NCBI RefSeq assembly: GCF_003050965.1
Contig: NZ_QAOU01000006.1
Location: forward strand, 62,001 to 126,000
DNA: 64,000 nt
DNA from: Nitrosospira sp. Nsp2
Lineage (GTDB): Bacteria; Pseudomonadota; Gammaproteobacteria; Burkholderiales; Nitrosomonadaceae
Reading direction: 5' to 3'
Shown: piece by piece, positions 1 through 64,000 of the stretch
How the letters are laid out: every line of letters begins with the position of its first letter
Position numbering within the stretch: the stretch's first letter is position 1
Translations under genes and position numbers: made by a program
Notes under the pieces: generated by a model
Told to the model about the DNA's origin: nothing
Seen by the model: only the letters and a program-made list of their open reading frames with translations
Database searches by the model: none

Positions 1-3000
1 CGGATGAACAGGATCTTGATGCTGACGTCGACGCTGACGCCAGCGCTGACCTGGATCAGAATCGCCTGATAGCTTTCGACATCAAGGCTGATCGAGGCAT
101 AGACGGTCAGGCTGACACCCGCCGAAACGATCCCGAAATCGACCGTCGCATAGACTTCGCCGATGAGCGCCACCGTACCGGTGAGATGGTGATAGCGTTC
201 CGAAGGCAGATTCGAGTCGCAGGGCGTGTACCAGCCGAGCACGCCCCGGAGCGCGCCGCCCACGGTGATGCTGATCCCGCCGCTAAGGATGCCGAGCGAC
301 AGCGTTTTACCAACGCCGATCTGCAGCGCAAAGCCGAACTCCACCACCGTGCCGAAATGGCCGCTCGTCACCTTGGGGACGCTGGTGGATGTCTCGCCGT
401 TGAGCTTTGCGAAATAGAGCCCGGCAAAGCCCGTGAACGGGAACACCTGGACGCTGAAAGAGCGCGAGAAATCGGTGAGGCTCGGCGGATAGCCAAGGTC
501 GATGCGGAAATCGCCGTTGGTGTAGATGTCTAGCGTCACGACCGGCAGCGTGATCGAGACTTCGCCGAATTCGAGATGGCGCATCACGTCGGGAAGCGTC
601 AACTCGATATGGTAGACACCGATCGTGTCGGTGACCTTGCGGTAGAGGATCTCGAAACGCAGCCCGGCGAACAGCCCCGCTTTCTCGCCCGAGAGCTGGA
701 TCAGCAGCCCATAGACCACGGGATCGTTGAAGATGAGGTCCATCTTCAGGGTCGACATCACCGTGAAGCGCGTGCCGATCAGCCAGTTGCTGTCAGCATC
801 ATAGGCGATCCCGTCGAGCTGGCTGACTGGATTCTTGTTGGGATCGGAAGGCGGCCGCATCGCCGCCTCGAGCGCATCGATGATCTTGTCCATCTCGGTG
901 GGAACCGAGCCCGAGATGGCGACGCGCTGGCCGATGCCGAGGAATTCGAGGTCGAGCACTTGCGTGCCCGCGCCGGGTACAGCGGGGGGCGGATCGTTGA
1001 GCGCGTCCCACTTGAGCGGCGGGTTGTTGTTCTTGCCATAGGGCTGGCCGAGGAAGGTGCCGCTGAGTTCTAGGTTGAACTGGGGCGTGCCGTAGTTCCG
1101 GCTGTAGTTGAGAACGATCTTCTCGAGATCGAGGAAGCCGAGGTTGACGACATGGTCGAGCTCGACGCGGATCGCCTTGGTGGTGAGGTTCACCGTCACC
1201 GAGATGTCGGGAAGCTCGATCTTCTCGAACGCGTCCCACGGCGATCCGAGCGAGACCGAGCGGCCGGGGTCGGCGAACGACAGGAGAAAGGAGAACAGAT
1301 CGCCGACTGTGCCGCGGCCGAGGCTGATCGTGACGGTCGGCCCGCTCGCATCCTTGTGGTAGCCGATCGTCAGGCTGCGATAGACGAAGCTAATGCCCAT
1401 GCTCGTCGGCAAGAAATCGTAGCGGACCTGGAGCACCAGGCCGTGGATGTCGAGCATGCCCTTGAGGAAGCCGGAATATAGACCGGCGGTGCGGATCAGC
1501 GAGAGTTCGGCGGTGATCTCGGTGTCGATGTCCTCGATCTTCCAGTCGACCACGGTATCGAAGCTGAAGCTGCCGCCGGTATCGAACGCGACGGCTAGCG
1601 ATTCCACGATGATGTCAGGCGGCGTGAAGGCGAAGGGCAGCAACGCCTCGGTGACGTTCGACAGCGGCAGCGGATTGACCAGCGTGCCGGTGAACGACCA
1701 GAGCTTGCTAACGCTGTCGGTCGCCGCGGTGACGAGGAACTGCGATCCGAACAATGTGGCGGTGGCGCCGATTGCCAATGCGCGCGAGGAGCTGGACTGG
1801 GCGATCGAGAGGGAGACTGCGTCGAGCCCGATCACCGTCTCGCCCTTCAGCTTGATCGACCAGCTGTCATCGAGGCTGACGTCGCCGGTGAAGCTCCAGG
1901 TCTTGTCGGGGATCGATACCGTTCCCGACAGGACTTCGACCGTCATCCCGGTCTGGGGCGGCTGAACGCCGAATATCGCGAGTAGGTCACCGACGTCGAA
2001 GGTCGAGATGTTCTGCGCGCTGAGCAACTTGTCGGGCAGGCTGAACGCGGCAAGGAAGGCGAGCTGGTCGCTCCCGCCGAGATTGAAATTGCCGCCGAAA
2101 GTGATCGAGACGTCCGTGCCGCCCATCCAGGCGAAGGTGGCGCCGACCTGAGTTAGGTTGAGCAGATTCGCCGGCAGCAACGGCCAGTTGAGCGCGTTGT
2201 CTGTGCTGATCGTCACCTGCAGAAGCTGGAGGCTGCCGGCATCAGACGACAGGCCGAGCTGGACATCGTCGAGGTACAGCTGATTGCCCAGGCTGAACTG
2301 CGGAGGGATCAGCGCGGCGAGCTGCTGGCCGACGAACAGCCCGGCAAGCGCGCTGAGATCGGGAATCGCGAAGTTGCTCAGTTGGCCACTGTCGAGCGAG
2401 GCGGGAATGCCGGCCGATACCGGCAGCGCGCAGATCATCTGCAGGCCGTTCAGCTTGGTACCGGGGCTGACGATCTTGCCCAGGAGCTGGCCGCTTCCCT
2501 TGCCACTCGCCACGGTAAGGCTCATCTGGATCTGCAACCCCAGCAGGCCCGCGTTCGCCGACGCGTCAGCGGGGGCGGACGTGGCGAGCTGGAATGCCGG
2601 CGTGCCGCCCCAGCTGGTGATCGGCCCGGCGAGCACCGGGGTCTTGCCCGACCAGAGCTTGGAATAGGCAGTTTGGGTGAGATCGGGCGTGCCGTTGAAC
2701 TGGAGCGTGGGCGGCGTGCCCGAGCTTGCGATGAAGCTTGCCGCAGAGAATGCCTGCGTCGCCGGCGCGGATTCGGGGTCGAACGTGGGGAAGGCTATCG
2801 CGAGAACGGTGCCTGGCGCCGTGGTGACGGTGAGCGCGAGCGATGGGACACCACTGCCGTCGATCATGAACGTCGCAACCGCCACGGCATTGGTCTGGCC
2901 GAGGAAGCCGCTGGTGAGCGTGCCGGAAATTACGATTGAGCCGCCGGGCGGCTGCGTCGCCGTCACCGCGATCGACAGCGCGCCATTGGGGAACAGCGTG

Positions 3001-3143
3001 GTATCGCCGATCAGAGTGCTGATTCCGGGCGATCCCAGCGCATTGCTCGCGGGCAGGTTCAGCGATCCCGCGCTGTAATAGCCGTTGCTTTGGAGCGCGC
3101 CCCACAGCTGATCGATCGTGGTGGTTGCCAGGGATTTCGTGAT
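1..3143 (-). CDS. Giant beta-rich protein of unknown function, C-terminus beyond the window
   Basis: A reading frame stays open for about 1047 codons and leaves the window at its left edge. I do not recognise the family. The protein is rich in Gly, Ser, Thr and Val with alternating hydrophobic residues (for example GVSVTVYASISLDVES near the window edge), suggesting extended beta structure, and has no signal peptide. It follows the upstream giant gene after a single TAG and in the same frame. The codon after the TAG is ATC, preceded by a GGGAG purine run, and the first in-frame ATG (2867-2865) is 92 codons inside, so the true start is unclear. Either ATC or another weak codon is used, or both frames were once one gene. 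Last known member of the seven-gene block. Confidence 0.6.
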   Translation of the reverse strand, partial: MTKSLATTTIDQLWGALQSNGYYSAGSLNLPASNALGSPGISTLIGDTTLFPNGALSIAVTATQPPGGSIVISGTLTSGFLGQTNAVAVATFMIDGSGVPSLALTVTTAPGTVLAIAFPTFDPESAPATQAFSAASFIASSGTPPTLQFNGTPDLTQTAYSKLWSGKTPVLAGPITSWGGTPAFQLATSAPADASANAGLLGLQIQMSLTVASGKGSGQLLGKIVSPGTKLNGLQMICALPVSAGIPASLDSGQLSNFAIPDLSALAGLFVGQQLAALIPPQFSLGNQLYLDDVQLGLSSDAGSLQLLQVTISTDNALNWPLLPANLLNLTQVGATFAWMGGTDVSITFGGNFNLGGSDQLAFLAAFSLPDKLLSAQNISTFDVGDLLAIFGVQPPQTGMTVEVLSGTVSIPDKTWSFTGDVSLDDSWSIKLKGETVIGLDAVSLSIAQSSSSRALAIGATATLFGSQFLVTAATDSVSKLWSFTGTLVNPLPLSNVTEALLPFAFTPPDIIVESLAVAFDTGGSFSFDTVVDWKIEDIDTEITAELSLIRTAGLYSGFLKGMLDIHGLVLQVRYDFLPTSMGISFVYRSLTIGYHKDASGPTVTISLGRGTVGDLFSFLLSFADPGRSVSLGSPWDAFEKIELPDISVTVNLTTKAIRVELDHVVNLGFLDLEKIVLNYSRNYGTPQFNLELSGTFLGQPYGKNNNPPLKWDALNDPPPAVPGAGTQVLDLEFLGIGQRVAISGSVPTEMDKIIDALEAAMRPPSDPNKNPVSQLDGIAYDADSNWLIGTRFTVMSTLKMDLIFNDPVVYGLLIQLSGEKAGLFAGLRFEILYRKVTDTIGVYHIELTLPDVMRHLEFGEVSITLPVVTLDIYTNGDFRIDLGYPPSLTDFSRSFSVQVFPFTGFAGLYFAKLNGETSTSVPKVTSGHFGTVVEFGFALQIGVGKTLSLGILSGGISITVGGALRGVLGWYTPCDSNLPSERYHHLTGTVALIGEVYATVDFGIVSAGVSLTVYASISLDVESYQAILIQVSAGVSVDVSIKILFI

Positions 3144-6100
3144 CTAGCTCCCGCCCGGCAGTGACTTACGCTGCTCCGGCTGTTGTAGCCGCGCCCGCCG
3201 CTGCTGTTGCAGCACCTGCTGCTGCTTCTTGCTGCCGCCCCCCGCGCCGTTCTTGACATAGGCGGCGAACCAGCCGATTGCGCCGCTCGTTTGCTGCGCG
3301 GGATTGCCGAACAGCGTCATGTTGATCTGGCCGTTGGGCGGGAAGCTGACACTCAGGAACTTGAGCGCGATGTTCCTGAGTTGGATGAGGTAGGTCGGCG
3401 GCGCGACGACGAAGCTGATTCCGCCGAAGACGAGGCTGATCACGCCTTCGAGCGAAATCGCCCGCTGGCCGCCCGAAACGCCGGGCAGCGACAAGCCGCA
3501 ATAGATGGCCGCGTCGTTGGAATTGGGCGCCCAGGCCAGCAGCAGCCCGGCGTTGAACCCGGTAGCCGCTGCCAGCGCGCCCGGCGTGCCGAGGTCGAGA
3601 TCGAACCGCAGCGCGAACCAGGGCGCAGAGACCATGCTGCTCTGGATCGGCATCTCGACCGGCATGAAACCAAGGCTGTCGGGCGTGACGCTTCCCAGCC
3701 CCTGGATGAGGGCGGTGAGCTTCATCGGGAAGTGGCTGACGAGGCTGGCCGCGCGCGCGAGACTGGTGGCTGGATCGACGACCAACTTCGACGCGTCGAA
3801 GGCGAAAGTCTGGTAGCTGGGAGTTGCTTCGTTGAAGCTCATCTCGACCGCAAGCGAGCGATAGCAGAGGCCCTGCTCGATCGTCTCCGCCACCGTCTCC
3901 GGACCATAGGAGAACAGGTCAAACCCCTTTTGCGGCAGGAAAGCGATGGCACCGTCGAGCTGGAAGGTGGCGTTGACCACCGGGTTCTGGTCGGTACTGC
4001 CGGGCAGGGTGACGAAGGTGGCACCGGTGATCGCCACCTGTTCGAGCACACGGCTGGCCACCGTATAAGCGGCTGGTCCGCTGGTCACGAAGCGGTAGGT
4101 GCCGACTTCCTTGCCAGAACCGCTCGTGTCGCCGCTCTTCTGGTAATAGCCGTTAAAACCGAGATTGTTGTCCGACGCGCCGATCTGCGTCACCCGCTCG
4201 CCGAACAGCTTGTTGACGAGCAGCTCGACCTGGCTGGAGAAGCCGGCGACCTGCGAATTCGTGATCAGCACCTTGAGCGTGTTGACCTTGAACGCATAGT
4301 CGTCGCTGCTCTGGAGTGGTGCCGGATCCTGATAGTCGATCAGCCCGAAGATCGAGCTGGGCGCGGCAGTGAACGACTGGGCGCCCGGCGTGACCGGCGT
4401 GACCGACACGCCAACATGGTGCGCCTTGAACGCTGCCGGATCGATGCCCGCCGCCAGAGCGCGCATCTGCTCGGGCAGCCCCGACAGCGGCACGAGCGCA
4501 TTGAGTGCGATGATGCCGTTCCACGAGGGATCGTCGAGCACGGTGTCGACGAAATAGGTGAGGTCGGTATCGGTCTGCTGGCGCGTGCGGGCATCGACGA
4601 TGATCTGGCCGATCTGCTGCGCCATCGCTGCGGTATTGGCATTGAAGGCATCGCCGGCGCTCCACTGGCTCGGGTCGGCGGCGGCTTGCGACAGCTTCTT
4701 GTTGCAGAATTTGAAGATCAGGATCGTCTGGTGCTCGGCCCAGCGCCAGGGCGAAAGATCGAACTCCCAGGCATCGGCGCCGGCCGCGCCTGCGGCGAAC
4801 AGGCTGAAATCACCGGCATAGGTCCGCACGATATCGAAAAAACTCGCCATCGCGGGCGGCACGCCGGCGGCGAGCACAGCGGACTTGAGCGCAGCGAGGT
4901 TCGGATAGGCGACCGCACCGTTCTTGACGAGCCCGAGCAGCCATTGCTGGCAGGGCTGGTCGCTAATCTTCGGATTGATCACGTCGACGCGCTCGGTCGA
5001 GAGTTCGTACGCCATGTCGCTGTCGGCGAGCAGCAGGTCGCCCGCCGAGACGACGAGGAAGAGCTCGTTGGTCTGCAGCGCCGCCCGCAGCTTGCCGGCG
5101 ACGTTCTGGAGGATCAGGCCGGGTTGGCGGGGGGCGTCCGGCGGAGGCGCGGACATTGCGAGTGTGAGATCGGCCCAGCTGCCCTGGTCGCCGAACCTGA
5201 GCAGCAGCCCCTGCCGCGTCGTTCCGCAGGGCGGATTGGGCGCTTTGCCCGGCGGAGGCTGGGGCCCATTGGCGGCGGCCGCGGCGCTTCCGCCGGGCGC
5301 CGGCTGCAGCGTCGCCAGCCTCTTGGGCGACCAGGCCTGGCGCTCGAACTGGCCGAGATCGTGGAGCGACATGCCGACCCCGATCGCCACTGACCCATAG
5401 GGCAACAGCGGGAAGGGCGTGCTTGCGCCTGCGGGCAGTGTGGAAATCTGCATCGGCAGATAGGCGAGGAAGCTCGATCCGCTGGGACCACCTTGGTGGA
5501 GCACTGCCTGGTCCGGCTGAGAGAAATAGGCAGTGCCATCACTTGGGGCGACGATCGAGGCCCAGGCGGTGGTCGCCGCCCCCGTCAGTGCTCCGAAGGT
5601 GCGGCCCACGTCCTTGTCTGCCGCCGACACCGTCGGCGCGAAGGCCGGCTGATCGGGGACGAAGACCAGCGTGGCCGCTGCCGGGGCATTGAAATATTCG
5701 ACCGGCGACAATCCCCCCATCAGCGTCGGGCCGAGCGTCGATGCCACCGCTGCGCCGCCGGTGGCGCCGGGAAGCGCCAAGTCCACCGTCCCGCTAGGCA
5801 CGATCGTGTAGACTGGGTTGCCCGGCACCGGAGTCCCCTTCGAATCGACAGCGGCGAGGCGCGATGCGAGCACGAAGCTGAAGTCCGAACCGAAGGTCGC
5901 ATGCCATGCCGGGCCGGCCGCGCTGCGGTAAAAGCTGGGTACCGTCGTTCCCGAGGCAGGCACGAGGAAGCTACGGTCGTGATTGGTGGGGTCGAGCGGA
6001 TCAAGCGTCGCGGCGAGCGTGACGTTGCACTGGCTGAAATCAAAGGGCCGGTGCAACGCGGTCTGCGCATAGCCGCCCGCAGGCGGCGCGCTGTAGGAGC

Positions 6101-6719
6101 GCATCCCGACATCGAGCGAGTCGAGCCCCGCGGCATTGGTCGCGAAACTGAAGGCGGCGCAGCCGACGCCGGCGGCGTCCCCAGCAAGATTGAGCAAAAG
6201 CGGCCCGGTGATCGGGAAATTGACTGGCGTGCGCGCACCAAAGGGAGTCACAGCGACCGCGATCGGGCTGGTTGCCGCCGTGAAGGCCAGGGTGGTGCCG
6301 TCAGTGCTCGCAGCGAGCAAGGTGCCGCGTGGCAGGCTGATCGCGAAATTGCCGAACTGGATCGACGCGGTGCCGGTCAGCGCCGAGCGACTTCCGGAGA
6401 GACCGGCGAAGATCGTCCACCCCGCGAGCCCGGCCCCCGGCTTCGCGGCGTTGATGAACCAGCTGAGCACCGCACCATTGCGTGCCGACGAAGCGAACCA
6501 GGTCTGTGCCGCGGAGACGAAAGCCGGCACCGCGGAATCGGCGACCGGCCCGGTGATGAGGAACCAGCCTTGCGCCTTGAGCGCGTCGGAAAGCGCGACG
6601 GTGGGTGGCGGGGTGCTGCCGATCGGGAAGAGGAAGCCGGTGACGCCGCCACCGGCGGGTCGCCCGGCAGGGACGTAGAGCAGGCTGCCGAAACCGAAAG
6701 GCTGTAGCGCGACACTCAT
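3144..6719 (-). CDS. Giant beta-rich protein of unknown function (1191 aa)
   Basis: I chose the ATG at 6719 rather than one 53 codons upstream because it overlaps the previous gene's TGA as ATGA and has an AGGGGTG ribosome site. The protein is Ala/Gly/Ser/Thr-rich and looks mainly beta, without a signal peptide or membrane segment. Residues near 510-560 form a Pro/Ala/Gly linker. The last 30 residues are a low-complexity Gln/Arg tail (KKQQQVLQQQRRARLQQ). No enzyme motif is visible and I do not recognise the family. Position and coupling imply it is made in a fixed ratio with its neighbours; a structural, adhesive or toxin role is only a guess. Long plus-strand frames over this gene are shadows of its GC-rich codons. 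Confidence 0.75.
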   Translation of the reverse strand: MSVALQPFGFGSLLYVPAGRPAGGGVTGFLFPIGSTPPPTVALSDALKAQGWFLITGPVADSAVPAFVSAAQTWFASSARNGAVLSWFINAAKPGAGLAGWTIFAGLSGSRSALTGTASIQFGNFAISLPRGTLLAASTDGTTLAFTAATSPIAVAVTPFGARTPVNFPITGPLLLNLAGDAAGVGCAAFSFATNAAGLDSLDVGMRSYSAPPAGGYAQTALHRPFDFSQCNVTLAATLDPLDPTNHDRSFLVPASGTTVPSFYRSAAGPAWHATFGSDFSFVLASRLAAVDSKGTPVPGNPVYTIVPSGTVDLALPGATGGAAVASTLGPTLMGGLSPVEYFNAPAAATLVFVPDQPAFAPTVSAADKDVGRTFGALTGAATTAWASIVAPSDGTAYFSQPDQAVLHQGGPSGSSFLAYLPMQISTLPAGASTPFPLLPYGSVAIGVGMSLHDLGQFERQAWSPKRLATLQPAPGGSAAAAANGPQPPPGKAPNPPCGTTRQGLLLRFGDQGSWADLTLAMSAPPPDAPRQPGLILQNVAGKLRAALQTNELFLVVSAGDLLLADSDMAYELSTERVDVINPKISDQPCQQWLLGLVKNGAVAYPNLAALKSAVLAAGVPPAMASFFDIVRTYAGDFSLFAAGAAGADAWEFDLSPWRWAEHQTILIFKFCNKKLSQAAADPSQWSAGDAFNANTAAMAQQIGQIIVDARTRQQTDTDLTYFVDTVLDDPSWNGIIALNALVPLSGLPEQMRALAAGIDPAAFKAHHVGVSVTPVTPGAQSFTAAPSSIFGLIDYQDPAPLQSSDDYAFKVNTLKVLITNSQVAGFSSQVELLVNKLFGERVTQIGASDNNLGFNGYYQKSGDTSGSGKEVGTYRFVTSGPAAYTVASRVLEQVAITGATFVTLPGSTDQNPVVNATFQLDGAIAFLPQKGFDLFSYGPETVAETIEQGLCYRSLAVEMSFNEATPSYQTFAFDASKLVVDPATSLARAASLVSHFPMKLTALIQGLGSVTPDSLGFMPVEMPIQSSMVSAPWFALRFDLDLGTPGALAAATGFNAGLLLAWAPNSNDAAIYCGLSLPGVSGGQRAISLEGVISLVFGGISFVVAPPTYLIQLRNIALKFLSVSFPPNGQINMTLFGNPAQQTSGAIGWFAAYVKNGAGGGSKKQQQVLQQQRRARLQQPEQRKSLPGGS

Positions 6720-7411
6720 TTTGGCACCCCTGGATGCGGGCTCGAGAGCACGGGGGCGGGTTTGGCCGAGGCGTTGGTCTGGGTCGAACGCTTGCCCGGC
6801 ATCGAGCCGTCGTACAGGTACTTGCCCGTCGAATCGTGGACGGTGATGTTGTAGCCTTGGAAATTCTGTTGAACGCAAAGCAGCGTGATCACGCCATTGC
6901 CATCGGCTCGAAGCGTCAGCGGTGACGATCCGACGAAATCAGGAATGAAATCGACGAATGCATTCGGAATCGGCGCATTCTGGCTGTCCACGATCATGAC
7001 CGGAAAGACGTCGTAGATCATGGTTTGCCGGCCGGCGGTAACGCCCGGCTGCGGCAGGATCAGTTCGTAACTAGGCATACTCCGCGAATCGGCGACGAAC
7101 GCGTCCGACGTCAGGAACGGCGTGAAGGTCGCGAAGATGCTGTAGCCGGCCTGCGTGTTGCGAAACGGCCAGATGATGATGCCCCATTGGATGGGAGGGC
7201 CCGGGCTGACCAGCCTCAGTGGGACGTTGATCAGCCACCTGTTCACGTCGTTGTCGACCACGAGCACGACCGGATCATCGCCTTCGCTGCCGGTGGCGCC
7301 ATATTTGGCGCATTCCTTGGGCAGCGTGAAGGATTGGGCCATCGACGCGCCGGCGGCGAGGAGCATGGCTGCGAGCAGCCAGTGCATGAGGCCGGGCGCC
7401 ACCCTCAGCAT
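6716..7411 (-). CDS. Secreted protein of unknown function with a C-terminal beta-sandwich-like region (231 aa)
   Basis: The start at 7411 gives a clear signal peptide (hydrophobic WLLAAMLLAAGASMA, cleavage after AQ) and overlaps the TGA of the upstream EEP gene as ATGCTGA; an AGGTGAG ribosome site precedes it. The mature protein begins near FTLPKECAKYG and has two Cys that could form a disulfide. Residues about 130-205 (VMIVDSQNAPIPNAFVDFIP, then a turn and further strands) resemble a carboxypeptidase-regulatory/Ig-like beta-sandwich. It overlaps the next gene by 4 bases. Function unknown; export to the periplasm or beyond is well supported. Confidence 0.7.
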   Translation of the reverse strand: MLRVAPGLMHWLLAAMLLAAGASMAQSFTLPKECAKYGATGSEGDDPVVLVVDNDVNRWLINVPLRLVSPGPPIQWGIIIWPFRNTQAGYSIFATFTPFLTSDAFVADSRSMPSYELILPQPGVTAGRQTMIYDVFPVMIVDSQNAPIPNAFVDFIPDFVGSSPLTLRADGNGVITLLCVQQNFQGYNITVHDSTGKYLYDGSMPGKRSTQTNASAKPAPVLSSPHPGVPK

Positions 7412-8289
7412 GTCAGGCTCACCTTGGCGACCACGCCCATATGGTCCGACACATCTCTGCGCCAATTGAGCAGGCTATAGGTCCCCGTATAGGTCCAGCT
7501 TCCGCCCGTTTGCGCGAATGTCACCTGCGGTAGGGCGGAGCTCTGGGCCTTAGTATAGACGCCGTGGTCATAGGAACTGCTCGGCATGCCCGCAGTGGTG
7601 AGGCTGGTGGGCACATTGGGATCGATCGCCACGTCGTTCCCGTTCACCCAGCCGAAGCCAGTCTTGTCGTCGGCAGGCAGGTTCCAGTCGCCCGCGACGA
7701 TTACCGAGCCATTTTTCATGTTCGTCAGCGCTTTGTACACGCCCAACATTGCCGCGGCTTCAGCCTGGCGGTCGGAGACTTTGTTGCCGAAGATCGAATG
7801 GATATTGACGATCCATACATCGCACGATTTGGGAGTCGACGTGCTGCTGTCGGTGACCTGGAAGCGCGCCGCATAGGGGGGGCGCATGAAGGTCGCCGTG
7901 GTGCTCAGCGCATCATTTTCCTCCATCAGCTTGATTTGCTGTTGGTTGCGCTGGTTGGTGCGGTAGAGGATCCCGTAATATTCGACATAGGACGAACGCC
8001 CCTTTGCCACGGAGGAGATATAGGCGAAGTCCTTCGGGATCGGGATATTCACGCCTTTGCTGTTATTGTTGGCCAGGCACGGATAGCGGGCCAGCATTAC
8101 TTCCTGCAGGACGATGATGTCGACCGTTGCCGATGCTGCGGTAATCGCATTGCACTGGTTCGCCAGACGGCTGCCGTGCCCGAAGCGCAGTACGTTCATC
8201 GACAAGATCGTGAAGGTTTGTGCCGACGCCGCGCATGAGAGCAGGGCTCCCGCCAGCACAAACGCCAGGCCGAGGAGTTTCAGGTTCAT
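7405..8289 (-). CDS. Secreted endonuclease/exonuclease/phosphatase (EEP, DNase I-like fold) family protein
   Basis: A 294-residue protein with a signal peptide ending ASA-QT near residue 23. It carries the ordered EEP catalytic motifs: Asn32 in SMNV, Glu63 in IIVLQEVM, an IVNIHSIFG histidine, GDWNLP, and a terminal SDHMGV histidine. Families with this fold include secreted DNases, sphingomyelinase C and inositol phosphatases; the substrate cannot be read from the motifs. Its ATG overlaps the upstream stop as ATGA and its own stop overlaps the next start, so it is embedded in the seven-gene block. In this context a phospholipid or nucleic-acid substrate outside the cell is plausible but unproven. 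Confidence 0.8.
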   Translation of the reverse strand: MNLKLLGLAFVLAGALLSCAASAQTFTILSMNVLRFGHGSRLANQCNAITAASATVDIIVLQEVMLARYPCLANNNSKGVNIPIPKDFAYISSVAKGRSSYVEYYGILYRTNQRNQQQIKLMEENDALSTTATFMRPPYAARFQVTDSSTSTPKSCDVWIVNIHSIFGNKVSDRQAEAAAMLGVYKALTNMKNGSVIVAGDWNLPADDKTGFGWVNGNDVAIDPNVPTSLTTAGMPSSSYDHGVYTKAQSSALPQVTFAQTGGSWTYTGTYSLLNWRRDVSDHMGVVAKVSLTC

Positions 8290-9581
8290 CAGGATGTTCC
8301 CGGAAGGTAGATCGTTAGATAGTCACCCTTGATCAGCGGTGTGTCGAAGCCGTCGCCGAGGGGCCCGACGGCGGACGCGGCCTGGGACAGGTCGATCGCG
8401 CCGATATTGAACCTGGGAGTGCTCCGGTCGATCGGCTGCATGTTGGGCTGGCCCCAGCGCTGCACGGCAAGCTGCAAGTTACTCGTCGCGGACCCCTGCT
8501 GCATCTGCATCGGGATCGGATCTGCGAATCGCTGGACGAGGTTGCGCACCGTGGTGCCGATCGGCACCAGTTGCTGCGTTCCCATCACCCAAACCCGGAC
8601 TTGGGGCACGAGCGTCACCCGGCCGACGAAGACAATGCTGACGATCGGATCGGCGCCGCTGCTCTGCGACCCGCAGGCGCTTTGTCCGGCCACCACGGCG
8701 GCGGTCGCGGCCTCTATGTCGGCGAAGCTCGATGCGCCGAGCAGGATGCAGCTCAGCTGGTTGCTTGAGCCGCTATTGTCGACGCTACCCGCGCCGGAGA
8801 AGCTGGTCGGCCAGACCAGCCGCAAATGGCGCCGGCCATTGCCGAGCAATTGGAGATCGACCGGCCCGCCCGCGAGCAGGGGGCATTCGGTCGGCGGCTG
8901 GAGCGAAATGCCTTGGGTGAACTGCGCGGAAAAGCCGTCAAAGGCGAGCGTGCCATCGGGCCGCAGCAAGATCTCGAGATTGCTGCTTCCTGTCGTCCCA
9001 AAGCCGTTGAGGCCCGCGCCCGCGCCGCCGGGACCGTTGCAATATTGATAGCCTGCCCAATCGACGCGCAGCGACATGCCGGGCAGCAGGTCAATGCTCT
9101 GCGCCACGGGATCGAAAGCGTAGTAATAGCTCAGGATCTCGTCGAAGCGCAGCGGCATCGCCGACGCGAGGCGATTGACGATCAAGTTCGAAGCGCCGGG
9201 CAGCAGCGGCGGCGAGCTCACCGACTCGAGAGCTTCCAACTGCGCGCGGAAGACCTTGAACGCCATCGCCATCGCCGCCCGCTGGGTCGAGTCCGAGCTC
9301 CACGCTGCGCCCTTGTCGACATTGACCTGGACTGCAGGGAGCGGGGAATTTCCCTGCGGCGAGAAGATGCTCAGCGTGAAGGTCGACTGCGTCGTCGGTG
9401 CCGGTGAAGGCAGCATCACGCTGGGCAGCGTCACGTTGCCCGAGCGCACGTTCGGCGCGACCGGGCCGACCACGTAGATAGTGACCGTATTGCCCGCACT
9501 AGCCCCGGAAGGCACCAGGAAGGGGCCTACAGCGCCGCCGCCGCCAAAGCTGTTAGTGACGCTATATTGGCCGTTTGGCAT
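8289..9581 (-). CDS. Protein of unknown function (430 aa) in the island operon
   Basis: I place the start at the ATG at 9581 (MPNGQYSV) because GGAG lies 7 bases upstream; an ATG at 9605 is possible. The start lies inside the previous gene, 20 bases before its stop ends, and the stop overlaps the EEP start as ATGA. The N-terminus is Gly-rich (TNSFGGGGAVGPF), followed by a strand-rich region with a VTIYVVGPV stretch, a helix near residues 110-150, and a C-terminus ending GDYLTIYLPGTS. No signal peptide and no recognised family. The tight overlap with both neighbours argues that it acts with them. Confidence 0.7.
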   Translation of the reverse strand: MPNGQYSVTNSFGGGGAVGPFLVPSGASAGNTVTIYVVGPVAPNVRSGNVTLPSVMLPSPAPTTQSTFTLSIFSPQGNSPLPAVQVNVDKGAAWSSDSTQRAAMAMAFKVFRAQLEALESVSSPPLLPGASNLIVNRLASAMPLRFDEILSYYYAFDPVAQSIDLLPGMSLRVDWAGYQYCNGPGGAGAGLNGFGTTGSSNLEILLRPDGTLAFDGFSAQFTQGISLQPPTECPLLAGGPVDLQLLGNGRRHLRLVWPTSFSGAGSVDNSGSSNQLSCILLGASSFADIEAATAAVVAGQSACGSQSSGADPIVSIVFVGRVTLVPQVRVWVMGTQQLVPIGTTVRNLVQRFADPIPMQMQQGSATSNLQLAVQRWGQPNMQPIDRSTPRFNIGAIDLSQAASAVGPLGDGFDTPLIKGDYLTIYLPGTS

Positions 9582-10014
9582 GCACCATCTCCGGCTGTTC
9601 AGCAACGCCTGCGTCGGAAATCACATAGGTGACCATAGGGCTGTAGGTTGATGCGTTGGCGGCGCTGTACGATAACAGGATCGTGCTGGTGCCCGAGACG
9701 ACGCCGTAGGCAATCGCCGGATTTGTCGGAGTCCAGTTCCAAGACATGCTGATCGAGCCGCCGCTGGCGGGAATGAGGGTGATGATCCCTCCGACGCCGG
9801 CAGATATCGACGCGCCGACATTGATATAACTGGTCGAGCCGGCCGCCAGCACCGTGCCGGCCACGGGCGCCGTGCCGCTCCAGTTGCCGCCGGTCAGCTC
9901 CGCAGCCTGAATTTCGAGCTCGGCAGACGAGGAGTTGAGGATAGTGATGGTGATGGTGATGGTGATCACCATGCCTTGGCTCGCCTTGAGCATCCGCTCT
10001 TCCCGACCTGTCAT
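9562..10014 (-). CDS. Aegerolysin-like small beta-sandwich protein, copy 2 (150 aa)
   Basis: This protein is a paralogue of the next gene to the right. Both share the order: hydrophobic strand ITITI, NSS, LTGGNW, a Pro/Gly-rich loop, a Phe or Tyr strand, GG-I-L-PASGGSI, then WxWxxP or a variant. That pattern resembles the aegerolysin/ET79 beta-sandwich family (small membrane-binding proteins, some insecticidal with a pore-forming partner). The assignment is by eye and tentative. No signal peptide. It starts with a run of alternating Ile/Thr codons (GTGATG-type repeats at 9943-9966). Its end is overlapped by the next start. Start codon choice between 10014 and 9993 is uncertain. Confidence 0.65.
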   Translation of the reverse strand: MTGREERMLKASQGMVITITITITILNSSSAELEIQAAELTGGNWSGTAPVAGTVLAAGSTSYINVGASISAGVGGIITLIPASGGSISMSWNWTPTNPAIAYGVVSGTSTILLSYSAANASTYSPMVTYVISDAGVAEQPEMVHAKRPI

Positions 10015-10070
10015 AATGCCGCTTCCTGGAAGCGGCGCACCGCTGGCGGCCGCCGCGGTTTGGTGGGTTG

Positions 10071-10517
10071 TTACTTGGCGGCTTGCTCTAGCGCTTGGGT
10101 TAGCGTCGCGGTGTCCACGACATAGACCTGCAGGGTCGGATTGTTGGTCTGCGGGTTGATCACGCTTGATGTCACTGAGAGGCCAGTCAGGGTGCTGGTG
10201 CTGGTGCTGCCGGTCACGCCCAAGCCGTGCGGCCAGCTCCAGGTGATGGTGATCGACCCACCCGAAGCGGGCGCCAGCTGGATGTCGCCGCCGAGCACGG
10301 AGAAGACGTTGCTTGCGCCGTTGACGAACGAAACATTGCCCGCGCTGATCACGTTCCCAGGCACGGGCCCAGGCTCGGACCCCGAGCCCTCCCAGTTGCC
10401 GCCCGTGAGTTGCCCGGAGGCGATCCCGAGATCGCCGTCGCTCGAATTGTTGATCTGGATAGTGATCGAACGGACGGTGCCGTTGTCGTCGGCAGACAGA
10501 TTGTTATCAGTAGCCAT
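10071..10517 (-). CDS. Aegerolysin-like small beta-sandwich protein, copy 1, first gene of the island operon (148 aa)
   Basis: The start at 10517 (MATDNNLSADD) has a strong AAGGGGAG ribosome site; an ATG 15 codons upstream lacks one. The core runs SITIQINNSS, LTGGNWEG, a Pro-rich loop, VSFVNGASNVFSV, GGDIQLAPASGGSITITWSW and P, which matches the spacing of aegerolysin-type proteins, where a W-x-x-P follows the last core strand. No signal peptide. The gene is followed after 56 bases, including a GCTTCC/GGAAGC inverted repeat, by its paralogue. As the first gene behind an AT-rich leader it probably lies nearest the operon promoter. The family call is an inference from pattern only. Confidence 0.65.
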   Translation of the reverse strand: MATDNNLSADDNGTVRSITIQINNSSDGDLGIASGQLTGGNWEGSGSEPGPVPGNVISAGNVSFVNGASNVFSVLGGDIQLAPASGGSITITWSWPHGLGVTGSTSTSTLTGLSVTSSVINPQTNNPTLQVYVVDTATLTQALEQAAK

Positions 10518-10655
10518 TTCTACTCCCCTTATTGTATGAACGTTGTGGACGGGAATGTCCAAAAACCAGGACTCGGCGAAACACGCTTCGAATGTTCTTC
10601 AAAAGTGGTTCGTTCTAAAAAATATTGCAACTCAAGCATAACATCATATTAGCTT

Positions 10656-10681
10656 TTCATAGTACTTTTTCATAGTACTTT
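10656..10681. repeat. Two tandem 13-bp copies upstream of the island operon
   Basis: The unit TTCATAGTACTTT occurs twice without a gap. Each unit holds the palindrome AGTACT. The pair lies about 140 bp before the start of the first operon gene, where an operator could sit. Regulatory meaning is inferred only from position. Confidence 0.5.
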
Positions 10682-10789
10682 AAGACTATTAATTAAATAG
10701 GGGAGAGTTATAAATCGGTTGGATAAAAAAGATTGAACATTAGGATTAAGCAGTGTTTAGATTGATGACCCGAATCCAAAGGACAATGA

Positions 10790-10963
10790 ATGTTCCGCGC
10801 TGCGTTGACTATCTTAATTGACAATATCAGCGAAATTAAGCACGCAGCAAAAGGCCAGTATGGCTCCGACAGGAATGGGATTCTGTATGTCAAGGACGTC
10901 AAAATAGAGATCTTATTGCTCCAAATTAGGCGATGGGGCGCTCGCGTTAATGAGTCAAGCTGA
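10790..10963 (+). CDS. Possible small protein of 57 residues
   Basis: ATG with an upstream AAAGGA ribosome site opens a short frame, MFRAALTILIDN, ending WGARVNESS. A second tiny frame (10950-11024, about 24 residues, Glu/Lys-rich) overlaps its end. The surrounding 10518-11621 is AT-rich, holds the 13-bp repeats and otherwise shows no gene I can support. I do not recognise the family; it may be a remnant of phage or toxin-locus DNA. Confidence 0.3.
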   Translation: MFRAALTILIDNISEIKHAAKGQYGSDRNGILYVKDVKIEILLLQIRRWGARVNESS

Positions 10964-11621
10964 AGAACGTGAGCAACGTGTTAAGGGGCTTGAGAAGGAA
11001 TTGGAAGAGTCCCGGCTAAAGTAGGATGTGGTTTGCTAAACTTTCCAATGTAATGCTCGCCGCGATGATGAGAATGAATCCACCCTATAGCATTTGTCAC
11101 GAATAGGACGGAGGAAGGTGTGCGGCCCAGAACGGGGGCGATCCTCGCTTTATTCAGTATTAGGTTAGATAGACTCGCACGACGAGAAAATGCGGCTCCG
11201 GTACCGGCGTCCCTTCTCTCTAACGTCCAAAGGCGGCAGCGGCACTAAAAAAGACCTCCCTATGGGGAAGCAGGTGAAGGAGTACTTGCTCAGGGAAATA
11301 AACGTTTCGCTAGGGAAAAGGTAGGCAATTACTTCCAGATGGCATAGTATAATTAACATATAATAGTTCTTTCGGGCTATAGAATTGAGAATATCAAGAA
11401 CCGCCCATTTGACGTCGCCTGTCCGGAAGGAAAAAAACAAGGTGGAGAAATACACTATCTGGGATGAGGCCCGTAAGTTTCCCAGGCGGACGCCATGGGA
11501 GAAGGATCGAGCACTTACATCGTTAATGATAATTTGCAGCCGGTAGATCTGGTATTGGAAAATATTTATATGCTGCGCAGGACCAGGAAGCACCGCGTTG
11601 CTAGCCAATATAGGAGATTAA

Positions 11622-12389
11622 ATGACTGATTTCTGTGGAAATGGTACTCCTTTAACCACGGATGGATTACAGGCTGCTGAATGTTGTGCGGAAGTTGGCT
11701 TGGCTGAAATTTGGTCAGTATTCTCCGTTGAAACATCCGGCTGCGGTTTTTTAACCGATAAACGTCCAAAAATTCTCTTTGAGCGACATATTTTCAGCCG
11801 TCTTACAAATGGTGAATATGATGCAAAGCACCCCGATATCAGTGCGCCAGCGGCGGGTGGTTATGGTGCAAGCGGTGCATATCAGTACGGCCGTCTCGCG
11901 TCCGCGATCCAGTTAGATAGGGAAGCCGCCCTCCAAAGTGCCTCTTGGGGTCTCGGGCAAATCATGGGCGAGAATTTCAACGAGGCCGGATTTGACGATG
12001 TCGAAACAATGGTTGCCCAAATGGTTTCTGGTGAGAACGCGCAATTATTGGGAGTCGCCACATTTCTTAAAAGGAATAACTTGGATCAGTTGCTTCAGGC
12101 ACACAACTGGTCAGGATTTGCCCAACGCTATAATGGTCCCGATTATGCAGCCAATAATTACGGTGGCTTACTCAATCATTTTTACCAACAATACAGCAAT
12201 GGAAAATTACCTGATCTGAGTGTCCGGGCCGCTCAAATCCTTTTGACATATAAAGGATTTTCTCCCGGAGGGATAGACGGCATACTGGGACCCAATACAA
12301 TAAATGCAGTTAAGTCATTTCAATCTTCAGAAGGAATTCAAGTCACAGGTGTGATTGATGACAATCTTATGAGGTTTTTATCAAGCTAG
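11622..12389 (+). CDS. N-acetylmuramidase (DUF3380) endolysin with C-terminal peptidoglycan-binding domain
   Basis: A 255-residue cell-wall lytic enzyme. Residues 25-190 match the N-acetylmuramidase domain: FSVETSG with Glu37, ILFERHIF with Glu54, then AASWGLGQIMG. Residues about 195-254 form a type 1 peptidoglycan-binding domain (LLTYKGFSPGGIDGILGPNT). There is no signal peptide, as in phage endolysins that need a holin, and none is visible nearby. A GGAG ribosome site lies just before the ATG. Base use is AT-richer than the operon to the left. It sits between the aegerolysin-like operon and toxin remnants in the island, so it may serve phage lysis or release of a toxin. Confidence 0.85.
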   Translation: MTDFCGNGTPLTTDGLQAAECCAEVGLAEIWSVFSVETSGCGFLTDKRPKILFERHIFSRLTNGEYDAKHPDISAPAAGGYGASGAYQYGRLASAIQLDREAALQSASWGLGQIMGENFNEAGFDDVETMVAQMVSGENAQLLGVATFLKRNNLDQLLQAHNWSGFAQRYNGPDYAANNYGGLLNHFYQQYSNGKLPDLSVRAAQILLTYKGFSPGGIDGILGPNTINAVKSFQSSEGIQVTGVIDDNLMRFLSS

Positions 12390-12560
12390 CTTGAGCGGTT
12401 TGGTACTAAAAAAGCTGGAACAGGGACTGATTCAATTGATTTCAAACGAGCGCTGATAGCAGCACTTCTACAAAAATTTTCGTTTCCTACTCGAATTGGG
12501 AAACTGAGTGAGCGTCCGTATATTAACCATTCAAGACTTGCGTTCCTTATGCTGGATTGA
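12390..12560 (+). other. Open frame continuing in phase after the endolysin stop
   Basis: Directly after the TAG of the endolysin the same frame stays open for 56 codons (starting LERFGTKKAGTGTDS, ending RLAFLMLD). It reads like protein but has no start codon of its own. It could be a remnant of a second gene or of a once longer protein. No family recognised. Confidence 0.25.
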
Positions 12561-12869
12561 CAGGAAGGTGTGGACGTTCCAGGAAACACCACCATCATGT
12601 TTTGTGACCTCCTCGGGCACCAACAGCCCATTTTCTTCTATGAATTTTGAGGGCAGTTCACGGTCATCCGCCGAATCAAAGGTGTCATCCTCGTTGTGTT
12701 TTGGAATGCCGGTATCGGTTTTTCGGGAAATGTTTTGAAGAAAAATAGAAAATCCCAGCCCAAAAACATTGTTTCTGGAACCTGATTTATAGTTGAGGCT
12801 TAGTTGTGGTTCAAAGCCGCGGGCCGACGTCAGAACAATGGGAATAAAGTAACTGCCGATATCTGACAA
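12531..12869 (-). pseudogene. Fragment of an SpvB/TcaC-type toxin-complex protein
   Basis: The translation carries the N-terminal signature of the SpvB domain found in Salmonella SpvB and in TcaC/TcdB proteins of insecticidal toxin complexes: GSYFIPIVLTSARGFEPQLS, then LNYKSGSRNNVFGLGF and ISRKTDTGIPKHNEDDTF. Family members are many hundreds of residues long; here only about 110 remain and the end (FLSIQHKERKS) no longer fits the family. The frame has no good ribosome site and is a truncated relic. With the chitinase-like relic next to it, it suggests that a Tc-type toxin locus once stood here. Confidence 0.75.
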
Positions 12870-13215
12870 AACGTTCTATTGAAATGCGTCCCCTATTCCT
12901 TTTATAACCCCTCAACTGTGGGGAGTGAGATGCTGGCAACATTGCTTTCAATGCCAGCGCCGCTGCCTTTGCCTCTGAGTTTTTTAGGCTCTTTCCATCG
13001 GTTCTTCTAAAGATTTCGCGGATTTGAGTTGGGGAGGAGGCAAGAAGCTGTAGTGAACCCGTGACCTAAACGGCTTTAAATGCGAGCATGAGTGTTTTCA
13101 AATGCAAGCTCTTACAAGCAGCTGACTAGAAAATTAGACTGTAAAGCTGCTTCTGCTGGTCTTGTTCGAATTCGAAGTTGGACGAGTTCAGCCTCCAACT
13201 GGTGTAAATGAGATA

Positions 13216-13966
13216 CTTTTAATTCTTATTGTTGTCGTCCAACACCTGCTGCGCGGTTTGGTAGTTCGACTCGAATTTCACCCCATAGGCGAAAAGATCC
13301 TCGTTGACTCCCGCGCTGATGTATTCTCCAGGGTACGTGAAACCAGAGTAAAGTTGCAATGTCACCCAGTCCACATTGTCATTAACCGCTTTGGCATCGA
13401 TGTTTCCGACAGAGGCGGGAGCCATTGACAGATCGAACCGCTCACTCTGCTTTTTAAATTCGGCACCGATAGCATTGATGAGAAGCTTGAACTGCTCCTG
13501 CGTAGTTTCAAAACGGAGCGGGTCCTCCCAATCGATCCAGAAGGCCTTCAAGTTGTAGTGGGATAGATGGGCAACTAAGTTCGCGGCGAAGGACTCGGCA
13601 CTTTTCTGATCAGGATTGGCTGGATCAGGGAATATCTGCGACAGCTGCTTTCCGTCGCCCCAGAGTAAGGTGACGCCGAGCAGGATGTTCGGGTTGTTCT
13701 GTGGTGCATCACAATAATGTTCTCCATGTACGGTTGGTTGTGGGTGTAAGCCCCCATTTGAGGGTATGAGAAGAACCATCACCCACCGGAATTGTTGTCT
13801 CGCTTGTTGGAAGGGTTTCGACAAAACACATCAATAGCAGATCGACAGCCTTGTAGATGTCATCGTTGATCAGCCGCTGATAGCAGCTATTAGGACTGTC
13901 ATAGGTTGTTCCTGAGGGTTCGTCCTCGTTCAGATAGATCCAAGCATTTACCATATTTTTGCGCAT
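13216..13966 (-). pseudogene. GH18 chitinase-like protein, broken by two frameshifts
   Basis: Three minus-strand frames join into one protein: first MRKNMVNAWIYLNEDEPSGT to PVGDGSSHTLK, then MGAYTHNQPYMENII, then DAPQNNPNILLGVTLLWGDG onward. The last part has GH18 traits: LKAFWIDWEDP at the catalytic strand, FDLSMAPAS, and WVTLQLYSGF. The usual DxxDxDxE is reduced to a form around WIDWED, so activity is uncertain even in an intact copy. Switch points lie near 13760 and 13705. GH18 proteins occur in insecticidal Tc complexes, consistent with the SpvB-type relic alongside. Sequencing error at two sites is the alternative to true decay. Confidence 0.6.
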
Positions 13967-14668
13967 CGCCTTGTTGCTCCTTAGTGATATAAGTATCTAC
14001 CGTGCAATAAAAGAAGCGGTCCTCGCATTTAGTCAAGATCACGAGAAATCTATATTCAGATTTTTCATTCGGTTGAACTCCCAAAGATTTCATACCTTTC
14101 TCGGTAGCAGCAGCAGAGACACCCCTAGATTAGGAACGGCCTTCTCGAATTCGGCTAAATTTTGGATACCGACGCCAAGCTGCCAAGATTTGAAACTTCC
14201 GCACATCTAATTTTTATAACCAAACCGCCTCTTCAAAAAAAGATAAAGTCGCTCACGAATAGTTCAACCGTAGTGGTACAAGAAGGCGTTGGATACATCC
14301 TAATTCCAGAAGAGTTTGCTCAAGTACAGTTAATCAACGAAAGGCAAAGTACGCGGAAGTAAGAAATGACTGTTATTACCAAGCCTGTTTACATAAAAGG
14401 ACAGAGAGATATTTTTTTAAAAGGCTCATTCGATAATGTTGACATAGCAATAGTCCCAATCTGGATTGAGAAGCGGTACGAATTGCGCCCGGTTGGCCAA
14501 CACCCAGCTGTAAAAAATGAATCGCAATGCGTCTTGGGGGGCTTAATGATGTGTAACCAAAATTAATTGCCATTATATGGCGTATTCGCTATATATATGG
14601 CGGAGAGAGGGATTCGAATCTTTAAGTTCGCCCTGGTTGCTTATGAGTTATAAATAATACGCGTAAAT
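13967..14668. other. Stretch with no gene I can support
   Basis: AT-rich DNA between the GH18 relic and the integrase. A plus-strand frame at 14162-14362 (TTG start, ending INERQSTRK) reads moderately like protein but has no family or ribosome site. Nothing else convincing. Confidence 0.4.
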
Positions 14669-15919
14669 TCAGTTATTTATGTGTAATGCGTGGAGAGGGT
14701 TACATATATTATCGCTGTTTATTGCTGTTTTCCCGCCAATCTTCACCACATCGGCGCTCGTCTTTACTCCTGCGGCCGCCATCATTGCGCTCGTAGCTGC
14801 GTTTACGCTATCTCGAACAGGATCAAGATCCAGCCTGGCGTAAATGGCTGTCGTGTTCTGGTTCTTATGGTTCAGGCTTTTACCAATAATCGCCAATGAC
14901 GCGCCAGTCTTGGCTTGCCAGCTTCCCAAGGTGCGCCGTAAATCATGAATCCGTAAGTCATTGATGCCTGCGCTCGCCAAGATACGCTCCCATGCCTTCT
15001 TTGGCTCCGCCAAGTGCCCGGTCTTTCCCCTACCAGGAAAAATAAACCTTGAAGGTTGTTCAGGCTTACGATCGCGCAATACTGCCAACGCTTCTGGCGA
15101 CAGCGTTACCGTTTGCGGAGTACCGTTCTTTGTTTCCTTAATGCGCCATTCTGCTCGTTCAAAATTCACATCAGCCCATTCCATAGCCAGTACATTTGAA
15201 CGGCGCGCGCCAGTAAGCAGAGACAGCAGGAAATAATCCCGCATTGTGTCGTTATGCTCCTCCGCCAACGCTTTGAAGAAACGGGGCAGCTCATCGGATT
15301 GGAGAAAGCGGTCGCGTGACTGCTCGGGGAATTTCTGAATACCATGAGCAGGATTCTCGCCCAACCAGATCCTCCATTCATTGATAGCCTTGTTGAACAT
15401 CACGTGTAGGAGCTTTATAGCAATGTTCGCGGTTACGATGCCGTTTTCGCGTCCAATCTTCTTGTGCAGTCTGTCCACTTCCTCATGCTTGAGCGTGGAA
15501 AGCTTCCGTTTTCCCCAATGAGAAAGGTACAGCCGATAGTTCGCTTGCGGCTTATCCGGCCTTCTATTAAAGGCTGCACGCCTAGTCATGTATTCACTGA
15601 ATAGGTCGTCCAGCATCATTTCCCTTCTTGCCGCCCGGGCACGATCGGCGGGATTTCCGCCGCCGGCAATAGAAGCATTTATCTCTGCCGCCGTCCGTCG
15701 AGCCTGCTCGATGGTTGTTGCGGGATACCGGCCTACCGTGACACGTTCGGGCCCGCCGCCCTTCGTGCGCCGATATACGGAAAAGGTTATGATTCCGTTC
15801 GAGGTAATGCGCAGCTGCAGACCGGAAATTTTCGAATCAAGGTAGGTATTTCGCTTGCCCGCTGATGGGAGCGGCAATGCTTCTATTGCTGCTTTGGTGA
15901 AATTGATACTTGTTGCCAT
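14669..15919 (-). CDS. P4-type tyrosine integrase with N-terminal DUF4102 domain
   Basis: A 416-residue site-specific recombinase. The start at 15919 (MATSINFTKAAIEALP) matches the family N-terminus better than an ATG 19 codons upstream. Residues 5-85 are the DUF4102 arm-binding domain (TYLDSKISGLQLRI), 90-190 the core-binding domain, and 200-380 the catalytic domain with Arg in LLTGARRSN, HDLRRTLGSW and a late Tyr in TTAIYARLDLD. It reads away from a tRNA-Arg 3' fragment 157 bases upstream, the normal arrangement of an integrase beside its attachment site. It looks intact and probably mobilised the island to its left. Confidence 0.93.
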   Translation of the reverse strand: MATSINFTKAAIEALPLPSAGKRNTYLDSKISGLQLRITSNGIITFSVYRRTKGGGPERVTVGRYPATTIEQARRTAAEINASIAGGGNPADRARAARREMMLDDLFSEYMTRRAAFNRRPDKPQANYRLYLSHWGKRKLSTLKHEEVDRLHKKIGRENGIVTANIAIKLLHVMFNKAINEWRIWLGENPAHGIQKFPEQSRDRFLQSDELPRFFKALAEEHNDTMRDYFLLSLLTGARRSNVLAMEWADVNFERAEWRIKETKNGTPQTVTLSPEALAVLRDRKPEQPSRFIFPGRGKTGHLAEPKKAWERILASAGINDLRIHDLRRTLGSWQAKTGASLAIIGKSLNHKNQNTTAIYARLDLDPVRDSVNAATSAMMAAAGVKTSADVVKIGGKTAINSDNICNPLHALHINN

Positions 15920-16075
15920 GACAAACGAGTGCAGCGGGGTTACGCCGGGGTTACGGTATGGGTGTAATTTTAGCAAACTTTGTATAACTCCGTTAAGGTT
16001 AATTCCGGCTGAAACCCGCTATTTATATAGGTTTGTAAAGGTCTAACAATATGGGTAAATGATGAGCCTGAGAAA

Positions 16076-16120
16076 CTCCTAAGGGGTAGGTCACACGTTC
16101 GATTCGTGTTCAGGGCGCCA
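16076..16120 (+). other. attR-like 3' half of tRNA-Arg(CCU)
   Basis: Starts in the anticodon loop (CTCCTAA, anticodon CCT), continues with GGGG-TAGG, a T-arm ACACG-TTCGATT-CGTGT with a perfect 5-bp stem, acceptor strand TCAGGGC, G and CCA. The 5' half is missing. Integrases of this type target tRNA 3' ends and leave such a copy at the far end of the element. Because the fragment lies right of the integrase and is on the plus strand, the island should extend left, with the intact tRNA beyond the window. Confidence 0.8.
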
Positions 16121-16634
16121 ATGTTCATGCCGGTTTCAAGCTGAGATGCTCATCTGAGCGCTACAAATACATCAGAGATGTAACCTTTTTGTAACCGGTT
16201 ATACAGAACACCGCTGTCATCACTCCCGATTGGTAAATGCTAGCCGAGTGCAACCCTCGCTCCGCCTTTGCCGAAAGACAAAGGAGGTGATGGCCGGTAT
16301 ACCTATATACCTAACGTGTTTACCGTATCAGACTCCACGCAGGTCACCGCCCCAGAGGCCACGAAGTATTGGTAGTCACTATGTGTCTTGCGATATGACG
16401 TACCGTTTGGCTCTATAAAATAAACGCGTCAACGTGGCGCAGTTATAACACCCACGCCCATACTCAGGTGTACCTTCGTCCAATTGCTTTATTAGGATGC
16501 GACTGGCGCGGCATGAAGCTTACCCCTTTTACGAGTCCGCGAATCCACAACGGCATGCTTTCATCGATAAACATTTCCTTGACCCTGTATTGGTAGTAAG
16601 CTTTACCACTATTACTTTTTTTAGGAGAAGGGTT
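16121..16634. other. Stretch with no gene I can support
   Basis: About 510 bases between the tRNA fragment and the parD relic. No frame on either strand looks like protein and no RNA gene is visible. Confidence 0.4.
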
Positions 16635-16916
16635 ATGGCAAATGTCTAGAAAGTCAGTGTAGCGCTGACTGCGGAAATGGCGGCCATGATGCGCCAAGCG
16701 GTGGAAAGCGGGGAGTATGCCTCGGCGAGCGAGGTGGTGCGCGAAGCCTTGCGTGATTGGAAGTTTCGCAGGGCGCAGCGCGATCAAATCATCGCTGAAC
16801 TGGGACGGCAATGGGACGCGGGCATTGCCAGCGGTCTGGCAACAGAGGGCAATGAAGCCTTCTCCCGCGTTCGAGCCCGGCTGGATGCGAAGCTCTCCGG
16901 CCACCGCCCTGCATGA
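16635..16916 (+). pseudogene. parD: ParD-family antitoxin with a stop at codon 5
   Basis: From the ATG at 16635 the frame reads MANV, TAG, KVSVALTAEMAAMMRQAV, then SGEYASASEVVREALRDW, a typical ParD ribbon-helix-helix antitoxin of about 93 residues. The TAG (16647-16649) most simply replaces GAG for Glu. The next in-frame ATG (16677) would drop the first 14 residues, which hold the DNA-binding strand. Its stop overlaps the toxin start as ATGA, the usual parDE layout. Restart at an internal codon could still give an antitoxin able to bind the toxin but not DNA. Confidence 0.85.
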
Positions 16917-17203
16917 CGTTTTACCTCAGGCCTCAGGCCGAGGCAGACCTGGAGGATATCGCGCTTTATATCGCGGAAGACAATGTCCAGGCTGCGCGAC
17001 GATGGATCGAGGACATGCATGCTCTTTGCCAACAGCTTGGCGAGATGCCTTCCATGGGAGTGGCCAAATCCTCTATTCGACTCGGATTGAGAATGCTGCC
17101 AGCGGGTAGCTATCTGATTCTCTACCAGTAAGTCGATAAAGGCGTTGAAATTGCCCGGGTGCTCCACGGCGCGCGCAATGGCAAGACCTTTTATAGGCAA
17201 TGA
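16913..17203 (+). pseudogene. parE: ParE-family toxin with a premature stop
   Basis: Reads MTFYLRPQAEADLEDIALYI and on to SYLILYQ, where TAA (17129-17131) interrupts. After it the same frame resumes with VDKGVEIARVLHGARNGKTF and ends at TGA 17201-17203, which is the normal ParE C-terminal strand and tail (RVLHGAR). The family is a RelE/ParE-fold gyrase poison of about 95 residues; loss of the last 24 residues removes a core strand, so the toxin is probably inactive. Like the antitoxin, the change is most simply Glu (GAA) to stop. Confidence 0.85.
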
Positions 17204-17746
17204 TGGCTGCTGAAGATCTTGGGGCTTAAAGCGCTGCATTGGGGCGCGAATTGGAAATTGGGCTGCCCTCAGGATCTCCCTGCACACGACCATCAATGGG
17301 AAAAATGTCTCGGTACCCGCCTTGTCATCCGGAACATAACTTATCAAATAGATAAGCGGTAACTGGATTGGCTTTCGCCAATCGTCCGGCTCCAATCGTC
17401 CGGCTCACTGCACTTGAACCATGGACAACTCTGATGGATAGCCTGATGGACGGAACCATCCGCGTCCACGAGGTTTTCCACAGCGGTTGCCCACAGGCCC
17501 CCCGGACTTCAATTATACAAACGAAAAGCCTGACGCGGCCGTGGGCCTTGCCCTATTAAATCGCAGGCAATTTAGAAGATTTTCTAGCACCTTGTTCGAT
17601 CCCTGCTGCATAGGAATGACGGACTACAGGCTTGTCTCCAGGAAGATCCTTGAGAACAAATGACAGCCCTCTTTTGATTATGGATATGTCACGAGCAGCT
17701 GACAAGCAACCAACGCGATGCCGCCCTGAGACCAACCATGCGGGGC
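17204..17746. other. Stretch with a tandem 14-bp duplication and no supported gene
   Basis: Two perfect tandem copies of CAATCGTCCGGCTC lie at 17379-17392 and 17393-17406. A plus-strand frame spanning them (17368-17559) has no family, so I do not call a gene. Confidence 0.4.
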
Positions 17747-18028
17747 TCAGTCGCCATCTTCATTCTCCCGCGCAAGTTGCGACTTGAGATGATAGGCATC
17801 GATGTCAAAGTCTTTGCTGTCCGAGACCGCGGCCAGTACCAGGGGCGTAACGCGCTCCCGCTCCTCCTCGGTCTCGAAGTTTGTGAAGTTGGCCGCAGCT
17901 GCCTCGGCGAACAGTTTCTCCGTCAGCCGCTTTGCCTTTACTTCATGACTCTCTATGTCGGAATTGGCGCCGGGAGGGATGTTTTCCTCGATCCATGTGT
18001 CGACCCACCTCAGGAAGCGATTGCTCAT
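17747..18028 (-). CDS. Small protein, probably DUF768 family
   Basis: A 93-residue acidic protein starting MSNRFLRWVDTWIEENIPPG. The opening F-L-x-W-x-x-x-W-I-x-x-N pattern followed by a helical body resembles DUF768 proteins, which I associate mainly with rhizobial genomes; function unknown. The call is by pattern and moderate. Codon use reads like a real gene and the plus-strand frame over it looks like a shadow. If correct it supports acquisition from an alphaproteobacterial source, as does the GC-rich kinase next door. Confidence 0.6.
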   Translation of the reverse strand: MSNRFLRWVDTWIEENIPPGANSDIESHEVKAKRLTEKLFAEAAAANFTNFETEEERERVTPLVLAAVSDSKDFDIDAYHLKSQLARENEDGD

Positions 18029-18164
18029 GACTGCCCACCCATCTTCTGCGTTGAGTTCGGCGCCGGTCGCCCCTCATGGGAGTATTTTACCGATGATAAA
18101 ATAGGTTATCAAGGGCAAAAGCTACCGTCACCGTCTATCTGAATTAATGATTCCTGGGCCTAGG

Positions 18165-18274
18165 GGCTCTGTTGCAAAAAATAAGAAACAGCTATATTTT
18201 TAATATTTAACTAAATATTTTTTAATAACTTTTAAATTCACTTTTTATCAAAAATCATTTTTTGCAACAGAGCC
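18165..18274. mobile_element. 110-bp miniature element with IS6-family-like ends
   Basis: Both ends carry GGCTCTGTTGCAAAAAAT as perfect 18-bp inverted repeats, the type of terminus seen in the IS6 family (IS6100/IS26 group). The interior is almost only A and T and encodes nothing. The right end stops 6 bases before the ATG of the dihydroxyacetone kinase. No matching 8-bp target duplication is visible (ggcctagg versus gaaaacat), so it may be a deletion derivative or one end of a rearrangement. Confidence 0.8.
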
Positions 18275-18280
18275 GAAAAC

Positions 18281-19897
18281 ATGACCCAGTTCATCAACAC
18301 CAAAGAAAACATCGTCACCGAAGCCGTGGATGGTCTGGTCGCGGCGTCTGGCGGTAAGCTGGCGCGGCTCGACGGCTATCCGCATATACGGGTGGTCGTA
18401 CGCAATGACTGGGACAAGTCCAAGGTCGCGTTGATCTCGGGAGGCGGATCGGGCCACGAACCGGCACATGTGGGTTTCGTCGGGGAAGGGATGCTGACGG
18501 CTGCGGTGTGCGGCGACATCTTCGCCTCGCCGACAGTCGACGCGATACTGGCAGGCATCCTTGCCGTGACGGGATCGTCCGGCTGCCTGCTCATCGTCAA
18601 GAATTATACCGGTGACCGATTGAATTTCGGGCTGGCAGCCGAACGCGCTCGCCAGTTTGGCTTGAATGTCGAGATAGTCATCGTCGACGATGATGTGGCG
18701 TTGCCCGACTTGCCCCAAGCCCGCGGGGTCGCCGGCACGCTTTTCGTGCACAAGATAGCCGGCGCGTTGGCCGAGAATGGTGCCGACTTGGCGCACGTCG
18801 CCGCGGCCGCGCGCAAGGTCGTGTCAAAGACAAAAAGTATCGGCATGTCGCTAAACACCTGCACCATCCCAGGTTCGCCAAAGGAGGATCGCATCCCGCC
18901 CGGCATGGCCGAGCTTGGGCTTGGCATCCACGGTGAAGCCGGGGTTGAGCAGGTCGAGTTCAAGGACGCGACCGAAGCTGTCGCTGCCATGGTCGAGCGC
19001 CTGTCAGCTGCAATGGAAGAAAGGCCGCATGTCGCTATGGTCAACAATCTCGGCGGCACGTCGGTCATCGAGATGTCGATCATCCTCAACGAAATCCGGC
19101 GGTCAGCGATTGGCGAGCGGATAACCCACGTCATCGGGCCGGCGGCCATGATGACATCGCTCGACATGCATGGCTTCTCGATTTCGGCCTATCCTGCCGA
19201 CGATGCCGAGATCGCCCTGCTCAAGCAGCACACGCCGCTGGCGGCATGGCCACGGGTCTCCCGGCTAGGCCAGGTCGCGATTCAGGCGCTTCCGGACGGC
19301 CTGACCGCTGTCGTTCCGATGCCCTCGATGCACAAGCCGACCAGGGAGTTCCTGACCAGTTGCTGCGAAGTTCTGATCGCCGCCGAGAGCGACCTCAACG
19401 CGCTCGACGCGAAGTCAGGCGATGGCGACACCGGCAGCACGCTAGCCGGAGCGGCACGCGCCCTGATCAGCGCCGTGGACCGATTGCCGCTTGCCGACCA
19501 TACCCAGCTCTATCGAGCCATTGGCTTGGAGCTTTCCCAAACCATGGGAGGCTCGTGCGGGGTGCTCCTCGCGATCTTCTTCGCCGCAGCGGGCGATGCC
19601 GCCTCAAGCGGCTTGCCAATGCGCGAAGCGTTGCAGGCCGGGTTGCGGAGAATGCAGGAGATCGGCGGGGCACGTCCGGGTGACCGCACCATGGTCGATG
19701 CCCTTGCGCCGGCCCTTGATGCCCTGGACGAGAGCCTGCCCGAGGCGGCGAAAGCCGCGCGTGCGGGTGCCGATCGCACTGCCCACATGAGCAAGGCGAA
19801 TGCGGGCCGCGCCTCCTATGTCAATGCCAAGCATTTGGTCGGTCACGCTGATCCAGGTGCTGAGGCGGTCGCGCGACTGTTTGAACACTTGGCCTAA
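18281..19897 (+). CDS. ATP-dependent dihydroxyacetone kinase (DhaK-DhaL fusion)
   Basis: A 538-residue enzyme that phosphorylates dihydroxyacetone to DHAP with ATP. Residues 1-330 are the DhaK substrate domain, with SGGGSGHEPAH and the substrate-binding His217 in LGIHGEAG. Residues about 350-538 are the DhaL nucleotide domain with SGDGDTGSTL for Mg-ATP and MGGSCGVLL. Full length. The usual upstream region is replaced by the AT-rich miniature element, leaving GAAAAC before the ATG and no clear ribosome site, so expression may start within the element. It is strikingly GC-rich compared with its surroundings, a sign of transfer. A glycerol facilitator lies 10 kb away. Confidence 0.93.
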   Translation: MTQFINTKENIVTEAVDGLVAASGGKLARLDGYPHIRVVVRNDWDKSKVALISGGGSGHEPAHVGFVGEGMLTAAVCGDIFASPTVDAILAGILAVTGSSGCLLIVKNYTGDRLNFGLAAERARQFGLNVEIVIVDDDVALPDLPQARGVAGTLFVHKIAGALAENGADLAHVAAAARKVVSKTKSIGMSLNTCTIPGSPKEDRIPPGMAELGLGIHGEAGVEQVEFKDATEAVAAMVERLSAAMEERPHVAMVNNLGGTSVIEMSIILNEIRRSAIGERITHVIGPAAMMTSLDMHGFSISAYPADDAEIALLKQHTPLAAWPRVSRLGQVAIQALPDGLTAVVPMPSMHKPTREFLTSCCEVLIAAESDLNALDAKSGDGDTGSTLAGAARALISAVDRLPLADHTQLYRAIGLELSQTMGGSCGVLLAIFFAAAGDAASSGLPMREALQAGLRRMQEIGGARPGDRTMVDALAPALDALDESLPEAAKAARAGADRTAHMSKANAGRASYVNAKHLVGHADPGAEAVARLFEHLA

Positions 19898-20159
19898 TTT
19901 TAGATCATAAGCATCTATTTATCTCATGGCGCCACCTCCGCCATAAGTGAATCACATCTGATCCTATTCGTGAACCATGAGATTAATGAGTTCTGAGCCT
20001 AGTAAGGTGTGCATCCAAAAGCGGATAGTCATCCTTCGGACGGTTTTCCCCTGTTCCCGAATAACGATATTCACCTCGTTGCCATGTACAGGGTATAGTG
20101 GATCGTCAAGGGTCTCCTTAGCTTGGGTTCGAGGAATTGAACGGGCTACTATCCTCAAG

Positions 20160-21499
20160 TTAATTGCGGCCTTTGCCTTTGTTATTGGTAACACGCTCTT
20201 TCCGAGCTCGGGCATTCCGTATTATCTCACCACCGGCAAATCGCTCCATTCTCCCGTGTAGTTCGGACTTGAAGCTGCGCCGCATGGACCATGTTCGGTC
20301 TATACCCTCGGATGCCAGATGAATGGTACTGCGCCGGTACTTGACGTTGATCTTGTCCATGGCATCCATCAGCCTGCCGGATTTGTTGCTGCAGGATGAG
20401 TATGTGAAGAGGTCTATCTGCTGCCCTTCTTGGGGCACCAGTTCCGATAGCATCACGCCCGCCTTCTGGTAATACACTTCGGGCTGGTACATCTTCTTCA
20501 ACAGCCACAGCGCAGCATTGGTGATTTGTAGGCTGCATTCTGTTGGCGCAGGCAGGGCAACGGCCTCGGTCCTGCCGTAGAACTCCGCCTCGTCGAATGG
20601 GCTGTTCTGGATGAATACCGAAACAGCGTTGGCAAACAGGCTCTGCTTGCGCAGCCTCTGGGTGGCATTCGCGGCATGGTAGCTGATGGCTTCCCTCAGC
20701 TCCTGCAGGCTCTCCACCCTTTGCCCGAATGAGCGTGAACTCATCACCTGCTTGGCAATGGGTCGAGTCTCATCCAACTCCAGCCATGGCTCACCGTTGA
20801 GTTCCTGAACGGTGCGCTGGATTGTGATGCCGAACCGGTCCCGAACTCTCCTGAGATTCGCACGTTTAAGTCTCAGAACATTTTCCACACCCAGCGCTTT
20901 CAGGCTATTCTCCAGCCTTCGGCCTATTCCCCAGACCGCTGAGACAGGAAGCTTCTCCAGAACTGCGTCCAGCGCGTCATCCGTCATGCGGGTGAAGTCG
21001 CATACCCCGTTTAATTGAGGCTGCTTCTTTGCGTAGTGATTGGCAAGCTTGGCCAGGGTCTTGCTGTGGCCGATGCCCACGCATATCGGCAGCCCCGTCC
21101 ACCGCGTCACCGTCTCTTTTATTTCCTGCCCATAAGCAACGAAGTCACGTTGATGCCCGTCAAATCGAGGAAACATTCATCTATGGAATAGACTTCCTGC
21201 CTGGGGCTGAATTGGCTCAACGTTGACATGAAGCGGTTGCTCATGTTGGCGTACAGCTCGTAGTTGGAGGAGAAGGCAATCGCACCTATTTCTCTGGCAC
21301 GCTCTTCCACTTCAAACCATGGTCCTGCCATTTTTATCCCTAAATGCCTGGCTTCCCTGCTTTGAGCAATGACGCAGCCGTCGTTATTCGAGAGAACGAC
21401 TACAGGTGAATTCCTGAGATCAGGCCGGAATACTTTTTCACAGGATGGATAGAAGGAGTTGGCATCGGCCAAGGCAAAGACAGGTCTATTTGGCCTCAT
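20160..21499 (-). pseudogene. umuC: DNA polymerase V catalytic subunit UmuC, frameshifted
   Basis: Two frames make one Y-family polymerase. The first (start 21499 or 21508) has FALADANSFYPSCEKVFRPD and VYSIDECFLDLTG with the catalytic Asp/Glu pairs. The second begins HQRDFVAYGQEIKETV and continues with GIGHSKTLAKLANHYAKK to the C-terminus. They join if one G is added to the GGG run at about 21156-21158, giving DLTGHQRDF. So a single-base deletion, or a sequencing error in a homopolymer, separates catalytic palm residues from the rest. The first product would end TSLLMGRK after 129 residues. It overlaps the end of umuD, as in normal umuDC operons. Confidence 0.9.
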
Positions 21500-22085
21500 T
21501 GATGACATAGGTCACCACACCGAAGATAACGAGTTCCTGCCCTTCCTTGAGAAGGATCGGCTCATTGAGCGGGTTCTCGGACAGGAGCTTGATCAATCCA
21601 CTGCGTTTGTACAGGCGCTTGACCATCCATTCTCCATCCACGTCAGCAATGACAATGTTGGAGGATTTGGGCCTGAGCGAGCGATCCACAATCAAGGTAG
21701 CGCCATCGAAGATGCCGGCCCCAACCATGGAATCGCCCTTGACGGTGAAGAAGAAAGTAGCCGGCGGGTTGGCAATGAAGCGGTCATTCAGATCCAGCGT
21801 CTTCTGCTCGTAGTCCTGCGCGGGGGATGGAAAGCGGGACTGGCCTGCCAGTATCTTGCCGCTATAGATGGGACGCGGAAGTGGCCGCGGATTGGAAATA
21901 GCCTGGGGAAACTCGGCGTCGGTGCTATTGTTGTTCTGGCTTGAGGCCTTGCGAAAGGGCTCTAGATAAACCAGCACATCGGACTTGAGGCTGGCGGGTA
22001 CGCGGATGACTGCGGTTTTCTCGCCATACGGGCTCATCGATTTCTTCGGACCCGAACCTTCCCTTCTGCCGCCGCGCGTCGCCAT
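21486..22085 (-). CDS. umuD: SOS mutagenesis protein UmuD (S24 peptidase family)
   Basis: A 199-residue LexA-type self-cleaving protein, the accessory subunit of DNA polymerase V. The cleavage site is Ala80-Gly81 (KILAGQS), the catalytic Ser119 lies in VKGDSMVGAGI and Lys156 in EWMVKRLYK. Typical UmuD is about 140 residues; here the first 60 are extra, with a basic start (TRGGRREGSGPKK) and a helical VIRVPASLKSDVLVYLEPFR stretch that may bind DNA. It overlaps umuC by about 14-23 bases. An inverted repeat just upstream may be its SOS operator. Confidence 0.93.
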   Translation of the reverse strand: MATRGGRREGSGPKKSMSPYGEKTAVIRVPASLKSDVLVYLEPFRKASSQNNNSTDAEFPQAISNPRPLPRPIYSGKILAGQSRFPSPAQDYEQKTLDLNDRFIANPPATFFFTVKGDSMVGAGIFDGATLIVDRSLRPKSSNIVIADVDGEWMVKRLYKRSGLIKLLSENPLNEPILLKEGQELVIFGVVTYVINEAK

Positions 22086-22095
22086 GATATTCTCA

Positions 22096-22120
22096 ACTGA
22101 ACGATGTAACGGTGTTCAGT
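22096..22120 (-). promoter_or_regulatory. Inverted repeat upstream of umuD, possible SOS operator
   Basis: ACTGAAC and GTTCAGT face each other across 11 bases, starting 11 bases before the umuD start. It is not the enterobacterial CTGT-N8-ACAG box but keeps CTG and CAG halves. Position suits LexA-type repression; identity is inferred. Confidence 0.4.
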
Positions 22121-22284
22121 CTAGCATGAAATCCTCCTTTCCGAATTGCTAAGTTGGGTATCTTTGGCACGATGTGGATGCGATACAACCCTGTTACTGT
22201 CCAAGCTCACATATTGGGCTACTTCCTATCTTTTTATATTAGCCTTGGCGATACGGACAGCGTAGAGCGCAACATTATATTGCG

Positions 22285-23205
22285 TCACATTCCAGGACGT
22301 GACAACTCGACTAAATGATCAGCGGTAGAACCAACGCCGCCACACACGATAACCAATACAGTTTTATATCCTGATAACACCGCAACTTTTTCGTAAACCG
22401 CAGCAAGTGCAACGCCACACGCAGGCTCAACCACAATTCCATGGTCTTGCAAAAACTGCAAAGAAGCAGAAACGGCCATCCGGTCCGGCAACACAACGCT
22501 TTGGATACAGTGCTCTCTTGAGTATGCCAACGCTTGTTCACAAACTATGCGCGCTCCTAGCGTCGTCGCAATACTCGATATATTTGCAAGCTCGATAAGG
22601 AATCCTGCGTTTAAGGATTTCCCATAGGAGTCTGCACCTTCAGTCTCAACAGCGATGACAGGTATATCGGCACCTCCATTCCGCTTCAATCCTTCTATAA
22701 CACCGCACAGGAGACCGCCGCCCCCAACTGACAGAACGATCGCATCAGGCTTTAGACCAGCACGGAATATTTCATCAATTAGACTGGCATGACCTCTCCA
22801 AATCAGCGGGTCATCGAAAGGATGTATATATGCATCGGCAGGTTGCATGAGCGACAGTGCAAATCGGTGTGCTTCGTCCAAAGACTTCCCCTGGACTATA
22901 ACTTCCGCGTTCTCTAAACACATTAAATTTACCGCCCGCTTTGAGGCTGTCTCCGGCACGATGACGATTACAGGAACCGAAAGACGCCGCCCAGCAAAAG
23001 CGACCGCGAGCCCCGCATTCCCGCCTGATGACGCAATGAAGCGTTTTGCTCCTCGTTTTAAATATTCTTCGCATGCATACCCGATTCCTCTGGTCTTGAA
23101 AGAGCCGGATGGCTGCGCGGATTCCATTTTCAGCCAAATGGATTGGCCCACTTTATGGCTTATCGAGCGGGATTCAATTAGTGGTGTTTCGATATGTAGC
23201 GGCAT
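22285..23205 (-). CDS. PLP-dependent serine/threonine dehydratase family protein
   Basis: A 306-residue fold type II PLP enzyme. The Schiff-base Lys37 is in PSGSFKTRG, the substrate loop is SSGGNAGLAVA and the phosphate-binding glycine loop is SVGGGGLLCG. This pattern fits L-serine or L-threonine deaminases that release pyruvate or 2-oxobutyrate and ammonia; mammalian-type serine dehydratases have a similar length of about 320 residues. There is no regulatory ACT domain. It stands alone, and base composition is lower in GC than the housekeeping genes, suggesting acquisition. Exact substrate cannot be fixed. Confidence 0.85.
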   Translation of the reverse strand: MPLHIETPLIESRSISHKVGQSIWLKMESAQPSGSFKTRGIGYACEEYLKRGAKRFIASSGGNAGLAVAFAGRRLSVPVIVIVPETASKRAVNLMCLENAEVIVQGKSLDEAHRFALSLMQPADAYIHPFDDPLIWRGHASLIDEIFRAGLKPDAIVLSVGGGGLLCGVIEGLKRNGGADIPVIAVETEGADSYGKSLNAGFLIELANISSIATTLGARIVCEQALAYSREHCIQSVVLPDRMAVSASLQFLQDHGIVVEPACGVALAAVYEKVAVLSGYKTVLVIVCGGVGSTADHLVELSRPGM

Positions 23206-23325
23206 TCAAAAGAGATCTCCAATGAGATGTGAACAGCTAACCTGGGGCCCGTGCCACAGAATCAAGTCGTACTGTTTCATCCAGTTCTAGCCAGCTTCAC
23301 CGCTGAGCTCCTGAGCCAATCCAAA

Positions 23326-23724
23326 TCAATGTGAGGCCCTCGAAGCAATATAATCGCGTTTCGACAGTTGCGACGCCATCCTGTGGTGAAAAGCAGCGTC
23401 GGTGGCTTTCTCCGCCTCGCGCTTGTATTGTTGCACTAGAGCGGTGGCACGCGACTGTGAATTCTGCACGTGTCTCCCGTAGAGGTAGCTTTTGTCCTCG
23501 TAATACTGGAGCCGTTTCTCGTGTTCCGCTGCTATTTCCAGCAGTTTCCTGGCTCGGTTTTCATACCGCCTAGCGAGCTCGTCGTGGTCGACAAAAGTTC
23601 TGATACTTTGTGCGGCCATGCTCGCATTGTCATTGCTTGCTTCGAGCGTACCGGTCTCGGTGCAGGAGGCCAGCAGGCCCAGCATGGATATGGAAGTTAA
23701 AAACTTCCTTATTTCTTTTTCCAT
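23326..23724 (-). CDS. Small lipoprotein with helical, charged body
   Basis: The start at 23724 gives a lipoprotein signal (KFLTSISMLGLLASC) with the modified Cys near residue 21; an upstream in-frame start would bury it. The mature part of about 110 residues is mostly helical and rich in Arg, Glu, Lys and Ala (ARRYENRARKLLEIAAEHEK), possibly coiled coil. Function unknown; expected in the outer or inner membrane leaflet of the periplasm. It lies between the dehydratase and an insertion sequence. Confidence 0.6.
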   Translation of the reverse strand: MEKEIRKFLTSISMLGLLASCTETGTLEASNDNASMAAQSIRTFVDHDELARRYENRARKLLEIAAEHEKRLQYYEDKSYLYGRHVQNSQSRATALVQQYKREAEKATDAAFHHRMASQLSKRDYIASRASH

Positions 23725-24073
23725 GATAGGTAGACTCCAATGAAATGGATTAAGTGAAAGCCGCTCCATATTGATGCGGTTCATGACATTGGAACATTAG
23801 GGAAACTCTAGTTTTATGCTAGATGGAACCCTGAGCAATACATGAAGAAGCTTCGGAGTTGAATTGTACTCAGTATTACTATAAATAAAAGTCACGTGTT
23901 TTGATTGTTATCATAATACGCTGCTTATGTATTGCGGACCTTAAGTCCTAACTGCAGTTCCCCCCGGAATACGCAAAAAATGGCATCCCTTTGACGTCAT
24001 CCCCAAAAACTGGGGCAGTTCTAAATTAGAGTAAAGTCGCATTTGGCTCCCCCTATTGAAGGAGTTTGAAGCG

Positions 24074-24338
24074 ATGAAAAAATCCCGATTCACCGAAGTG
24101 CAGGTGGCATATGCATTAAGACAGGCAGAAGCCGGCACGCCAGTGAGGGACGTGCCGCAGCCTTGGCATATCCGAAGCCACGTTCTACATCTGGAAGAAG
24201 AAGTACGGCGACCTGGGTGGCAGCGAGGTCAGGCGGTTGCGCCAGCTCGAGGAAGAGAATGCAAGATTGAAGCGTGTGGTGGCTGATCTGACGCTGGACA
24301 AGAACATCCTGCAGGAGGTCATCCGAAAAAAGGTCTGA
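24074..24338 (+). pseudogene. IS3-family orfA (HTH protein), frameshifted
   Basis: Begins MKKSRFTEVQVAYALRQAEA and GTPVRDV. Restoring two bases after GACGTG gives CRSLGISEATFYIWKKKYGD, then SEVRRLRQLEEENARLKRVV and ILQEVIRKKV before TGA at 24336. This is the usual helix-turn-helix plus leucine-zipper orfA of about 88 residues. As it stands the first frame runs on into nonsense (HVLHLEEEVRRPGWQRG). Confidence 0.85.
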
Positions 24339-25188
24339 CGCCGGCACGCCGCCGGGTAGTTGTTCAATGGATCATCGATATATGCAAGGTGAGCGTTGAG
24401 CGGCGTGTCGGCTAGGCAATTTCTCTCGCGGTAGTTGGCACCGCAAGAGTACGGCGCAGGATCAGTCAGGATTGCGCATGCGCATGCGCATTGGCGACAT
24501 TGCCATGAGCCGTCCACGGTTTGGTTACGAGCGCATTCACGTCCTGCTTCGGCGTGAGGGCTGGCATGTCAATCTCAAACGTGTCCATAGGTTGTATTGT
24601 CTGGAAGGTCTTCAAGTGCGCATGCGGGTACGCCGGAAGAAGCGTATGAGCCTGCACCGTGGGCGGGCACCGACGCCCACAGCGCCAGGACAGCGCTGGA
24701 GCCTGGATTTCGTGCACGATCAACTGGTCAATGGGCAACCGTTCCGGGTCCTGACGGTCGTCGATAACTGGAGTCGTGAGAGCCCGGTATTAGAGGTGGG
24801 ATTTCGGTTAACCGGCAGCAGCGTGGTTGAGGCGCTCAGTCGGGTTGGTAAGACAGTTCGCCTGCCAGCATGCATCACCGTAGACCATGGCACCGAATTT
24901 ACTTCCAGAGCACTGGACTCTTGGGCTTGGGAGAACAAGGTGCAGCTTGACTTCACGCGCCCTGGAAAGCCTACGGACAACGGGCTTTGCGAGTCATTCA
25001 ATGGCAGGCTACGCGATGAATGTCTGAATGCTCATGAATTCGAATCCCTGGAGCAGGCAAAGCGTATCATCGAAGCGTGGCGACGCGACTATAATGATCA
25101 CAGACCCCACGGTTCGCTTGGAAAGCTGACCCCACGCGAATACGTTAAATCCAACCAGGTCAGACTGCCAGAAGTGGCCAGATTCTAG
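24335..25188 (+). pseudogene. IS3-family orfB (DDE transposase), frameshifted near the N-terminus
   Basis: The catalytic part is intact from 24472: rve-type integrase core with WSLDFVHDQL (first Asp), ITVDHGTEFTS (second Asp) and GLCESFNGRLRDECLN (Glu). Upstream, LTPARRRVVVQWIIDICKVS is cut off from ACRLGNFSRGSWHRK by loss of one G near 24392, leaving a stop in SVERRVG. Transposition would need both frames rejoined, so the element is probably dead unless supplied in trans. Confidence 0.85.
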
Positions 25189-25497
25189 TTTTGAATCCCC
25201 GCAGAATTGGGGGACGTCATCCACTAGACCGTCTGAACTGTCTAACCGTCTAACTGTTTATTTGACGGGGGAGCTTAGGGTTTTCCCAGAGTCAGCCTCT
25301 TCATCAATACGCTCGTAATCCCTTTCGGCTGATCTATATTGAATTAACCGATGATGGTTGAGTGGCCGCGGTGGGTTCGTCTGCGGAACGATAACCATGC
25401 CGGGAGGTTCTCTGTTAGAGACAGCAGGCGTAATGATTACATCGAGAAAGCGAGAAGGCTCAACATTGGCAGGAAAAATGACAAGACGGAGCATGTG

Positions 25498-26667
25498 ATG
25501 GCTTCCAGAGAACAACGTTTTTTGGGCAGAAAAATACCCGGCGCGCTGCAAGTAACGAAGGCGGAAGGGAGCTTTATCTTTGATGATCGAGGCAGGAAAT
25601 ATATCGATTTCGTAATGGGCTGGTGTGTCGGCAACTTCGGTTGGGGCAATGAAGTGCTTACAAACGCCGCCGCGGAGTTCGATGGGCCAGATTATGTGTT
25701 TCCTGGGCACTCATATGGGCCTTGGACCGAACTTGCTGAATTACTGGCTTCGATATCGCCGGGCAAGCTTATGAAAAGCTTCCGGGCTACCGGGGGCTCA
25801 GAAGCCGTGGATATCGCGTTGCAGGCAGCCATGGTGCATACGGGCCGTCAGAAATTTCTCTCCCTGGAGGGCAGCTATCATGGAAATGCGATTGGCGGGT
25901 TGAGTGTAGCGGATTCGAAGAATAGGCAGCAATGCAGGAATCTGCTGCCTCATTGCTACAAGGTCGAACTACCGCTAGATAATGAAGCCCTCGAGCGTAT
26001 TGACAAGTTTCTGAAAACTGAAGAGTTTGCGGCATTCATCATGGAGCCGATCAGCGTCAATCTCGGAGTGCTTATTCCCGAGATGGAATTTATGACCGAG
26101 CTCGCCAAGTTATGCAGGAGATACGGTACGCTATTAATTATGGACGAGGTGGCAACCGGCTTCGGAAGGACAGGAACATTATTCGCTTCAGAACGTTATC
26201 ATCTTGAGCCTGATATCATGTGCATCGCCAAAGCAGTCACAGGTGGTCTGGGAGGATTGGGGGCGACTATAACTACGGCAGCGGTTGCAAGATCAATGGA
26301 AGAAAATGGCAGTTACTACTCTACCTATGGGTGGCATCCTCGAAGCGTGCATGTTGCGATTGCCACGATTCATTACATAACGACACATCAGAAACAGCTC
26401 CTGGGTATTGTCAATGAGATGAGCGAATATTTCCGCTCCCGCTTGTCACAGCTGCGCTTTAAAGGCGTCGCAAACCACAGCATTGCCGGTATGGCTATTG
26501 GCTTAGAATTGGACACTGACGATTATGCTTCTGACATCCAAGCCAAGTGTCAACGAAACGGTCTTTTAATTACAGCCGAAGGCTCAACGCTACTTTTACT
26601 TCCTTCATTAAATATCGATCAAGCAATCGCCAAACAGGGTCTGGACATCCTGGAAAGATGCATTTAA
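25498..26667 (+). CDS. Class III PLP-dependent aminotransferase
   Basis: About 389 residues from the ATG at 25498, chosen for its GGAG six bases upstream; the frame is open back to an ATG at 25351 without a ribosome site. Motifs run in family order: FIFDDRGRKYIDFVMGWCVG, a GGSEAVDIA phosphate-binding turn, EGSYHGNAIGG, LLIMDEVATGFGRTG with the PLP-contacting Asp, and the Schiff-base Lys in CIAKAVTGG. The family includes glutamate-1-semialdehyde mutases, acetylornithine and diamine aminotransferases; substrate unclear. It lies just after the IS and overlaps or abuts a small membrane protein gene. Confidence 0.88.
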   Translation: MASREQRFLGRKIPGALQVTKAEGSFIFDDRGRKYIDFVMGWCVGNFGWGNEVLTNAAAEFDGPDYVFPGHSYGPWTELAELLASISPGKLMKSFRATGGSEAVDIALQAAMVHTGRQKFLSLEGSYHGNAIGGLSVADSKNRQQCRNLLPHCYKVELPLDNEALERIDKFLKTEEFAAFIMEPISVNLGVLIPEMEFMTELAKLCRRYGTLLIMDEVATGFGRTGTLFASERYHLEPDIMCIAKAVTGGLGGLGATITTAAVARSMEENGSYYSTYGWHPRSVHVAIATIHYITTHQKQLLGIVNEMSEYFRSRLSQLRFKGVANHSIAGMAIGLELDTDDYASDIQAKCQRNGLLITAEGSTLLLLPSLNIDQAIAKQGLDILERCI

Positions 26668-26738
26668 TCGGCGATCTTGTCTTTATAAGCCCTGGGAGCG
26701 GTTATAATGCTGAGGATATTGCCGAAGCTGGTGAAGAT

Positions 26739-26879
26739 ATGACCCATTCATTTATCAAGGGACCGCCTGGCTTCAAAGCCGGTAGGTTCGTATTTTCTGC
26801 AAAGATTTTCAGCTGGATCACGGGAGTCTTAGCGGCGGTTGTTGGTGCAGGAATCGCAAAATGGCTAGGCTGGGTTTGA
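26739..26879 (+). CDS. Small single-pass membrane protein
   Basis: From ATG 26739 (MTHSFIKGPPGFKAGRFVF) a 46-residue protein ends with a membrane helix, WITGVLAAVVGAGIAKWLG. An earlier ATG at 26658, overlapping the aminotransferase stop, would add 27 residues. A GGTGAAG sequence precedes 26739. No family recognised. It directly precedes a broken HerA-like gene. Confidence 0.45.
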   Translation: MTHSFIKGPPGFKAGRFVFSAKIFSWITGVLAAVVGAGIAKWLGWV

Positions 26880-26895
26880 CTGCGAACATTGCTAA

Positions 26896-27493
26896 ATTGT
26901 CTCAATCGTCGACTTATCCGGCGTGCCTGCAGATGTCGTGGATGTGGTAGTTTCTGTGCTTTGTCGGATGATTTTTGACTTCGCTGTATGGAGCCCTCGT
27001 CCTGTAAAAGTAACGATCCTGCTGTTTGCAAAGAGGCGCATCGATATGCACCTAGAAGCGACGCGCTGCCTTCCAGCATACAAACACGCGTTGGCGCGGA
27101 TTGCAAAGGAGGGTCGAAAATACGATGTCTCGCTGGACCTGTATCGCAGCGACCATCCGAGCTGGATGAAACGATCTGATCGCAATGCAATACGCTGATT
27201 GCACTTCGGATGAGTAACGAGCAAGATCAGACTTTCGTCCAGCGTGCTCTGCCGGATGCGGTTCGTAGCTTAGTCAAAGTGCTCCCCACGCTCTGTGCTC
27301 CGGAAGCCTTGATCGTGGGGAAGGAACTGAAGTCGCTGTTCGCGTTAGATTCAGTGACCCGGAAGAGCGGCGGCCTCACAGTGCCGACGTGCCATATGCG
27401 GCGCTATGGAACGAAAATATAGCCAATGCCGCTAATGTGGCCGACATTGTTCGCCGGTGGCGACTTCAAGAAAGGTTAGGTACAGGCGGGTGA
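26896..27493 (+). pseudogene. C-terminal part of a HerA-like (DUF87) ATPase, several frameshifts and a stop
   Basis: Pieces in all three plus frames join into one HerA/DUF87 ATPase C-terminus: IVDLSGVPADVVDVVVSVLC and RMIFDFAVWSP; KEAHRYAPRSDALP (Walker B region, where a Glu of the usual EEAHRY is Lys); YKHALARIAKEGRKYDVSL; VSQRPSELDETI, TGA, SQCNTLIALRMSNEQDQTF; and finally VRVRFSDPEERR to PYAALWNENIANAANVADIV. At least three frame changes and one stop make it a relic. The N-terminal half with Walker A is absent. HerA ATPases act in DNA end processing and, with partner nucleases or SIR2, in phage defence. Confidence 0.85.
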
Positions 27494-27627
27494 GGGATTC
27501 CGGGTCGCGCCTTTAGCACCGTATTTTTGATTGTTGGGGTTCATCCCATGTACTTCTCCGTTTTTGGGAGACTTAAAGAAATTTCTCCCGTTGACGTTCC
27601 CTGTGTAAAGATCCCAGCCCGGGCTAT

Positions 27628-28230
27628 CTACTCTGGACTTAGCAACAATTTAGGGACGATCTCGAGGATGCCGGCAGCCGTGAGTACTTCCTCGCGGCTC
27701 ATGCTCGCCACAGTATGACGCCAGTTTTCCATCCACCGGGATCGCGTAAAGTCGACGGACAAATGTTCATTATCGATCAGCCAGACCAGTCTTCGGATGA
27801 CATCCTGAATCCGGGGCGTCCCACCGGGAATATCAAAATAATGCAGCACCAGCTTCCCACGCATGGCGCAGAAGTGAATTTCCTTGAACGTACGAAGCGC
27901 GAGGATCGTATAGTCGATTAGCGATTGCCAATAGATGTCGTCGTATTTTTTCCAGGAGGGAATCAAGAAGCGGTTATAGGCCGAATTGCTTTTTCCCCTC
28001 TGTGGAAGATCGCGCTCGAGCAGGACCTGCACCGGCAGGAGTTGGTCTTCCGCGACTTGCGACAGAATGACATCTAGGCGTTCCCGCTGCTGGACCCTCA
28101 GAATTTTTTCGATCTGATCAAGCAGGCGGCCTTGTCCCGGTTCATGGCTCACCGTTTCCAGAACATCCTGGAAGGTCAAATAAGACCTAGGATGGTTTGT
28201 CTGTGCCGTTGAATCAAAATGTGCGTTCAT
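27628..28230 (-). CDS. Protein of unknown function (200 aa)
   Basis: ATG at 28230 follows a perfect AGGAGG five bases upstream, which decides against the GTG two codons earlier. The protein has no signal peptide or membrane segment, is helical and charged, and has a Trp/Tyr-rich centre (PSWKKYDDIYWQSLIDY). I recognise no family. It reads as an intact, well-expressed cytosolic protein located between the HerA relic and a secreted protease. Confidence 0.65.
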   Translation of the reverse strand: MNAHFDSTAQTNHPRSYLTFQDVLETVSHEPGQGRLLDQIEKILRVQQRERLDVILSQVAEDQLLPVQVLLERDLPQRGKSNSAYNRFLIPSWKKYDDIYWQSLIDYTILALRTFKEIHFCAMRGKLVLHYFDIPGGTPRIQDVIRRLVWLIDNEHLSVDFTRSRWMENWRHTVASMSREEVLTAAGILEIVPKLLLSPE

Positions 28231-28363
28231 GTGCACCTCCTCAATGGTTTGCCAAGCCGCTACCAGATAGATTGATTCTCTTATTAGAGAATTTTAGTAC
28301 GTGGATTGAATTAAGCAGGGAGTCTTGCGAAAGAAGCCTTAATATTCCTCTCCAATCCGTAAG

Positions 28364-29392
28364 CTATGGAACTCTGCGAGCAGGTGCTACCAACGACTCC
28401 GGCCAAAGGTATTCAGTTTGGGTACGAATTAACCCCGAATGTGTATTCGCCCTGAGCCATCCTACATACGGGGCAATGCGGGTGAAGAGCCCGTATTTCT
28501 TTGGGGCTCCGCAATCTCCCCAGCTTTTAACGCCGATTAAAAGCTCTTGACCATACTGACGAACCGTGGCGGGTCCTCCACTGTCCCCATCACATGCGTC
28601 GGTTCTTCCATCTTCATATCCGGCACATAACATGGTGGCTTTAAGCGACTGACCGTGAGAATCAGGCGCAGAGCAGAGTTCGGGAGGTACTAACGGTGCT
28701 TCCGTTTCCATTAGGTCCAGTGATTTGACGCCGAAGTCGTAGGTGTTACCCCATCCGCCAATTTTAACTTTTTCCTGGTCATCAATTAGGCGTTGCTCCA
28801 CCTCAATAGAAGGGAATTGGGGAGGAACAATAGCGGTAGGGCTATCGAGAAACAGCAGTGCAAGATCGTTCTCAAGGGTCTGCGGATCATAGGCCCCGTG
28901 CACAACGACTGAAATTACTTTTTTCTTTCGGCCTCCAAAATTCAGGCTATTAGTACCTGTTAAGACAATTAATTCTGTTCCTTGCCGGCGAGCAACACAA
29001 TGTGCGGCGGTGAGCACCCACTGATCAGTAATAAGAGTTCCACTACAGAAATGGGCGTAAAGGGGATCAGGAATTGACGCGTTTAATAGCCCAACCTGCC
29101 ACGGGCGGTCTCCAAAGGTCGCACTCCTTCCCTTTATTATTTTTGCACTAAGTGGCGCTTTATTCTGCCAATTTCGGAGCGCTCTTTCATATGGATCGGT
29201 ATGATTTTCAGCGTTGTCTGCCCCGGCTACTGATTGGGGCGCAAATAGAAGAGTCAGGCAAAAGAGTATGGACGTACCGATAAGCCTTAATCTCTGGCTT
29301 ATACGTTGGCTTATTTTCAGCTCGAAATGCGATGCAGAGTGCAAGTTGTGTTCCTTCTCTAAGGGGTTACAAAGCCTTGTTCCGGCATGCAT
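28364..29392 (-). CDS. Secreted trypsin-like serine protease (family S1)
   Basis: A 342-residue protein with an N-terminal hydrophobic export segment near residues 38-56 (IGTSILFCLTLLFAPQSVAG) after a charged leader; the start is uncertain by some codons. The mature protease begins near IIKGRSATFGDRPWQVGLL. The triad is His131 in LTAAHC, Asp176 in ENDLALL and Ser271 in GDSGGP. Asp265, six before the Ser, gives trypsin-like cleavage after Lys/Arg. Cys pairs of the family are present. It is exported, and as a eukaryote-type protease in a bacterium it may be for nutrition, defence or predation; nothing nearby decides this. Confidence 0.9.
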   Translation of the reverse strand: MHAGTRLCNPLEKEHNLHSASHFELKISQRISQRLRLIGTSILFCLTLLFAPQSVAGADNAENHTDPYERALRNWQNKAPLSAKIIKGRSATFGDRPWQVGLLNASIPDPLYAHFCSGTLITDQWVLTAAHCVARRQGTELIVLTGTNSLNFGGRKKKVISVVVHGAYDPQTLENDLALLFLDSPTAIVPPQFPSIEVEQRLIDDQEKVKIGGWGNTYDFGVKSLDLMETEAPLVPPELCSAPDSHGQSLKATMLCAGYEDGRTDACDGDSGGPATVRQYGQELLIGVKSWGDCGAPKKYGLFTRIAPYVGWLRANTHSGLIRTQTEYLWPESLVAPARRVP

Positions 29393-29748
29393 GTTTATAC
29401 GCTACTGGGACACAGTTGCATGGAACTCGGATACACCTAATTGCGGATAACAGTTTGTCCTTGATTTCTCATCCTCATCAACTATCTTTAACATTAGGAA
29501 ACGCTGCTGTGCAACGCGCTCTGGCACAAGCAAGATTTTGCTAATTCAGGATTTCATAGGATTGAAGCCCTTGAATGTTTCCAACAAACATTTGCCGCTA
29601 GTAGCGGGGCGTTAAATGTCATTCTCATACACATCATAGCGACGGAACATTTAGCTGAAGAATTCACATCCCTGAGAATTCAAATCCTTCTGGCAATCCT
29701 CATTAAAACGCGTATGCTTGTTTTTTAACCCTAAATTTCTAAATCGCT
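29393..29748. other. Intergenic region between divergent protease and glycerol-facilitator genes
   Basis: About 355 AT-rich bases that must hold both promoters. I see no gene, RNA or clear operator. The facilitator ATG lacks an obvious ribosome site. Confidence 0.4.
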
Positions 29749-30453
29749 ATGACCCCCTTTCTCGGCGAATTGATAGGTACCTGCCTGCTGGTCATACTCG
29801 GGAATGGCGTGGTAGCCAACGTCGTATTGAGTAAAACAAAAGGCACTAACAGTGGCTGGATCGCCATTACTTTAGGATGGGGAGTTGCAGTATTCGTCGG
29901 CGTGTACGCGGTTTCTTCGGTAAGTGGCGCGCATATAAATCCTGCCGCAAGCATTGCTCTGGCTGCTGCTGGTAAATTTGCATGGGGCGACGTCCCGACT
30001 TACATTGCCGGACAGATGTTGGGGGCCATGCTCGGCGCGTTACTCGTATGGATTCTCTATCGCCAGCATTTTGAACAAACGGACGATGCCAACGCCAAGC
30101 TTTCCGCGTTTTGCACCGGACCGGCGATAAGGAATCCTTTCAGTAACCTTGTCTCTGAAATAGTTGGAACGTTTATATTGGTATTTGGCATTTTACACAT
30201 GGTTGCCCCTCAGAGCAGCCTCGGATCACTGGACGCCCTGCCGGCGGCCTTGCTGGTATTCGGTATCGGTTTATCGCTCGGTGGAACAACGGGCTTCGCA
30301 ATTAACCCCGCTCGTGACTTGGGGCCCCGAATTATGCATGCCATACTTCCCATACCCAATAAAAGGGACAGCGACTGGAGCTACGCCTACATTCCGGTGA
30401 TCGGTCCCATTGTTGGCGGTCTTCTCGCTGTGTCTATTTTTAAACTGTTGTGA
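29749..30453 (+). CDS. glpF: Aquaporin/glycerol facilitator (MIP family)
   Basis: A 234-residue inner-membrane channel with six membrane helices and two half-helices. Both NPA boxes are present, in SGAHINPAAS and GFAINPARDLGPR; the Asp after the second NPA-Arg is the mark of glycerol-type (aquaglyceroporin) channels. It passes glycerol or other small polyols and possibly water. It stands alone; a dihydroxyacetone kinase lies 10 kb upstream but no glycerol kinase or dehydrogenase is in the window. Codon use is moderately AT-rich. Confidence 0.92.
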   Translation: MTPFLGELIGTCLLVILGNGVVANVVLSKTKGTNSGWIAITLGWGVAVFVGVYAVSSVSGAHINPAASIALAAAGKFAWGDVPTYIAGQMLGAMLGALLVWILYRQHFEQTDDANAKLSAFCTGPAIRNPFSNLVSEIVGTFILVFGILHMVAPQSSLGSLDALPAALLVFGIGLSLGGTTGFAINPARDLGPRIMHAILPIPNKRDSDWSYAYIPVIGPIVGGLLAVSIFKLL

Positions 30454-31199
30454 TTGTGCCCTGAAGTACATTCTGCCCGGCAAGAACTGGCCAACGGGCG
30501 ATTTGTTCGACCGTATAGGATTACCCGGAGTTGCCCGCCTTTTTTGGCGTCCGGGGATGGCGTCTTTCCCCTACTCTTCACCTAGGCTCACACCCCGACT
30601 GCGCGGTTTCGTTGGAAGAGCTTTAGCTGCGATCCCCTATCCATTCGGGCAAGCTATGTCGTCCCCGTCAACACAACAACCAGAACGATCAACCCCACTA
30701 ATCCAATGCCACGCAGGGACGGCAATAATAGCCCAGTTAGAGCTGTTGATGAGGTCTTCCTGGGGCCTACCGCTGAGGTCTCGCGCGGCTGATACATTGG
30801 GTTGATCCGAAAAGGAGCCGCGCTCTTGCTTCCGGCGCCTTAAGAAAGATACATCAAATGGATCTGCGCGGTCCAGCATCTTGGGCGCCGGTGCTTGAGC
30901 CGAAGGCAAGATGGAAGGCCTGAGAGGGGCGGGAGCCGATCCTCCAACGCGCCATTCGCTGATTCAAAGCTCAAACTGACGAGCATTGCTCATTGCTCAT
31001 TGCTCATTGGCCAGCGCCGGGAATGCCGTTACCGCGTCCTGATCGCGTCCATCCGGGGACCAACAGCGCCAAGAGTTTTTGTTAACGGTCCTGCCCTATG
31101 AGCGGGTGCCGGAAAGCAGCAATGCGCAGGGAAATGTAGACCGCCTGAGCGCGGCAGATCGCTTTCGATGCACGCAGATCTAACTATCCACTCCCCGAG
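30454..31199. other. Non-coding stretch with a DUF3309 relic and a short tandem repeat
   Basis: On the minus strand, 30654-30740 encodes LLLPSLRGIGLVGLIVLVVV and LTGTT before a stop, close to the end of the intact DUF3309 gene at 31200-31358; it looks like a decayed duplicate. At about 30984-31008 CATTGCT repeats three and a half times. Nothing else found. Confidence 0.55.
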
Positions 31200-31358
31200 C
31201 TAAACCGTACCCGTCAAGATCAGAATCAGAACGATCAACAGCACTAATCCAATCCCACCGCTGGGACCATAACCCCAGCCGCTGCTATAACCCCAGGTCG
31301 GAATCACGCCGACGAGCGCAAGTACCAGCAGAATCACAAGAATGGTTCCAATAGTCAT
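31200..31358 (-). CDS. Small membrane protein, DUF3309 family
   Basis: A 52-residue protein, MTIGTILVILLVLALVGVIP, TWGYSSGWGYGPSGG, then IGLVLLIVLILILTGTV. Two hydrophobic stretches flank a Tyr/Gly-rich centre, the typical DUF3309 form common in proteobacteria. An AGGAGA ribosome site lies eight bases before the ATG. Function unknown; stress association is often suggested for such proteins but nothing here shows it. Confidence 0.85.
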   Translation of the reverse strand: MTIGTILVILLVLALVGVIPTWGYSSGWGYGPSGGIGLVLLIVLILILTGTV

Positions 31359-31845
31359 TTTGCTTCTCCTCGTTTTGTTTCACTGGGTCGTTTATTTTTT
31401 TCCCTCTGAAACGGAAATTTCCTTCCCTGTTTCGTTTTCGGAGATACCGTAGATTGCCTTAATTACCTGGCACGCTATCGCGTCTGATGGAACTCCAGAT
31501 AGGCTGACGGTTGGGAATCTGCCGGGGACAACCTGGCGATTTACAAGTGCGATCAGCCACCCCATCGTTTAACCAATTGTCCCCCCTTATCCCGGTATTT
31601 TCTGTTCGTTTGCGAACGAAATTAAAACGACTTCGCATTTGCGGAGGGAGGGCGTCGCAAAGACCTGCAGGCTGGGCGGTTGTGCTGAGGGTCCTGCCGC
31701 ATCCCGATACCCATCGGTGTCAGCGATAGTGAGCGCAGGACCGACAATAGGCCGATCTTCGTCCTCCGCTGCCCCGCTCCCCTGCTCAAACTCGCTATAC
31801 TAAAAATACGCTGTCGGCGACAAGTCACCATTGAGGAGAAAAGCC
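31359..31845. other. Intergenic stretch without a supported gene
   Basis: About 490 bases between the DUF3309 gene and chaB, which diverge. It should contain both promoters. No convincing frame or RNA seen. Confidence 0.4.
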
Positions 31846-32073
31846 ATGCCATACGACAGGTTGGAGGACCTTCCGGAGAATGTCAGGAACGTATTGCCGA
31901 AGCATGCCCAGGAAATATACCGGGCGGCTTTCAACAATGCGTGGGATGAGTACAAGGACCCGGACGAGCGGCGCGGGGACGCCAGTCGGGAGGAGACGGC
32001 GCACAAGGTCGCCTGGGCGGCGGTTAAAAAGGAATACGAGAAACGCGGCAACGAGTGGCGCAAGAAGGATTGA
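31846..32073 (+). CDS. chaB: ChaB family protein
   Basis: A 75-residue soluble protein. The start at 31846 (MPYDRLEDLPENVRNVLPKH) follows GAGGAG eight bases upstream and is preferred to one five codons earlier. The family signature is complete: AQEIYRAAFNNAWDEY, then a Lys/Glu-rich helix with EETAHKVAWAAVKKEYEK. ChaB was first linked to the ChaA cation antiporter of E. coli as a proposed regulator; no chaA is nearby, so the role here is unknown. Confidence 0.88.
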   Translation: MPYDRLEDLPENVRNVLPKHAQEIYRAAFNNAWDEYKDPDERRGDASREETAHKVAWAAVKKEYEKRGNEWRKKD

Positions 32074-32167
32074 TCGCCTGACATGGGAGTGGAATTCTGG
32101 TTAAACCAAGGTCCGTCCATGAGCGGACCGTTGGAAGCGGTGTTCGGTCCGTTTTAGGCTTGCCTCC

Positions 32168-32671
32168 CTAATTGAGCGGATCCAGCGGCAAATCAATCTC
32201 TTTCGCTTTGGCCAGAATGGCGGCTGACGTCCGTCCCAGTTTAAGCCCGATTCGCCGTACCGGAACATTCTGGCTCACAAGGGTTTGCAAGGCAGTGAGT
32301 TGTTCTGTCGTCCAGGGTTTGCCGGCGTTGCGCGCCATCTTTCTTCGGTCGAGTTGCCGCCTTTCACCTATTCTTCGGTCAGGCTCATAATGAGACTGCG
32401 CAGTATGCTTGACGAGGTCTTCCGGCCTGCAAACTTCTTTTACAATCTCAAGCGCCCGCCGCCGGTCGACACCCCGCCGGTCACCGGACGGGGATGCCTG
32501 GGAAAGTGTTTCCAGCAACTCAAAAAATTCTGCGCGGGTGTCGGGCGGCAAGCCCGCAACAAGCGCTCCAAGAATGTCCTGCGAGCGCCTGTAATCTTCC
32601 AGCCTGAGGCTGGAGATTTCCTGTCTTAGTTCAATCATTCGCTGGTTTAATTGGTGTTCACTGTCTTTCAT
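32168..32671 (-). CDS. Protein of unknown function with a C-terminal HTH-like region
   Basis: A 167-residue protein starting MKDSEHQLNQRM. The N-terminal third is helical and charged. The middle holds two Asp-Arg-Arg repeats (SGDRRGVDRRRA and DRRIGERRQLDRRK). The last 50 residues, KPWTTEQLTALQTLVSQNVP to GLKLGRTSAAILAKA, resemble a SANT/Myb-like or GcrA-like DNA-binding helix-turn-helix. A DNA-linked role is an inference. No partner gene is evident. Confidence 0.65.
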   Translation of the reverse strand: MKDSEHQLNQRMIELRQEISSLRLEDYRRSQDILGALVAGLPPDTRAEFFELLETLSQASPSGDRRGVDRRRALEIVKEVCRPEDLVKHTAQSHYEPDRRIGERRQLDRRKMARNAGKPWTTEQLTALQTLVSQNVPVRRIGLKLGRTSAAILAKAKEIDLPLDPLN

Positions 32672-32805
32672 AACAACAAGCACTTCCTTCCATACGCATT
32701 AATAGACTAACAGGCGATGCATTTGTTCAGCTAACACCTCTTTCTTCGCAGTCAAGCCATTGGATCGATGTTCAGCATCATGCCACCAATGGGGGCACGA
32801 ACCGC

Positions 32806-33282
32806 TCAACCTGCGTCCTTGCAGCTTTTAACGTCCTCCTTAACGGTCTTGCCGTCTTTAAGCACGACCGTCTGGCGGATGATCTTGCACTCGCGATTAT
32901 CGCCTTGCTGCGCGGATGGCACAACTTCGGCCTTGCCGCTCACCCCGCTGTTAGGGTTGCTGAAGGTCTGAGGTTCTTCAGTTTCGTACGCCCGTTGGGA
33001 CGCCTCCGCCATCTTTTGTTTATCGTCCTTGCCAAGATAGCCGCCAACAGTCGAACCGAGGTAGTAGCCGCCGACGCCTCCCGCTATCGCACCTACAATC
33101 CGGCCTGCCGTGCCTCCCCCGAGATAACTGCCAAGGTAGCTTCCCCCGATTGATCCGGCGATGCTGCCGATCAATCCGCCTGCACGTCGGGTTTCGGTTG
33201 ATTGACATGCGGGCAGCAGCACGACCAGCGCGAGTATAAATAACTGCCTTAGCTTCATACCAGAGATCAAAAGACCTTTCAT
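32806..33282 (-). CDS. Glycine-zipper lipoprotein
   Basis: A 158-residue envelope protein with a lipobox at LALVVLLPAC (Cys26 from the first ATG; another ATG at 33258 fits a signal equally). The next 60 residues are a glycine zipper, GGLIGSIAGSIGGSYLGSYL onward, of the 2TM-glycine-zipper/Rick_17kDa-like type, able to pack in or on a membrane. The C-terminal part is charged and contains two Cys. Outer-membrane lipoprotein is likely; function unknown. Confidence 0.8.
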   Translation of the reverse strand: MKGLLISGMKLRQLFILALVVLLPACQSTETRRAGGLIGSIAGSIGGSYLGSYLGGGTAGRIVGAIAGGVGGYYLGSTVGGYLGKDDKQKMAEASQRAYETEEPQTFSNPNSGVSGKAEVVPSAQQGDNRECKIIRQTVVLKDGKTVKEDVKSCKDAG

Positions 33283-33493
33283 CTTCGTTTATTCCTCAAA
33301 CCCCATCTGAACCGGGGATGATTCTAACCGGCGGTTCGTTAATCGAAGGACGTATCAGCTTCGTTTTTTCTGCTCTATTTGGTGTTAACAGCTCAAATCC
33401 ATTATATTGCACAGCTTAATTGACAACCCGCGGTTCGCCGACGTACGTTTCACCCCGATGCTTGTTTTACCGCCCTCAAATAATAGAATTATT

Positions 33494-33664
33494 ATGAAAA
33501 TAGTGAGAATTATTCGTCTGGCAGTTGTTTTGGCTGTCCTTCCCGCTCTTTCGGGATGCTGGTATCTGGTGGCGGGCGGAGCCGGCGTCTACGGTGGATA
33601 CAAGATGAAAGAGAAAGGTTACACCTTACACAACCCCATAGCCAAGGAGAAGAGCAGCAAATAG
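33494..33664 (+). CDS. Very small lipoprotein
   Basis: From the ATG at 33494 the product is 56 residues: MKIVRIIRLAVVLAVLPALSG, then Cys in the LSGC lipobox, then GGAGVYGGYKMKEKGY and a Lys-rich end. A longer frame from 33407 would hide the signal. The mature peptide is about 35 residues. Function unknown. It is divergent from the glycine-zipper lipoprotein gene. Confidence 0.6.
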   Translation: MKIVRIIRLAVVLAVLPALSGCWYLVAGGAGVYGGYKMKEKGYTLHNPIAKEKSSK

Positions 33665-33755
33665 CCGGTCAGTCAAGGTGGGGCCGGGCCATGCGCGAGC
33701 TTAGCGCAACCGTCTTTCCTGTTTCGCTGCCATAGCAGCTCCAGTTGCGGTCACA

Positions 33756-35231
33756 TCATTTCTTTGTTTTTGCCCATTCATCGGCTTGCCGATGTGCTTC
33801 GGCGACCTGGACCGGTGTCATGAGTTTTTCCATCAATTCGCGGTTTTCCAACGCATCCTCATAGCCGCTTGCACTGGCGATGCTAAACCACTTGTCGGCT
33901 TCAACGTAGTCCTGCTTAACTCCGTGGCCCTTATAGTACAGCACCCCCAGGTTAGTTTGCGCACCGGGATGGGCTTGCTCCGCAGCCTTTTGATACCAGG
34001 AAAGGGCCTGGGCGTAATCCTGGGGCACCCCCTCGCCGTTGTCATACTTCACGCCCAGGCTGTACTGCGCCCTCGCATAGCCCTGCTCAGCCGCCTTGCG
34101 ATACCAGTTTAATGCCTCCTGTTCATTCTTTATGATGCCCCGGCCGTTGTCGTAGCGCACACCCAGATTAAACTGGGCATCCGGATCCCCTTGCTCAGCG
34201 GCTTGACGGTACCAATCCACGGCCTTCTGGTCATCCTGCAGAACACCTTTCCCAGTGGCATACATGACCCCAAGGTTGAACTGCGCCGGCGCATAACCTC
34301 CTTCAGCGCCTTTGCGGTACCAGGCAGCCGCCTCGTAATCATCTTGCGTTATTCCCCGTCCTTTCGCATACGCCACGCCGAGCTTGAACTGAGCGCGCGC
34401 GTCTTCCTGTTCAGCCGCCTTGCGATACCAGCCCGCCGCCTGCTTATCGTCCTGGCCAATACCGGTGCCCCCGGAATACATGAGGCCAAGATTAAACTGC
34501 GCGTCGACATTGCCCTGTTCGGCCGACTTCCGATACCAGGATACGGCTTCAGAATCGCTCTGCGCAACTCCCCGGCCTTTTGCATGTAGCACCCCGAGCG
34601 CATACTGCGCATCTGCGTAACCCTGCTCGGCCGCTTTGAGATACCAGGAGGCGGCCTGTCGGTCATCCCCCTCCACCCCTTGGCCTTTCAGATACATGAA
34701 ACCCAAAATCGCTTGCGCGGGCGCGTGCCCCTGCTCCGCCGCCTTCGTATACCAGGACACTGCCTGCTGATAATCCTGCGGCACCCCCTGGCCCTTTGCA
34801 TACATGACGCCAAGATTATGCTGGGCTACGGCATACCCTTGCCCCGCTGCCCTGAGGTACCAGAACAGGGCCTGCTGATAGTCCTGCTGAACCCCTTGGC
34901 CTTTCAAATGCATGAAGCCCAGCATTGATTGCGCCGGCACATCGTCTTGCTCCGCCGCTTTTCGATACCAATGCGCAGCGCGTGCGTAATCCTGCTCGAC
35001 ACCGCGCCCCTTGGAGTACATGACGCCCAGATTGAACTGGGCATCGGCGTTTCCGTCCTCCGCCGCTTTCCTGAAAGATTGCACCGCTCTCGCGTAATCC
35101 TTTGCGAGGACGAACTGCATTCCGTCTTCAAAGTCCCCGGCAAAAATCGATGGCGTTAGCAGCAGCCACACCAGTCCCGCGAGGCACGCCGCCCATTGTT
35201 GTATGGATAGTCGTATCTTATCGCTCAACAT
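33756..35231 (-). CDS. Secreted Sel1-repeat protein (about 12 repeats)
   Basis: The start at 35231 gives a signal peptide (QQWAACLAGLVWLLLTPSIF, cleavage near AGDF); the frame is open a further 99 codons upstream, which I judge non-coding. The 491-residue product is a solenoid of eleven complete 36-residue Sel1 repeats and a partial one, consensus A-x-x-WYRKAAEQG-x-A-x-AQ-x-x-LG-x-x-Y-x-x-G-x-GV-x-QD. Such solenoids act as protein-binding scaffolds, here in the periplasm. The C-terminal 30 residues are helical and outside the repeats. Confidence 0.88.
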   Translation of the reverse strand: MLSDKIRLSIQQWAACLAGLVWLLLTPSIFAGDFEDGMQFVLAKDYARAVQSFRKAAEDGNADAQFNLGVMYSKGRGVEQDYARAAHWYRKAAEQDDVPAQSMLGFMHLKGQGVQQDYQQALFWYLRAAGQGYAVAQHNLGVMYAKGQGVPQDYQQAVSWYTKAAEQGHAPAQAILGFMYLKGQGVEGDDRQAASWYLKAAEQGYADAQYALGVLHAKGRGVAQSDSEAVSWYRKSAEQGNVDAQFNLGLMYSGGTGIGQDDKQAAGWYRKAAEQEDARAQFKLGVAYAKGRGITQDDYEAAAWYRKGAEGGYAPAQFNLGVMYATGKGVLQDDQKAVDWYRQAAEQGDPDAQFNLGVRYDNGRGIIKNEQEALNWYRKAAEQGYARAQYSLGVKYDNGEGVPQDYAQALSWYQKAAEQAHPGAQTNLGVLYYKGHGVKQDYVEADKWFSIASASGYEDALENRELMEKLMTPVQVAEAHRQADEWAKTKK

Positions 35232-35512
35232 TTTTCTGCGATACTTGTTTCCAGGCACGACTCGGTCGGTCGGGATGGCCTCTGCTCCCCTCCGAACGTA
35301 TACGTTCCGTAATAGACAAGCAAACTTCATGAATTGCACGGATGAACCTGCCCACAGTCGTGTAGAACGACATTCTATCGCGGACGATGCCAAAAAACTT
35401 GCATGTGCGTACACGCGGCCCAATTTTCGATAGCTGGAGCGCTTATGGAGCAATGCGGTTTGGACTAATGCATGCAGGTAAACAGGGAAGAGAAAGCGGG
35501 GGAATAGTGACC

Positions 35513-36004
35513 TCAGCGGGCGCCACACGCTTTTAGCGCGTTCCAGGCGGCATCGCTCTCGTATTTCTTCCCGTTTATTGTGGCAAATACGGTTTCGCTA
35601 TCGGTTCTCTTCAGCATCAGGTCGAATGAATAGTTGGGATTGACGTCGCCTCGGGTATCAGGAGCCTGTCTGGATACGTGGACGCCGGGTTGCGGGGCGT
35701 TGTAACTCAATACGGCATCAGGGTTCTCAGGCGAGTTACGCGCATACGTGCCCGGTAGCGAGTCGCGCGGATAGGCGTAGATTTCCGTGGCTTCCATATC
35801 GCGATACGTGCGCACATCGTATTGCAGCCCGCGGATCAACCACCGGCTGTCTGACTGTAGTTTATTCAACACGCATTTCGCCAGCACCGGATGCGTTCCG
35901 GTGAACTTTGCCCCATAGGTTTGGCGCGTTTCTTTTAGGCTGAACCCCGCGCAACCGGTCAGAAGCAATGCCATTGTAATTAGCGCGATAGCAAACTTGT
36001 TCAT
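35513..36004 (-). CDS. Lipoprotein of unknown function
   Basis: A 163-residue protein beginning MNKFAIALITMALLLTGCAG with a clear lipobox; the ATG at 36004 has AGGG five bases upstream and is preferred to the one five codons earlier. The mature part has two further Cys and a DVNPNYSFDLMLKRTDSETV segment suggesting beta strands. No family recognised. Its end lies upstream of the Sel1 gene on the same strand. Confidence 0.7.
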   Translation of the reverse strand: MNKFAIALITMALLLTGCAGFSLKETRQTYGAKFTGTHPVLAKCVLNKLQSDSRWLIRGLQYDVRTYRDMEATEIYAYPRDSLPGTYARNSPENPDAVLSYNAPQPGVHVSRQAPDTRGDVNPNYSFDLMLKRTDSETVFATINGKKYESDAAWNALKACGAR

Positions 36005-36206
36005 ACGTACCCTTTTCATACGTATCTCGGGCGGGCGCCGTGTGCGCGTGAAGAGCCTATGAATGAGCTTTACATGCGGCGTCAGATCGTCTTTAAAGGA
36101 CGAACCTCATGCCTTCAATCACTTCCTCGTCTGCTCCGGCCATCGCGTCCTGCGTCATGTAAACTAGGCTAAAAATACGGGCTTGTAAAGCATCATTTCA
36201 TTTCGG

Positions 36207-36992
36207 GTGAACCGCATGGGTTTAGTACGAGGATTTCCAGGAAGGCGTGCCCGATGGGGCTCGGCCATGTTTCCCTCCGTCGAGTTGAGCGAGGAGGATG
36301 GCATACGCTCCCTTCACCTGGGCAGCAGCATGATTCAAAGCGCGATGCGCCTTAGTGCGCCAAACGACCTGGAACTCGCCTACACGAAGTACATGATGGG
36401 TTTCCTGCTGTTTCATCCTGATCCGCAAGACATTCTGATGATCGGCCTCGGCGGTGGTTCGCTGGCCAAATTCGTATATCACCGCCTGCCGTTGGTCCGG
36501 ACGGTCGTAATTGAAATCAACCCGGAAGTCGTGGCGGCGGCGCGCAGTTACTTTTTTGTGCCCGTTGATGACGACCGTCTGCAGGTGCGGAGCGAGGAAG
36601 GGAGCGAATACCTCGCGAGTCATCCGAACATCGCCGACGTGGTAATGGTTGACGGTTTCGACGAGGGTTGTCAGGTGCCAGCGCTCTGTACGACGGATTT
36701 CTATGACAGCGCTCGCGATGCGCTGAAACGAAACGGCGTATTGGTGGTCAATCTGCTCAGCAGAGACAAGAGGTTCCATGATTATATGACGCGCATCGAG
36801 AACAGTTTTAACGGTCGCGTTGCGTCTGTAACAGTCGAGCCGCACGGAAATGTGATCGCCTTCGCTTTCAAGCACAGCCCCGGCAAACGTGTGTGGGAAA
36901 ACCTGCCGGCCCGAGCGCGCGATTTCGAAACAGAACTCGCTTTGCCGTTCACCCGGCTCGTGGACAGGCTGCAGCGGAGCAATCCTGCTTGA
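36207..36992 (+). CDS. Spermidine synthase-like methyltransferase-fold protein
   Basis: About 261 residues (GTG at 36207; ATG at 36216 also possible). The Rossmann core resembles polyamine aminopropyltransferases: ILMIGLGGGSLAKFVYHRLP (motif I), VVIEINPEVVAAAR, and DVVMVDGFDEG. The N-terminal beta domain is short. SpeE proper binds putrescine and decarboxylated SAM; whether the substrate residues are kept cannot be decided here, and no speD is nearby. Many bacteria carry such SpeE-like proteins of unknown substrate. Confidence 0.8.
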   Translation: MNRMGLVRGFPGRRARWGSAMFPSVELSEEDGIRSLHLGSSMIQSAMRLSAPNDLELAYTKYMMGFLLFHPDPQDILMIGLGGGSLAKFVYHRLPLVRTVVIEINPEVVAAARSYFFVPVDDDRLQVRSEEGSEYLASHPNIADVVMVDGFDEGCQVPALCTTDFYDSARDALKRNGVLVVNLLSRDKRFHDYMTRIENSFNGRVASVTVEPHGNVIAFAFKHSPGKRVWENLPARARDFETELALPFTRLVDRLQRSNPA

Positions 36993-37085
36993 GTCATGCG
37001 CCTGAGCTCAGCCATGCTGCTTGAGGATATGGTAAAGTTTTAGGTTGGTGTAAAATGGAAAAAGCTCGAAGAAAGGAGGCAACAA

Positions 37086-37292
37086 ATGCCAGAACTATAC
37101 GAATCCGACCACACAAAGTTCATACGAGAATTATTTGAGAAAAACCCGCGGCTGCCGCAAGCTCAGAGAGAGGCGCGGGCCATCTGGTGGGATAAAAAAC
37201 TCGACCTTGACGAACGCAAGCGCTTCAAAGAGGCGAGCGTCCCCCAAAAAGGGTACGTCTATTTCGGCACTAACACTAATTCCGGGAAATAA
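37086..37292 (+). CDS. DUF3460 family protein
   Basis: A 68-residue soluble protein, MPELYESDHTKFIRELFEKN, with the family features QREARAIWWDK and a GYVYF near the end. It has AAAGGAGG just before the ATG, a near-perfect ribosome site. DUF3460 is typical of betaproteobacteria and its function is unknown. Confidence 0.88.
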   Translation: MPELYESDHTKFIRELFEKNPRLPQAQREARAIWWDKKLDLDERKRFKEASVPQKGYVYFGTNTNSGK

Positions 37293-37397
37293 GCGAAGGC
37301 TCGACGTATCGAGTCCGAGCTCGCGCGATCCCATGCGCAACGGTTGCGTGGGGCATGGTAATCGAGGGTAGTACACGACAAGCGCGATCAGCAGACA

Positions 37398-38600
37398 CTA
37401 GAGTGCTTCGAACACGCCGGCGGCGCCCATGCCGGTACCGACGCACATCGTTACCATTCCGTATTTCTGGTTGTGCCGTCGCAGCCCATGCAGCAATGTC
37501 GCGACACGGATGGCGCCGGTCGCGCCGAGCGGATGGCCAAGCGCAATTGCACCACCCAGCGGGTTCACCTTGCTGCGATCCAGTCCCAGCTCGTTGATTA
37601 CCGCGAGGCTCTGCGCCGCGAAGGCTTCATTCAATTCGATCCAGTCGAGATCGTCCTGTTTTAAACCAACCTGTCTGAGCGCTTTTGGTATCGCCTTGAT
37701 CGGCCCAATACCCATGATTTCCGGCGGCACACCCGCTACCGAGTAACCCAGGAAGCGGGCGAGGGGGGTAAGATTGAAACGTTTTAACGCGGCTTCGCTT
37801 GCGACGATGACCGCTCCCGCGCCGTCTGACATCTGCGAGCTGTTACCTGCCGTTACCGAGCCGTTGGCGGCGAATACCGTTTTCAGCTTGGAAAGCACTT
37901 CGGGAGTCGTCCCGGGACGCGGTCCTTCGTCGGTATCTCGAACGATCGATACCTCGCGGATGTCATGCGAAGCCAGATCAGGGCGTTTCTCTTCCACCGT
38001 ATAGGGTGCGATTTCCTGCTTGAATTCCCCCGTCGCGATAGCGTTGAGCGCTCTTGCATGGCTGGTCACGGCAAACTCATCCTGAGACTCACGGCTGACC
38101 TGCCATCGCTCCGCGACTTTCTCTCCCGTTAGGCCCATGCCATACGCGATCGCCACGTTCTCATCATGCTGAAATATCGCCGGGTCAAATGACACTTTGT
38201 TGCCCATCATGGGCACCATGCTCATGCTTTCCGTCCCGGCGCCGATGATCACATCCGCATGGCCTAGGCGAATGCGATCCGCGGCGAGTGCGACGGACTG
38301 CAGCCCCGATGCGCAAAAGCGATTGACCGTCATCCCCGGTACGCTATCCGGCAGGCCTGCCAGCAGGAGCGCAATGCGGGCGACGTTCATGCCCTGTTCC
38401 GCCTCGGGCATGGCGCAGCCGGCGATCACGTCATCGATTGCCGCAGGATCGAGCCCCGCGCACTGGTCCACCGCTGCTTTCAATACATGGGCCAGCATGT
38501 CGTCGGGGCGAACGGTTTTGAACATGCCTCGAGGGGCCTTGCCGACCGGAGTGCGCACGGCAGCGACGATATAAGCATCCTGGATTTTATCGGTCGTCAT
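37398..38600 (-). CDS. fadA: Acetyl-CoA acyltransferase (3-ketoacyl-CoA thiolase)
   Basis: A 400-residue degradative thiolase that splits 3-ketoacyl-CoA with CoA in the last step of beta-oxidation. The nucleophilic Cys is in [10 protein letters not shown], the His in [11 protein letters not shown] and the second Cys in [10 protein letters not shown]. It is the last gene of a minus-strand beta-oxidation cluster, 137 bases after the multifunctional FadN-type gene. Full length. Confidence 0.93.
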
Positions 38601-38737
38601 GGAAATCTCCTTACGCTAACTGGCGCTATCTTCGCCGCCGCGGTCTTCTGCATGCTCGTCTTCATAAACAGAATGTGCTGGATGTTCATGAATGACAGGA
38701 ATCGACACCTGTTGGTTCAGTTGCCTTTCAACCGCCG

Positions 38738-41287
38738 TTAGTTCCGCAACGGCTTCCCTGTCTTTAGCGTATGCTCGACGCGGGCCTGTGTTTTCTCGGT
38801 CGCCAGCAATTCTATAAAAGCGGTGCGCTCCAGTTCCAGGAACCATTCCTCATCAACCAGACTGCCGGGCGTCAGCTCGCCTCCACACATGACATGAGCG
38901 ATCTTGGAGCCGATCAGATAATCATGCTCGGAAATGAAGTTGCCTTCGCGCATGTTGACGAGCAGGCCTTTAATGGTGGCGATGCCGGTGGAGCCAGCCA
39001 CGGGGATGCTGCGAGCCCTAAGTGGCGGACGGTAGCCTGCCTCAGCCAATGCCACTGCCTGGGCCTTGGCGACGTAGAGCAACTCGAAGCGGTTCATCAC
39101 TATCGGGTCGTCCCGGCGCAGATAACCCAATTCCTTCACATGCTCGGCGCTTTTGCCCAATTGCGCGGTTGCGACATTCTGAAAGTAGTTCCTCAGCCGG
39201 GGAAAGGGATCGCCATCTTTTGCCTCCTGCGAGGCTCGCAGGGCCAGTTCCTTGCAGCCCCCGCCCGCGGGCAGCAGCCCCACCCCGGCTTCCACCAGCC
39301 CGACATAGCTTTCTAAGGTTGCCACCGCGCGATCGCAATGCATCACGAACTCGCACCCGCCTCCCAGGGCGAGCCCATCCACCGCTGCAACCGTCGGGAT
39401 CATCGAATACCTGAGGTCCTGCGATGTCTGCTGGAACTGCGCCACCATTGCCTCCACTTCCGCCAGCTTTCCCGCCATCAAAGCGTCGGCAAGATGAAGA
39501 CTTCGCGCTGCCTTGAGCACGGCCGATTGCGCCGATTTCCTGAGCTTTCGCGCCAGCAGGCTGAATGCCGATGGCGGCTCACCGCTTTTAAGGCGTTCTG
39601 TGGCCTTTTGAAGATTTGCTCCGGCGGAAAAGGGTGGCTCTGTTTGCCAGATCACCAGGGCACGCCAGTTGCGTTCCGCTTCGTCTAGCGCTTGCTGAAT
39701 ACCATCCAGCACATCGTTGCCGATGGTGTGCATCTTGCTCTTGAAGCTGAGAATGGCTACGCCGTCATCCGTAATTCCTTCCCGACCCGGTTCGCCCGCC
39801 GTATGCCACATCCGCACCGCATCGGTCTCGAATATCGTTACGCCGTACTCCGCTCGCTCGTTCAGCAGCCGGTCCGGAAACAGCTGCCGTCGATAGACCG
39901 GCAGCGTCGATCGTGGCCGGAAGGTATTCAACGAAGGCGAGTAGGAGCCATATGGCATGTGCACGCCCCAGCTTATGTCCCGGTTTTCCCCTTGATCGGT
40001 GCGTCGCGCTGCCTGCTTCACCCAATCTGGCAACGGCGTGTCGCTCATGCTTTTGCCTGACGCAATATCCTCGCTTATCCAGCCGGCGACTTCGTTCCAG
40101 CCCGCTGCCTGCCAGATTTCGAAGGGCCCCTGATTCCAGCCGAAACCCCAGCGAATGGCGAAATCAACGTCGCGCGCATTGTCAGCGATCGCCTCGAGAT
40201 GCACGGCGCAATAATGGAATACATCACGGAATATGGCCCAGAGGAATTGCGCTTGCGGACTTGAGTCATTCCGCAGTTCCGCCAGCTTCTCCGCCGGATT
40301 TTTGCGTTTGAGCAACTCCCTTATGCCCTCTTCAACCGTCGCCCTGGACAGCACGTACTCGTTCCGGGCAATATCTAGTTCATGTATTTCATTGCCAACC
40401 TTCCGGTAGATCCCACGCCGGGTTTTCTGCCCGAGCGCGCCACTGTCGATCAGAGCTTTCAGCCAGTCGGGTACGATAAAGTATTTGTGCCATGGGTCAT
40501 GCGGAAGCGTATTGCGCATGGTCTCGATCACATGCGCGAGGATATCCAGCCCTACCACATCGGCAGTACGGAACGTCGCGCTTTTTGGACGGCCAATCAG
40601 GGAACCGGTTAAAGCATCTACTGCACCAAATCCGAGACGGAACCGGCTCGCGTGATGCATGGTGGCGAGCATGGAAAATATGCCAATCCGGTTGGCGATG
40701 AAATTGGGCGTGTCTTTTGCCCGGACCACGCCCTTGCCGAGGTAGGTGACCAGGAATGATTCCAGGTTGTCGAGCATGGACGCGTCGCTTTCGACGCAGG
40801 CGGTCAGCTCGACCAGATGCATGTAACGCGGTGGGTTGAAGAAATGGATACCGCAAAAGCGGTGGCGCAACGTCTCGGGAAGCGCCCGCGCCAACTCATT
40901 AATCGACAGGCCCGACGTGTTGCTGGCGAGAATGGTATGTTCACCCAGGTGCAGCGCGACTTTCTCATACAAATCGCGTTTCCAGTCCATGCGTTCCGCG
41001 ATGGCCTCGATCACGATGTCGCAATCTTGAAGCAAATTGAGGTGCTCGGCATAATTCGCCGGCTGGATGGAGGCCGCCCGGCCTGGAGACGACAACGGCG
41101 CGGGGTCCTGTTTTTTCAGGTTCTCCACCGCCTTTATTACGTTGGCATTGGGCTCGCCCTGCTCGGCAGGAAGCTCGAATAACAGCGTCTCGACGTTTGC
41201 ATTCACCAGGTGGGCTGCAATCTGAGCGCCCATCACTCCAGCGCCGAGAACAGCAGCTTTGCGCACGATGAATTTGGTATTATTCAC
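38738..41287 (-). CDS. 3-hydroxyacyl-CoA dehydrogenase/enoyl-CoA hydratase fusion (FadN-type)
   Basis: About 849 residues from a GTG at 41287, just after an AAGGGGGG ribosome site. The NAD-binding dehydrogenase comes first (AAVLGAGVMGAQIAAHLVNA) with its two C-terminal domains to about residue 420, and the enoyl-CoA hydratase/isomerase follows (FSAGANLQ, GLALGGGCEFVMHCDRAVA near 620-680). This order is opposite to E. coli FadB and matches the FadN type. It catalyses hydration and NAD-linked oxidation in beta-oxidation and works with the thiolase downstream. Confidence 0.93.
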   Translation of the reverse strand: MNNTKFIVRKAAVLGAGVMGAQIAAHLVNANVETLLFELPAEQGEPNANVIKAVENLKKQDPAPLSSPGRAASIQPANYAEHLNLLQDCDIVIEAIAERMDWKRDLYEKVALHLGEHTILASNTSGLSINELARALPETLRHRFCGIHFFNPPRYMHLVELTACVESDASMLDNLESFLVTYLGKGVVRAKDTPNFIANRIGIFSMLATMHHASRFRLGFGAVDALTGSLIGRPKSATFRTADVVGLDILAHVIETMRNTLPHDPWHKYFIVPDWLKALIDSGALGQKTRRGIYRKVGNEIHELDIARNEYVLSRATVEEGIRELLKRKNPAEKLAELRNDSSPQAQFLWAIFRDVFHYCAVHLEAIADNARDVDFAIRWGFGWNQGPFEIWQAAGWNEVAGWISEDIASGKSMSDTPLPDWVKQAARRTDQGENRDISWGVHMPYGSYSPSLNTFRPRSTLPVYRRQLFPDRLLNERAEYGVTIFETDAVRMWHTAGEPGREGITDDGVAILSFKSKMHTIGNDVLDGIQQALDEAERNWRALVIWQTEPPFSAGANLQKATERLKSGEPPSAFSLLARKLRKSAQSAVLKAARSLHLADALMAGKLAEVEAMVAQFQQTSQDLRYSMIPTVAAVDGLALGGGCEFVMHCDRAVATLESYVGLVEAGVGLLPAGGGCKELALRASQEAKDGDPFPRLRNYFQNVATAQLGKSAEHVKELGYLRRDDPIVMNRFELLYVAKAQAVALAEAGYRPPLRARSIPVAGSTGIATIKGLLVNMREGNFISEHDYLIGSKIAHVMCGGELTPGSLVDEEWFLELERTAFIELLATEKTQARVEHTLKTGKPLRN

Positions 41288-41322
41288 GTTACCCCCCTTC
41301 AACCACTGTTATCCCGTGTTGC

Positions 41323-41739
41323 TCATTCCTGAGGAACTATCCGCGGTATGCGTTTCTCGTCGACCGCCACATAAGTCAATACCGCTTCGGTCACCCTGCG
41401 GCATACTTCGTTATTTCCTTCGCGCAGCCCGCGCTGGGCGTAGACCGCAACATCGACCGTGATCGAGGTGCGACCGATCTTGACGATCTCGGCATAGAAG
41501 CTCACGACGTCGCCGACAAACACTGGCTGCTTAAACACGAAGGAATTCACAGCTACCGTGACCACCCGACCTCGTGCGCGCCGGATCGCCGGCAGGCTGC
41601 CGGCAATGTCGACCTGGGCCATGATCCACCCGCCGAAGACATCACCCGCATAGTTGGTGTCCGTAGGCATGGGCACCAACCGCAGTACGGGGTCCCGTCC
41701 TTTGGGCAGTGTTGCATCAGGTCCGGAGCCAGTGCACAT
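41323..41739 (-). CDS. Acyl-CoA thioesterase (YciA-like hotdog fold)
   Basis: A 138-residue hotdog-fold protein. The active-site segment is DTNYAGDVFGGWIMAQVDIA, followed by VVTVAVNSFVFKQPVFVGDV and VSFYAEIVKIGRTS, as in YciA/acyl-CoA hydrolases. It would release CoA from acyl-CoA and buffer the pathway. It sits between the acyl-CoA ligase and FadN-type genes, so probably belongs to the same transcript. The gap to the ligase gene holds a perfect GGCAGCT-A-AGCTGCC palindrome at 41766-41780. Confidence 0.9.
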   Translation of the reverse strand: MCTGSGPDATLPKGRDPVLRLVPMPTDTNYAGDVFGGWIMAQVDIAGSLPAIRRARGRVVTVAVNSFVFKQPVFVGDVVSFYAEIVKIGRTSITVDVAVYAQRGLREGNNEVCRRVTEAVLTYVAVDEKRIPRIVPQE

Positions 41740-41805
41740 GTTTGTCTCTACGTTTCCTTTATGGGGGCAGCTAAGCTGCCGCCTCGTCGCAACTCATTTT
41801 CGCGC

Positions 41806-43647
41806 TCAATGCCCTTCGTAAAGCCTGTCGATTTCGCCTTTGTAGTATTGCAGCACGTACCCTCGCCGCAGCTTTAGGGTCGGCGTCAGCATACCATTCT
41901 CCACCGTCCATGGCTCCTGCGCCAGCGCTACCCGGTATAGTCGGGCGTAGCCAGGGAATTCTTTTATCTGCTGGCCGATGCGTTGCACCAGGATTTCCTC
42001 AAGCTTTTGATTCCTTGAAAGCCGATGCCAGTCAGGATCAAGGTTATATTGGGCCGCAACACTTTCCCAATGGCGGGAGTTCAGCACTACCAGCGCACCC
42101 AGATACGAACGGCCTTCCCCGACCAGCATTACCTGCTCGAATAGGGGGTCGCGCAGGATGGCGGCTTCCATATCCGCCGGCGGGACTTTTTCTCCCGTAG
42201 ACATGACGATGATTTCCTTGAGACGTCCGGTTATTGTTACGCGCCCATGTTCATCGATACGCGCGATATCTCCGGAATTCAGCCACCCGTCCGGCGATAA
42301 TATCGCCCGGGTAGCCTCAGGGTTGTTCCAGTACCCCAGCATTACATTCTGGCCACGGATCAGCAAGGCATCATGCTCACCCAGTTTTACTTCAACTCCG
42401 GGAATTGGTCGCCCCACGCTGGTGGGAACATTGTCTTCGGTGGTGTTGGCGCATACTACCGGGCTGGTTTCAGTCATGCCGTAGCCTTGCAGGACTGGCA
42501 GTCCCAGACCGATAAAGATCCTTGCAACATCGCTCGGCAGTGCCGCACCGCCGCTCATCACTTCGCGAAGCCGGCCGCCGAGCTTGGCCATTATTTTCTT
42601 TGCTACCACGCGTTCCAGTATTGGCCACAGCAGGTGAGAGATGCGCCATGGAGCGCGTCCTTGCTGGTACTCGAAGCGGCTGTAGCCGATCTCAACCGCC
42701 AAATAAAACAGTTTTCTGCGCGACGCCGAGCTCTCCGCCAGCTTTGCACGAATTCCGGCGTAGATACGCTCGTAGATCCGCGGCACTGAAATCAGAAGAG
42801 TAGGCCGGATAGTCAGCAAGTCCTCCTGCAATTGGTGAACTGAACGGGCATGGGCCACCGTTGCGCCGCCCATCATCGGGGCATAATACCCGCCGGTACG
42901 CTCAAAAGTATGAGATAGGGGCAGGAACGAAAGCAGGAGATCATCCTGCCTGATGTGCACAACTTGCAGGCAACTGTAAGCATTGGTAAGGATATTATTA
43001 TGGCTCAGCATTACGCCCTTGGGCCGGCCGGAAGTACCCGATGTATATATGATCGTCGCCAGCTGATGCGGATCACGTTGGGCATGATTCGCCTGGCCAG
43101 CGTCCTCAGGCGATCTTTCGACTAATTGGTCCGGCAACCAGTCATGCAGCGCAAGTACGAGATCATCTTCGACTTTTCTTTCGCTTCCCTGGATGGTAAT
43201 GACGCGCACAAGCTCAGTCAGCTGACCCCTTACCTCGTAAAACGCATCCCATTGCGCCCGGTCTTCCAGTAACAGTACCTTGACAGCTGCATCACAAAGG
43301 ATATGCGCGGCGTTATCCGGCCTATCGGCTGTGTAAAGCGGGACGACCACGAGCCCCAGTCGCAGAGCGGCATGCTCGAAAGTGACCCATTCCGGGCAAT
43401 TTCGCAACATCACCGCGACGCGGTCCCCAGCGGAAAGGTTTTCCTGCGCTAGAGCCTGTTGCCAGTGCGCGATCCGTTCATCCATTTGCGCCCAGGTGAG
43501 GTCGCGCCATTTTCCAGTCGAACGGTCGTAGTCCCGATAAGCCACCATCTGGGGCGACCGCCGCACCCGCTCGCGGAACAGGCCATCAAGGGTGGCGGCG
43601 GTCTCGACCCGGATGACGTCCGCACGGTCGTCGTGAGTTGGCTGCAT
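41806..43647 (-). CDS. Long-chain acyl-CoA synthetase (AMP-binding)
   Basis: A 613-residue adenylate-forming enzyme. Motifs in order: TIIYTSGTSGRPKGVMLSHN (P-loop), GYGMTETSPVVCANT, WLNSGDIARIDEHGRVTITG, and KEIIVMSTGEKVPPADME near the C-terminus. It activates fatty acids to acyl-CoA for the oxidation genes that follow. Length and motifs fit the FadD15/long-chain group typical of bacteria and plants rather than E. coli FadD. No membrane helix is evident. Confidence 0.92.
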   Translation of the reverse strand: MQPTHDDRADVIRVETAATLDGLFRERVRRSPQMVAYRDYDRSTGKWRDLTWAQMDERIAHWQQALAQENLSAGDRVAVMLRNCPEWVTFEHAALRLGLVVVPLYTADRPDNAAHILCDAAVKVLLLEDRAQWDAFYEVRGQLTELVRVITIQGSERKVEDDLVLALHDWLPDQLVERSPEDAGQANHAQRDPHQLATIIYTSGTSGRPKGVMLSHNNILTNAYSCLQVVHIRQDDLLLSFLPLSHTFERTGGYYAPMMGGATVAHARSVHQLQEDLLTIRPTLLISVPRIYERIYAGIRAKLAESSASRRKLFYLAVEIGYSRFEYQQGRAPWRISHLLWPILERVVAKKIMAKLGGRLREVMSGGAALPSDVARIFIGLGLPVLQGYGMTETSPVVCANTTEDNVPTSVGRPIPGVEVKLGEHDALLIRGQNVMLGYWNNPEATRAILSPDGWLNSGDIARIDEHGRVTITGRLKEIIVMSTGEKVPPADMEAAILRDPLFEQVMLVGEGRSYLGALVVLNSRHWESVAAQYNLDPDWHRLSRNQKLEEILVQRIGQQIKEFPGYARLYRVALAQEPWTVENGMLTPTLKLRRGYVLQYYKGEIDRLYEGH

Positions 43648-43721
43648 AATCGTTCCGTCTATTGTTGTTTTGATACTCGTGTGGAACTCGCGCGGCGCTT
43701 CGTCATTTGTCCCTGCATTGC

Positions 43722-46094
43722 TCAGGCGTCCGCCGGCACCGGCGTAACTGCGGGAGCAGACTCGGGTGCAGGGGCTGACGTCGTGCCGAAATCGGGAGGA
43801 AAATCGTCGACCATAATGACTCGGCGCCGCAGCGATTTCATTCCCGCCATTAACTCCAGTTCATTAGCAGTAATGACTCGCTGCTTGAGCGCAGCGGAAA
43901 TTCTTTCCTCGCCCTCGGCGGGTATGCGGCCGGTTTTGACCGCCGCCCTCAACTTCGCCTCCACCGCGTCGCACACCTCCGCGCACTGTAGCGCCTGTTC
44001 CAGGATGTTCAGCGGTTCGTCAGCGGAATCAGGTATAAAGATGCCCTCCGTCAGTCGGTCGCGCGCCTCGCTTGGCGAAAGCATCAGCTTTGCCACTTCA
44101 TGGCTCAGTTTATCCGATGGTGGTGAGAATGCAGCCCCCAAGGGAAAGACCATGAACCGCAGAAGGCGGGCGGCGATAGCGCTCCCGGGGAAGTTATCCA
44201 GCAAGCCCTCGAATGCCTGTTGCATGCGGTAGAGCGCATCCTGGATCGACCAGTGAATCAATGGTAAATCGGCTGCGGGGCGGCCATCGTCTTCGAAGCG
44301 TTTCAGGGCAGCCGAGCATAAATAAAGCATGCTGAGAATATCGCCGAGGCGGGCAGATATTCTCTCTTTTCGTTTTAGCGCACCGCCCAGAGTCAGCAAC
44401 GATATATCGGCGAGAAAAGCAAAAGCTGCCGAGAACCGGGTCAATTGACTGTAATAACGTTGCGTTTCGGGAGCCACGCTGCCGGGAGCGCTTGCGAGCG
44501 TCCCACCGGTCAGCCCATGGAGGAAAGTACGCACACCATTGCTGAGCGTGTATGCCGCGTGGCCAGCCAGCGCTTTGTCGAAATTCTTGGAAGCGCGCAC
44601 CGCGTTGCCGTCGTTCGCCGCGCCGATTTCCTTCAAGAGGTAAGGGTGACAACGTATTGCACCCTGGCCGAAAATGATCATATTGCGGGTGAGGATGTTC
44701 GCCCCCTCCACCGTTATGCTGACGGGGATTTGCTGATAGTTCCGCCCCAGGTAGTTGCTGGGTCCCAGGCAGATTCCCTTTCCCCCGTGCACATCCATCG
44801 CGTCGTTTATTGCCTGACGTCCGCGCTCGGTCAGATGGTATTTGACGATGGCCGAAATCACCGAAGGCTTTTCGCCCAGATCCACGGCTCCTGCTGTCAT
44901 TACCCGTGCCGCATTCATTATGTAGGTGTTGCCGCCGATTCGGCTCAGCGCTTCTTCCACGCCTTCAAAGCGTCCGATCGGCGTCTTGAACTGCACCCGT
45001 ACTCTGCCATACGCTCCGCTGGTGCGGGCAGCTAGCTTGGCCGCGCCGGTGCTGGTCGCGGGCAGCGATATCGACCGGCCCACTGCCAGGCAATTTACCA
45101 GCATGCGCCAGCCGTACCCCACCCCGTTACGCCCGCCGATCACCCAGTCCAGCGGGATGAAAACATCCTTTCCGGAATTGGGACCATTCTGAAACGCGGC
45201 ATCAAGCGGAAAGTGGCGGCGTCCGATCTTGATGCCAGGCGTATCTGTCGGAATGAGGGCCAGTGTAATGCCGAGGTCTTCCGGTCCGTCCAGCAGGCCT
45301 TCCGGATCGCGCAGCTTGAACGCAAGCCCGAGAAGCGTCGCCACAGGTCCCAAGGTAATGTAGCGTTTCTCCCAGGTGACGCGTATGCCGAGTACATGCT
45401 CGTCGCCGTTGAATTGGCCATAGCAGACGATGCCCGTATCCGGAATCGCGCCAGCGTCCGATCCCGCTTCCGGTCCGGTCAGGGCAAAACAGGGAACTTC
45501 CAGTCCCTGGGCCAGCCGTGGCAGATAATGATCTTTTTGCTCGTCCGTTCCGTACTGCAGCAGCAGCTCGGATGGTCCCAGTGAGTTCGGTACCATCACC
45601 GTGACTGCCGCTGTGCCGCTGCGCGAGCTGATCTTCATGACCACTTCCGAATGTGCCAGCGCGGAAAAACCTTGACCACCATATTTTTTCGGGATAATCA
45701 TGCCGAAAAAACCGTTGGCCTTGATGAATTGCCACACGTGTGGGGGCAGATCATGCAACTCGCGCGTTATGGTCCATTCGTCGAGCATGCGGCACAACTC
45801 TTCAACCGGTCCGGCAAGAAAAGCCTTTTCCTGGGGGCTGAGTTTGGGCTTCGGGTAAGCGAGCAGTTTGTACCAGTTCGGACTTCCGCTGAACAGCTCC
45901 CCTTCCCACCATATGGTTCCCGCATCCAGCGCTTCCTGCTCGGTTTGAGATACCTGGGGCAGGATCTTGCGAAAAATCTTGAGCAACCGGTCAGAAATCA
46001 GCGCGCGCCGCACGGGGGGAGCGAAAAGAATGACGCCGACAATCAGGAGCAGCGTCAGAAACAAAGAAGAGCTCAAGATAATTTCCCTGCGCAA
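43722..46094 (-). CDS. fadE: Acyl-CoA dehydrogenase, large FadE type
   Basis: A 790-residue flavoprotein starting with a membrane-anchor helix (SLFLTLLLIVGVILFAPPV). The acyl-CoA dehydrogenase body spans about 80-500 (FFGMIIPKKYGGQGFSALAH, PCFALTGPEAGSDAGAIPDT, VEGANILTRNMIIFGQGAIR) and the C-terminal FadE-specific domain (DUF1974) about 510-760. It makes trans-2-enoyl-CoA and passes electrons to the chain. It is the first gene of the beta-oxidation cluster, 75 bases before the ligase gene. A Pro/Ala-rich tail ends the protein. Confidence 0.94.
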   Translation of the reverse strand: MRREIILSSSLFLTLLLIVGVILFAPPVRRALISDRLLKIFRKILPQVSQTEQEALDAGTIWWEGELFSGSPNWYKLLAYPKPKLSPQEKAFLAGPVEELCRMLDEWTITRELHDLPPHVWQFIKANGFFGMIIPKKYGGQGFSALAHSEVVMKISSRSGTAAVTVMVPNSLGPSELLLQYGTDEQKDHYLPRLAQGLEVPCFALTGPEAGSDAGAIPDTGIVCYGQFNGDEHVLGIRVTWEKRYITLGPVATLLGLAFKLRDPEGLLDGPEDLGITLALIPTDTPGIKIGRRHFPLDAAFQNGPNSGKDVFIPLDWVIGGRNGVGYGWRMLVNCLAVGRSISLPATSTGAAKLAARTSGAYGRVRVQFKTPIGRFEGVEEALSRIGGNTYIMNAARVMTAGAVDLGEKPSVISAIVKYHLTERGRQAINDAMDVHGGKGICLGPSNYLGRNYQQIPVSITVEGANILTRNMIIFGQGAIRCHPYLLKEIGAANDGNAVRASKNFDKALAGHAAYTLSNGVRTFLHGLTGGTLASAPGSVAPETQRYYSQLTRFSAAFAFLADISLLTLGGALKRKERISARLGDILSMLYLCSAALKRFEDDGRPAADLPLIHWSIQDALYRMQQAFEGLLDNFPGSAIAARLLRFMVFPLGAAFSPPSDKLSHEVAKLMLSPSEARDRLTEGIFIPDSADEPLNILEQALQCAEVCDAVEAKLRAAVKTGRIPAEGEERISAALKQRVITANELELMAGMKSLRRRVIMVDDFPPDFGTTSAPAPESAPAVTPVPADA

Positions 46095-46199
46095 ATTTGC
46101 GTGGCTAACACCGCATTGCCTTATTGATCAGTTGTTCGCTGTAGCGGCCGCGCATTGGGAAAAATGCTGAATAGGTCCCGGCATGCCCCGAAAACTTAT

Positions 46200-46535
46200 T
46201 TAACGGCCTCGTAAACTCATCTTATTGTCCACTTTCTTGATGCCTTCCACCATCCACGTGAGCATATTTACACGGTCCATCTGTGACTGATTGTCAACCG
46301 CACCGCTAAGCATAACCGTTCCATTATCCGCTTCGACCCCGATGTCCAGATGCCTGACCTCGGGGTCGGCCTTCAATGCGGATTTGATGGTGCTGGCGAG
46401 CGTATTGTCGTCCACTTGCGCCTTCTCCGGAGGCGTCTTCCACGACTCGTGCACCTTCTCCTCGGATTTTCCGCAAGCCGCGACCGATAAGGCGGCGATG
46501 AGGATCAGAGTCACTAATCCGAGCCTATCGTTCAT
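46200..46535 (-). CDS. BON-domain lipoprotein
   Basis: A 111-residue protein with a lipobox in LIAALSVAACGK (Cys21). The single BON domain covers about 45-108 (LASTIKSALKADPEVRHLDI, then VMLSGAVDNQSQMDRVN). BON proteins bind phospholipid or other envelope parts in the periplasm and often respond to osmotic stress. It is a lone gene between fadE and miaA. Confidence 0.88.
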   Translation of the reverse strand: MNDRLGLVTLILIAALSVAACGKSEEKVHESWKTPPEKAQVDDNTLASTIKSALKADPEVRHLDIGVEADNGTVMLSGAVDNQSQMDRVNMLTWMVEGIKKVDNKMSLRGR

Positions 46536-46585
46536 CTTTTTCCCCCATCAGAATTGTTAAAACACAACCGAGCCCATCAGTGCAA

Positions 46586-47575
46586 TTATGAAACCATGGC
46601 GGCTTTTAGGCCAGCGTTCAAGAGATGCTCGCATACCTGTTCGGTCAGATTTTCGGCTATGCAGTCGAATTCGCGTATGCCGTTCATTGCGCGAAGCCAG
46701 GTGAGCTGACGCTTAGCCAATTGCCGCGTGGCCGCCAACGCTTTTTCCCGGGCTGTTACGGCATCGATTTTTTTGTCGAGATACATCAGCATTTGCCGGT
46801 AACCCACGCAGCGCATCGAAGGGCTTCCCTCGTTGAGATAGAATTTATCACGGATCGCGTTTACCTCATCGATCAATCCCAGCTTGAGCATTTCATCAAA
46901 CCGCCGGGCGATGCGTTGATGTAGCGCCGCACGGTCGGCGGGGATAAGCCCTATCCTGATCACATGATAGGGAAAATGAACAGTTTTGGGTTTCTGAAGG
47001 ATTTCAGACATGGGTCTGTCGGTAAGGTAGCATACCTCCAGTGCGCGTTGTATACGCTGGCTGTCGCTAGGCTTGATGCGCGCCGCGCTGGCCGGGTCAA
47101 GCAAAGCCAGCTCCTGATGCATGCTGGGCCAGCCTTTTTCTACAGCTTTGGCTTCGATGGCTGCGCGTAAGCTGCTGTTAGCGGACGGGAGCGGCGAGAG
47201 ACCGTCCAGCAGTGTCTTGAAATAGAGCATGGTGCCGCCGGCAAGTAACGGAATATTGCCGCGTTCAGTAATTTCGCCCATTGCGCGCAGCGCATCATCG
47301 AGAAATTGCGCAGCGGAATAGCGCTCGTTCGGATCGATCAAGTTGATAAGATGGTGCGGGACCACGGCCAGCGACCTCCAGCCGGGCTTGGCCGTGCCGA
47401 TATCCATGTGCCGATAGACTTGCGCGGAATCCACGCTCACGATTTCCACCGGCAGCAACCGCGCGATTGCCAGAGCGACATGGCTTTTTCCGCTTGCGGT
47501 GGGTCCCATCAAAAAAATCGCGGGTGGATGATCCGATAACTCCGGTCGTTGGATTTTTTGGCTTTGCTCTGTCAT
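46586..47575 (-). CDS. miaA: tRNA dimethylallyltransferase MiaA
   Basis: A 329-residue enzyme that adds an isoprenyl group to A37 of tRNAs reading UNN codons. Visible: P-loop FLMGPTASGKSHVAL, catalytic SVDSAQVYRHMDIGTAKP, LLAGGTMLYFKTLLDG and the Arg-rich RQLAKRQLTWLRAM near the end. The N-terminus is about 20 residues longer than minimal family members. No hfq follows, unlike the enterobacterial operon. Confidence 0.96.
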   Translation of the reverse strand: MTEQSQKIQRPELSDHPPAIFLMGPTASGKSHVALAIARLLPVEIVSVDSAQVYRHMDIGTAKPGWRSLAVVPHHLINLIDPNERYSAAQFLDDALRAMGEITERGNIPLLAGGTMLYFKTLLDGLSPLPSANSSLRAAIEAKAVEKGWPSMHQELALLDPASAARIKPSDSQRIQRALEVCYLTDRPMSEILQKPKTVHFPYHVIRIGLIPADRAALHQRIARRFDEMLKLGLIDEVNAIRDKFYLNEGSPSMRCVGYRQMLMYLDKKIDAVTAREKALAATRQLAKRQLTWLRAMNGIREFDCIAENLTEQVCEHLLNAGLKAAMVS

Positions 47576-47786
47576 GAGTAGGGCGAAGGCGCTGTCCGGA
47601 TTGAGTGCCCGGTTTATTTATTTCTTGAAACTTTGGACTGTCGAGAGACACGCCTTATACGTCATCAAGTCATTAAACGCCCGAAGCGAGGAAATGGCAA
47701 GTGCCGGTTTTTTCGTTTAGAATCGCGTATTTCCGCCCCGTCGTGCTTTCCCGCGCCGGCTTATCAACATTTTCTTTCCTCCTTCC

Positions 47787-48905
47787 ATGATCCTCGTTTT
47801 AAGTCCGGACACCCGGCCTGAAAGTTCCGAGTATAAGCAGTTGCTGACGCATCTCGCCAACCTGCCGGGTATTTCCACGCGTGTGCACACCGAAGTCGGC
47901 AGTGAGCAAACGCTTACAGAGGTATATTTGATTGGAAATACCAAACCGCTGCCGATCGAGGACATGCAAAGCCTGCCCTGCGTCGAGCGGGTCGTCAGGA
48001 TTTCTGAGGAATATCGCGTTCTTGGCCGGCACAAGAATGATAACAGAGCCACTTACTTCGACTATAACGGCGTGCGTTTCGGGCAGGATACACTGAACAT
48101 TTTTGCCGGATTATGCGCCGTGGATACGTTGGAGCATGTCGAGTTGATGATGCAGGCACTGCGCGATAACGGACAGATATGCACCCGCATGGGCGCGTAT
48201 AAGCCGCGCACCAGCCCGTACTCGTTTCAGGGACACGGCAAGGTTTGTCTGCCTTATGTATTTGAGCTGGCGGGCAAGTACGGGATCAAGGTGATTGCCA
48301 TGGAAATCACCCACGAATCCCATCTCGAGGAGATTTGCGAGGCGCTTTATGTGACCGGCAACCCCACCGGTATCATGCTGCAGATCGGCACGCGCAACAC
48401 GCAAAATTTCGAACTGCTCAAAATCGTGGGTCGCCAGCAGGAGTTCCCGGTATTGATCAAGCGCGGTTTCGGCATAACCCTGGATGAGTCACTCAACGCC
48501 GCGGAATATCTGGCTTCCGAAGGAAATCGTAAAGTCGTCTTTGGTCTGCGCGGCATGAAAACCAATATGGGCGATCCTCATCGCAATTTCGTTGACTTTG
48601 CCCATGTGCCCGTGGTGAAGCGTTTGACCCGGATGCCGGTTTGCATTGATCCATCTCATTCGGTGGGTCTGCGGGCGACGTCTCCGGATGGCATACTCGA
48701 TATTATGCATGCGACTGCCCAAGGCATTATTGCCGGCGCCAATATGGTCTTGGTGGATTTCCACCCGGTTCCCGGCAAGGCGCTCGTGGATGGACCTCAA
48801 GCGCTGCTAATCAAAGAGCTCCCGCTTTTTCTGGAAGACGTTCGCATCGCTCGCCAGGCTTACGAGCAACGTGCCGCTCTGGCTGAACATTATCGTGATG
48901 CGTAG
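47787..48905 (+). CDS. Divergent 3-deoxy-7-phosphoheptulonate (DAHP) synthase family protein
   Basis: A 372-residue protein with an N-terminal ferredoxin-like domain (residues 1-90, including VERVVRISEEYRVLGR) and a class I beta DAHP-synthase/KDO8PS barrel. Conserved: YKPRTSPYSFQGHG, FPVLIKRGFG, CIDPSHSVGLR. Divergent: the usual GPCSVE/GPCAVE loop reads AGLCAVDT, and the late metal Glu of the EVHP motif is Asp (VDFHPVPG). The family condenses PEP and erythrose 4-phosphate in the first step of aromatic synthesis. These changes raise doubt whether this copy has standard activity; a paralogue elsewhere could carry it. Confidence 0.8.
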   Translation: MILVLSPDTRPESSEYKQLLTHLANLPGISTRVHTEVGSEQTLTEVYLIGNTKPLPIEDMQSLPCVERVVRISEEYRVLGRHKNDNRATYFDYNGVRFGQDTLNIFAGLCAVDTLEHVELMMQALRDNGQICTRMGAYKPRTSPYSFQGHGKVCLPYVFELAGKYGIKVIAMEITHESHLEEICEALYVTGNPTGIMLQIGTRNTQNFELLKIVGRQQEFPVLIKRGFGITLDESLNAAEYLASEGNRKVVFGLRGMKTNMGDPHRNFVDFAHVPVVKRLTRMPVCIDPSHSVGLRATSPDGILDIMHATAQGIIAGANMVLVDFHPVPGKALVDGPQALLIKELPLFLEDVRIARQAYEQRAALAEHYRDA

Positions 48906-48982
48906 TCTTATTTTGTTTTATCGGTAAAACGGTAAAGTCGCGATCTTGCGATTATCTTCTCCGGGACAGGTGCCCGCCGTTC

Positions 48983-49975
48983 ATGCGCCTCAATAAGATT
49001 CGGTGTAGTGTTTTATTGCTTCTGTTCGTGTTTTCCGGATTACTCCCGGCATCGACGACAAATGTTCGGGGGGATGTTACAGATGACGCCGCCGGACCGG
49101 CAGCGCGGACGGTTGCCCCGCTCGAATTGATTGACGATCGCGGGCGCGGCGTCCGTCTGAACCATTTCGCCAATCGTATTGTATCGCTCTCCCCGAATAT
49201 TACGGAGCTGGTTTTCTCCGCCGGGGCCGGCAGCAAACTGGTGGGTGCCAGTCGTTACAGCGATTATCCCGAGGAGGCAAAAACAGTTCAGGAAATCGGG
49301 GATGCGTCCGGTCTGGACTTCGAAAGAATTCTCGCGCTAAAGCCTGATCTGGTGATTGCATGGCGCAGCGGTAACAGCGCCGCGGATATCGGCAAGCTCG
49401 AAAAACTGGGTCTCCCCGTATTCGCAGCCGAGGCAGTCCGGCTCGAGGATATTCCCCGTCTGCTGCGCGCAACCGGGAAGCTTGCGGGCACATCCTGGCT
49501 AGCCGAATCAGCGGCGAGGGCGTATGAAGAGGAATTGCAGCAGATTAAGCATCGTTATGACACGCATCATAAAATAAGCGTGTTCCATTTAATCTGGGAT
49601 CAACCGCTCATGACCACAAATGCCAACCATATGGCGAGCGATATCATCAATATATGTGGCGGCGTCAATATGTTTGCGTCCGCGCCTTCCCTGACGCAAG
49701 CCGTGTCCGAGGAAGATCTTCTCGTGGCCGATCCTGACGCCATCATCAGCAGTACCTCGCTTGAACCCGCCGAAACTGGACTGCGCTCCCGATCGCAACG
49801 CTTCTCTCAAATGAGTGCCGTCAGAAACAATCATATATTTTTTGTGCACCCCGATCTCATCAATCGGCAGACTGTTCGCACGCTGGTAGCCGCAAAAACG
49901 GTTTGCGCACAGCTGGAAAGCGTCCGGTCAGGTCGGGAAAAGGAACCGGCCCGGCCTGTACCCGGAACTGGTTAG
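48983..49975 (+). CDS. ABC transporter substrate-binding protein, BtuF/helical-backbone type
   Basis: A 330-residue exported protein (SVLLLLFVFSGLLPASTT signal). The periplasmic-binding fold of the BtuF/FhuD cluster is shown by RIVSLSPNITELVFSAGAGS, VGASRYSDYPEEAK, and LDFERILALKPDLVIAW, with a long central helix. Members bind cobalamin, haem or siderophore iron; ligand cannot be told. No permease or ATPase gene is adjacent. Confidence 0.88.
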   Translation: MRLNKIRCSVLLLLFVFSGLLPASTTNVRGDVTDDAAGPAARTVAPLELIDDRGRGVRLNHFANRIVSLSPNITELVFSAGAGSKLVGASRYSDYPEEAKTVQEIGDASGLDFERILALKPDLVIAWRSGNSAADIGKLEKLGLPVFAAEAVRLEDIPRLLRATGKLAGTSWLAESAARAYEEELQQIKHRYDTHHKISVFHLIWDQPLMTTNANHMASDIINICGGVNMFASAPSLTQAVSEEDLLVADPDAIISSTSLEPAETGLRSRSQRFSQMSAVRNNHIFFVHPDLINRQTVRTLVAAKTVCAQLESVRSGREKEPARPVPGTG

Positions 49976-50214
49976 TAGATTCCTTGTCATCTCTAGATCG
50001 GCTGAGTTCAAATGCCGCGGATGTGAAAAGGGGAGAGTTCACTTGAGTAAATATATGAATAGTCTAGAATAACGGTCCAACGCGTTTTGCCGTGAATTAG
50101 CCCTACACGCGGGACTGCGAAGAGCCCCGCAAGGACGGGAGGCGTGCTCCGGGTGATGGACAGACCGGGCGCGACATTGTGCCTGAACTAAATGGTTTTT
50201 ATGGAGAATGAACA

Positions 50215-51159
50215 ATGATCAAGGTATTGCTTGCGAATCCCCGCGGTTTCTGCGCCGGGGTGGACCGCGCGATTGAAATCGTCGAGCGGGCGCTGAGTAT
50301 GCACGGAGCGCCGATCTATGTGCGCCACGAAGTGGTGCATAACCGGTTCGTCGTAGAGAATCTGGAGAAGAAAGGGGCGGTGTTCGTAGAAAACCTCGAT
50401 GAAGTGCCAGTCGGCAGCATACTGATCTTCAGTGCGCACGGCGTATCCCACGAGGTGCGGCGCGAAGCGGAGGCGCAACAGTTTAAGGTATTCGATGCCA
50501 CCTGCCCGCTGGTGACAAAAGTTCATATCGAAGTCGCGAAAATGCGCGAGCAGGGACGGGAAATCATCATGATTGGCCACGCCGGACATCCTGAGGTGGA
50601 AGGCACGATGGGACAGGCTGAAGGAGACGGGCCCTGTATGTATCTGGTGGAAACCGAAGAGGACGTCGAAAATTTGCAAGTGAAAGACCCGAGCCATCTG
50701 GCCTACGTTACCCAAACGACGTTGTCGGTGGACGACGCGACGCGCGTTATCAAGGCGCTGAAGAAGCGGTTTCCAAAAATTACCGGCCCAAAAAAGGACG
50801 ATATTTGCTACGCGACGCAGAATCGGCAGGATGCCGTAAAAATGATGGTAAAGCAGTGCGATCTGGTTATCGTAGTCGGCTCGCCTAATAGTTCCAATTC
50901 CAATCGCTTGTGCGAAGTTGCCAGAAATGCCGGGGTTGACGCATATATGATAGACCGGGCCGAACAACTGCTGGAGACGTGGCTGGAAGGAAAAGACCGG
51001 ATCGGCATTACCGCTGGGGCTTCCGCACCGGAAGTGCTCGTGCAGGAGGTGATCGCGCGTCTCAGGCAGATAGGAGCGGGGCAGGCTGGCAGGGAAGTCA
51101 TGGTCGAAGAACTGAGCGGCGTGGTTGAGTCGGTAGTATTTCCGTTGCCTAAGAATTGA
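50215..51159 (+). CDS. ispH: 4-hydroxy-3-methylbut-2-enyl diphosphate reductase IspH
   Basis: A 314-residue iron-sulfur enzyme making IPP and DMAPP in the last step of the MEP pathway. The three cluster Cys lie in [25 protein letters not shown] and, late, [18 protein letters not shown]. The proton-donor Glu region is [15 protein letters not shown] ribosome site lies eight bases upstream. Cytosolic; full length. Confidence 0.97.
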
Positions 51160-51461
51160 TCAGATGATTCTCACTGCTTCACCCCGGTAATATCCGAGCC
51201 TCAGCTGTTGTGGTTCGCCATCGGGTTTACAATCAACCGCTACCCGCTATAAAACTGGTCGCTGGCCTCTGCAATTGGGCTGCCTGATTGCAGCAGGGAG
51301 CCTCCATCAGATTTTTCCACCTCTGTCCCAGTAAAATCATGGGTCGAAGTTGCGGCAAATTGGAAACCGGCTGGGCTTTGGTCGCACGTCTGTTACGCGA
51401 CCTGATCCGCATCCGAATTAATTAACTGTTCAATCGCCCTGGCAATAAGCCGTTGTAATCG
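51160..51461. other. Intergenic stretch upstream of the kdsC-lpt operon
   Basis: About 300 bases between ispH and kdsC. It likely holds the promoter of the LPS-transport operon. I see no gene, hairpin with T-run or recognised operator. Confidence 0.4.
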
Positions 51462-51986
51462 ATGCAGCACATACTGGAGAAGGCTAAAAATATTCGTCTG
51501 GTCGTTTTTGACGTGGACGGGGTACTTACCGACGGAAGCCTGTACCTTACGGACGGCGGCGAGGAGATAAAGGCATTCAATAGCCAGGATGGCCACGGCC
51601 TTAAGATGCTGAGGGCGAGCGGAGTTAATATTGCGCTCATCACCGGTAGGCAATCGCGGTGCGTCGACCTGAAGGCCAAGGATTGGGGCGTTACCATCGT
51701 TTACCAGGGCGCGAAAAGCAAGCTGCCCGTATTCGAGGCGATGCTTAAGGATCACGGGATGGACGCCTCCGCCTGCGCCTATGTGGGAGATGATTTGATA
51801 GACTTGCCGGTGATGTTGCGTTGCGGTCTTTCCATTACAGTGCCGGCCGCGCCGGCTTTTGTGAAAAAGCATGCGCATCATGTTACCCGTCTGGAAGGTG
51901 GCCGGGGCGCTGTACGCGAGATTTGTGAATTGATTATGCACGCGCAGCAGACCCTGGATGCCCAATTGGCGGCCTATCTTAAATGA
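51462..51986 (+). CDS. kdsC: 3-deoxy-D-manno-octulosonate 8-phosphate phosphatase KdsC
   Basis: A 174-residue HAD-family phosphatase that forms KDO for lipid A-core assembly. Motif I is VVFDVDGVLTDGSLYL with the two Asp, motif II ALITGRQS, then the Lys in GAKSK and motif IV CAYVGDDLIDLPVM. No cap domain, as in tetrameric KdsC. Its stop overlaps lptC as ATGA, the start of a kdsC-lptC-lptA-lptB operon. Confidence 0.96.
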   Translation: MQHILEKAKNIRLVVFDVDGVLTDGSLYLTDGGEEIKAFNSQDGHGLKMLRASGVNIALITGRQSRCVDLKAKDWGVTIVYQGAKSKLPVFEAMLKDHGMDASACAYVGDDLIDLPVMLRCGLSITVPAAPAFVKKHAHHVTRLEGGRGAVREICELIMHAQQTLDAQLAAYLK

Positions 51987-52555
51987 TCAATCGCCTGCCT
52001 TCCTGGCTCCTCGTCGTTATTCTCGCCTTGCTCGTAATATTGCCGTTCTGGCTGAATCAATCGCCGCGTGCAATTTCCCCTTCGCAGAACAATCAACCGA
52101 GCCGAACGCCTGACTATGTGGTGGAAAACTTTTCCGCTATTCGAATGGATGAGAGCGGCGTTGGACGTCATGTCCTGCTCGGGAAGAAAATGGTGCATTA
52201 CCCGGACGATGACTCCACTGATCTTGAGCAGCCGCGCTTGATCAATACCGAGCCGGGAAAACCGGCAATGCAAGTGAAGGCGGACGAAGCGAAAATGACA
52301 AGCAGTGGCGAAGATATTTATCTGAGCGGCAACGTCATGGTAGTGCGAAATGGAGGTAAGGGCCGCGGCGAGACAAGCATGACTACGAGCTTGCTCCATG
52401 TTATCCCGGATGACGATATTGCCAGAACGGACAAGCCCGTCGTTATTACCGAAACAAACGCGGTGATCAGAGCAGTTGGCATGGAGATGAGTAACCGCAC
52501 GGGTATCACACAGCTATTGTCGCAGGTTAAGGTTGTTCATGACAAACGACGATAG
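51983..52555 (+). CDS. lptC: LPS export protein LptC
   Basis: A 190-residue bitopic inner-membrane protein: one N-terminal helix (WLLVVILALLVILPFWL) and a periplasmic beta-jellyroll (SAIRMDESGVGRHVLLGKKM, then EDIYLSGNVMVVRNG). It passes LPS from the LptBFG complex to LptA. Overlaps kdsC by 4 bases and lptA by about 17, so translation is coupled. Confidence 0.93.
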   Translation: MINRLPSWLLVVILALLVILPFWLNQSPRAISPSQNNQPSRTPDYVVENFSAIRMDESGVGRHVLLGKKMVHYPDDDSTDLEQPRLINTEPGKPAMQVKADEAKMTSSGEDIYLSGNVMVVRNGGKGRGETSMTTSLLHVIPDDDIARTDKPVVITETNAVIRAVGMEMSNRTGITQLLSQVKVVHDKRR

Positions 52556-53156
52556 GAAAGGTGAGGCGCAAGGCCCGGCGCGAGGCGGGCGATTCGCGGG
52601 GTGGCCCTCGCGATGGAAAATCCATGGCTTGCGTTCAAGTTGCGTGGGGTATTTACTCGGCATGGCCCTTGCCGCGCCCGTTCTGGCTGAAAGGGCTGAC
52701 CGCGATCGGCCCGTTCATCTGGAAGCCGACCGGGCGACTGTACAGGATGCCAACAAACTCGCGACCTTCACCGGCAACGTAGTGCTCACTCAGGGAACCT
52801 TGGTCATTCGCGCTGACAAGATGACGGTGAAAGAAGACGCCAACGGGTTCCAGCACGCCACTGCGTTCGGCAACCTTGCCACCTTTCGCCAAAAGCGCGA
52901 CGGCAAGGATGAGTATGTGGAGGGGTGGAGTGAACGAATGGAATATGACGGCAAGGCCGACAAGGTGCAGCTATTCAAGAAAGCGAGATTACGACGCGGG
53001 CAGGATGAGGTTCATGGAGATTACATTTCCTACGATGCTGTCAATGAATTCTTCCAGGTAAACGGTAGTGGCGAAACAAGTACTCAAACTCATTCCGAAG
53101 GAAGGGTAAGGGCCGTGATTCAACCGAAGAAAAAACCGGATGCTGAGAGTCGATGA
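52539..53156 (+). CDS. lptA: LPS transport periplasmic protein LptA
   Basis: From the ATG at 52539 about 205 residues. The signal region is long: a hydrophilic leader of about 35 residues precedes the hydrophobic CVGYLLGMALAAPVLA. The mature protein has the OstA jellyroll strands (HLEADRATVQDANKLATFTG, NVVLTQGTLVIRADKM, HGDYISYDAVNEFFQV). It bridges LptC to the outer-membrane LptD. A start inside the leader is possible. Confidence 0.93.
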   Translation: MTNDDRKGEAQGPARGGRFAGWPSRWKIHGLRSSCVGYLLGMALAAPVLAERADRDRPVHLEADRATVQDANKLATFTGNVVLTQGTLVIRADKMTVKEDANGFQHATAFGNLATFRQKRDGKDEYVEGWSERMEYDGKADKVQLFKKARLRRGQDEVHGDYISYDAVNEFFQVNGSGETSTQTHSEGRVRAVIQPKKKPDAESR

Positions 53157-53180
53157 AGTCGAACGCCGACGTGCTGGAAA

Positions 53181-53903
53181 ATGAGCGAATTCAGAGCCGA
53201 TAATTTAAAAAAAACCTATAAGTCCCGAACGGTGGTGCAGGATGTTTCGATTTCCGTCAATAGCGGCGAAGTCGTAGGCCTGCTCGGACCCAACGGCGCG
53301 GGCAAGACCACGTGTTTCTATATGATGGTCGGTTTAGTCCCGCTCGATGGGGGTAACATCCATCTCGACGAACTCGATCTTAGCCAGATGCCGATGCATC
53401 AGCGGGCACGCCTGGGGCTGAGTTACCTGCCTCAGGAGGCATCCATATTTCGGCGCCTTTCGGTGGCCGACAATATTCGTGCGGTGCTGGAATTGAAGAA
53501 TTACCCGCCCGGTGAAATGCACCAGCATCTTGACGATCTGTTGCATGATCTTCATATCACTCACATCCGTACCAACCCAGCCATTAGTTTGTCGGGTGGG
53601 GAGCGCCGCCGGGTCGAAATTGCGCGGGCGCTCGCAACCGAGCCGCGCTTCATTCTGCTGGATGAACCGTTTGCGGGGGTTGATCCAATCGCCGTGATTG
53701 ATATTCAAAAAATTATCAGATTTCTCAAGGAACGTGACATCGGCATTCTCGTTACCGACCATAACGTGAGGGAAACGCTGGGTATTTGCGATCGAGCCTA
53801 CATCATCAGCGAAGGTAAGGTGCTGGCGAGCGGCAGCCCCGATGAAATCATCTATAATGAAAGCGTAAGGAAAGTGTATTTGGGAGAGCATTTCCGGCTG
53901 TGA
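53181..53903 (+). CDS. lptB: LPS export ABC transporter ATP-binding protein LptB
   Basis: A 240-residue ATPase of the LPS extraction complex. Walker A is [15 protein letters not shown]-loop [12 protein letters not shown], signature [15 protein letters not shown], Walker [14 protein letters not shown] and switch His in [10 protein letters not shown]. Sits 24 bases after lptA in the same operon and 50 before rpoN, the classic order. Confidence 0.97.
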
Positions 53904-53953
53904 AGTAGGAGTTAGCCATACATACGAACCCGGTTTACCGGGTCCTGCCTATT

Positions 53954-55417
53954 ATGAAACCCACTCTCCAGCTTAAGACGTCACAGCACTTAACGCTCAC
54001 TCCGCAATTGCAGGAATCGATCAGGTTGCTGCAGCTGTCAACGCTGGAGCTGAACCAGGAAATTGAACGCCTGGCTCAGGAAAATCCCCTTCTGGAGCTC
54101 GACGACAGTGTCGGTAGCGGCATCGAGTATTTGGGCGCGCTCGAGGCCGGGGTAGAGCCCCTTTCGGCTGATCTGATGGAAATTCCGGAGGAAGGCGGCA
54201 GCAAATTGCTTTCCGAGGATAGTCTTGACTCAAAAAAAGAAGCGGGGGAAACGGACTGGCTCCCAGACGACAGCGGACCCCGCGGCATGCGGGACGATGA
54301 CGACGAGCGTGATTTTCCACAACAGGCTGCAGAGCCTCAAAGTCTGCGCGAGCACCTCAACTCGCAGCTTAGCCTTAGTCAGATTCCTGAACGCGACAGG
54401 AAAATTGTCGGTTTACTGATCGACAGTCTCGACGACGATGGGTACCTTGCCCAGGACCTGGAAGAACTCGTTGACCTGTTGCCGCCCGAACTCGAGATAG
54501 ACATCGATGACCTTCACATCGCCCGTGAACTATTACAACATCTCGATCCGGCCGGCGTGGGGGCCCGTAACCTGAGAGAATGCCTGGTGATGCAGCTGCA
54601 GGCTCTGCCGGAGGACACGCCATATCGTGATCAGGCCTTGCTGCTGGTCGGGAATCATCTTGAAAGCCTCGCATCAAGAGACTTTTGCGCAATAAAAAAA
54701 TTGCTGCATTGCGACGACGACTGCCTGCGTTCAATCCAGAATTTGATCACGCGCCTAAACCCCCGGCCCGGTATGGCATTCAGTTCCGCAGTGGCCCGCT
54801 ATATTATTCCTGATGTGATTGTCACCAAAATCGGCGGCGTATGGGTCGCCAATCTTAATCCGGAAGCAATGCCTCGCCTCAGGATCAACCGGCTGTATGC
54901 GGACATCCTGAAACGCTATAGCGATGACTCTACGCGGCGGCTGGCAGGTCAACTCAATGAAGCAAAATGGCTTATCAAGAATGTCCTTCAGCGTTTCAGC
55001 ACCATATTGAAGGTGTCGGCCGCTGTGGTTGAGCGACAGCAGCAGTTCTTCGAGCATGGGCCAGTAGCCATGCGACCGATGGTATTGCGCGAAATTGCGA
55101 GTACGCTCGACCTGCATGAATCCACCATTTCTCGTGTGACAACGCAGAAATTCATGCGTACGCCACGTGGTATATTCGAACTCAAGTATTTTTTTGGTAG
55201 TCACGTCGCAACCGATACGGGCGGAGTTTGTTCCGCGACCGCCATTCGCGCTTTGATAAAACAACTGATCAGTGCCGAGGAGGGAAAAAAACCGTTGAGC
55301 GACAGTCAAATTTCGGAAATTCTGGGCCAGCAGGGTATTATGGTTGCTCGTCGCACTGTGGCAAAATACCGGGAGTCCATGCACATCCCTCCGGTTAATC
55401 TTCGCAAGTCAGTTTAA
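53954..55417 (+). CDS. rpoN: RNA polymerase sigma-54 factor RpoN
   Basis: A 487-residue sigma factor for -24/-12 promoters. Region I is LQLKTSQHLTLTPQLQESIR and QLSTLELNQEIE; an acidic region II spans about 55-125; the core-binding and DNA-binding parts follow, ending in the RpoN box ARRTVAKYRE. Full length. In Nitrosomonads it would serve nitrogen and envelope genes, but its targets are not in view. Confidence 0.97.
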   Translation: MKPTLQLKTSQHLTLTPQLQESIRLLQLSTLELNQEIERLAQENPLLELDDSVGSGIEYLGALEAGVEPLSADLMEIPEEGGSKLLSEDSLDSKKEAGETDWLPDDSGPRGMRDDDDERDFPQQAAEPQSLREHLNSQLSLSQIPERDRKIVGLLIDSLDDDGYLAQDLEELVDLLPPELEIDIDDLHIARELLQHLDPAGVGARNLRECLVMQLQALPEDTPYRDQALLLVGNHLESLASRDFCAIKKLLHCDDDCLRSIQNLITRLNPRPGMAFSSAVARYIIPDVIVTKIGGVWVANLNPEAMPRLRINRLYADILKRYSDDSTRRLAGQLNEAKWLIKNVLQRFSTILKVSAAVVERQQQFFEHGPVAMRPMVLREIASTLDLHESTISRVTTQKFMRTPRGIFELKYFFGSHVATDTGGVCSATAIRALIKQLISAEEGKKPLSDSQISEILGQQGIMVARRTVAKYRESMHIPPVNLRKSV

Positions 55418-55437
55418 CTAACGCCCAAGGAGGCATA

Positions 55438-55794
55438 ATGAACCTCAATCTTACCGGTCACCACGTTGAAATCACCCCTGCGATGCGGGACTATGTGACT
55501 TCAAAGCTGAGCAAAGTTACGCGCCACTTTGATCACGTTATCGATGTCAGCGTGATTCTGTCGGTAGAAAAACTCAGGCAAAAGGCTGAAGCCAATGTGC
55601 ATGTGCGAGGCAAGGATATTTTTGTCGAGGCTGACGGCGCTGATATGTATGCTTCGATAGACAGTCTGGTTGACAAGCTTGATAGGCAGATACTCAGGCA
55701 CAAGGAAAAGAATGCTGACCGCCGCAACAATGGCGGGTTGAAGAATCTGGAAGTGGAACAGCCTGAGGCCAATCCGGCTGATCCGGGATCGTAG
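55438..55794 (+). CDS. hpf: Ribosome hibernation promoting factor HPF
   Basis: A 118-residue ribosome-binding protein, NLTGHHVEITPAMRDYVTSK at the start and HVRGKDIFVEADGADMYASI in the middle, with a disordered Asn/Glu/Pro tail of 20 residues. It inactivates 70S ribosomes in stationary phase. It follows rpoN by 20 bases with an AAGGAGG ribosome site. Short HPF type, without the dimerisation domain of long HPF. Confidence 0.95.
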   Translation: MNLNLTGHHVEITPAMRDYVTSKLSKVTRHFDHVIDVSVILSVEKLRQKAEANVHVRGKDIFVEADGADMYASIDSLVDKLDRQILRHKEKNADRRNNGGLKNLEVEQPEANPADPGS

Positions 55795-55850
55795 TGGGTG
55801 GAGGGGAAAGTTCGCCCCGATTCCAGTTCATCTCGGAGGTGATCCATTAA

Positions 55851-56819
55851 ATGTCGCAGATTACCGGCAGGCAACTTTTTGAGGACAAGGGACAAAAGCT
55901 GAATCTGGTGTGGGAGGCGGGCAGGGACGGGGGCGAGAGGAGTCTCGGCGATGATGCTATCGCCCGTTCTACGCAAGGGGTCATCGGTCATCTCAACTTC
56001 ATTCATCCTAACTGGATCCAGGTCCTGAGTCATACCGAGGCCGAATATCTGGACGGTCTCGACGCCGCGTCTCTGGAGCAAAACATGCTGCGGCTTAGGC
56101 AAAGCAGCCTGTTTTGCATTATCGTGGCCGGCGGCGCTCCGGTGCCCGGTTCGATTAGAGCCCTTGCGGATTCCACCCATACTCCCCTATTCTGCTCACC
56201 CGATTCCAGCCTCGAAGTGGTCTGGTTATTACGTCCGTATCTGGGCCGTGCGCTGGCGCCTTCCAGTAGCCTACACGGGGTGCTCCTGGACGTTCTCGGC
56301 TTGGGCGTAATGATTACCGGAGAAAGTGGTGTCGGGAAAAGCGAACTAGCGCTGGAACTTGTAAGCCGAGGGCATGGACTGGTCGCAGATGACGTCGTAG
56401 AACTTTATCGCATCGCGCCGGAGACGCTGGAAGGCCGGTGTCCGCCCATGCTGCGCGATTTTCTTGAAGTGCGCGGCTTGGGGATGCTGAATATTCGCAC
56501 TATCTTCGGCGAAACCGCAGTGCGGCGGAAGAAGAATATGAAGCTCATTGTACACTTGCAAAAACCCAGCAGCGCCGACTTTAATACAATGGAACGGCTC
56601 CCGATCAACGACGTTACCGAAAACATTCTGGACGTCAATATCCGGAAGGTTATCATTCCCGTTGCCGCCGGCCGGAACCTGGCCGTACTGGTGGAGGCGG
56701 CCGTGCGCAATTACGTATTGCAACTACGAGGTATCGATAGCGCTCAAGAATTTCTCATCCGGCATCAACAGGAAATGGAGAACGGGCAAGACCAGCAGCA
56801 GGCAAAATATGAAACGTGA
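55851..56819 (+). CDS. hprK: HPr kinase/phosphorylase HprK
   Basis: A 322-residue regulator that phosphorylates and dephosphorylates HPr at Ser. The N-terminal domain spans 1-130; the kinase has P-loop MITGESGVGKSELALEL, the VADDVVELY Asp region and LEVRGLGMLNIRTIFGETAV. It normally follows ptsN in this operon; here only 56 non-coding bases separate it from hpf and no ptsN is present between them. Confidence 0.95.
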   Translation: MSQITGRQLFEDKGQKLNLVWEAGRDGGERSLGDDAIARSTQGVIGHLNFIHPNWIQVLSHTEAEYLDGLDAASLEQNMLRLRQSSLFCIIVAGGAPVPGSIRALADSTHTPLFCSPDSSLEVVWLLRPYLGRALAPSSSLHGVLLDVLGLGVMITGESGVGKSELALELVSRGHGLVADDVVELYRIAPETLEGRCPPMLRDFLEVRGLGMLNIRTIFGETAVRRKKNMKLIVHLQKPSSADFNTMERLPINDVTENILDVNIRKVIIPVAAGRNLAVLVEAAVRNYVLQLRGIDSAQEFLIRHQQEMENGQDQQQAKYET

Positions 56820-56860
56820 ATTTTAGGGACAGATGGTTCTCATTTCCTGCGTTTTGAACA

Positions 56861-57700
56861 ATGCAACTCATCGTCATTAGCGGCCTGTCCGGCTCGGGCA
56901 AGAGCATCGCGCTGACTGTTCTGGAGGATAGCGGCTATTACTGCGTGGACAATCTGCCAGCAAACCTGTTGCGGGAGGTGACGGTCTATTTACGGGATTC
57001 GGGACACCCCCGCGTGGCGGTTAGCATTGACGCGCGGAGTCGCGATACGTTACCGCTGTTGCCGCAGCAATTGGCCGATTTGAGGCGGCAGGAAATGGAA
57101 GTGCATCTCTTGTTCCTTGAGGCCAAGACCGATACGCTGGTAAAGCGTTTTTCAGAAACGCGCCGCCGCCATCCACTCAGCGATAATCGCTCGACCTTGC
57201 CTGAATGCATCGAACTGGAGCGCGAAATGCTGCGTGAAATTCGCGATCTCGCGAACCGCATCGATACGAGTGACTTGAGCGCCAGTTCATTGCGCACCTG
57301 GATTAGAGATTTCGTGGGGCTCGACCACGTGTGCCTGACTCTCCTGTTTCAATCATTCGGGTTCAAACATGGTGTGCCGCTGGATTCGGACATGGTATTC
57401 GACGTGCGTTGTTTGCCTAACCCGCATTACGAGGCGTCGCTCCGTCCGCTTACGGGAAAAGATCGCGCTGTAATTGAATACCTGGATGCAAATGGCGAGG
57501 TCAACCGCATGTTCGAGGATATCAGGAAATTTGTGGACGACTGGTTGCCATGCTTCGTTCGCGACAATCGTAATTATCTGACGGTAGCCATTGGTTGTAC
57601 CGGTGGCCGGCATCGCTCGGTATATTTTACCGAACGGCTTGCGCACCAGTTCAAGCCAAGCAATCAGGTTCTGGTGCGGCACCGGGAATTGGATGCTTAA
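56861..57700 (+). CDS. rapZ: RNase adapter RapZ (nucleotide-binding, YvcJ family)
   Basis: A 279-residue P-loop protein. Walker A is [20 protein letters not shown] and the Walker B region VSIDARSRD; the C-terminal domain carries [20 protein letters not shown]. In E. coli it guides RNase E to the GlmZ small RNA and controls glucosamine-6-phosphate synthesis. It ends the rpoN-hpf-hprK-rapZ group. Confidence 0.96.
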
Positions 57701-57746
57701 AGTCGATTCTTGGGGCAGTTTTTCCCTATTGATGTGCTAGAACCAG

Positions 57747-58367
57747 ATGAATGCTCCAAAAACTATCACGCTTGCTTACACTGGCGCATCCGGGATGCCC
57801 TACGGGGTGCGGCTGCTGGAATTATTGCTGGCCAGTGGTAATCGTGTATACCTACTGTATTCCCAGCCAGCCCAGATGGTGGCGCACCAGGAAATGCAAT
57901 TTGTCCTGCCTTCTCGCGCAAAGGATGCGGAAGAGCTGTTCAGCCGTCGCTTTAATGCCGCCGACGGACAGTTGCGGGTATTCGGGCGGGAAGACTGGTC
58001 CGCCCCCGTGGCCTCAGGCTCAAACCCCCCCGATGCCATGGTGGTATGTCCTTGCACGATGGGAACACTGGCGGCAATCGCCGGGGGTTTGAGTCAAAAG
58101 CTCATCGAGCGTGCCGCGGATGTTATGCTTAAAGAAAAGCGCAAGCTCATTCTGGTTCCACGCGAAACGCCTTTTTCCTCAATTCACCTGGAAAACATGC
58201 TGAAGCTCGCACAAAGCGGGGCCGTCATTCTGCCTCCGAACCCCGGCTTTTATCATCACCCGCAAACGGTGGAGGATATGGTGGACTTTGTTGTTGCGCG
58301 GATACTTGATCATCTTGAGGTGGTGCATACGCTGATGCCCCGCTGGGGCGAGAACGAGAACCCATAG
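57747..58367 (+). CDS. ubiX: Flavin prenyltransferase UbiX
   Basis: A 206-residue flavoprotein that makes prenylated FMN for the UbiD decarboxylase of ubiquinone synthesis. Visible: LAYTGASGMPYGVRLLELL at the FMN-phosphate loop, MVVCPCTMGTLAAIAGGLSQ, ERAADVMLKEKRKLILVPRE, and TPFSSIHLENMLKLA. Full length; no ubiD nearby. Confidence 0.95.
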   Translation: MNAPKTITLAYTGASGMPYGVRLLELLLASGNRVYLLYSQPAQMVAHQEMQFVLPSRAKDAEELFSRRFNAADGQLRVFGREDWSAPVASGSNPPDAMVVCPCTMGTLAAIAGGLSQKLIERAADVMLKEKRKLILVPRETPFSSIHLENMLKLAQSGAVILPPNPGFYHHPQTVEDMVDFVVARILDHLEVVHTLMPRWGENENP

Positions 58368-58449
58368 GCGAGCCCGGGAGAAGGCTCAGCCGGCATTCAG
58401 GTCGGCAATTCAATTCGATGAGCGGCGGACGGAACACGACGCGATGTTA

Positions 58450-59094
58450 TCACCGGCCGGACTGTTCGCTGCCGCGCACACTCTCTGCGGCGCTGGTCTC
58501 GGCCGAGATCAGTTCCAGGCCATTTATTGTTGAGCGATAAATTCCTGCCTCGGTCACGATAAAATCCATGGGAACGTCATGCGGCTGTGGATGCAATGTG
58601 TCCACGCGCAGTATTTCAAATGCCACTCCGATTGCAAGTGGACGGGGCCTGATTGCTACAAGGGTACGATCAAAATATCCGCTGCCGTACCCCAAGCGAA
58701 AGCCCTGCTTGTCAAAGCCGATCATGGGTATAACCATCGCGCGCACCGTCACCGGATCGGTATTGTCGGGTACCGGAATATCGTAGGCACCTATTTTCAT
58801 TGGCGCGTCCCGCCACCATTTGCGAAAATCCAGCGGTTCGTGTTTATTCACGACCTCGGGCAGTGCGAGTGTCGCGCCGCCTTCAGTAATAAAATCCATC
58901 AATGGGCGCGGATCGTATTCCCCCCGATGAGGCCAGCAGAACCCCACCACGCTGTTTTGCAAGGACGGAAAGCCCTTCTTGAGCAGGCCGGTGATCGCGG
59001 CGCTCCAGTCGCGGTATTCTTCCCTGGAAATTGACCCCCTGAGCTTTATCAATTCCGCCCGCTTTTCTCTTCGCCACTCCCTCCAGTTATCCAT
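58450..59094 (-). CDS. 5-formyltetrahydrofolate cyclo-ligase
   Basis: A 214-residue ATP-dependent enzyme turning 5-formyl-THF into 5,10-methenyl-THF. The N-terminus is KRAELIKLRGSISREEYRDW, and the signature VRAMVIPMIGFDKQGFRLGY GSGYFDRTL shows the glycine-rich nucleotide loop. Overlaps the end of mutY by 8 bases on the same strand, so the two are probably co-expressed. Confidence 0.92.
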   Translation of the reverse strand: MDNWREWRREKRAELIKLRGSISREEYRDWSAAITGLLKKGFPSLQNSVVGFCWPHRGEYDPRPLMDFITEGGATLALPEVVNKHEPLDFRKWWRDAPMKIGAYDIPVPDNTDPVTVRAMVIPMIGFDKQGFRLGYGSGYFDRTLVAIRPRPLAIGVAFEILRVDTLHPQPHDVPMDFIVTEAGIYRSTINGLELISAETSAAESVRGSEQSGR

Positions 59095-60193
59095 GTTTTT
59101 CGTCAGAACTCGATCGCAATTTCGTGAACAGTTTCCTCACCGGGGCGGGGATGGCTGACTGCAGCGCATCGTCAAGTGTTATCCAGGTAGAGGTTCCTTC
59201 ATGTTGTACTGTCGCAGAGGAAACCGAAATAACCTGAAGCAACTGGGGATAAATCCTTAGCCGGAAGTGAGTAAAAGTATGATCGAACGGCTGCATTTGC
59301 GCCTGAATCTGCGCCGGCATTCTGAGGTCCATTCCGAACCGGTGTTTGCAATGCTCTATGGTGTCTTCGCTGACAGCCATTTCGGGCAGACACCACATAC
59401 CACCCCAGATCCCTTCCGGGGGGCGTTTTTCCAGGAAAATCTTTCCTGCATTCGTTAACACGAGCAGGACGGTTTCCCTCGAGGGGAGCGGCTTCCTCGG
59501 CCTTGGGGACGGCAGCTTGTCTACCAGATTGCCGCGAAACGCGACGCACTCCAGTTGCAGTGGGCATGACGCGCATTTCGGCTTGCTGCGCGTGCAAACG
59601 GTTGCACCCAGATCCATCAGCGCCTGGGTATAAGCCTCAACGCGCCCTTTAGTATTTTTCCCTGCTGTGCCATCCAATGGTGGCAGCAGTTCTTCCGCCT
59701 TCTGCCACAACAGCGTTTCGTTCTTTTTCTCGCCAGAATATCCTTCTATGCCGAAGCAGCGCGATAAAACACGTTTGACGTTGCCATCCAGTATCGCGCA
59801 TCGCTCCCCATACGCGAATACGGCAATGGCCGCGGCGGTGGAACGTCCTATTCCCGGCAGCTTAAGGATCATGTCAACGCTTGCCGGAAATTTTGCCTGA
59901 TAATCCCGCACGATAAGACGTGCTGCCCGATGCAAATTTCTTCCACGCGAGTAATAGCCCAGCCCGCTCCATCGGGCCAATACTTCATCAAGAGATGCTT
60001 GGGCGAGGCTGCGGATATCGGGAAAGCTTTGCAGAAATCGCTGGTAGTAAGGGATAACCGTGCTGACCTGGGTCTGCTGCAACATGATTTCTGACAGCCA
60101 TATCGCGTAGGGATCGCGGGTATTCTGCCACGGAAGGTTGTGGCGGCCGTGTTTTTCCTGCCAGCGGATCAGCTTTAAGTCGAAGGAATCCAA
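59087..60193 (-). CDS. mutY: A/G-specific adenine glycosylase MutY
   Basis: A 368-residue repair enzyme that removes adenine opposite 8-oxoguanine. The catalytic Glu is in WLSEIMLQQTQVSTV, HhH motif LPGIGRSTAAAIAVFAYG, Asp in AILDGNVKRVL, and the 4Fe-4S Cys cluster in ATVCTRSKPKCASCPLQLEC. The C-terminal NUDIX-like domain (PPEGIWGGMWCLPEM) reads the 8-oxoG. It follows the asmA-like gene by 23 bases. Confidence 0.96.
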   Translation of the reverse strand: MDSFDLKLIRWQEKHGRHNLPWQNTRDPYAIWLSEIMLQQTQVSTVIPYYQRFLQSFPDIRSLAQASLDEVLARWSGLGYYSRGRNLHRAARLIVRDYQAKFPASVDMILKLPGIGRSTAAAIAVFAYGERCAILDGNVKRVLSRCFGIEGYSGEKKNETLLWQKAEELLPPLDGTAGKNTKGRVEAYTQALMDLGATVCTRSKPKCASCPLQLECVAFRGNLVDKLPSPRPRKPLPSRETVLLVLTNAGKIFLEKRPPEGIWGGMWCLPEMAVSEDTIEHCKHRFGMDLRMPAQIQAQMQPFDHTFTHFRLRIYPQLLQVISVSSATVQHEGTSTWITLDDALQSAIPAPVRKLFTKLRSSSDEKHG

Positions 60194-60216
60194 GCGGGTG
60201 CTCCAGCCTAGGTCGC

Positions 60217-61746
60217 CTAGTTGGACCGGATTGCGAGGCTCAGCCCGGATGACCTGGAGTTGGCCGTTTTCAACAGGCCTATCCGAATCGAACCCTCCAG
60301 GCTCAAATTATCCAGCGCCGATAGATCGAGCCATTGCTCGAATGCGTATGCGTTTCCCTTTTTTTCCAAATTTTCTCCCGGAGGTTGTGCTGGTGGCAGA
60401 AAGCGATCGAGATCCAATTGATCGATGTTTACATCAAAAATAAGACTGGGTTCGACGGCGGCAGAGGCCATTAATTTCGCTTTAATATTGGTGTCTGCGA
60501 ACTGCCCGGTAAAATCCGCTTGGGCGTTTCGTGACTCCACATCAATAGCGACACTCCCCCGTAGCGCACCATCAATGCCGGGGTTGGCCAGACCGGGGCC
60601 GCGCGCATGCATGACACCTTTAACCTCCGGAAGGTTCAACTGCCAAGTCGTGGGATTGGAGCTGAAGGGCGACTCCAGCATCGTATGGATGGTCCAATCA
60701 TTTTTAACCGCTTCCAGCTCGACAAGCAAGGCGCCGCTCCGCAAGCCACTTACACTGGCCTCCAAGGCTGAGAGAGAGACCCGCGCGTTGACATTGAGTT
60801 TGCCCTCATGACCGCTCATCTCCGCCGCTACAGAGATTTTATCACCGCCCAATTTTTCATTCGCGAGGCTTAGCCGCGGCATGTAAAGTTTGATATCGAG
60901 GTTGCTCAGACCTCTTATTCCCGTGAGATTGATTGCCACATCGCTTGCCATAAACTCGGCGGTAACAGATTCGCTCGGAACACTGGCGACAAAATCACCC
61001 GTGCAATTCAACATAAATTGAGATATTCCCGGGAGTTGCCCCTTGCTTTCAAGGCTTACGCCCTGCACGGCGTAGTACTGCTTGTCGACATCAAGCGTCA
61101 AATCAAAAGCCAGCGTGGTGCCGAGATCGACCTCAGTTGCCTCGGAATGGCCGACCGTAAAGCCTATTTTAACCTTGCTGCGAACAGCACTAGCAGAGAG
61201 GCCGGGTCGGGCCCCCAGCCTGTCTGCTTCAACATTCACGTCGGTAAACGCAAAATGTCTTCCGCTCTCCTCATCGCTAAAAGTAACCCTCGCTTTCTCC
61301 GTCGCCACACGCCCAACATTGAGTTTGAATTGTCTCGTTTCCTCGCTCTTGGCGATAAGATCGGCAATATTGATGCTGCCATCCTTTAACCGGATCAGAT
61401 TGGCTTTCAGTCCCTTGATGAGAATCTCGTCCAGTTCCAGTTGTTTTCTCAGCAACGGCAATAAGGCGAGAGACACCAGAATACGCTCGGCAGAAGCGAA
61501 TTCAACATTACTGTTACGTTCGCTGAGCGTAATCGGTCCAAGTTCAATGCCGAGTCTGGGGAAGAGCGAGAGGGTAATATCGCCATCGAGCCTGAGCTCG
61601 CGCTGGTTCTTTTCCTTCACCAGTTCGGCGAGCAGAGGCTTGTAAGAATTTGGATCCAAAATAATAGCGAAATAGATGATAAGACCGAACAGTAGAACCG
61701 TTACGAGAGCAATTACGATCAGGGCATACCTGAGGTAGCGGTTCAT
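60217..61746 (-). CDS. AsmA family protein
   Basis: A 509-residue protein with one N-terminal membrane helix (YALIVIALVTVLLFGLIIYF) and a large periplasmic part. The AsmA opening LDGDITLSLFPRLGIELGPI and LPLLRKQLELDEILIKGLKA are clear. AsmA-type proteins are thought to carry or affect phospholipid in the envelope. Its ATG is 13 bases past the 3' end of tRNA-Gly on the same strand. Shorter than E. coli AsmA (617). Confidence 0.88.
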   Translation of the reverse strand: MNRYLRYALIVIALVTVLLFGLIIYFAIILDPNSYKPLLAELVKEKNQRELRLDGDITLSLFPRLGIELGPITLSERNSNVEFASAERILVSLALLPLLRKQLELDEILIKGLKANLIRLKDGSINIADLIAKSEETRQFKLNVGRVATEKARVTFSDEESGRHFAFTDVNVEADRLGARPGLSASAVRSKVKIGFTVGHSEATEVDLGTTLAFDLTLDVDKQYYAVQGVSLESKGQLPGISQFMLNCTGDFVASVPSESVTAEFMASDVAINLTGIRGLSNLDIKLYMPRLSLANEKLGGDKISVAAEMSGHEGKLNVNARVSLSALEASVSGLRSGALLVELEAVKNDWTIHTMLESPFSSNPTTWQLNLPEVKGVMHARGPGLANPGIDGALRGSVAIDVESRNAQADFTGQFADTNIKAKLMASAAVEPSLIFDVNIDQLDLDRFLPPAQPPGENLEKKGNAYAFEQWLDLSALDNLSLEGSIRIGLLKTANSRSSGLSLAIRSN

Positions 61747-61759
61747 AGGCGGGACAAGA

Positions 61760-61833
61760 TGGAGCGGGTGAAGGGAATCGAACCCTCGTCGTAAGCTTGG
61801 GAAGCTTCTGCTCTGCCATTGAGCTACACCCGC
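61760..61833 (-). tRNA. tRNA-Gly(CCC)
   Basis: A 74-base tRNA with CCA encoded. Acceptor GCGGGTG pairs with CACCCGC, discriminator T. D arm GCTC-GAGC, anticodon loop TTCCCAA (CCC), T arm with TTCGATT loop. The outer anticodon pair is a G-A mismatch. It reads into the asmA-like gene. Confidence 0.95.
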
Positions 61834-62055
61834 GATTCGGGCAGATTATACGACGAAATACCGAAGGTTGGGCTGAGCCGTTACCCCGTGCAGCTCAAAC
61901 GCGTCTCTTCACACGGTGCGCAGAATGCAGGCGGAAAGAGGCCGGATTCTCGACTATTAGACTTGTGCCCGCGTATAATTCATCTTCCGATCAGACTGTT
62001 TAAAGCCGACCATGCCAGCTACGCAAGTAACGTCGCCGTCTTCGCTGGATTTTAA

Positions 62056-62301
62056 ATGATACAGCTCATTGTCAACGGTCAATCTCGATGCTTTCCCGCC
62101 GGCGAGGGGGGGGACGCGCAGCACCACGATTCTCGTGGAGGGGTATTGAATATTACCCAGTTGCTGGAACACATGGGATTGCAAGGCAAGCGCATCGCGG
62201 TCGAGCGCAACGGTGAAATTATTCCGCGTAGCAAGTTTAGTCAGCCGATGCTTGTTGACGGCGACAGCCTGGAAATTGTCGTAGCGGTCGGTGGCGGATA
62301 A
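62056..62301 (+). CDS. thiS: Sulfur carrier protein ThiS with an internal insertion
   Basis: An 81-residue ubiquitin-fold protein ending VAVGGG; the C-terminal Gly-Gly is adenylated and thiocarboxylated to supply sulfur for thiazole. The core [16 protein letters not shown] and [16 protein letters not shown] is normal. Between the first hairpin and the helix there are about 14 extra residues ([14 protein letters not shown]) absent from the common 66-residue form. It overlaps thiG by 11 bases. Confidence 0.92.
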
Positions 62302-63133
62302 GGGGGCGGAAACAGTTTTGGACGACCTCATCGTAGCAGGCAAGGCGTATTCTTCCCGGCTCCTGGTAGGAACCGGGAAGTACAAGGATTTCTCCGAGAC
62401 TCGCGCGGCGGTTGACGCCAGCGGCGCCGAAATCGTCACCGTGGCTATCCGCAGAACAAATCTGGGCCAAAATCCCGATGAGCCCAATCTCCTGGATGTG
62501 CTGCCGCCCTCTCAATACACCTTATTGCCGAATACAGCCGGCTGCTACACGGTGGAGGACGCAGTGCGTACCTTGCGTCTCGCACGCGAGTTGCTGGATG
62601 GTCACACGCTTGTGAAGCTGGAAGTTCTGGGGGACCCTAGGACGCTCTATCCAAACATGCTGGAAACCATCAAGGCGGCGGAAATCCTGATCAAGGAAGG
62701 CTTCCATGTAATGGTTTATACCTCGGACGATCCTATCGCCGCGAAACAACTGGAAGAAATCGGCTGCGTGGCGATAATGCCTCTCGCGTCCCTGATCGGT
62801 TCCGGCATGGGCATTTTGAATCCCTGGAACTTGCGAATCATCATTGAAAACGCTTCCGTCCCTATCATTGTCGATGCCGGTGTCGGCACAGCTTCGGATG
62901 CAGCTATCGCAATGGAGCTCGGCTGCGATGGCGTGCTGATGAACACCGCCATTGCTGCGGCGCGAAATCCGGTACTGATGGCTTCGGCCATGAAGAAAGC
63001 GGTAGAGGCAGGCCGCGAAGCCTATCTGGCGGGCCGCATGCCGAAGAAGCTGTACAGCGCGAGCCCCAGTTCGCCAGTAGACGGGACAATCGCCCCCAGT
63101 GGTCCTCACGCAGACAAAGACGAGTCAGTCTAG
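62291..63133 (+). CDS. thiG: Thiazole synthase ThiG
   Basis: Makes the thiamine thiazole phosphate from DXP, ThiS thiocarboxylate and dehydroglycine. Barrel motifs: [30 protein letters not shown] with the Schiff-base Lys, [30 protein letters not shown] and [10 protein letters not shown]. The frame starts with GTG at 62291; the family usually begins near [12 protein letters not shown], so a TTG at 62318 is an alternative. Directly downstream of its partner thiS. Confidence 0.96.
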
Positions 63134-63172
63134 TCGCCCTGTTTCTCCCCCCTATTCCCCGCGCATCCCACG

Positions 63173-63844
63173 ATGACAGAGCATCGCCCCATCCGTAGCT
63201 TTGTCCTTCGCCAGGGCCGCGTCTCCAATGCTCAGCGCAAAGCCTTGGAAACATTGATGCCGGAATACGGCATTTCGTTTGGAACAGGCCTGCTCGATTT
63301 TGAGCATATCTTCGGCAGAAGCGCTCCCACTTTTCTGGAGATCGGTTTCGGAATGGGGGAAACGACCGCCGCTATCGCAAGAGAGCATCCGCAGCATGAC
63401 TACCTTGCCGTTGAAGTCCATTCGCCCGGCGTCGGCAGCCTGCTCAAGCAGACAAAAGAACTCGGGTTAACCAATATTCGCGTCCTTCAGCGTGACGTCG
63501 TCCAGTTGCTGCAGCACGGTCTGCCGCCTGAGTCTCTGGCTGGCGTTCATATTTTTTTCCCCGACCCGTGGCCCAAGGCGCGGCACCACAAACGGCGGCT
63601 GATACAGCCGGCATTCGTTGCTCTGCTATGCCGTCATCTGAAGCCCGGCGGTTATATTCATGCCGCGACCGACTGGCAAGAGTATGCCGAGCAGATACTG
63701 GCGGTCTTCGCAGATGAAACGCAGCTCGTCAACACCGCCATTGATTATGCGCCCCGCCCGGCGTACCGGCCTTTAACCAAATTTGAACAGCGCGGTTTGC
63801 GATTGGGGCACGGCGTATGGGATGTGGTATTTAGGAAAAAGTGA
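63173..63844 (+). CDS. trmB: tRNA (guanine-N7)-methyltransferase TrmB
   Basis: A 223-residue SAM enzyme modifying G46 of tRNA. Motif I is [28 protein letters not shown] follows; the catalytic-site signature is [20 protein letters not shown]. Starts 39 bases after thiG. Full length. Confidence 0.96.
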
Positions 63845-63868
63845 GGAAATGAGTAGGGGAGTGCATCC

Positions 63869-64000
63869 TTATTCCTTTCTTTTTTCCGGCAAGAAGATTT
63901 GCAGCAGGTCGTTCAGGAAACGCCTGCCGAGGAGGGTGGGCACGACGCGTTGGTAATCGCGCGTAATGAGTTCCCGGTTTTCTGCCTCGTCAAGTTGGCG
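63869..64000 (-). CDS. hemW: C-terminal end of HemW (radical-SAM haem chaperone), rest beyond the window
   Basis: The last 43 residues read RQLDEAENRELITRDYQRVV, PTLLGRRFLNDLLQIFL and PEKRKE before TAA. The GRRFLNDLLQIFL end is typical of HemW (coproporphyrinogen oxidase-like) C-terminal domains. The radical-SAM Cys motif would lie outside the window. Converges with trmB. Confidence 0.85.
   Translation of the reverse strand, partial: RQLDEAENRELITRDYQRVVPTLLGRRFLNDLLQIFLPEKRKE

Follow-up and report, generated by a model that had tools for sequence, protein, structure and literature searches.

The closest described systems

The Tc toxin complexes (TcA-TcB-TcC) are giant multi-part assemblies with an exchangeable enzyme payload, and extracellular contractile injection systems and phage tails combine LysM domains, which are known from baseplates, with separately encoded payloads. 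The gene block of the soil ammonia oxidiser Nitrosospira sp. Nsp2 described here resembles the Tc complexes in its giant proteins, its several parts and its exchangeable enzyme, which is a likeness in the way of working only; TcA/TcB/TcC, SpvB and RHS domains are absent from all seven products according to Pfam. It shares LysM domains with the contractile systems and tails, but possesses no sheath, tube or baseplate families. With polymorphic toxins it has in common DNase-like, HNH and deaminase enzymes, Hint-domain proteins in some loci and the turnover of the enzyme; wherever an enzyme is recognised, however, it has a gene of its own instead of forming the C-terminal end of a large exported protein. 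The system to which the block belongs is apparently undescribed. Literature searches on Bd3614 and on a combination of LysM, Hint and metallo-beta-lactamase (MBL) domains returned nothing about it, and the operon makeup, which was new to an earlier sequence-only reading of this DNA, has no counterpart in the libraries searched. We regard the block as belonging to a multi-protein system, apparently without a name so far, that has spread horizontally and that carries or holds an exchangeable nucleic-acid-acting enzyme, and we give this reading a probability of about 40%.

Layout of the block

Seven minus-strand open reading frames (ORFs) were re-found in the window, i.e. the whole 64,000-nucleotide stretch analysed, at the coordinates reported before:

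10071..10517, minus strand: P0007, small protein of 148 aa that pairs with P0006, without signal-peptide-like N-terminus
9562..10014, minus strand: P0006, small protein of 150 aa from the same family as P0007
8289..9581, minus strand: P0005, component A, 430 aa
7405..8289, minus strand: P0004, the enzyme, 294 aa, predicted DNase I-like EEP fold, signal-peptide-like N-terminus
6716..7411, minus strand: P0003, 231 aa, signal-peptide-like N-terminus
3144..6719, minus strand: P0002, component B, 1,191 aa
1..3143, minus strand: P0001, component C, N-terminal 1,047 aa, with the remainder beyond the window edge

The block is longer than first described. P0001 comprises 4,296 aa in all and continues outside the window to contig position C6:52253, and the block therefore spans about 20.3 kb (C6:52253-72517). 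A gap of 56 bases separates P0007 from P0006. The 20-base overlap at 9581/9562, the seven-base overlap ATGCTGA at 7411/7405 and the four-base overlap ATGA at 6719/6716 are as previously noted, the supposed ATGA at 8289 is actually a one-base overlap (TGATG), and components B and C abut directly (3144/3143). A promoter scan found none, and start positions, which come from a greedy ORF caller, are possibly misplaced. At its junction with B, C lacks an ATG, GTG or TTG, and the first standard in-frame start is a GTG at window position 2966; a Sphingomonas relative possesses a standard start at the junction. Full-length expression of C in strain Nsp2 is uncertain.

In a comparison with the Sphingomonas relative, A, B and C have dN/dS values of 0.21-0.25, and the four smaller genes values of 0.32-0.53 (P0007 0.53, P0006 0.44, P0003 0.32), and as all values lie between 0.21 and 0.53, the block is more than a set of chance ORFs. 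These ratios indicate that the scaffold genes are under stronger constraint than the genes for the small proteins and the enzyme.

The GC content of the block is 62-69%, as opposed to 46-59% elsewhere in the window and 50-54% to its left. As to the proposed integrase island, a phage-type integrase is encoded at window positions 14672-15976, and L002:8155-8973 encodes a transposase that contains an rve integrase core. A clean empty site was not found in a genome of the same species, in which the right flank had no match and the left flank dispersed partial matches only. The block is best read as an imported, horizontally moving gene set. Fragments of SpvB and GH18 genes are located near it.

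Distribution of the B-C pair

A GTDB scan for the core of C yielded 57 loci, of which 56 could be placed, in nine phyla. Among 63 loci, 51 have B upstream of C on the same strand at a distance of no more than 3.4 kb, as measured between stop-to-stop frames, and five have it fused with C in one ORF; in the remaining seven, no more than 2.4 kb separates C from a contig end. The B profile was found in 56 of the 63 loci, and the exact order of all seven genes recurs in four other genomes, those of a Sphingomonas, two Pseudomonas and a Kosakonia. Among 72,556 plasmid records, separate searches with B and with C return the same eight. Out of 398 sampled Pseudomonadota genomes, three contain C (Nsp2 included), all of them together with B, and three others have a partial B (826, 241 and 244 profile positions) without C in the fetched stretches, which counts against a strict pairing. 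The B-C set is a conserved system of patchy occurrence, spread across about nine phyla: two large families without a model in the libraries searched travel together in company with an exchangeable nucleic-acid-acting enzyme. One of the operons is adjoined by genes for a collagen-repeat protein and glycosyltransferases.

The giant components B and C

For B, a confident multi-domain structure was predicted (pLDDT 85.9, pTM 0.75), which had no clear match by Foldseek, VIA or in the PDB, in searches that leave room for a known fold, and none in BFVD below E 0.03. The sequence has no family in the libraries searched and no relatives in the PDB, where the sole hit (E 0.35) was to a bleomycin-resistance protein. 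A search of NCBIfam with nine B proteins gave one match, TIGR02813 in a single member (E 0.00022), which we take as chance.

C contains a conserved, long-stranded beta core at about aa 540-1085 and, further along, LysM modules, which in P0001 are well above the curated Pfam cut-off (155.4 bits against 20.9; E 3.3e-46) and which 14 out of 16 relatives of C also contain when matches up to E 0.001 are counted. The solved chains nearest to these modules include Ecp6, a chitin binder, and cell-wall-binding enzymes and endopeptidases. From LysM proteins that bind wall or chitin, C differs by its conserved non-LysM core, for which sequence searches returned neither a family nor a PDB relative and for which a fold search with the predicted model, confined to the first 1,047 residues of C, gave porin-like beta arrangements only, again with room for a known fold. 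C reaches 4,680 aa as a single ORF, is divided into two or three ORFs in some loci, and has an end that is conserved among 16 relatives. The description of both giants as unknowns thus stands for B and for the core of C, but not for C as a whole, which carries LysM repeats. The two findings that the earlier reading had named as refuting it, missing synteny in other genomes and giants that fall into an adhesin, tail or storage family already described, did not arise: synteny is conserved, and sequence searches gave no such family, although the fold searches leave room for a known fold.

The strands of the C core are long, with one strongly hydrophobic face. They could make up a groove or belt of hydrophobic character by which lipid is transferred or packaged, with the enzyme as a lipid phosphodiesterase, since the EEP fold includes lipid phosphatases, and Foldseek indeed showed weak similarity of C to ApoB100, LptD and VDAC. 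The TM-scores of the listed matches, normalized by query length, are however just 0.06-0.14, DNases are the only matches of the EEP profile with E below 0.01, and the HNH and deaminase enzymes of other loci are not lipid enzymes, so that we consider a lipid-handling giant improbable.

Less probable still is a derivative of a phage tail, a contractile injection system or a Tc complex. The logic of a carrier with an exchangeable payload would fit, as would the SpvB and GH18 fragments close by, but no SpvB, RHS or Tc family occurs among the seven proteins and PHROGs shows no tail families on B or C. B gave a single weak match of unknown function (phrog_11242, E 0.0068), and C matched only endolysin/lysis-type, LysM and transglycosylase families, without any sheath, tube, baseplate or tail family. 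B moreover has no relative in 50,697 phage records nor a BFVD match below E 0.03, and a pattern search detected neither B nor C in viral contigs. A phage or viral origin of the block is rejected, as the phage and viral collections searched contained no relatives.

Component A and the small proteins

The profile of component A is present in 35 of 63 loci. A corresponds to the C-terminal portion of proteins of 1,000-2,000 aa that elsewhere bear fn3 or LamG/ConA-like modules; such fn3 or LamG modules were detected in all seven A proteins tested, in six of them above the Pfam cut-off. In two loci, Hint-domain proteins are annotated upstream of A, with Pfam matches below the cut-off.

P0007 and P0006 are paralogues (37% over 127 aa), and counterparts of P0007 occur in four loci (L017, L018, L019 and L024). 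Both had been called aegerolysin-like, an assignment that we reject on sequence. Pfam at E up to 5 returned no aegerolysin for ten members of the small-protein family and only fn3 in one (E 0.072), in a search whose HMMER filters drop most matches above E 0.1, and the family profile, run against the PDB with E values up to 10 allowed, found no aegerolysin. The argument for membrane targeting was built on this identity and is thereby left unsupported. A Pfam scan of all seven products, with matches up to E 0.1 admitted, gave nothing beyond LysM-type families, Exo_endo_phos and DUF5130. P0003, without a Pfam match, occurs among the loci searched only where the enzyme is of the signal-peptide form, next to it and, in five operons, following it; no immunity gene was identified beside the enzyme.

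The exchangeable enzyme

P0004 is a predicted DNase I-like EEP enzyme with intact active-site residues, which agrees with its earlier description as a secreted-type EEP protein. It matches Pfam PF03372 (Exo_endo_phos, E 1.1e-8), and the EEP profile of its clade matches DNase I with E 3.3e-19. The positions N/E/H/D/N/D/H, which we take to be the catalytic Asn, Glu, His, Asp-x-Asn and Asp-His of the DNase I family, are invariant in all seven aligned enzymes. P0004 hence shares profile and catalytic residues with secreted DNase I-like EEP nucleases, and differs from these by its setting in a B-C operon.

Other loci possess other enzymes. EEP proteins were found in 23 and MBL-fold proteins in 13 of the 63 loci, never both in one fetched locus, and the 38 scanned neighbours included one HNH enzyme and one deaminase. 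A quick tree of C (62 rows, without L015 and L072) requires at least two switches between EEP and MBL. The seed of the MBL profile included one out-of-frame 40-residue piece for L034, and the enzyme seed taken from L058 ended short of the SDH motif, which is present in the fuller sequence. One MBL enzyme gave nothing significant against the PDB. In all 38 loci with a recognised enzyme, the latter is an ORF of its own, and an exchangeable C-terminal toxin domain was not encountered; the end of C is conserved.

Location and possible function

In a crude hydropathy test, only P0003 and P0004 of the window block have signal-peptide-like N-termini, as had been reported. The test was negative for all 46 B rows and for 41 of the 42 C rows, some of which begin where the profile match does instead of at the start of the gene, and for 16 of 19 EEP and 12 of 12 MBL seeds in other loci. 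As B and C are close neighbours or fused in all 56 loci with B, and as they lack signal peptides, they are most likely parts of a single large assembly that is produced in the cytosol. The constant parts of the system would be B and C, often with A, and the variable part the nucleic-acid-acting enzyme. C would supply a long amphipathic beta core as well as LysM modules, by which the assembly may be anchored to GlcNAc polymers, either peptidoglycan or chitin. Target binding could come from A or, in the Nsp2 clade, from A and the two small proteins, and the enzyme, here the DNase I-like EEP protein, would be the payload that is held or delivered. Such a physical complex might be exported to a target and be toxic to a neighbouring cell, killing it or digesting its nucleic acid.

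The sequence-only reading had left the choice between a multi-part toxin and an extracellular assembly, and we lean towards an effector carrier, which the exchangeable nucleic-acid-acting enzymes favour. That the system is an unnamed delivery machine, unrelated to Tc complexes, contractile systems, T6SS and Sec-exported polymorphic toxins, is a tentative proposal to which we attach somewhat less weight than to the general reading. A wall- or chitin-binding B-C carrier, whose amphipathic beta core could form a translocation path, would then be combined with a separate target binder and a swappable slot for a DNase I-like, MBL-fold, HNH or deaminase effector, in a cassette that hops between phyla.

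Alternatively, the scaffold, with its binding modules, could be bound to wall or chitin at the surface or in the matrix and display or retain a nuclease for the use or clearance of extracellular DNA, without delivery. The LysM repeats with Ecp6 among their nearest solved chains, the fn3/LamG modules of A, the collagen-repeat protein and glycosyltransferases beside one operon and the signal-peptide-like starts of P0003 and the Nsp2 enzyme are consistent with this, but in the crude test A, B and C of the window, all B rows and all but one of the C rows, most EEP seeds and all MBL seeds of other loci lack signal peptides, and one would hardly expect a deaminase or an HNH enzyme in a matrix. We think that a pure surface assembly is rather unlikely.

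The absence of signal peptides from the majority of enzyme seeds would also suit an intracellular defence against phages or plasmids, with B-C as the sensor of the invader and the exchangeable nuclease at work within the cell. Known defence systems use the same kinds of enzymes, and the B-C set is patchily distributed and crosses phyla. PADLOC, run on the enzymes and small proteins only, matched LmuA and RTasMBL profiles to eight of 38 scanned proteins each and PtuB to one. However, no ATPase or known defence sensor was seen, with PADLOC confined to that set, the LysM and fn3/LamG modules suggest an extracellular place, and the Nsp2 enzyme has its signal-peptide-like start, which makes a defence role doubtful, little more probable than the lipid-handling one.

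If B-C is a carrier, it would represent a new bacterial way of placing enzymes on or in other cells; if it is a surface assembly only, giant ORFs annotated as hypothetical or LysM proteins would still obtain names and partners. Several of the B-C loci are located in cultured strains, Pseudomonas sp. GM50 and Magnetospirillum fulvum being examples, and are thus open to testing.

The gene block and its surroundings

The host genome of 3.46 Mb encodes an ammonia monooxygenase, and the block at window positions 1 to 10517 comprises seven minus-strand genes, which encode two small proteins, a 430-residue protein (A), a DNase I-like enzyme of the EEP fold, the 231-residue P0003, a protein of 1,191 residues (B) and a giant protein (C). 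All seven open reading frames of the sequence-only reading lie where it had placed them, but the junction at 8289, which it had described as ATGA, is a one-base TGATG overlap. The frame of C continues on the contig (C6) to C6:52253, resulting in a product of 4,296 residues. A standard start codon, as present in the Sphingomonas relative, is absent where C abuts B (window 2966-3143), and C of strain Nsp2 may have an internal start or be an impaired gene. The GC content is 62-69% in the block versus 46-59% in its surroundings, where the following features are found:

Left flank: transposase with rve core
C6:51022-51587, left of the block: partial copy of the muramidase gene, 78% identical
Window 11622-12389, right of the block: muramidase gene with PG-binding part
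Right flank: phage-type integrase

The muramidase copies on both sides may be a trace of the insertion process. Between block and integrase, fragments at window 12534-12869 (minus strand) and 13222-13824 (minus strand) match the N-terminal region of SpvB (E 8.7e-19) and a chitinase of family GH18 (E 6.8e-10), and look like remains of another locus. A tRNA-Gly(ccc) gene lies at window 61760-61833, distant from the block.

Within its lineage the block is a rare, imported element. Among the 23 genomes of the genus only the window's own carries C, and in the set of 41 relatives it is again the only one with A. The closest relative is a Sphingomonas metagenome-assembled genome (MAG), with 77% DNA identity across 12.6 kb in a single alignment and 90% identity in the C core. 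Against this relative, dN/dS is 0.23 for A, 0.21 for B, 0.25 for C, 0.34 for the enzyme, 0.32 for P0003, and 0.44 and 0.53 for the small proteins. The genes are under constraint, most strongly the large ones.

Distribution and linkage of B and C

B and C are conserved and linked, are fused in some loci, and are accompanied by an enzyme that is exchanged. A tblastn search with B matched 8 of 72,556 plasmid records, and a separate plasmid search with the C core returned the identical eight. A profile of three C cores yielded 57 loci in the GTDB collection, a lower bound since that scan used peptide patterns; many of them are MAGs, whose bins may hold foreign contigs. A phylum was placed from the record title for 56 of these (the 57th, from Aminicenantes, is left out of the count): Pseudomonadota 15, Acidobacteriota 15, Actinomycetota 8, Bacteroidota 8, Cyanobacteriota 6, and one each in Vulcanimicrobiota, Bacillota, Verrucomicrobiota and Chloroflexota. 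The tally of 63 loci used below combines the eight plasmid loci with 55 of the 57, L033 and L036 being copies of L010 and L009.

Of the 63 loci, 56 contain B. In 51 it lies upstream of C in the same orientation and no more than 3.4 kb away, and in five (L061, L065, L068, L071, L073) it is fused with C in one frame. In all seven loci without B (L020, L034, L038, L044, L050, L062, L072), the C frame opens no further than 2.4 kb from the end of a contig, and the enzyme is still seen in L034, L038 and L050. The single case against a strict linkage is L034 from a Blastocatellia MAG, the only truncated locus where part of B is expected: the 816 bases upstream of its MBL-fold enzyme and C (L034:1-816) contain no B match.

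Among 398 sampled Pseudomonadota genomes, C occurs in three, including the window's own, and B in six. All three with C also hold B, in one (G405) within a single frame, and another (G169) is apparently the L018 genome again; the other three B matches are partial and without C. One partial match, of 901 residues (L110:9399-12101, genome G127), has no C within the 20 kb fetched. Eighteen of the genomes behind loci gave one B match in 16 cases and two in 2, one of these partial.

Gene order and forms of A and C

The two small genes followed by A, EEP, P0003, B and C recur in this arrangement in four loci:

L017: Sphingomonas MAG
L018 and L019: Pseudomonas
L024: Kosakonia sacchari

Most other loci that have A show the order A, B, enzyme, C. 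In total, 35/63 loci contain A, which elsewhere measures 1,000-2,000 residues, the 430-residue form corresponding to its C-terminal part. Of seven A proteins, four contain fn3 modules (three above cut-off) and three LamG/ConA-like modules. C is a single frame of up to 4,680 residues or is split, as in Tistrella, where a second frame of 1,487 residues matches its later part. Hint-domain proteins lie upstream of A in Tistrella (annotated) and Magnetospirillum (Pfam match below cut-off); Hint-like ends in L081 and L085 were read by eye, without Pfam match.

In Aequorivita antarctica (L094:1992-8082), a collagen-repeat protein, a second homologue of the B N-terminus (251 residues) and glycosyltransferases are encoded downstream of C. 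NARROW LEAF 1 domains, matched in one of 38 scanned neighbours, probably belong, judged by position, to the upstream gene of Paenibacillus plasmid pART37 (L014:12230-13207).

The exchangeable enzyme

An enzyme was recognised in 38/63 loci and none in 25. EEP proteins occur in 23 and MBL-fold proteins in 13, never both. Pfam assigned Exo_endo_phos to 14 of the 38 scanned neighbours, Lactamase_B to 5, and HNH and deaminase families to one each; the MBL count rests partly on our own profile and motifs, because Lactamase_B was matched in only 5. The putative HNH enzyme (L030) and deaminase (L053) were assigned from motifs. The gene usually lies between B and C, whereas EEP is upstream of B in the window's clade; Oceaniradius stylonematis has a tandem EEP pair between B and C (L039:4988-8004). 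A quick C tree requires at least two EEP/MBL switches, and its phylum labels need 24 changes (minimum 8, shuffled mean 32.4).

A profile of the window's EEP clade matched DNase I in the PDB (E 3.3e-19), and all five rows with E <0.01 were DNases. The expected catalytic residues are invariant (7/7); GDxN is found in 19/19 EEP seeds and (S/T)DH in 18/19, the exception having been cut short in the analysis. The motif (S/T)HxDxDH, which we take to be of the ComEC kind, occurs in 11/13 MBL seeds; it is degenerate in L049, and the L034 seed was out of frame, its true frame having the motif. A PDB search with one MBL protein reached ComEC at E 0.99 only.

Proposed mechanism and cellular location

B and C would form a carrier made in the cytosol, A or the small proteins its binding part, LysM would anchor it to the wall, and the nucleic-acid-acting enzyme would be the payload. 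The gene anatomy is compatible with this arrangement; we infer the physical complex, its export and its target. In searches of the PMC literature, which covers few subscription papers, no paper was recognised as a description of the operon.

By a crude hydropathy threshold, signal-peptide-like starts were scored in 0/46 rows of B, 1/42 of C and 0/12 MBL seeds measured, and were found in the window's enzyme and in 3/19 EEP seeds (L017, L018, L024). In the loci searched, P0003 occurs only next to this signal-peptide form of the enzyme.
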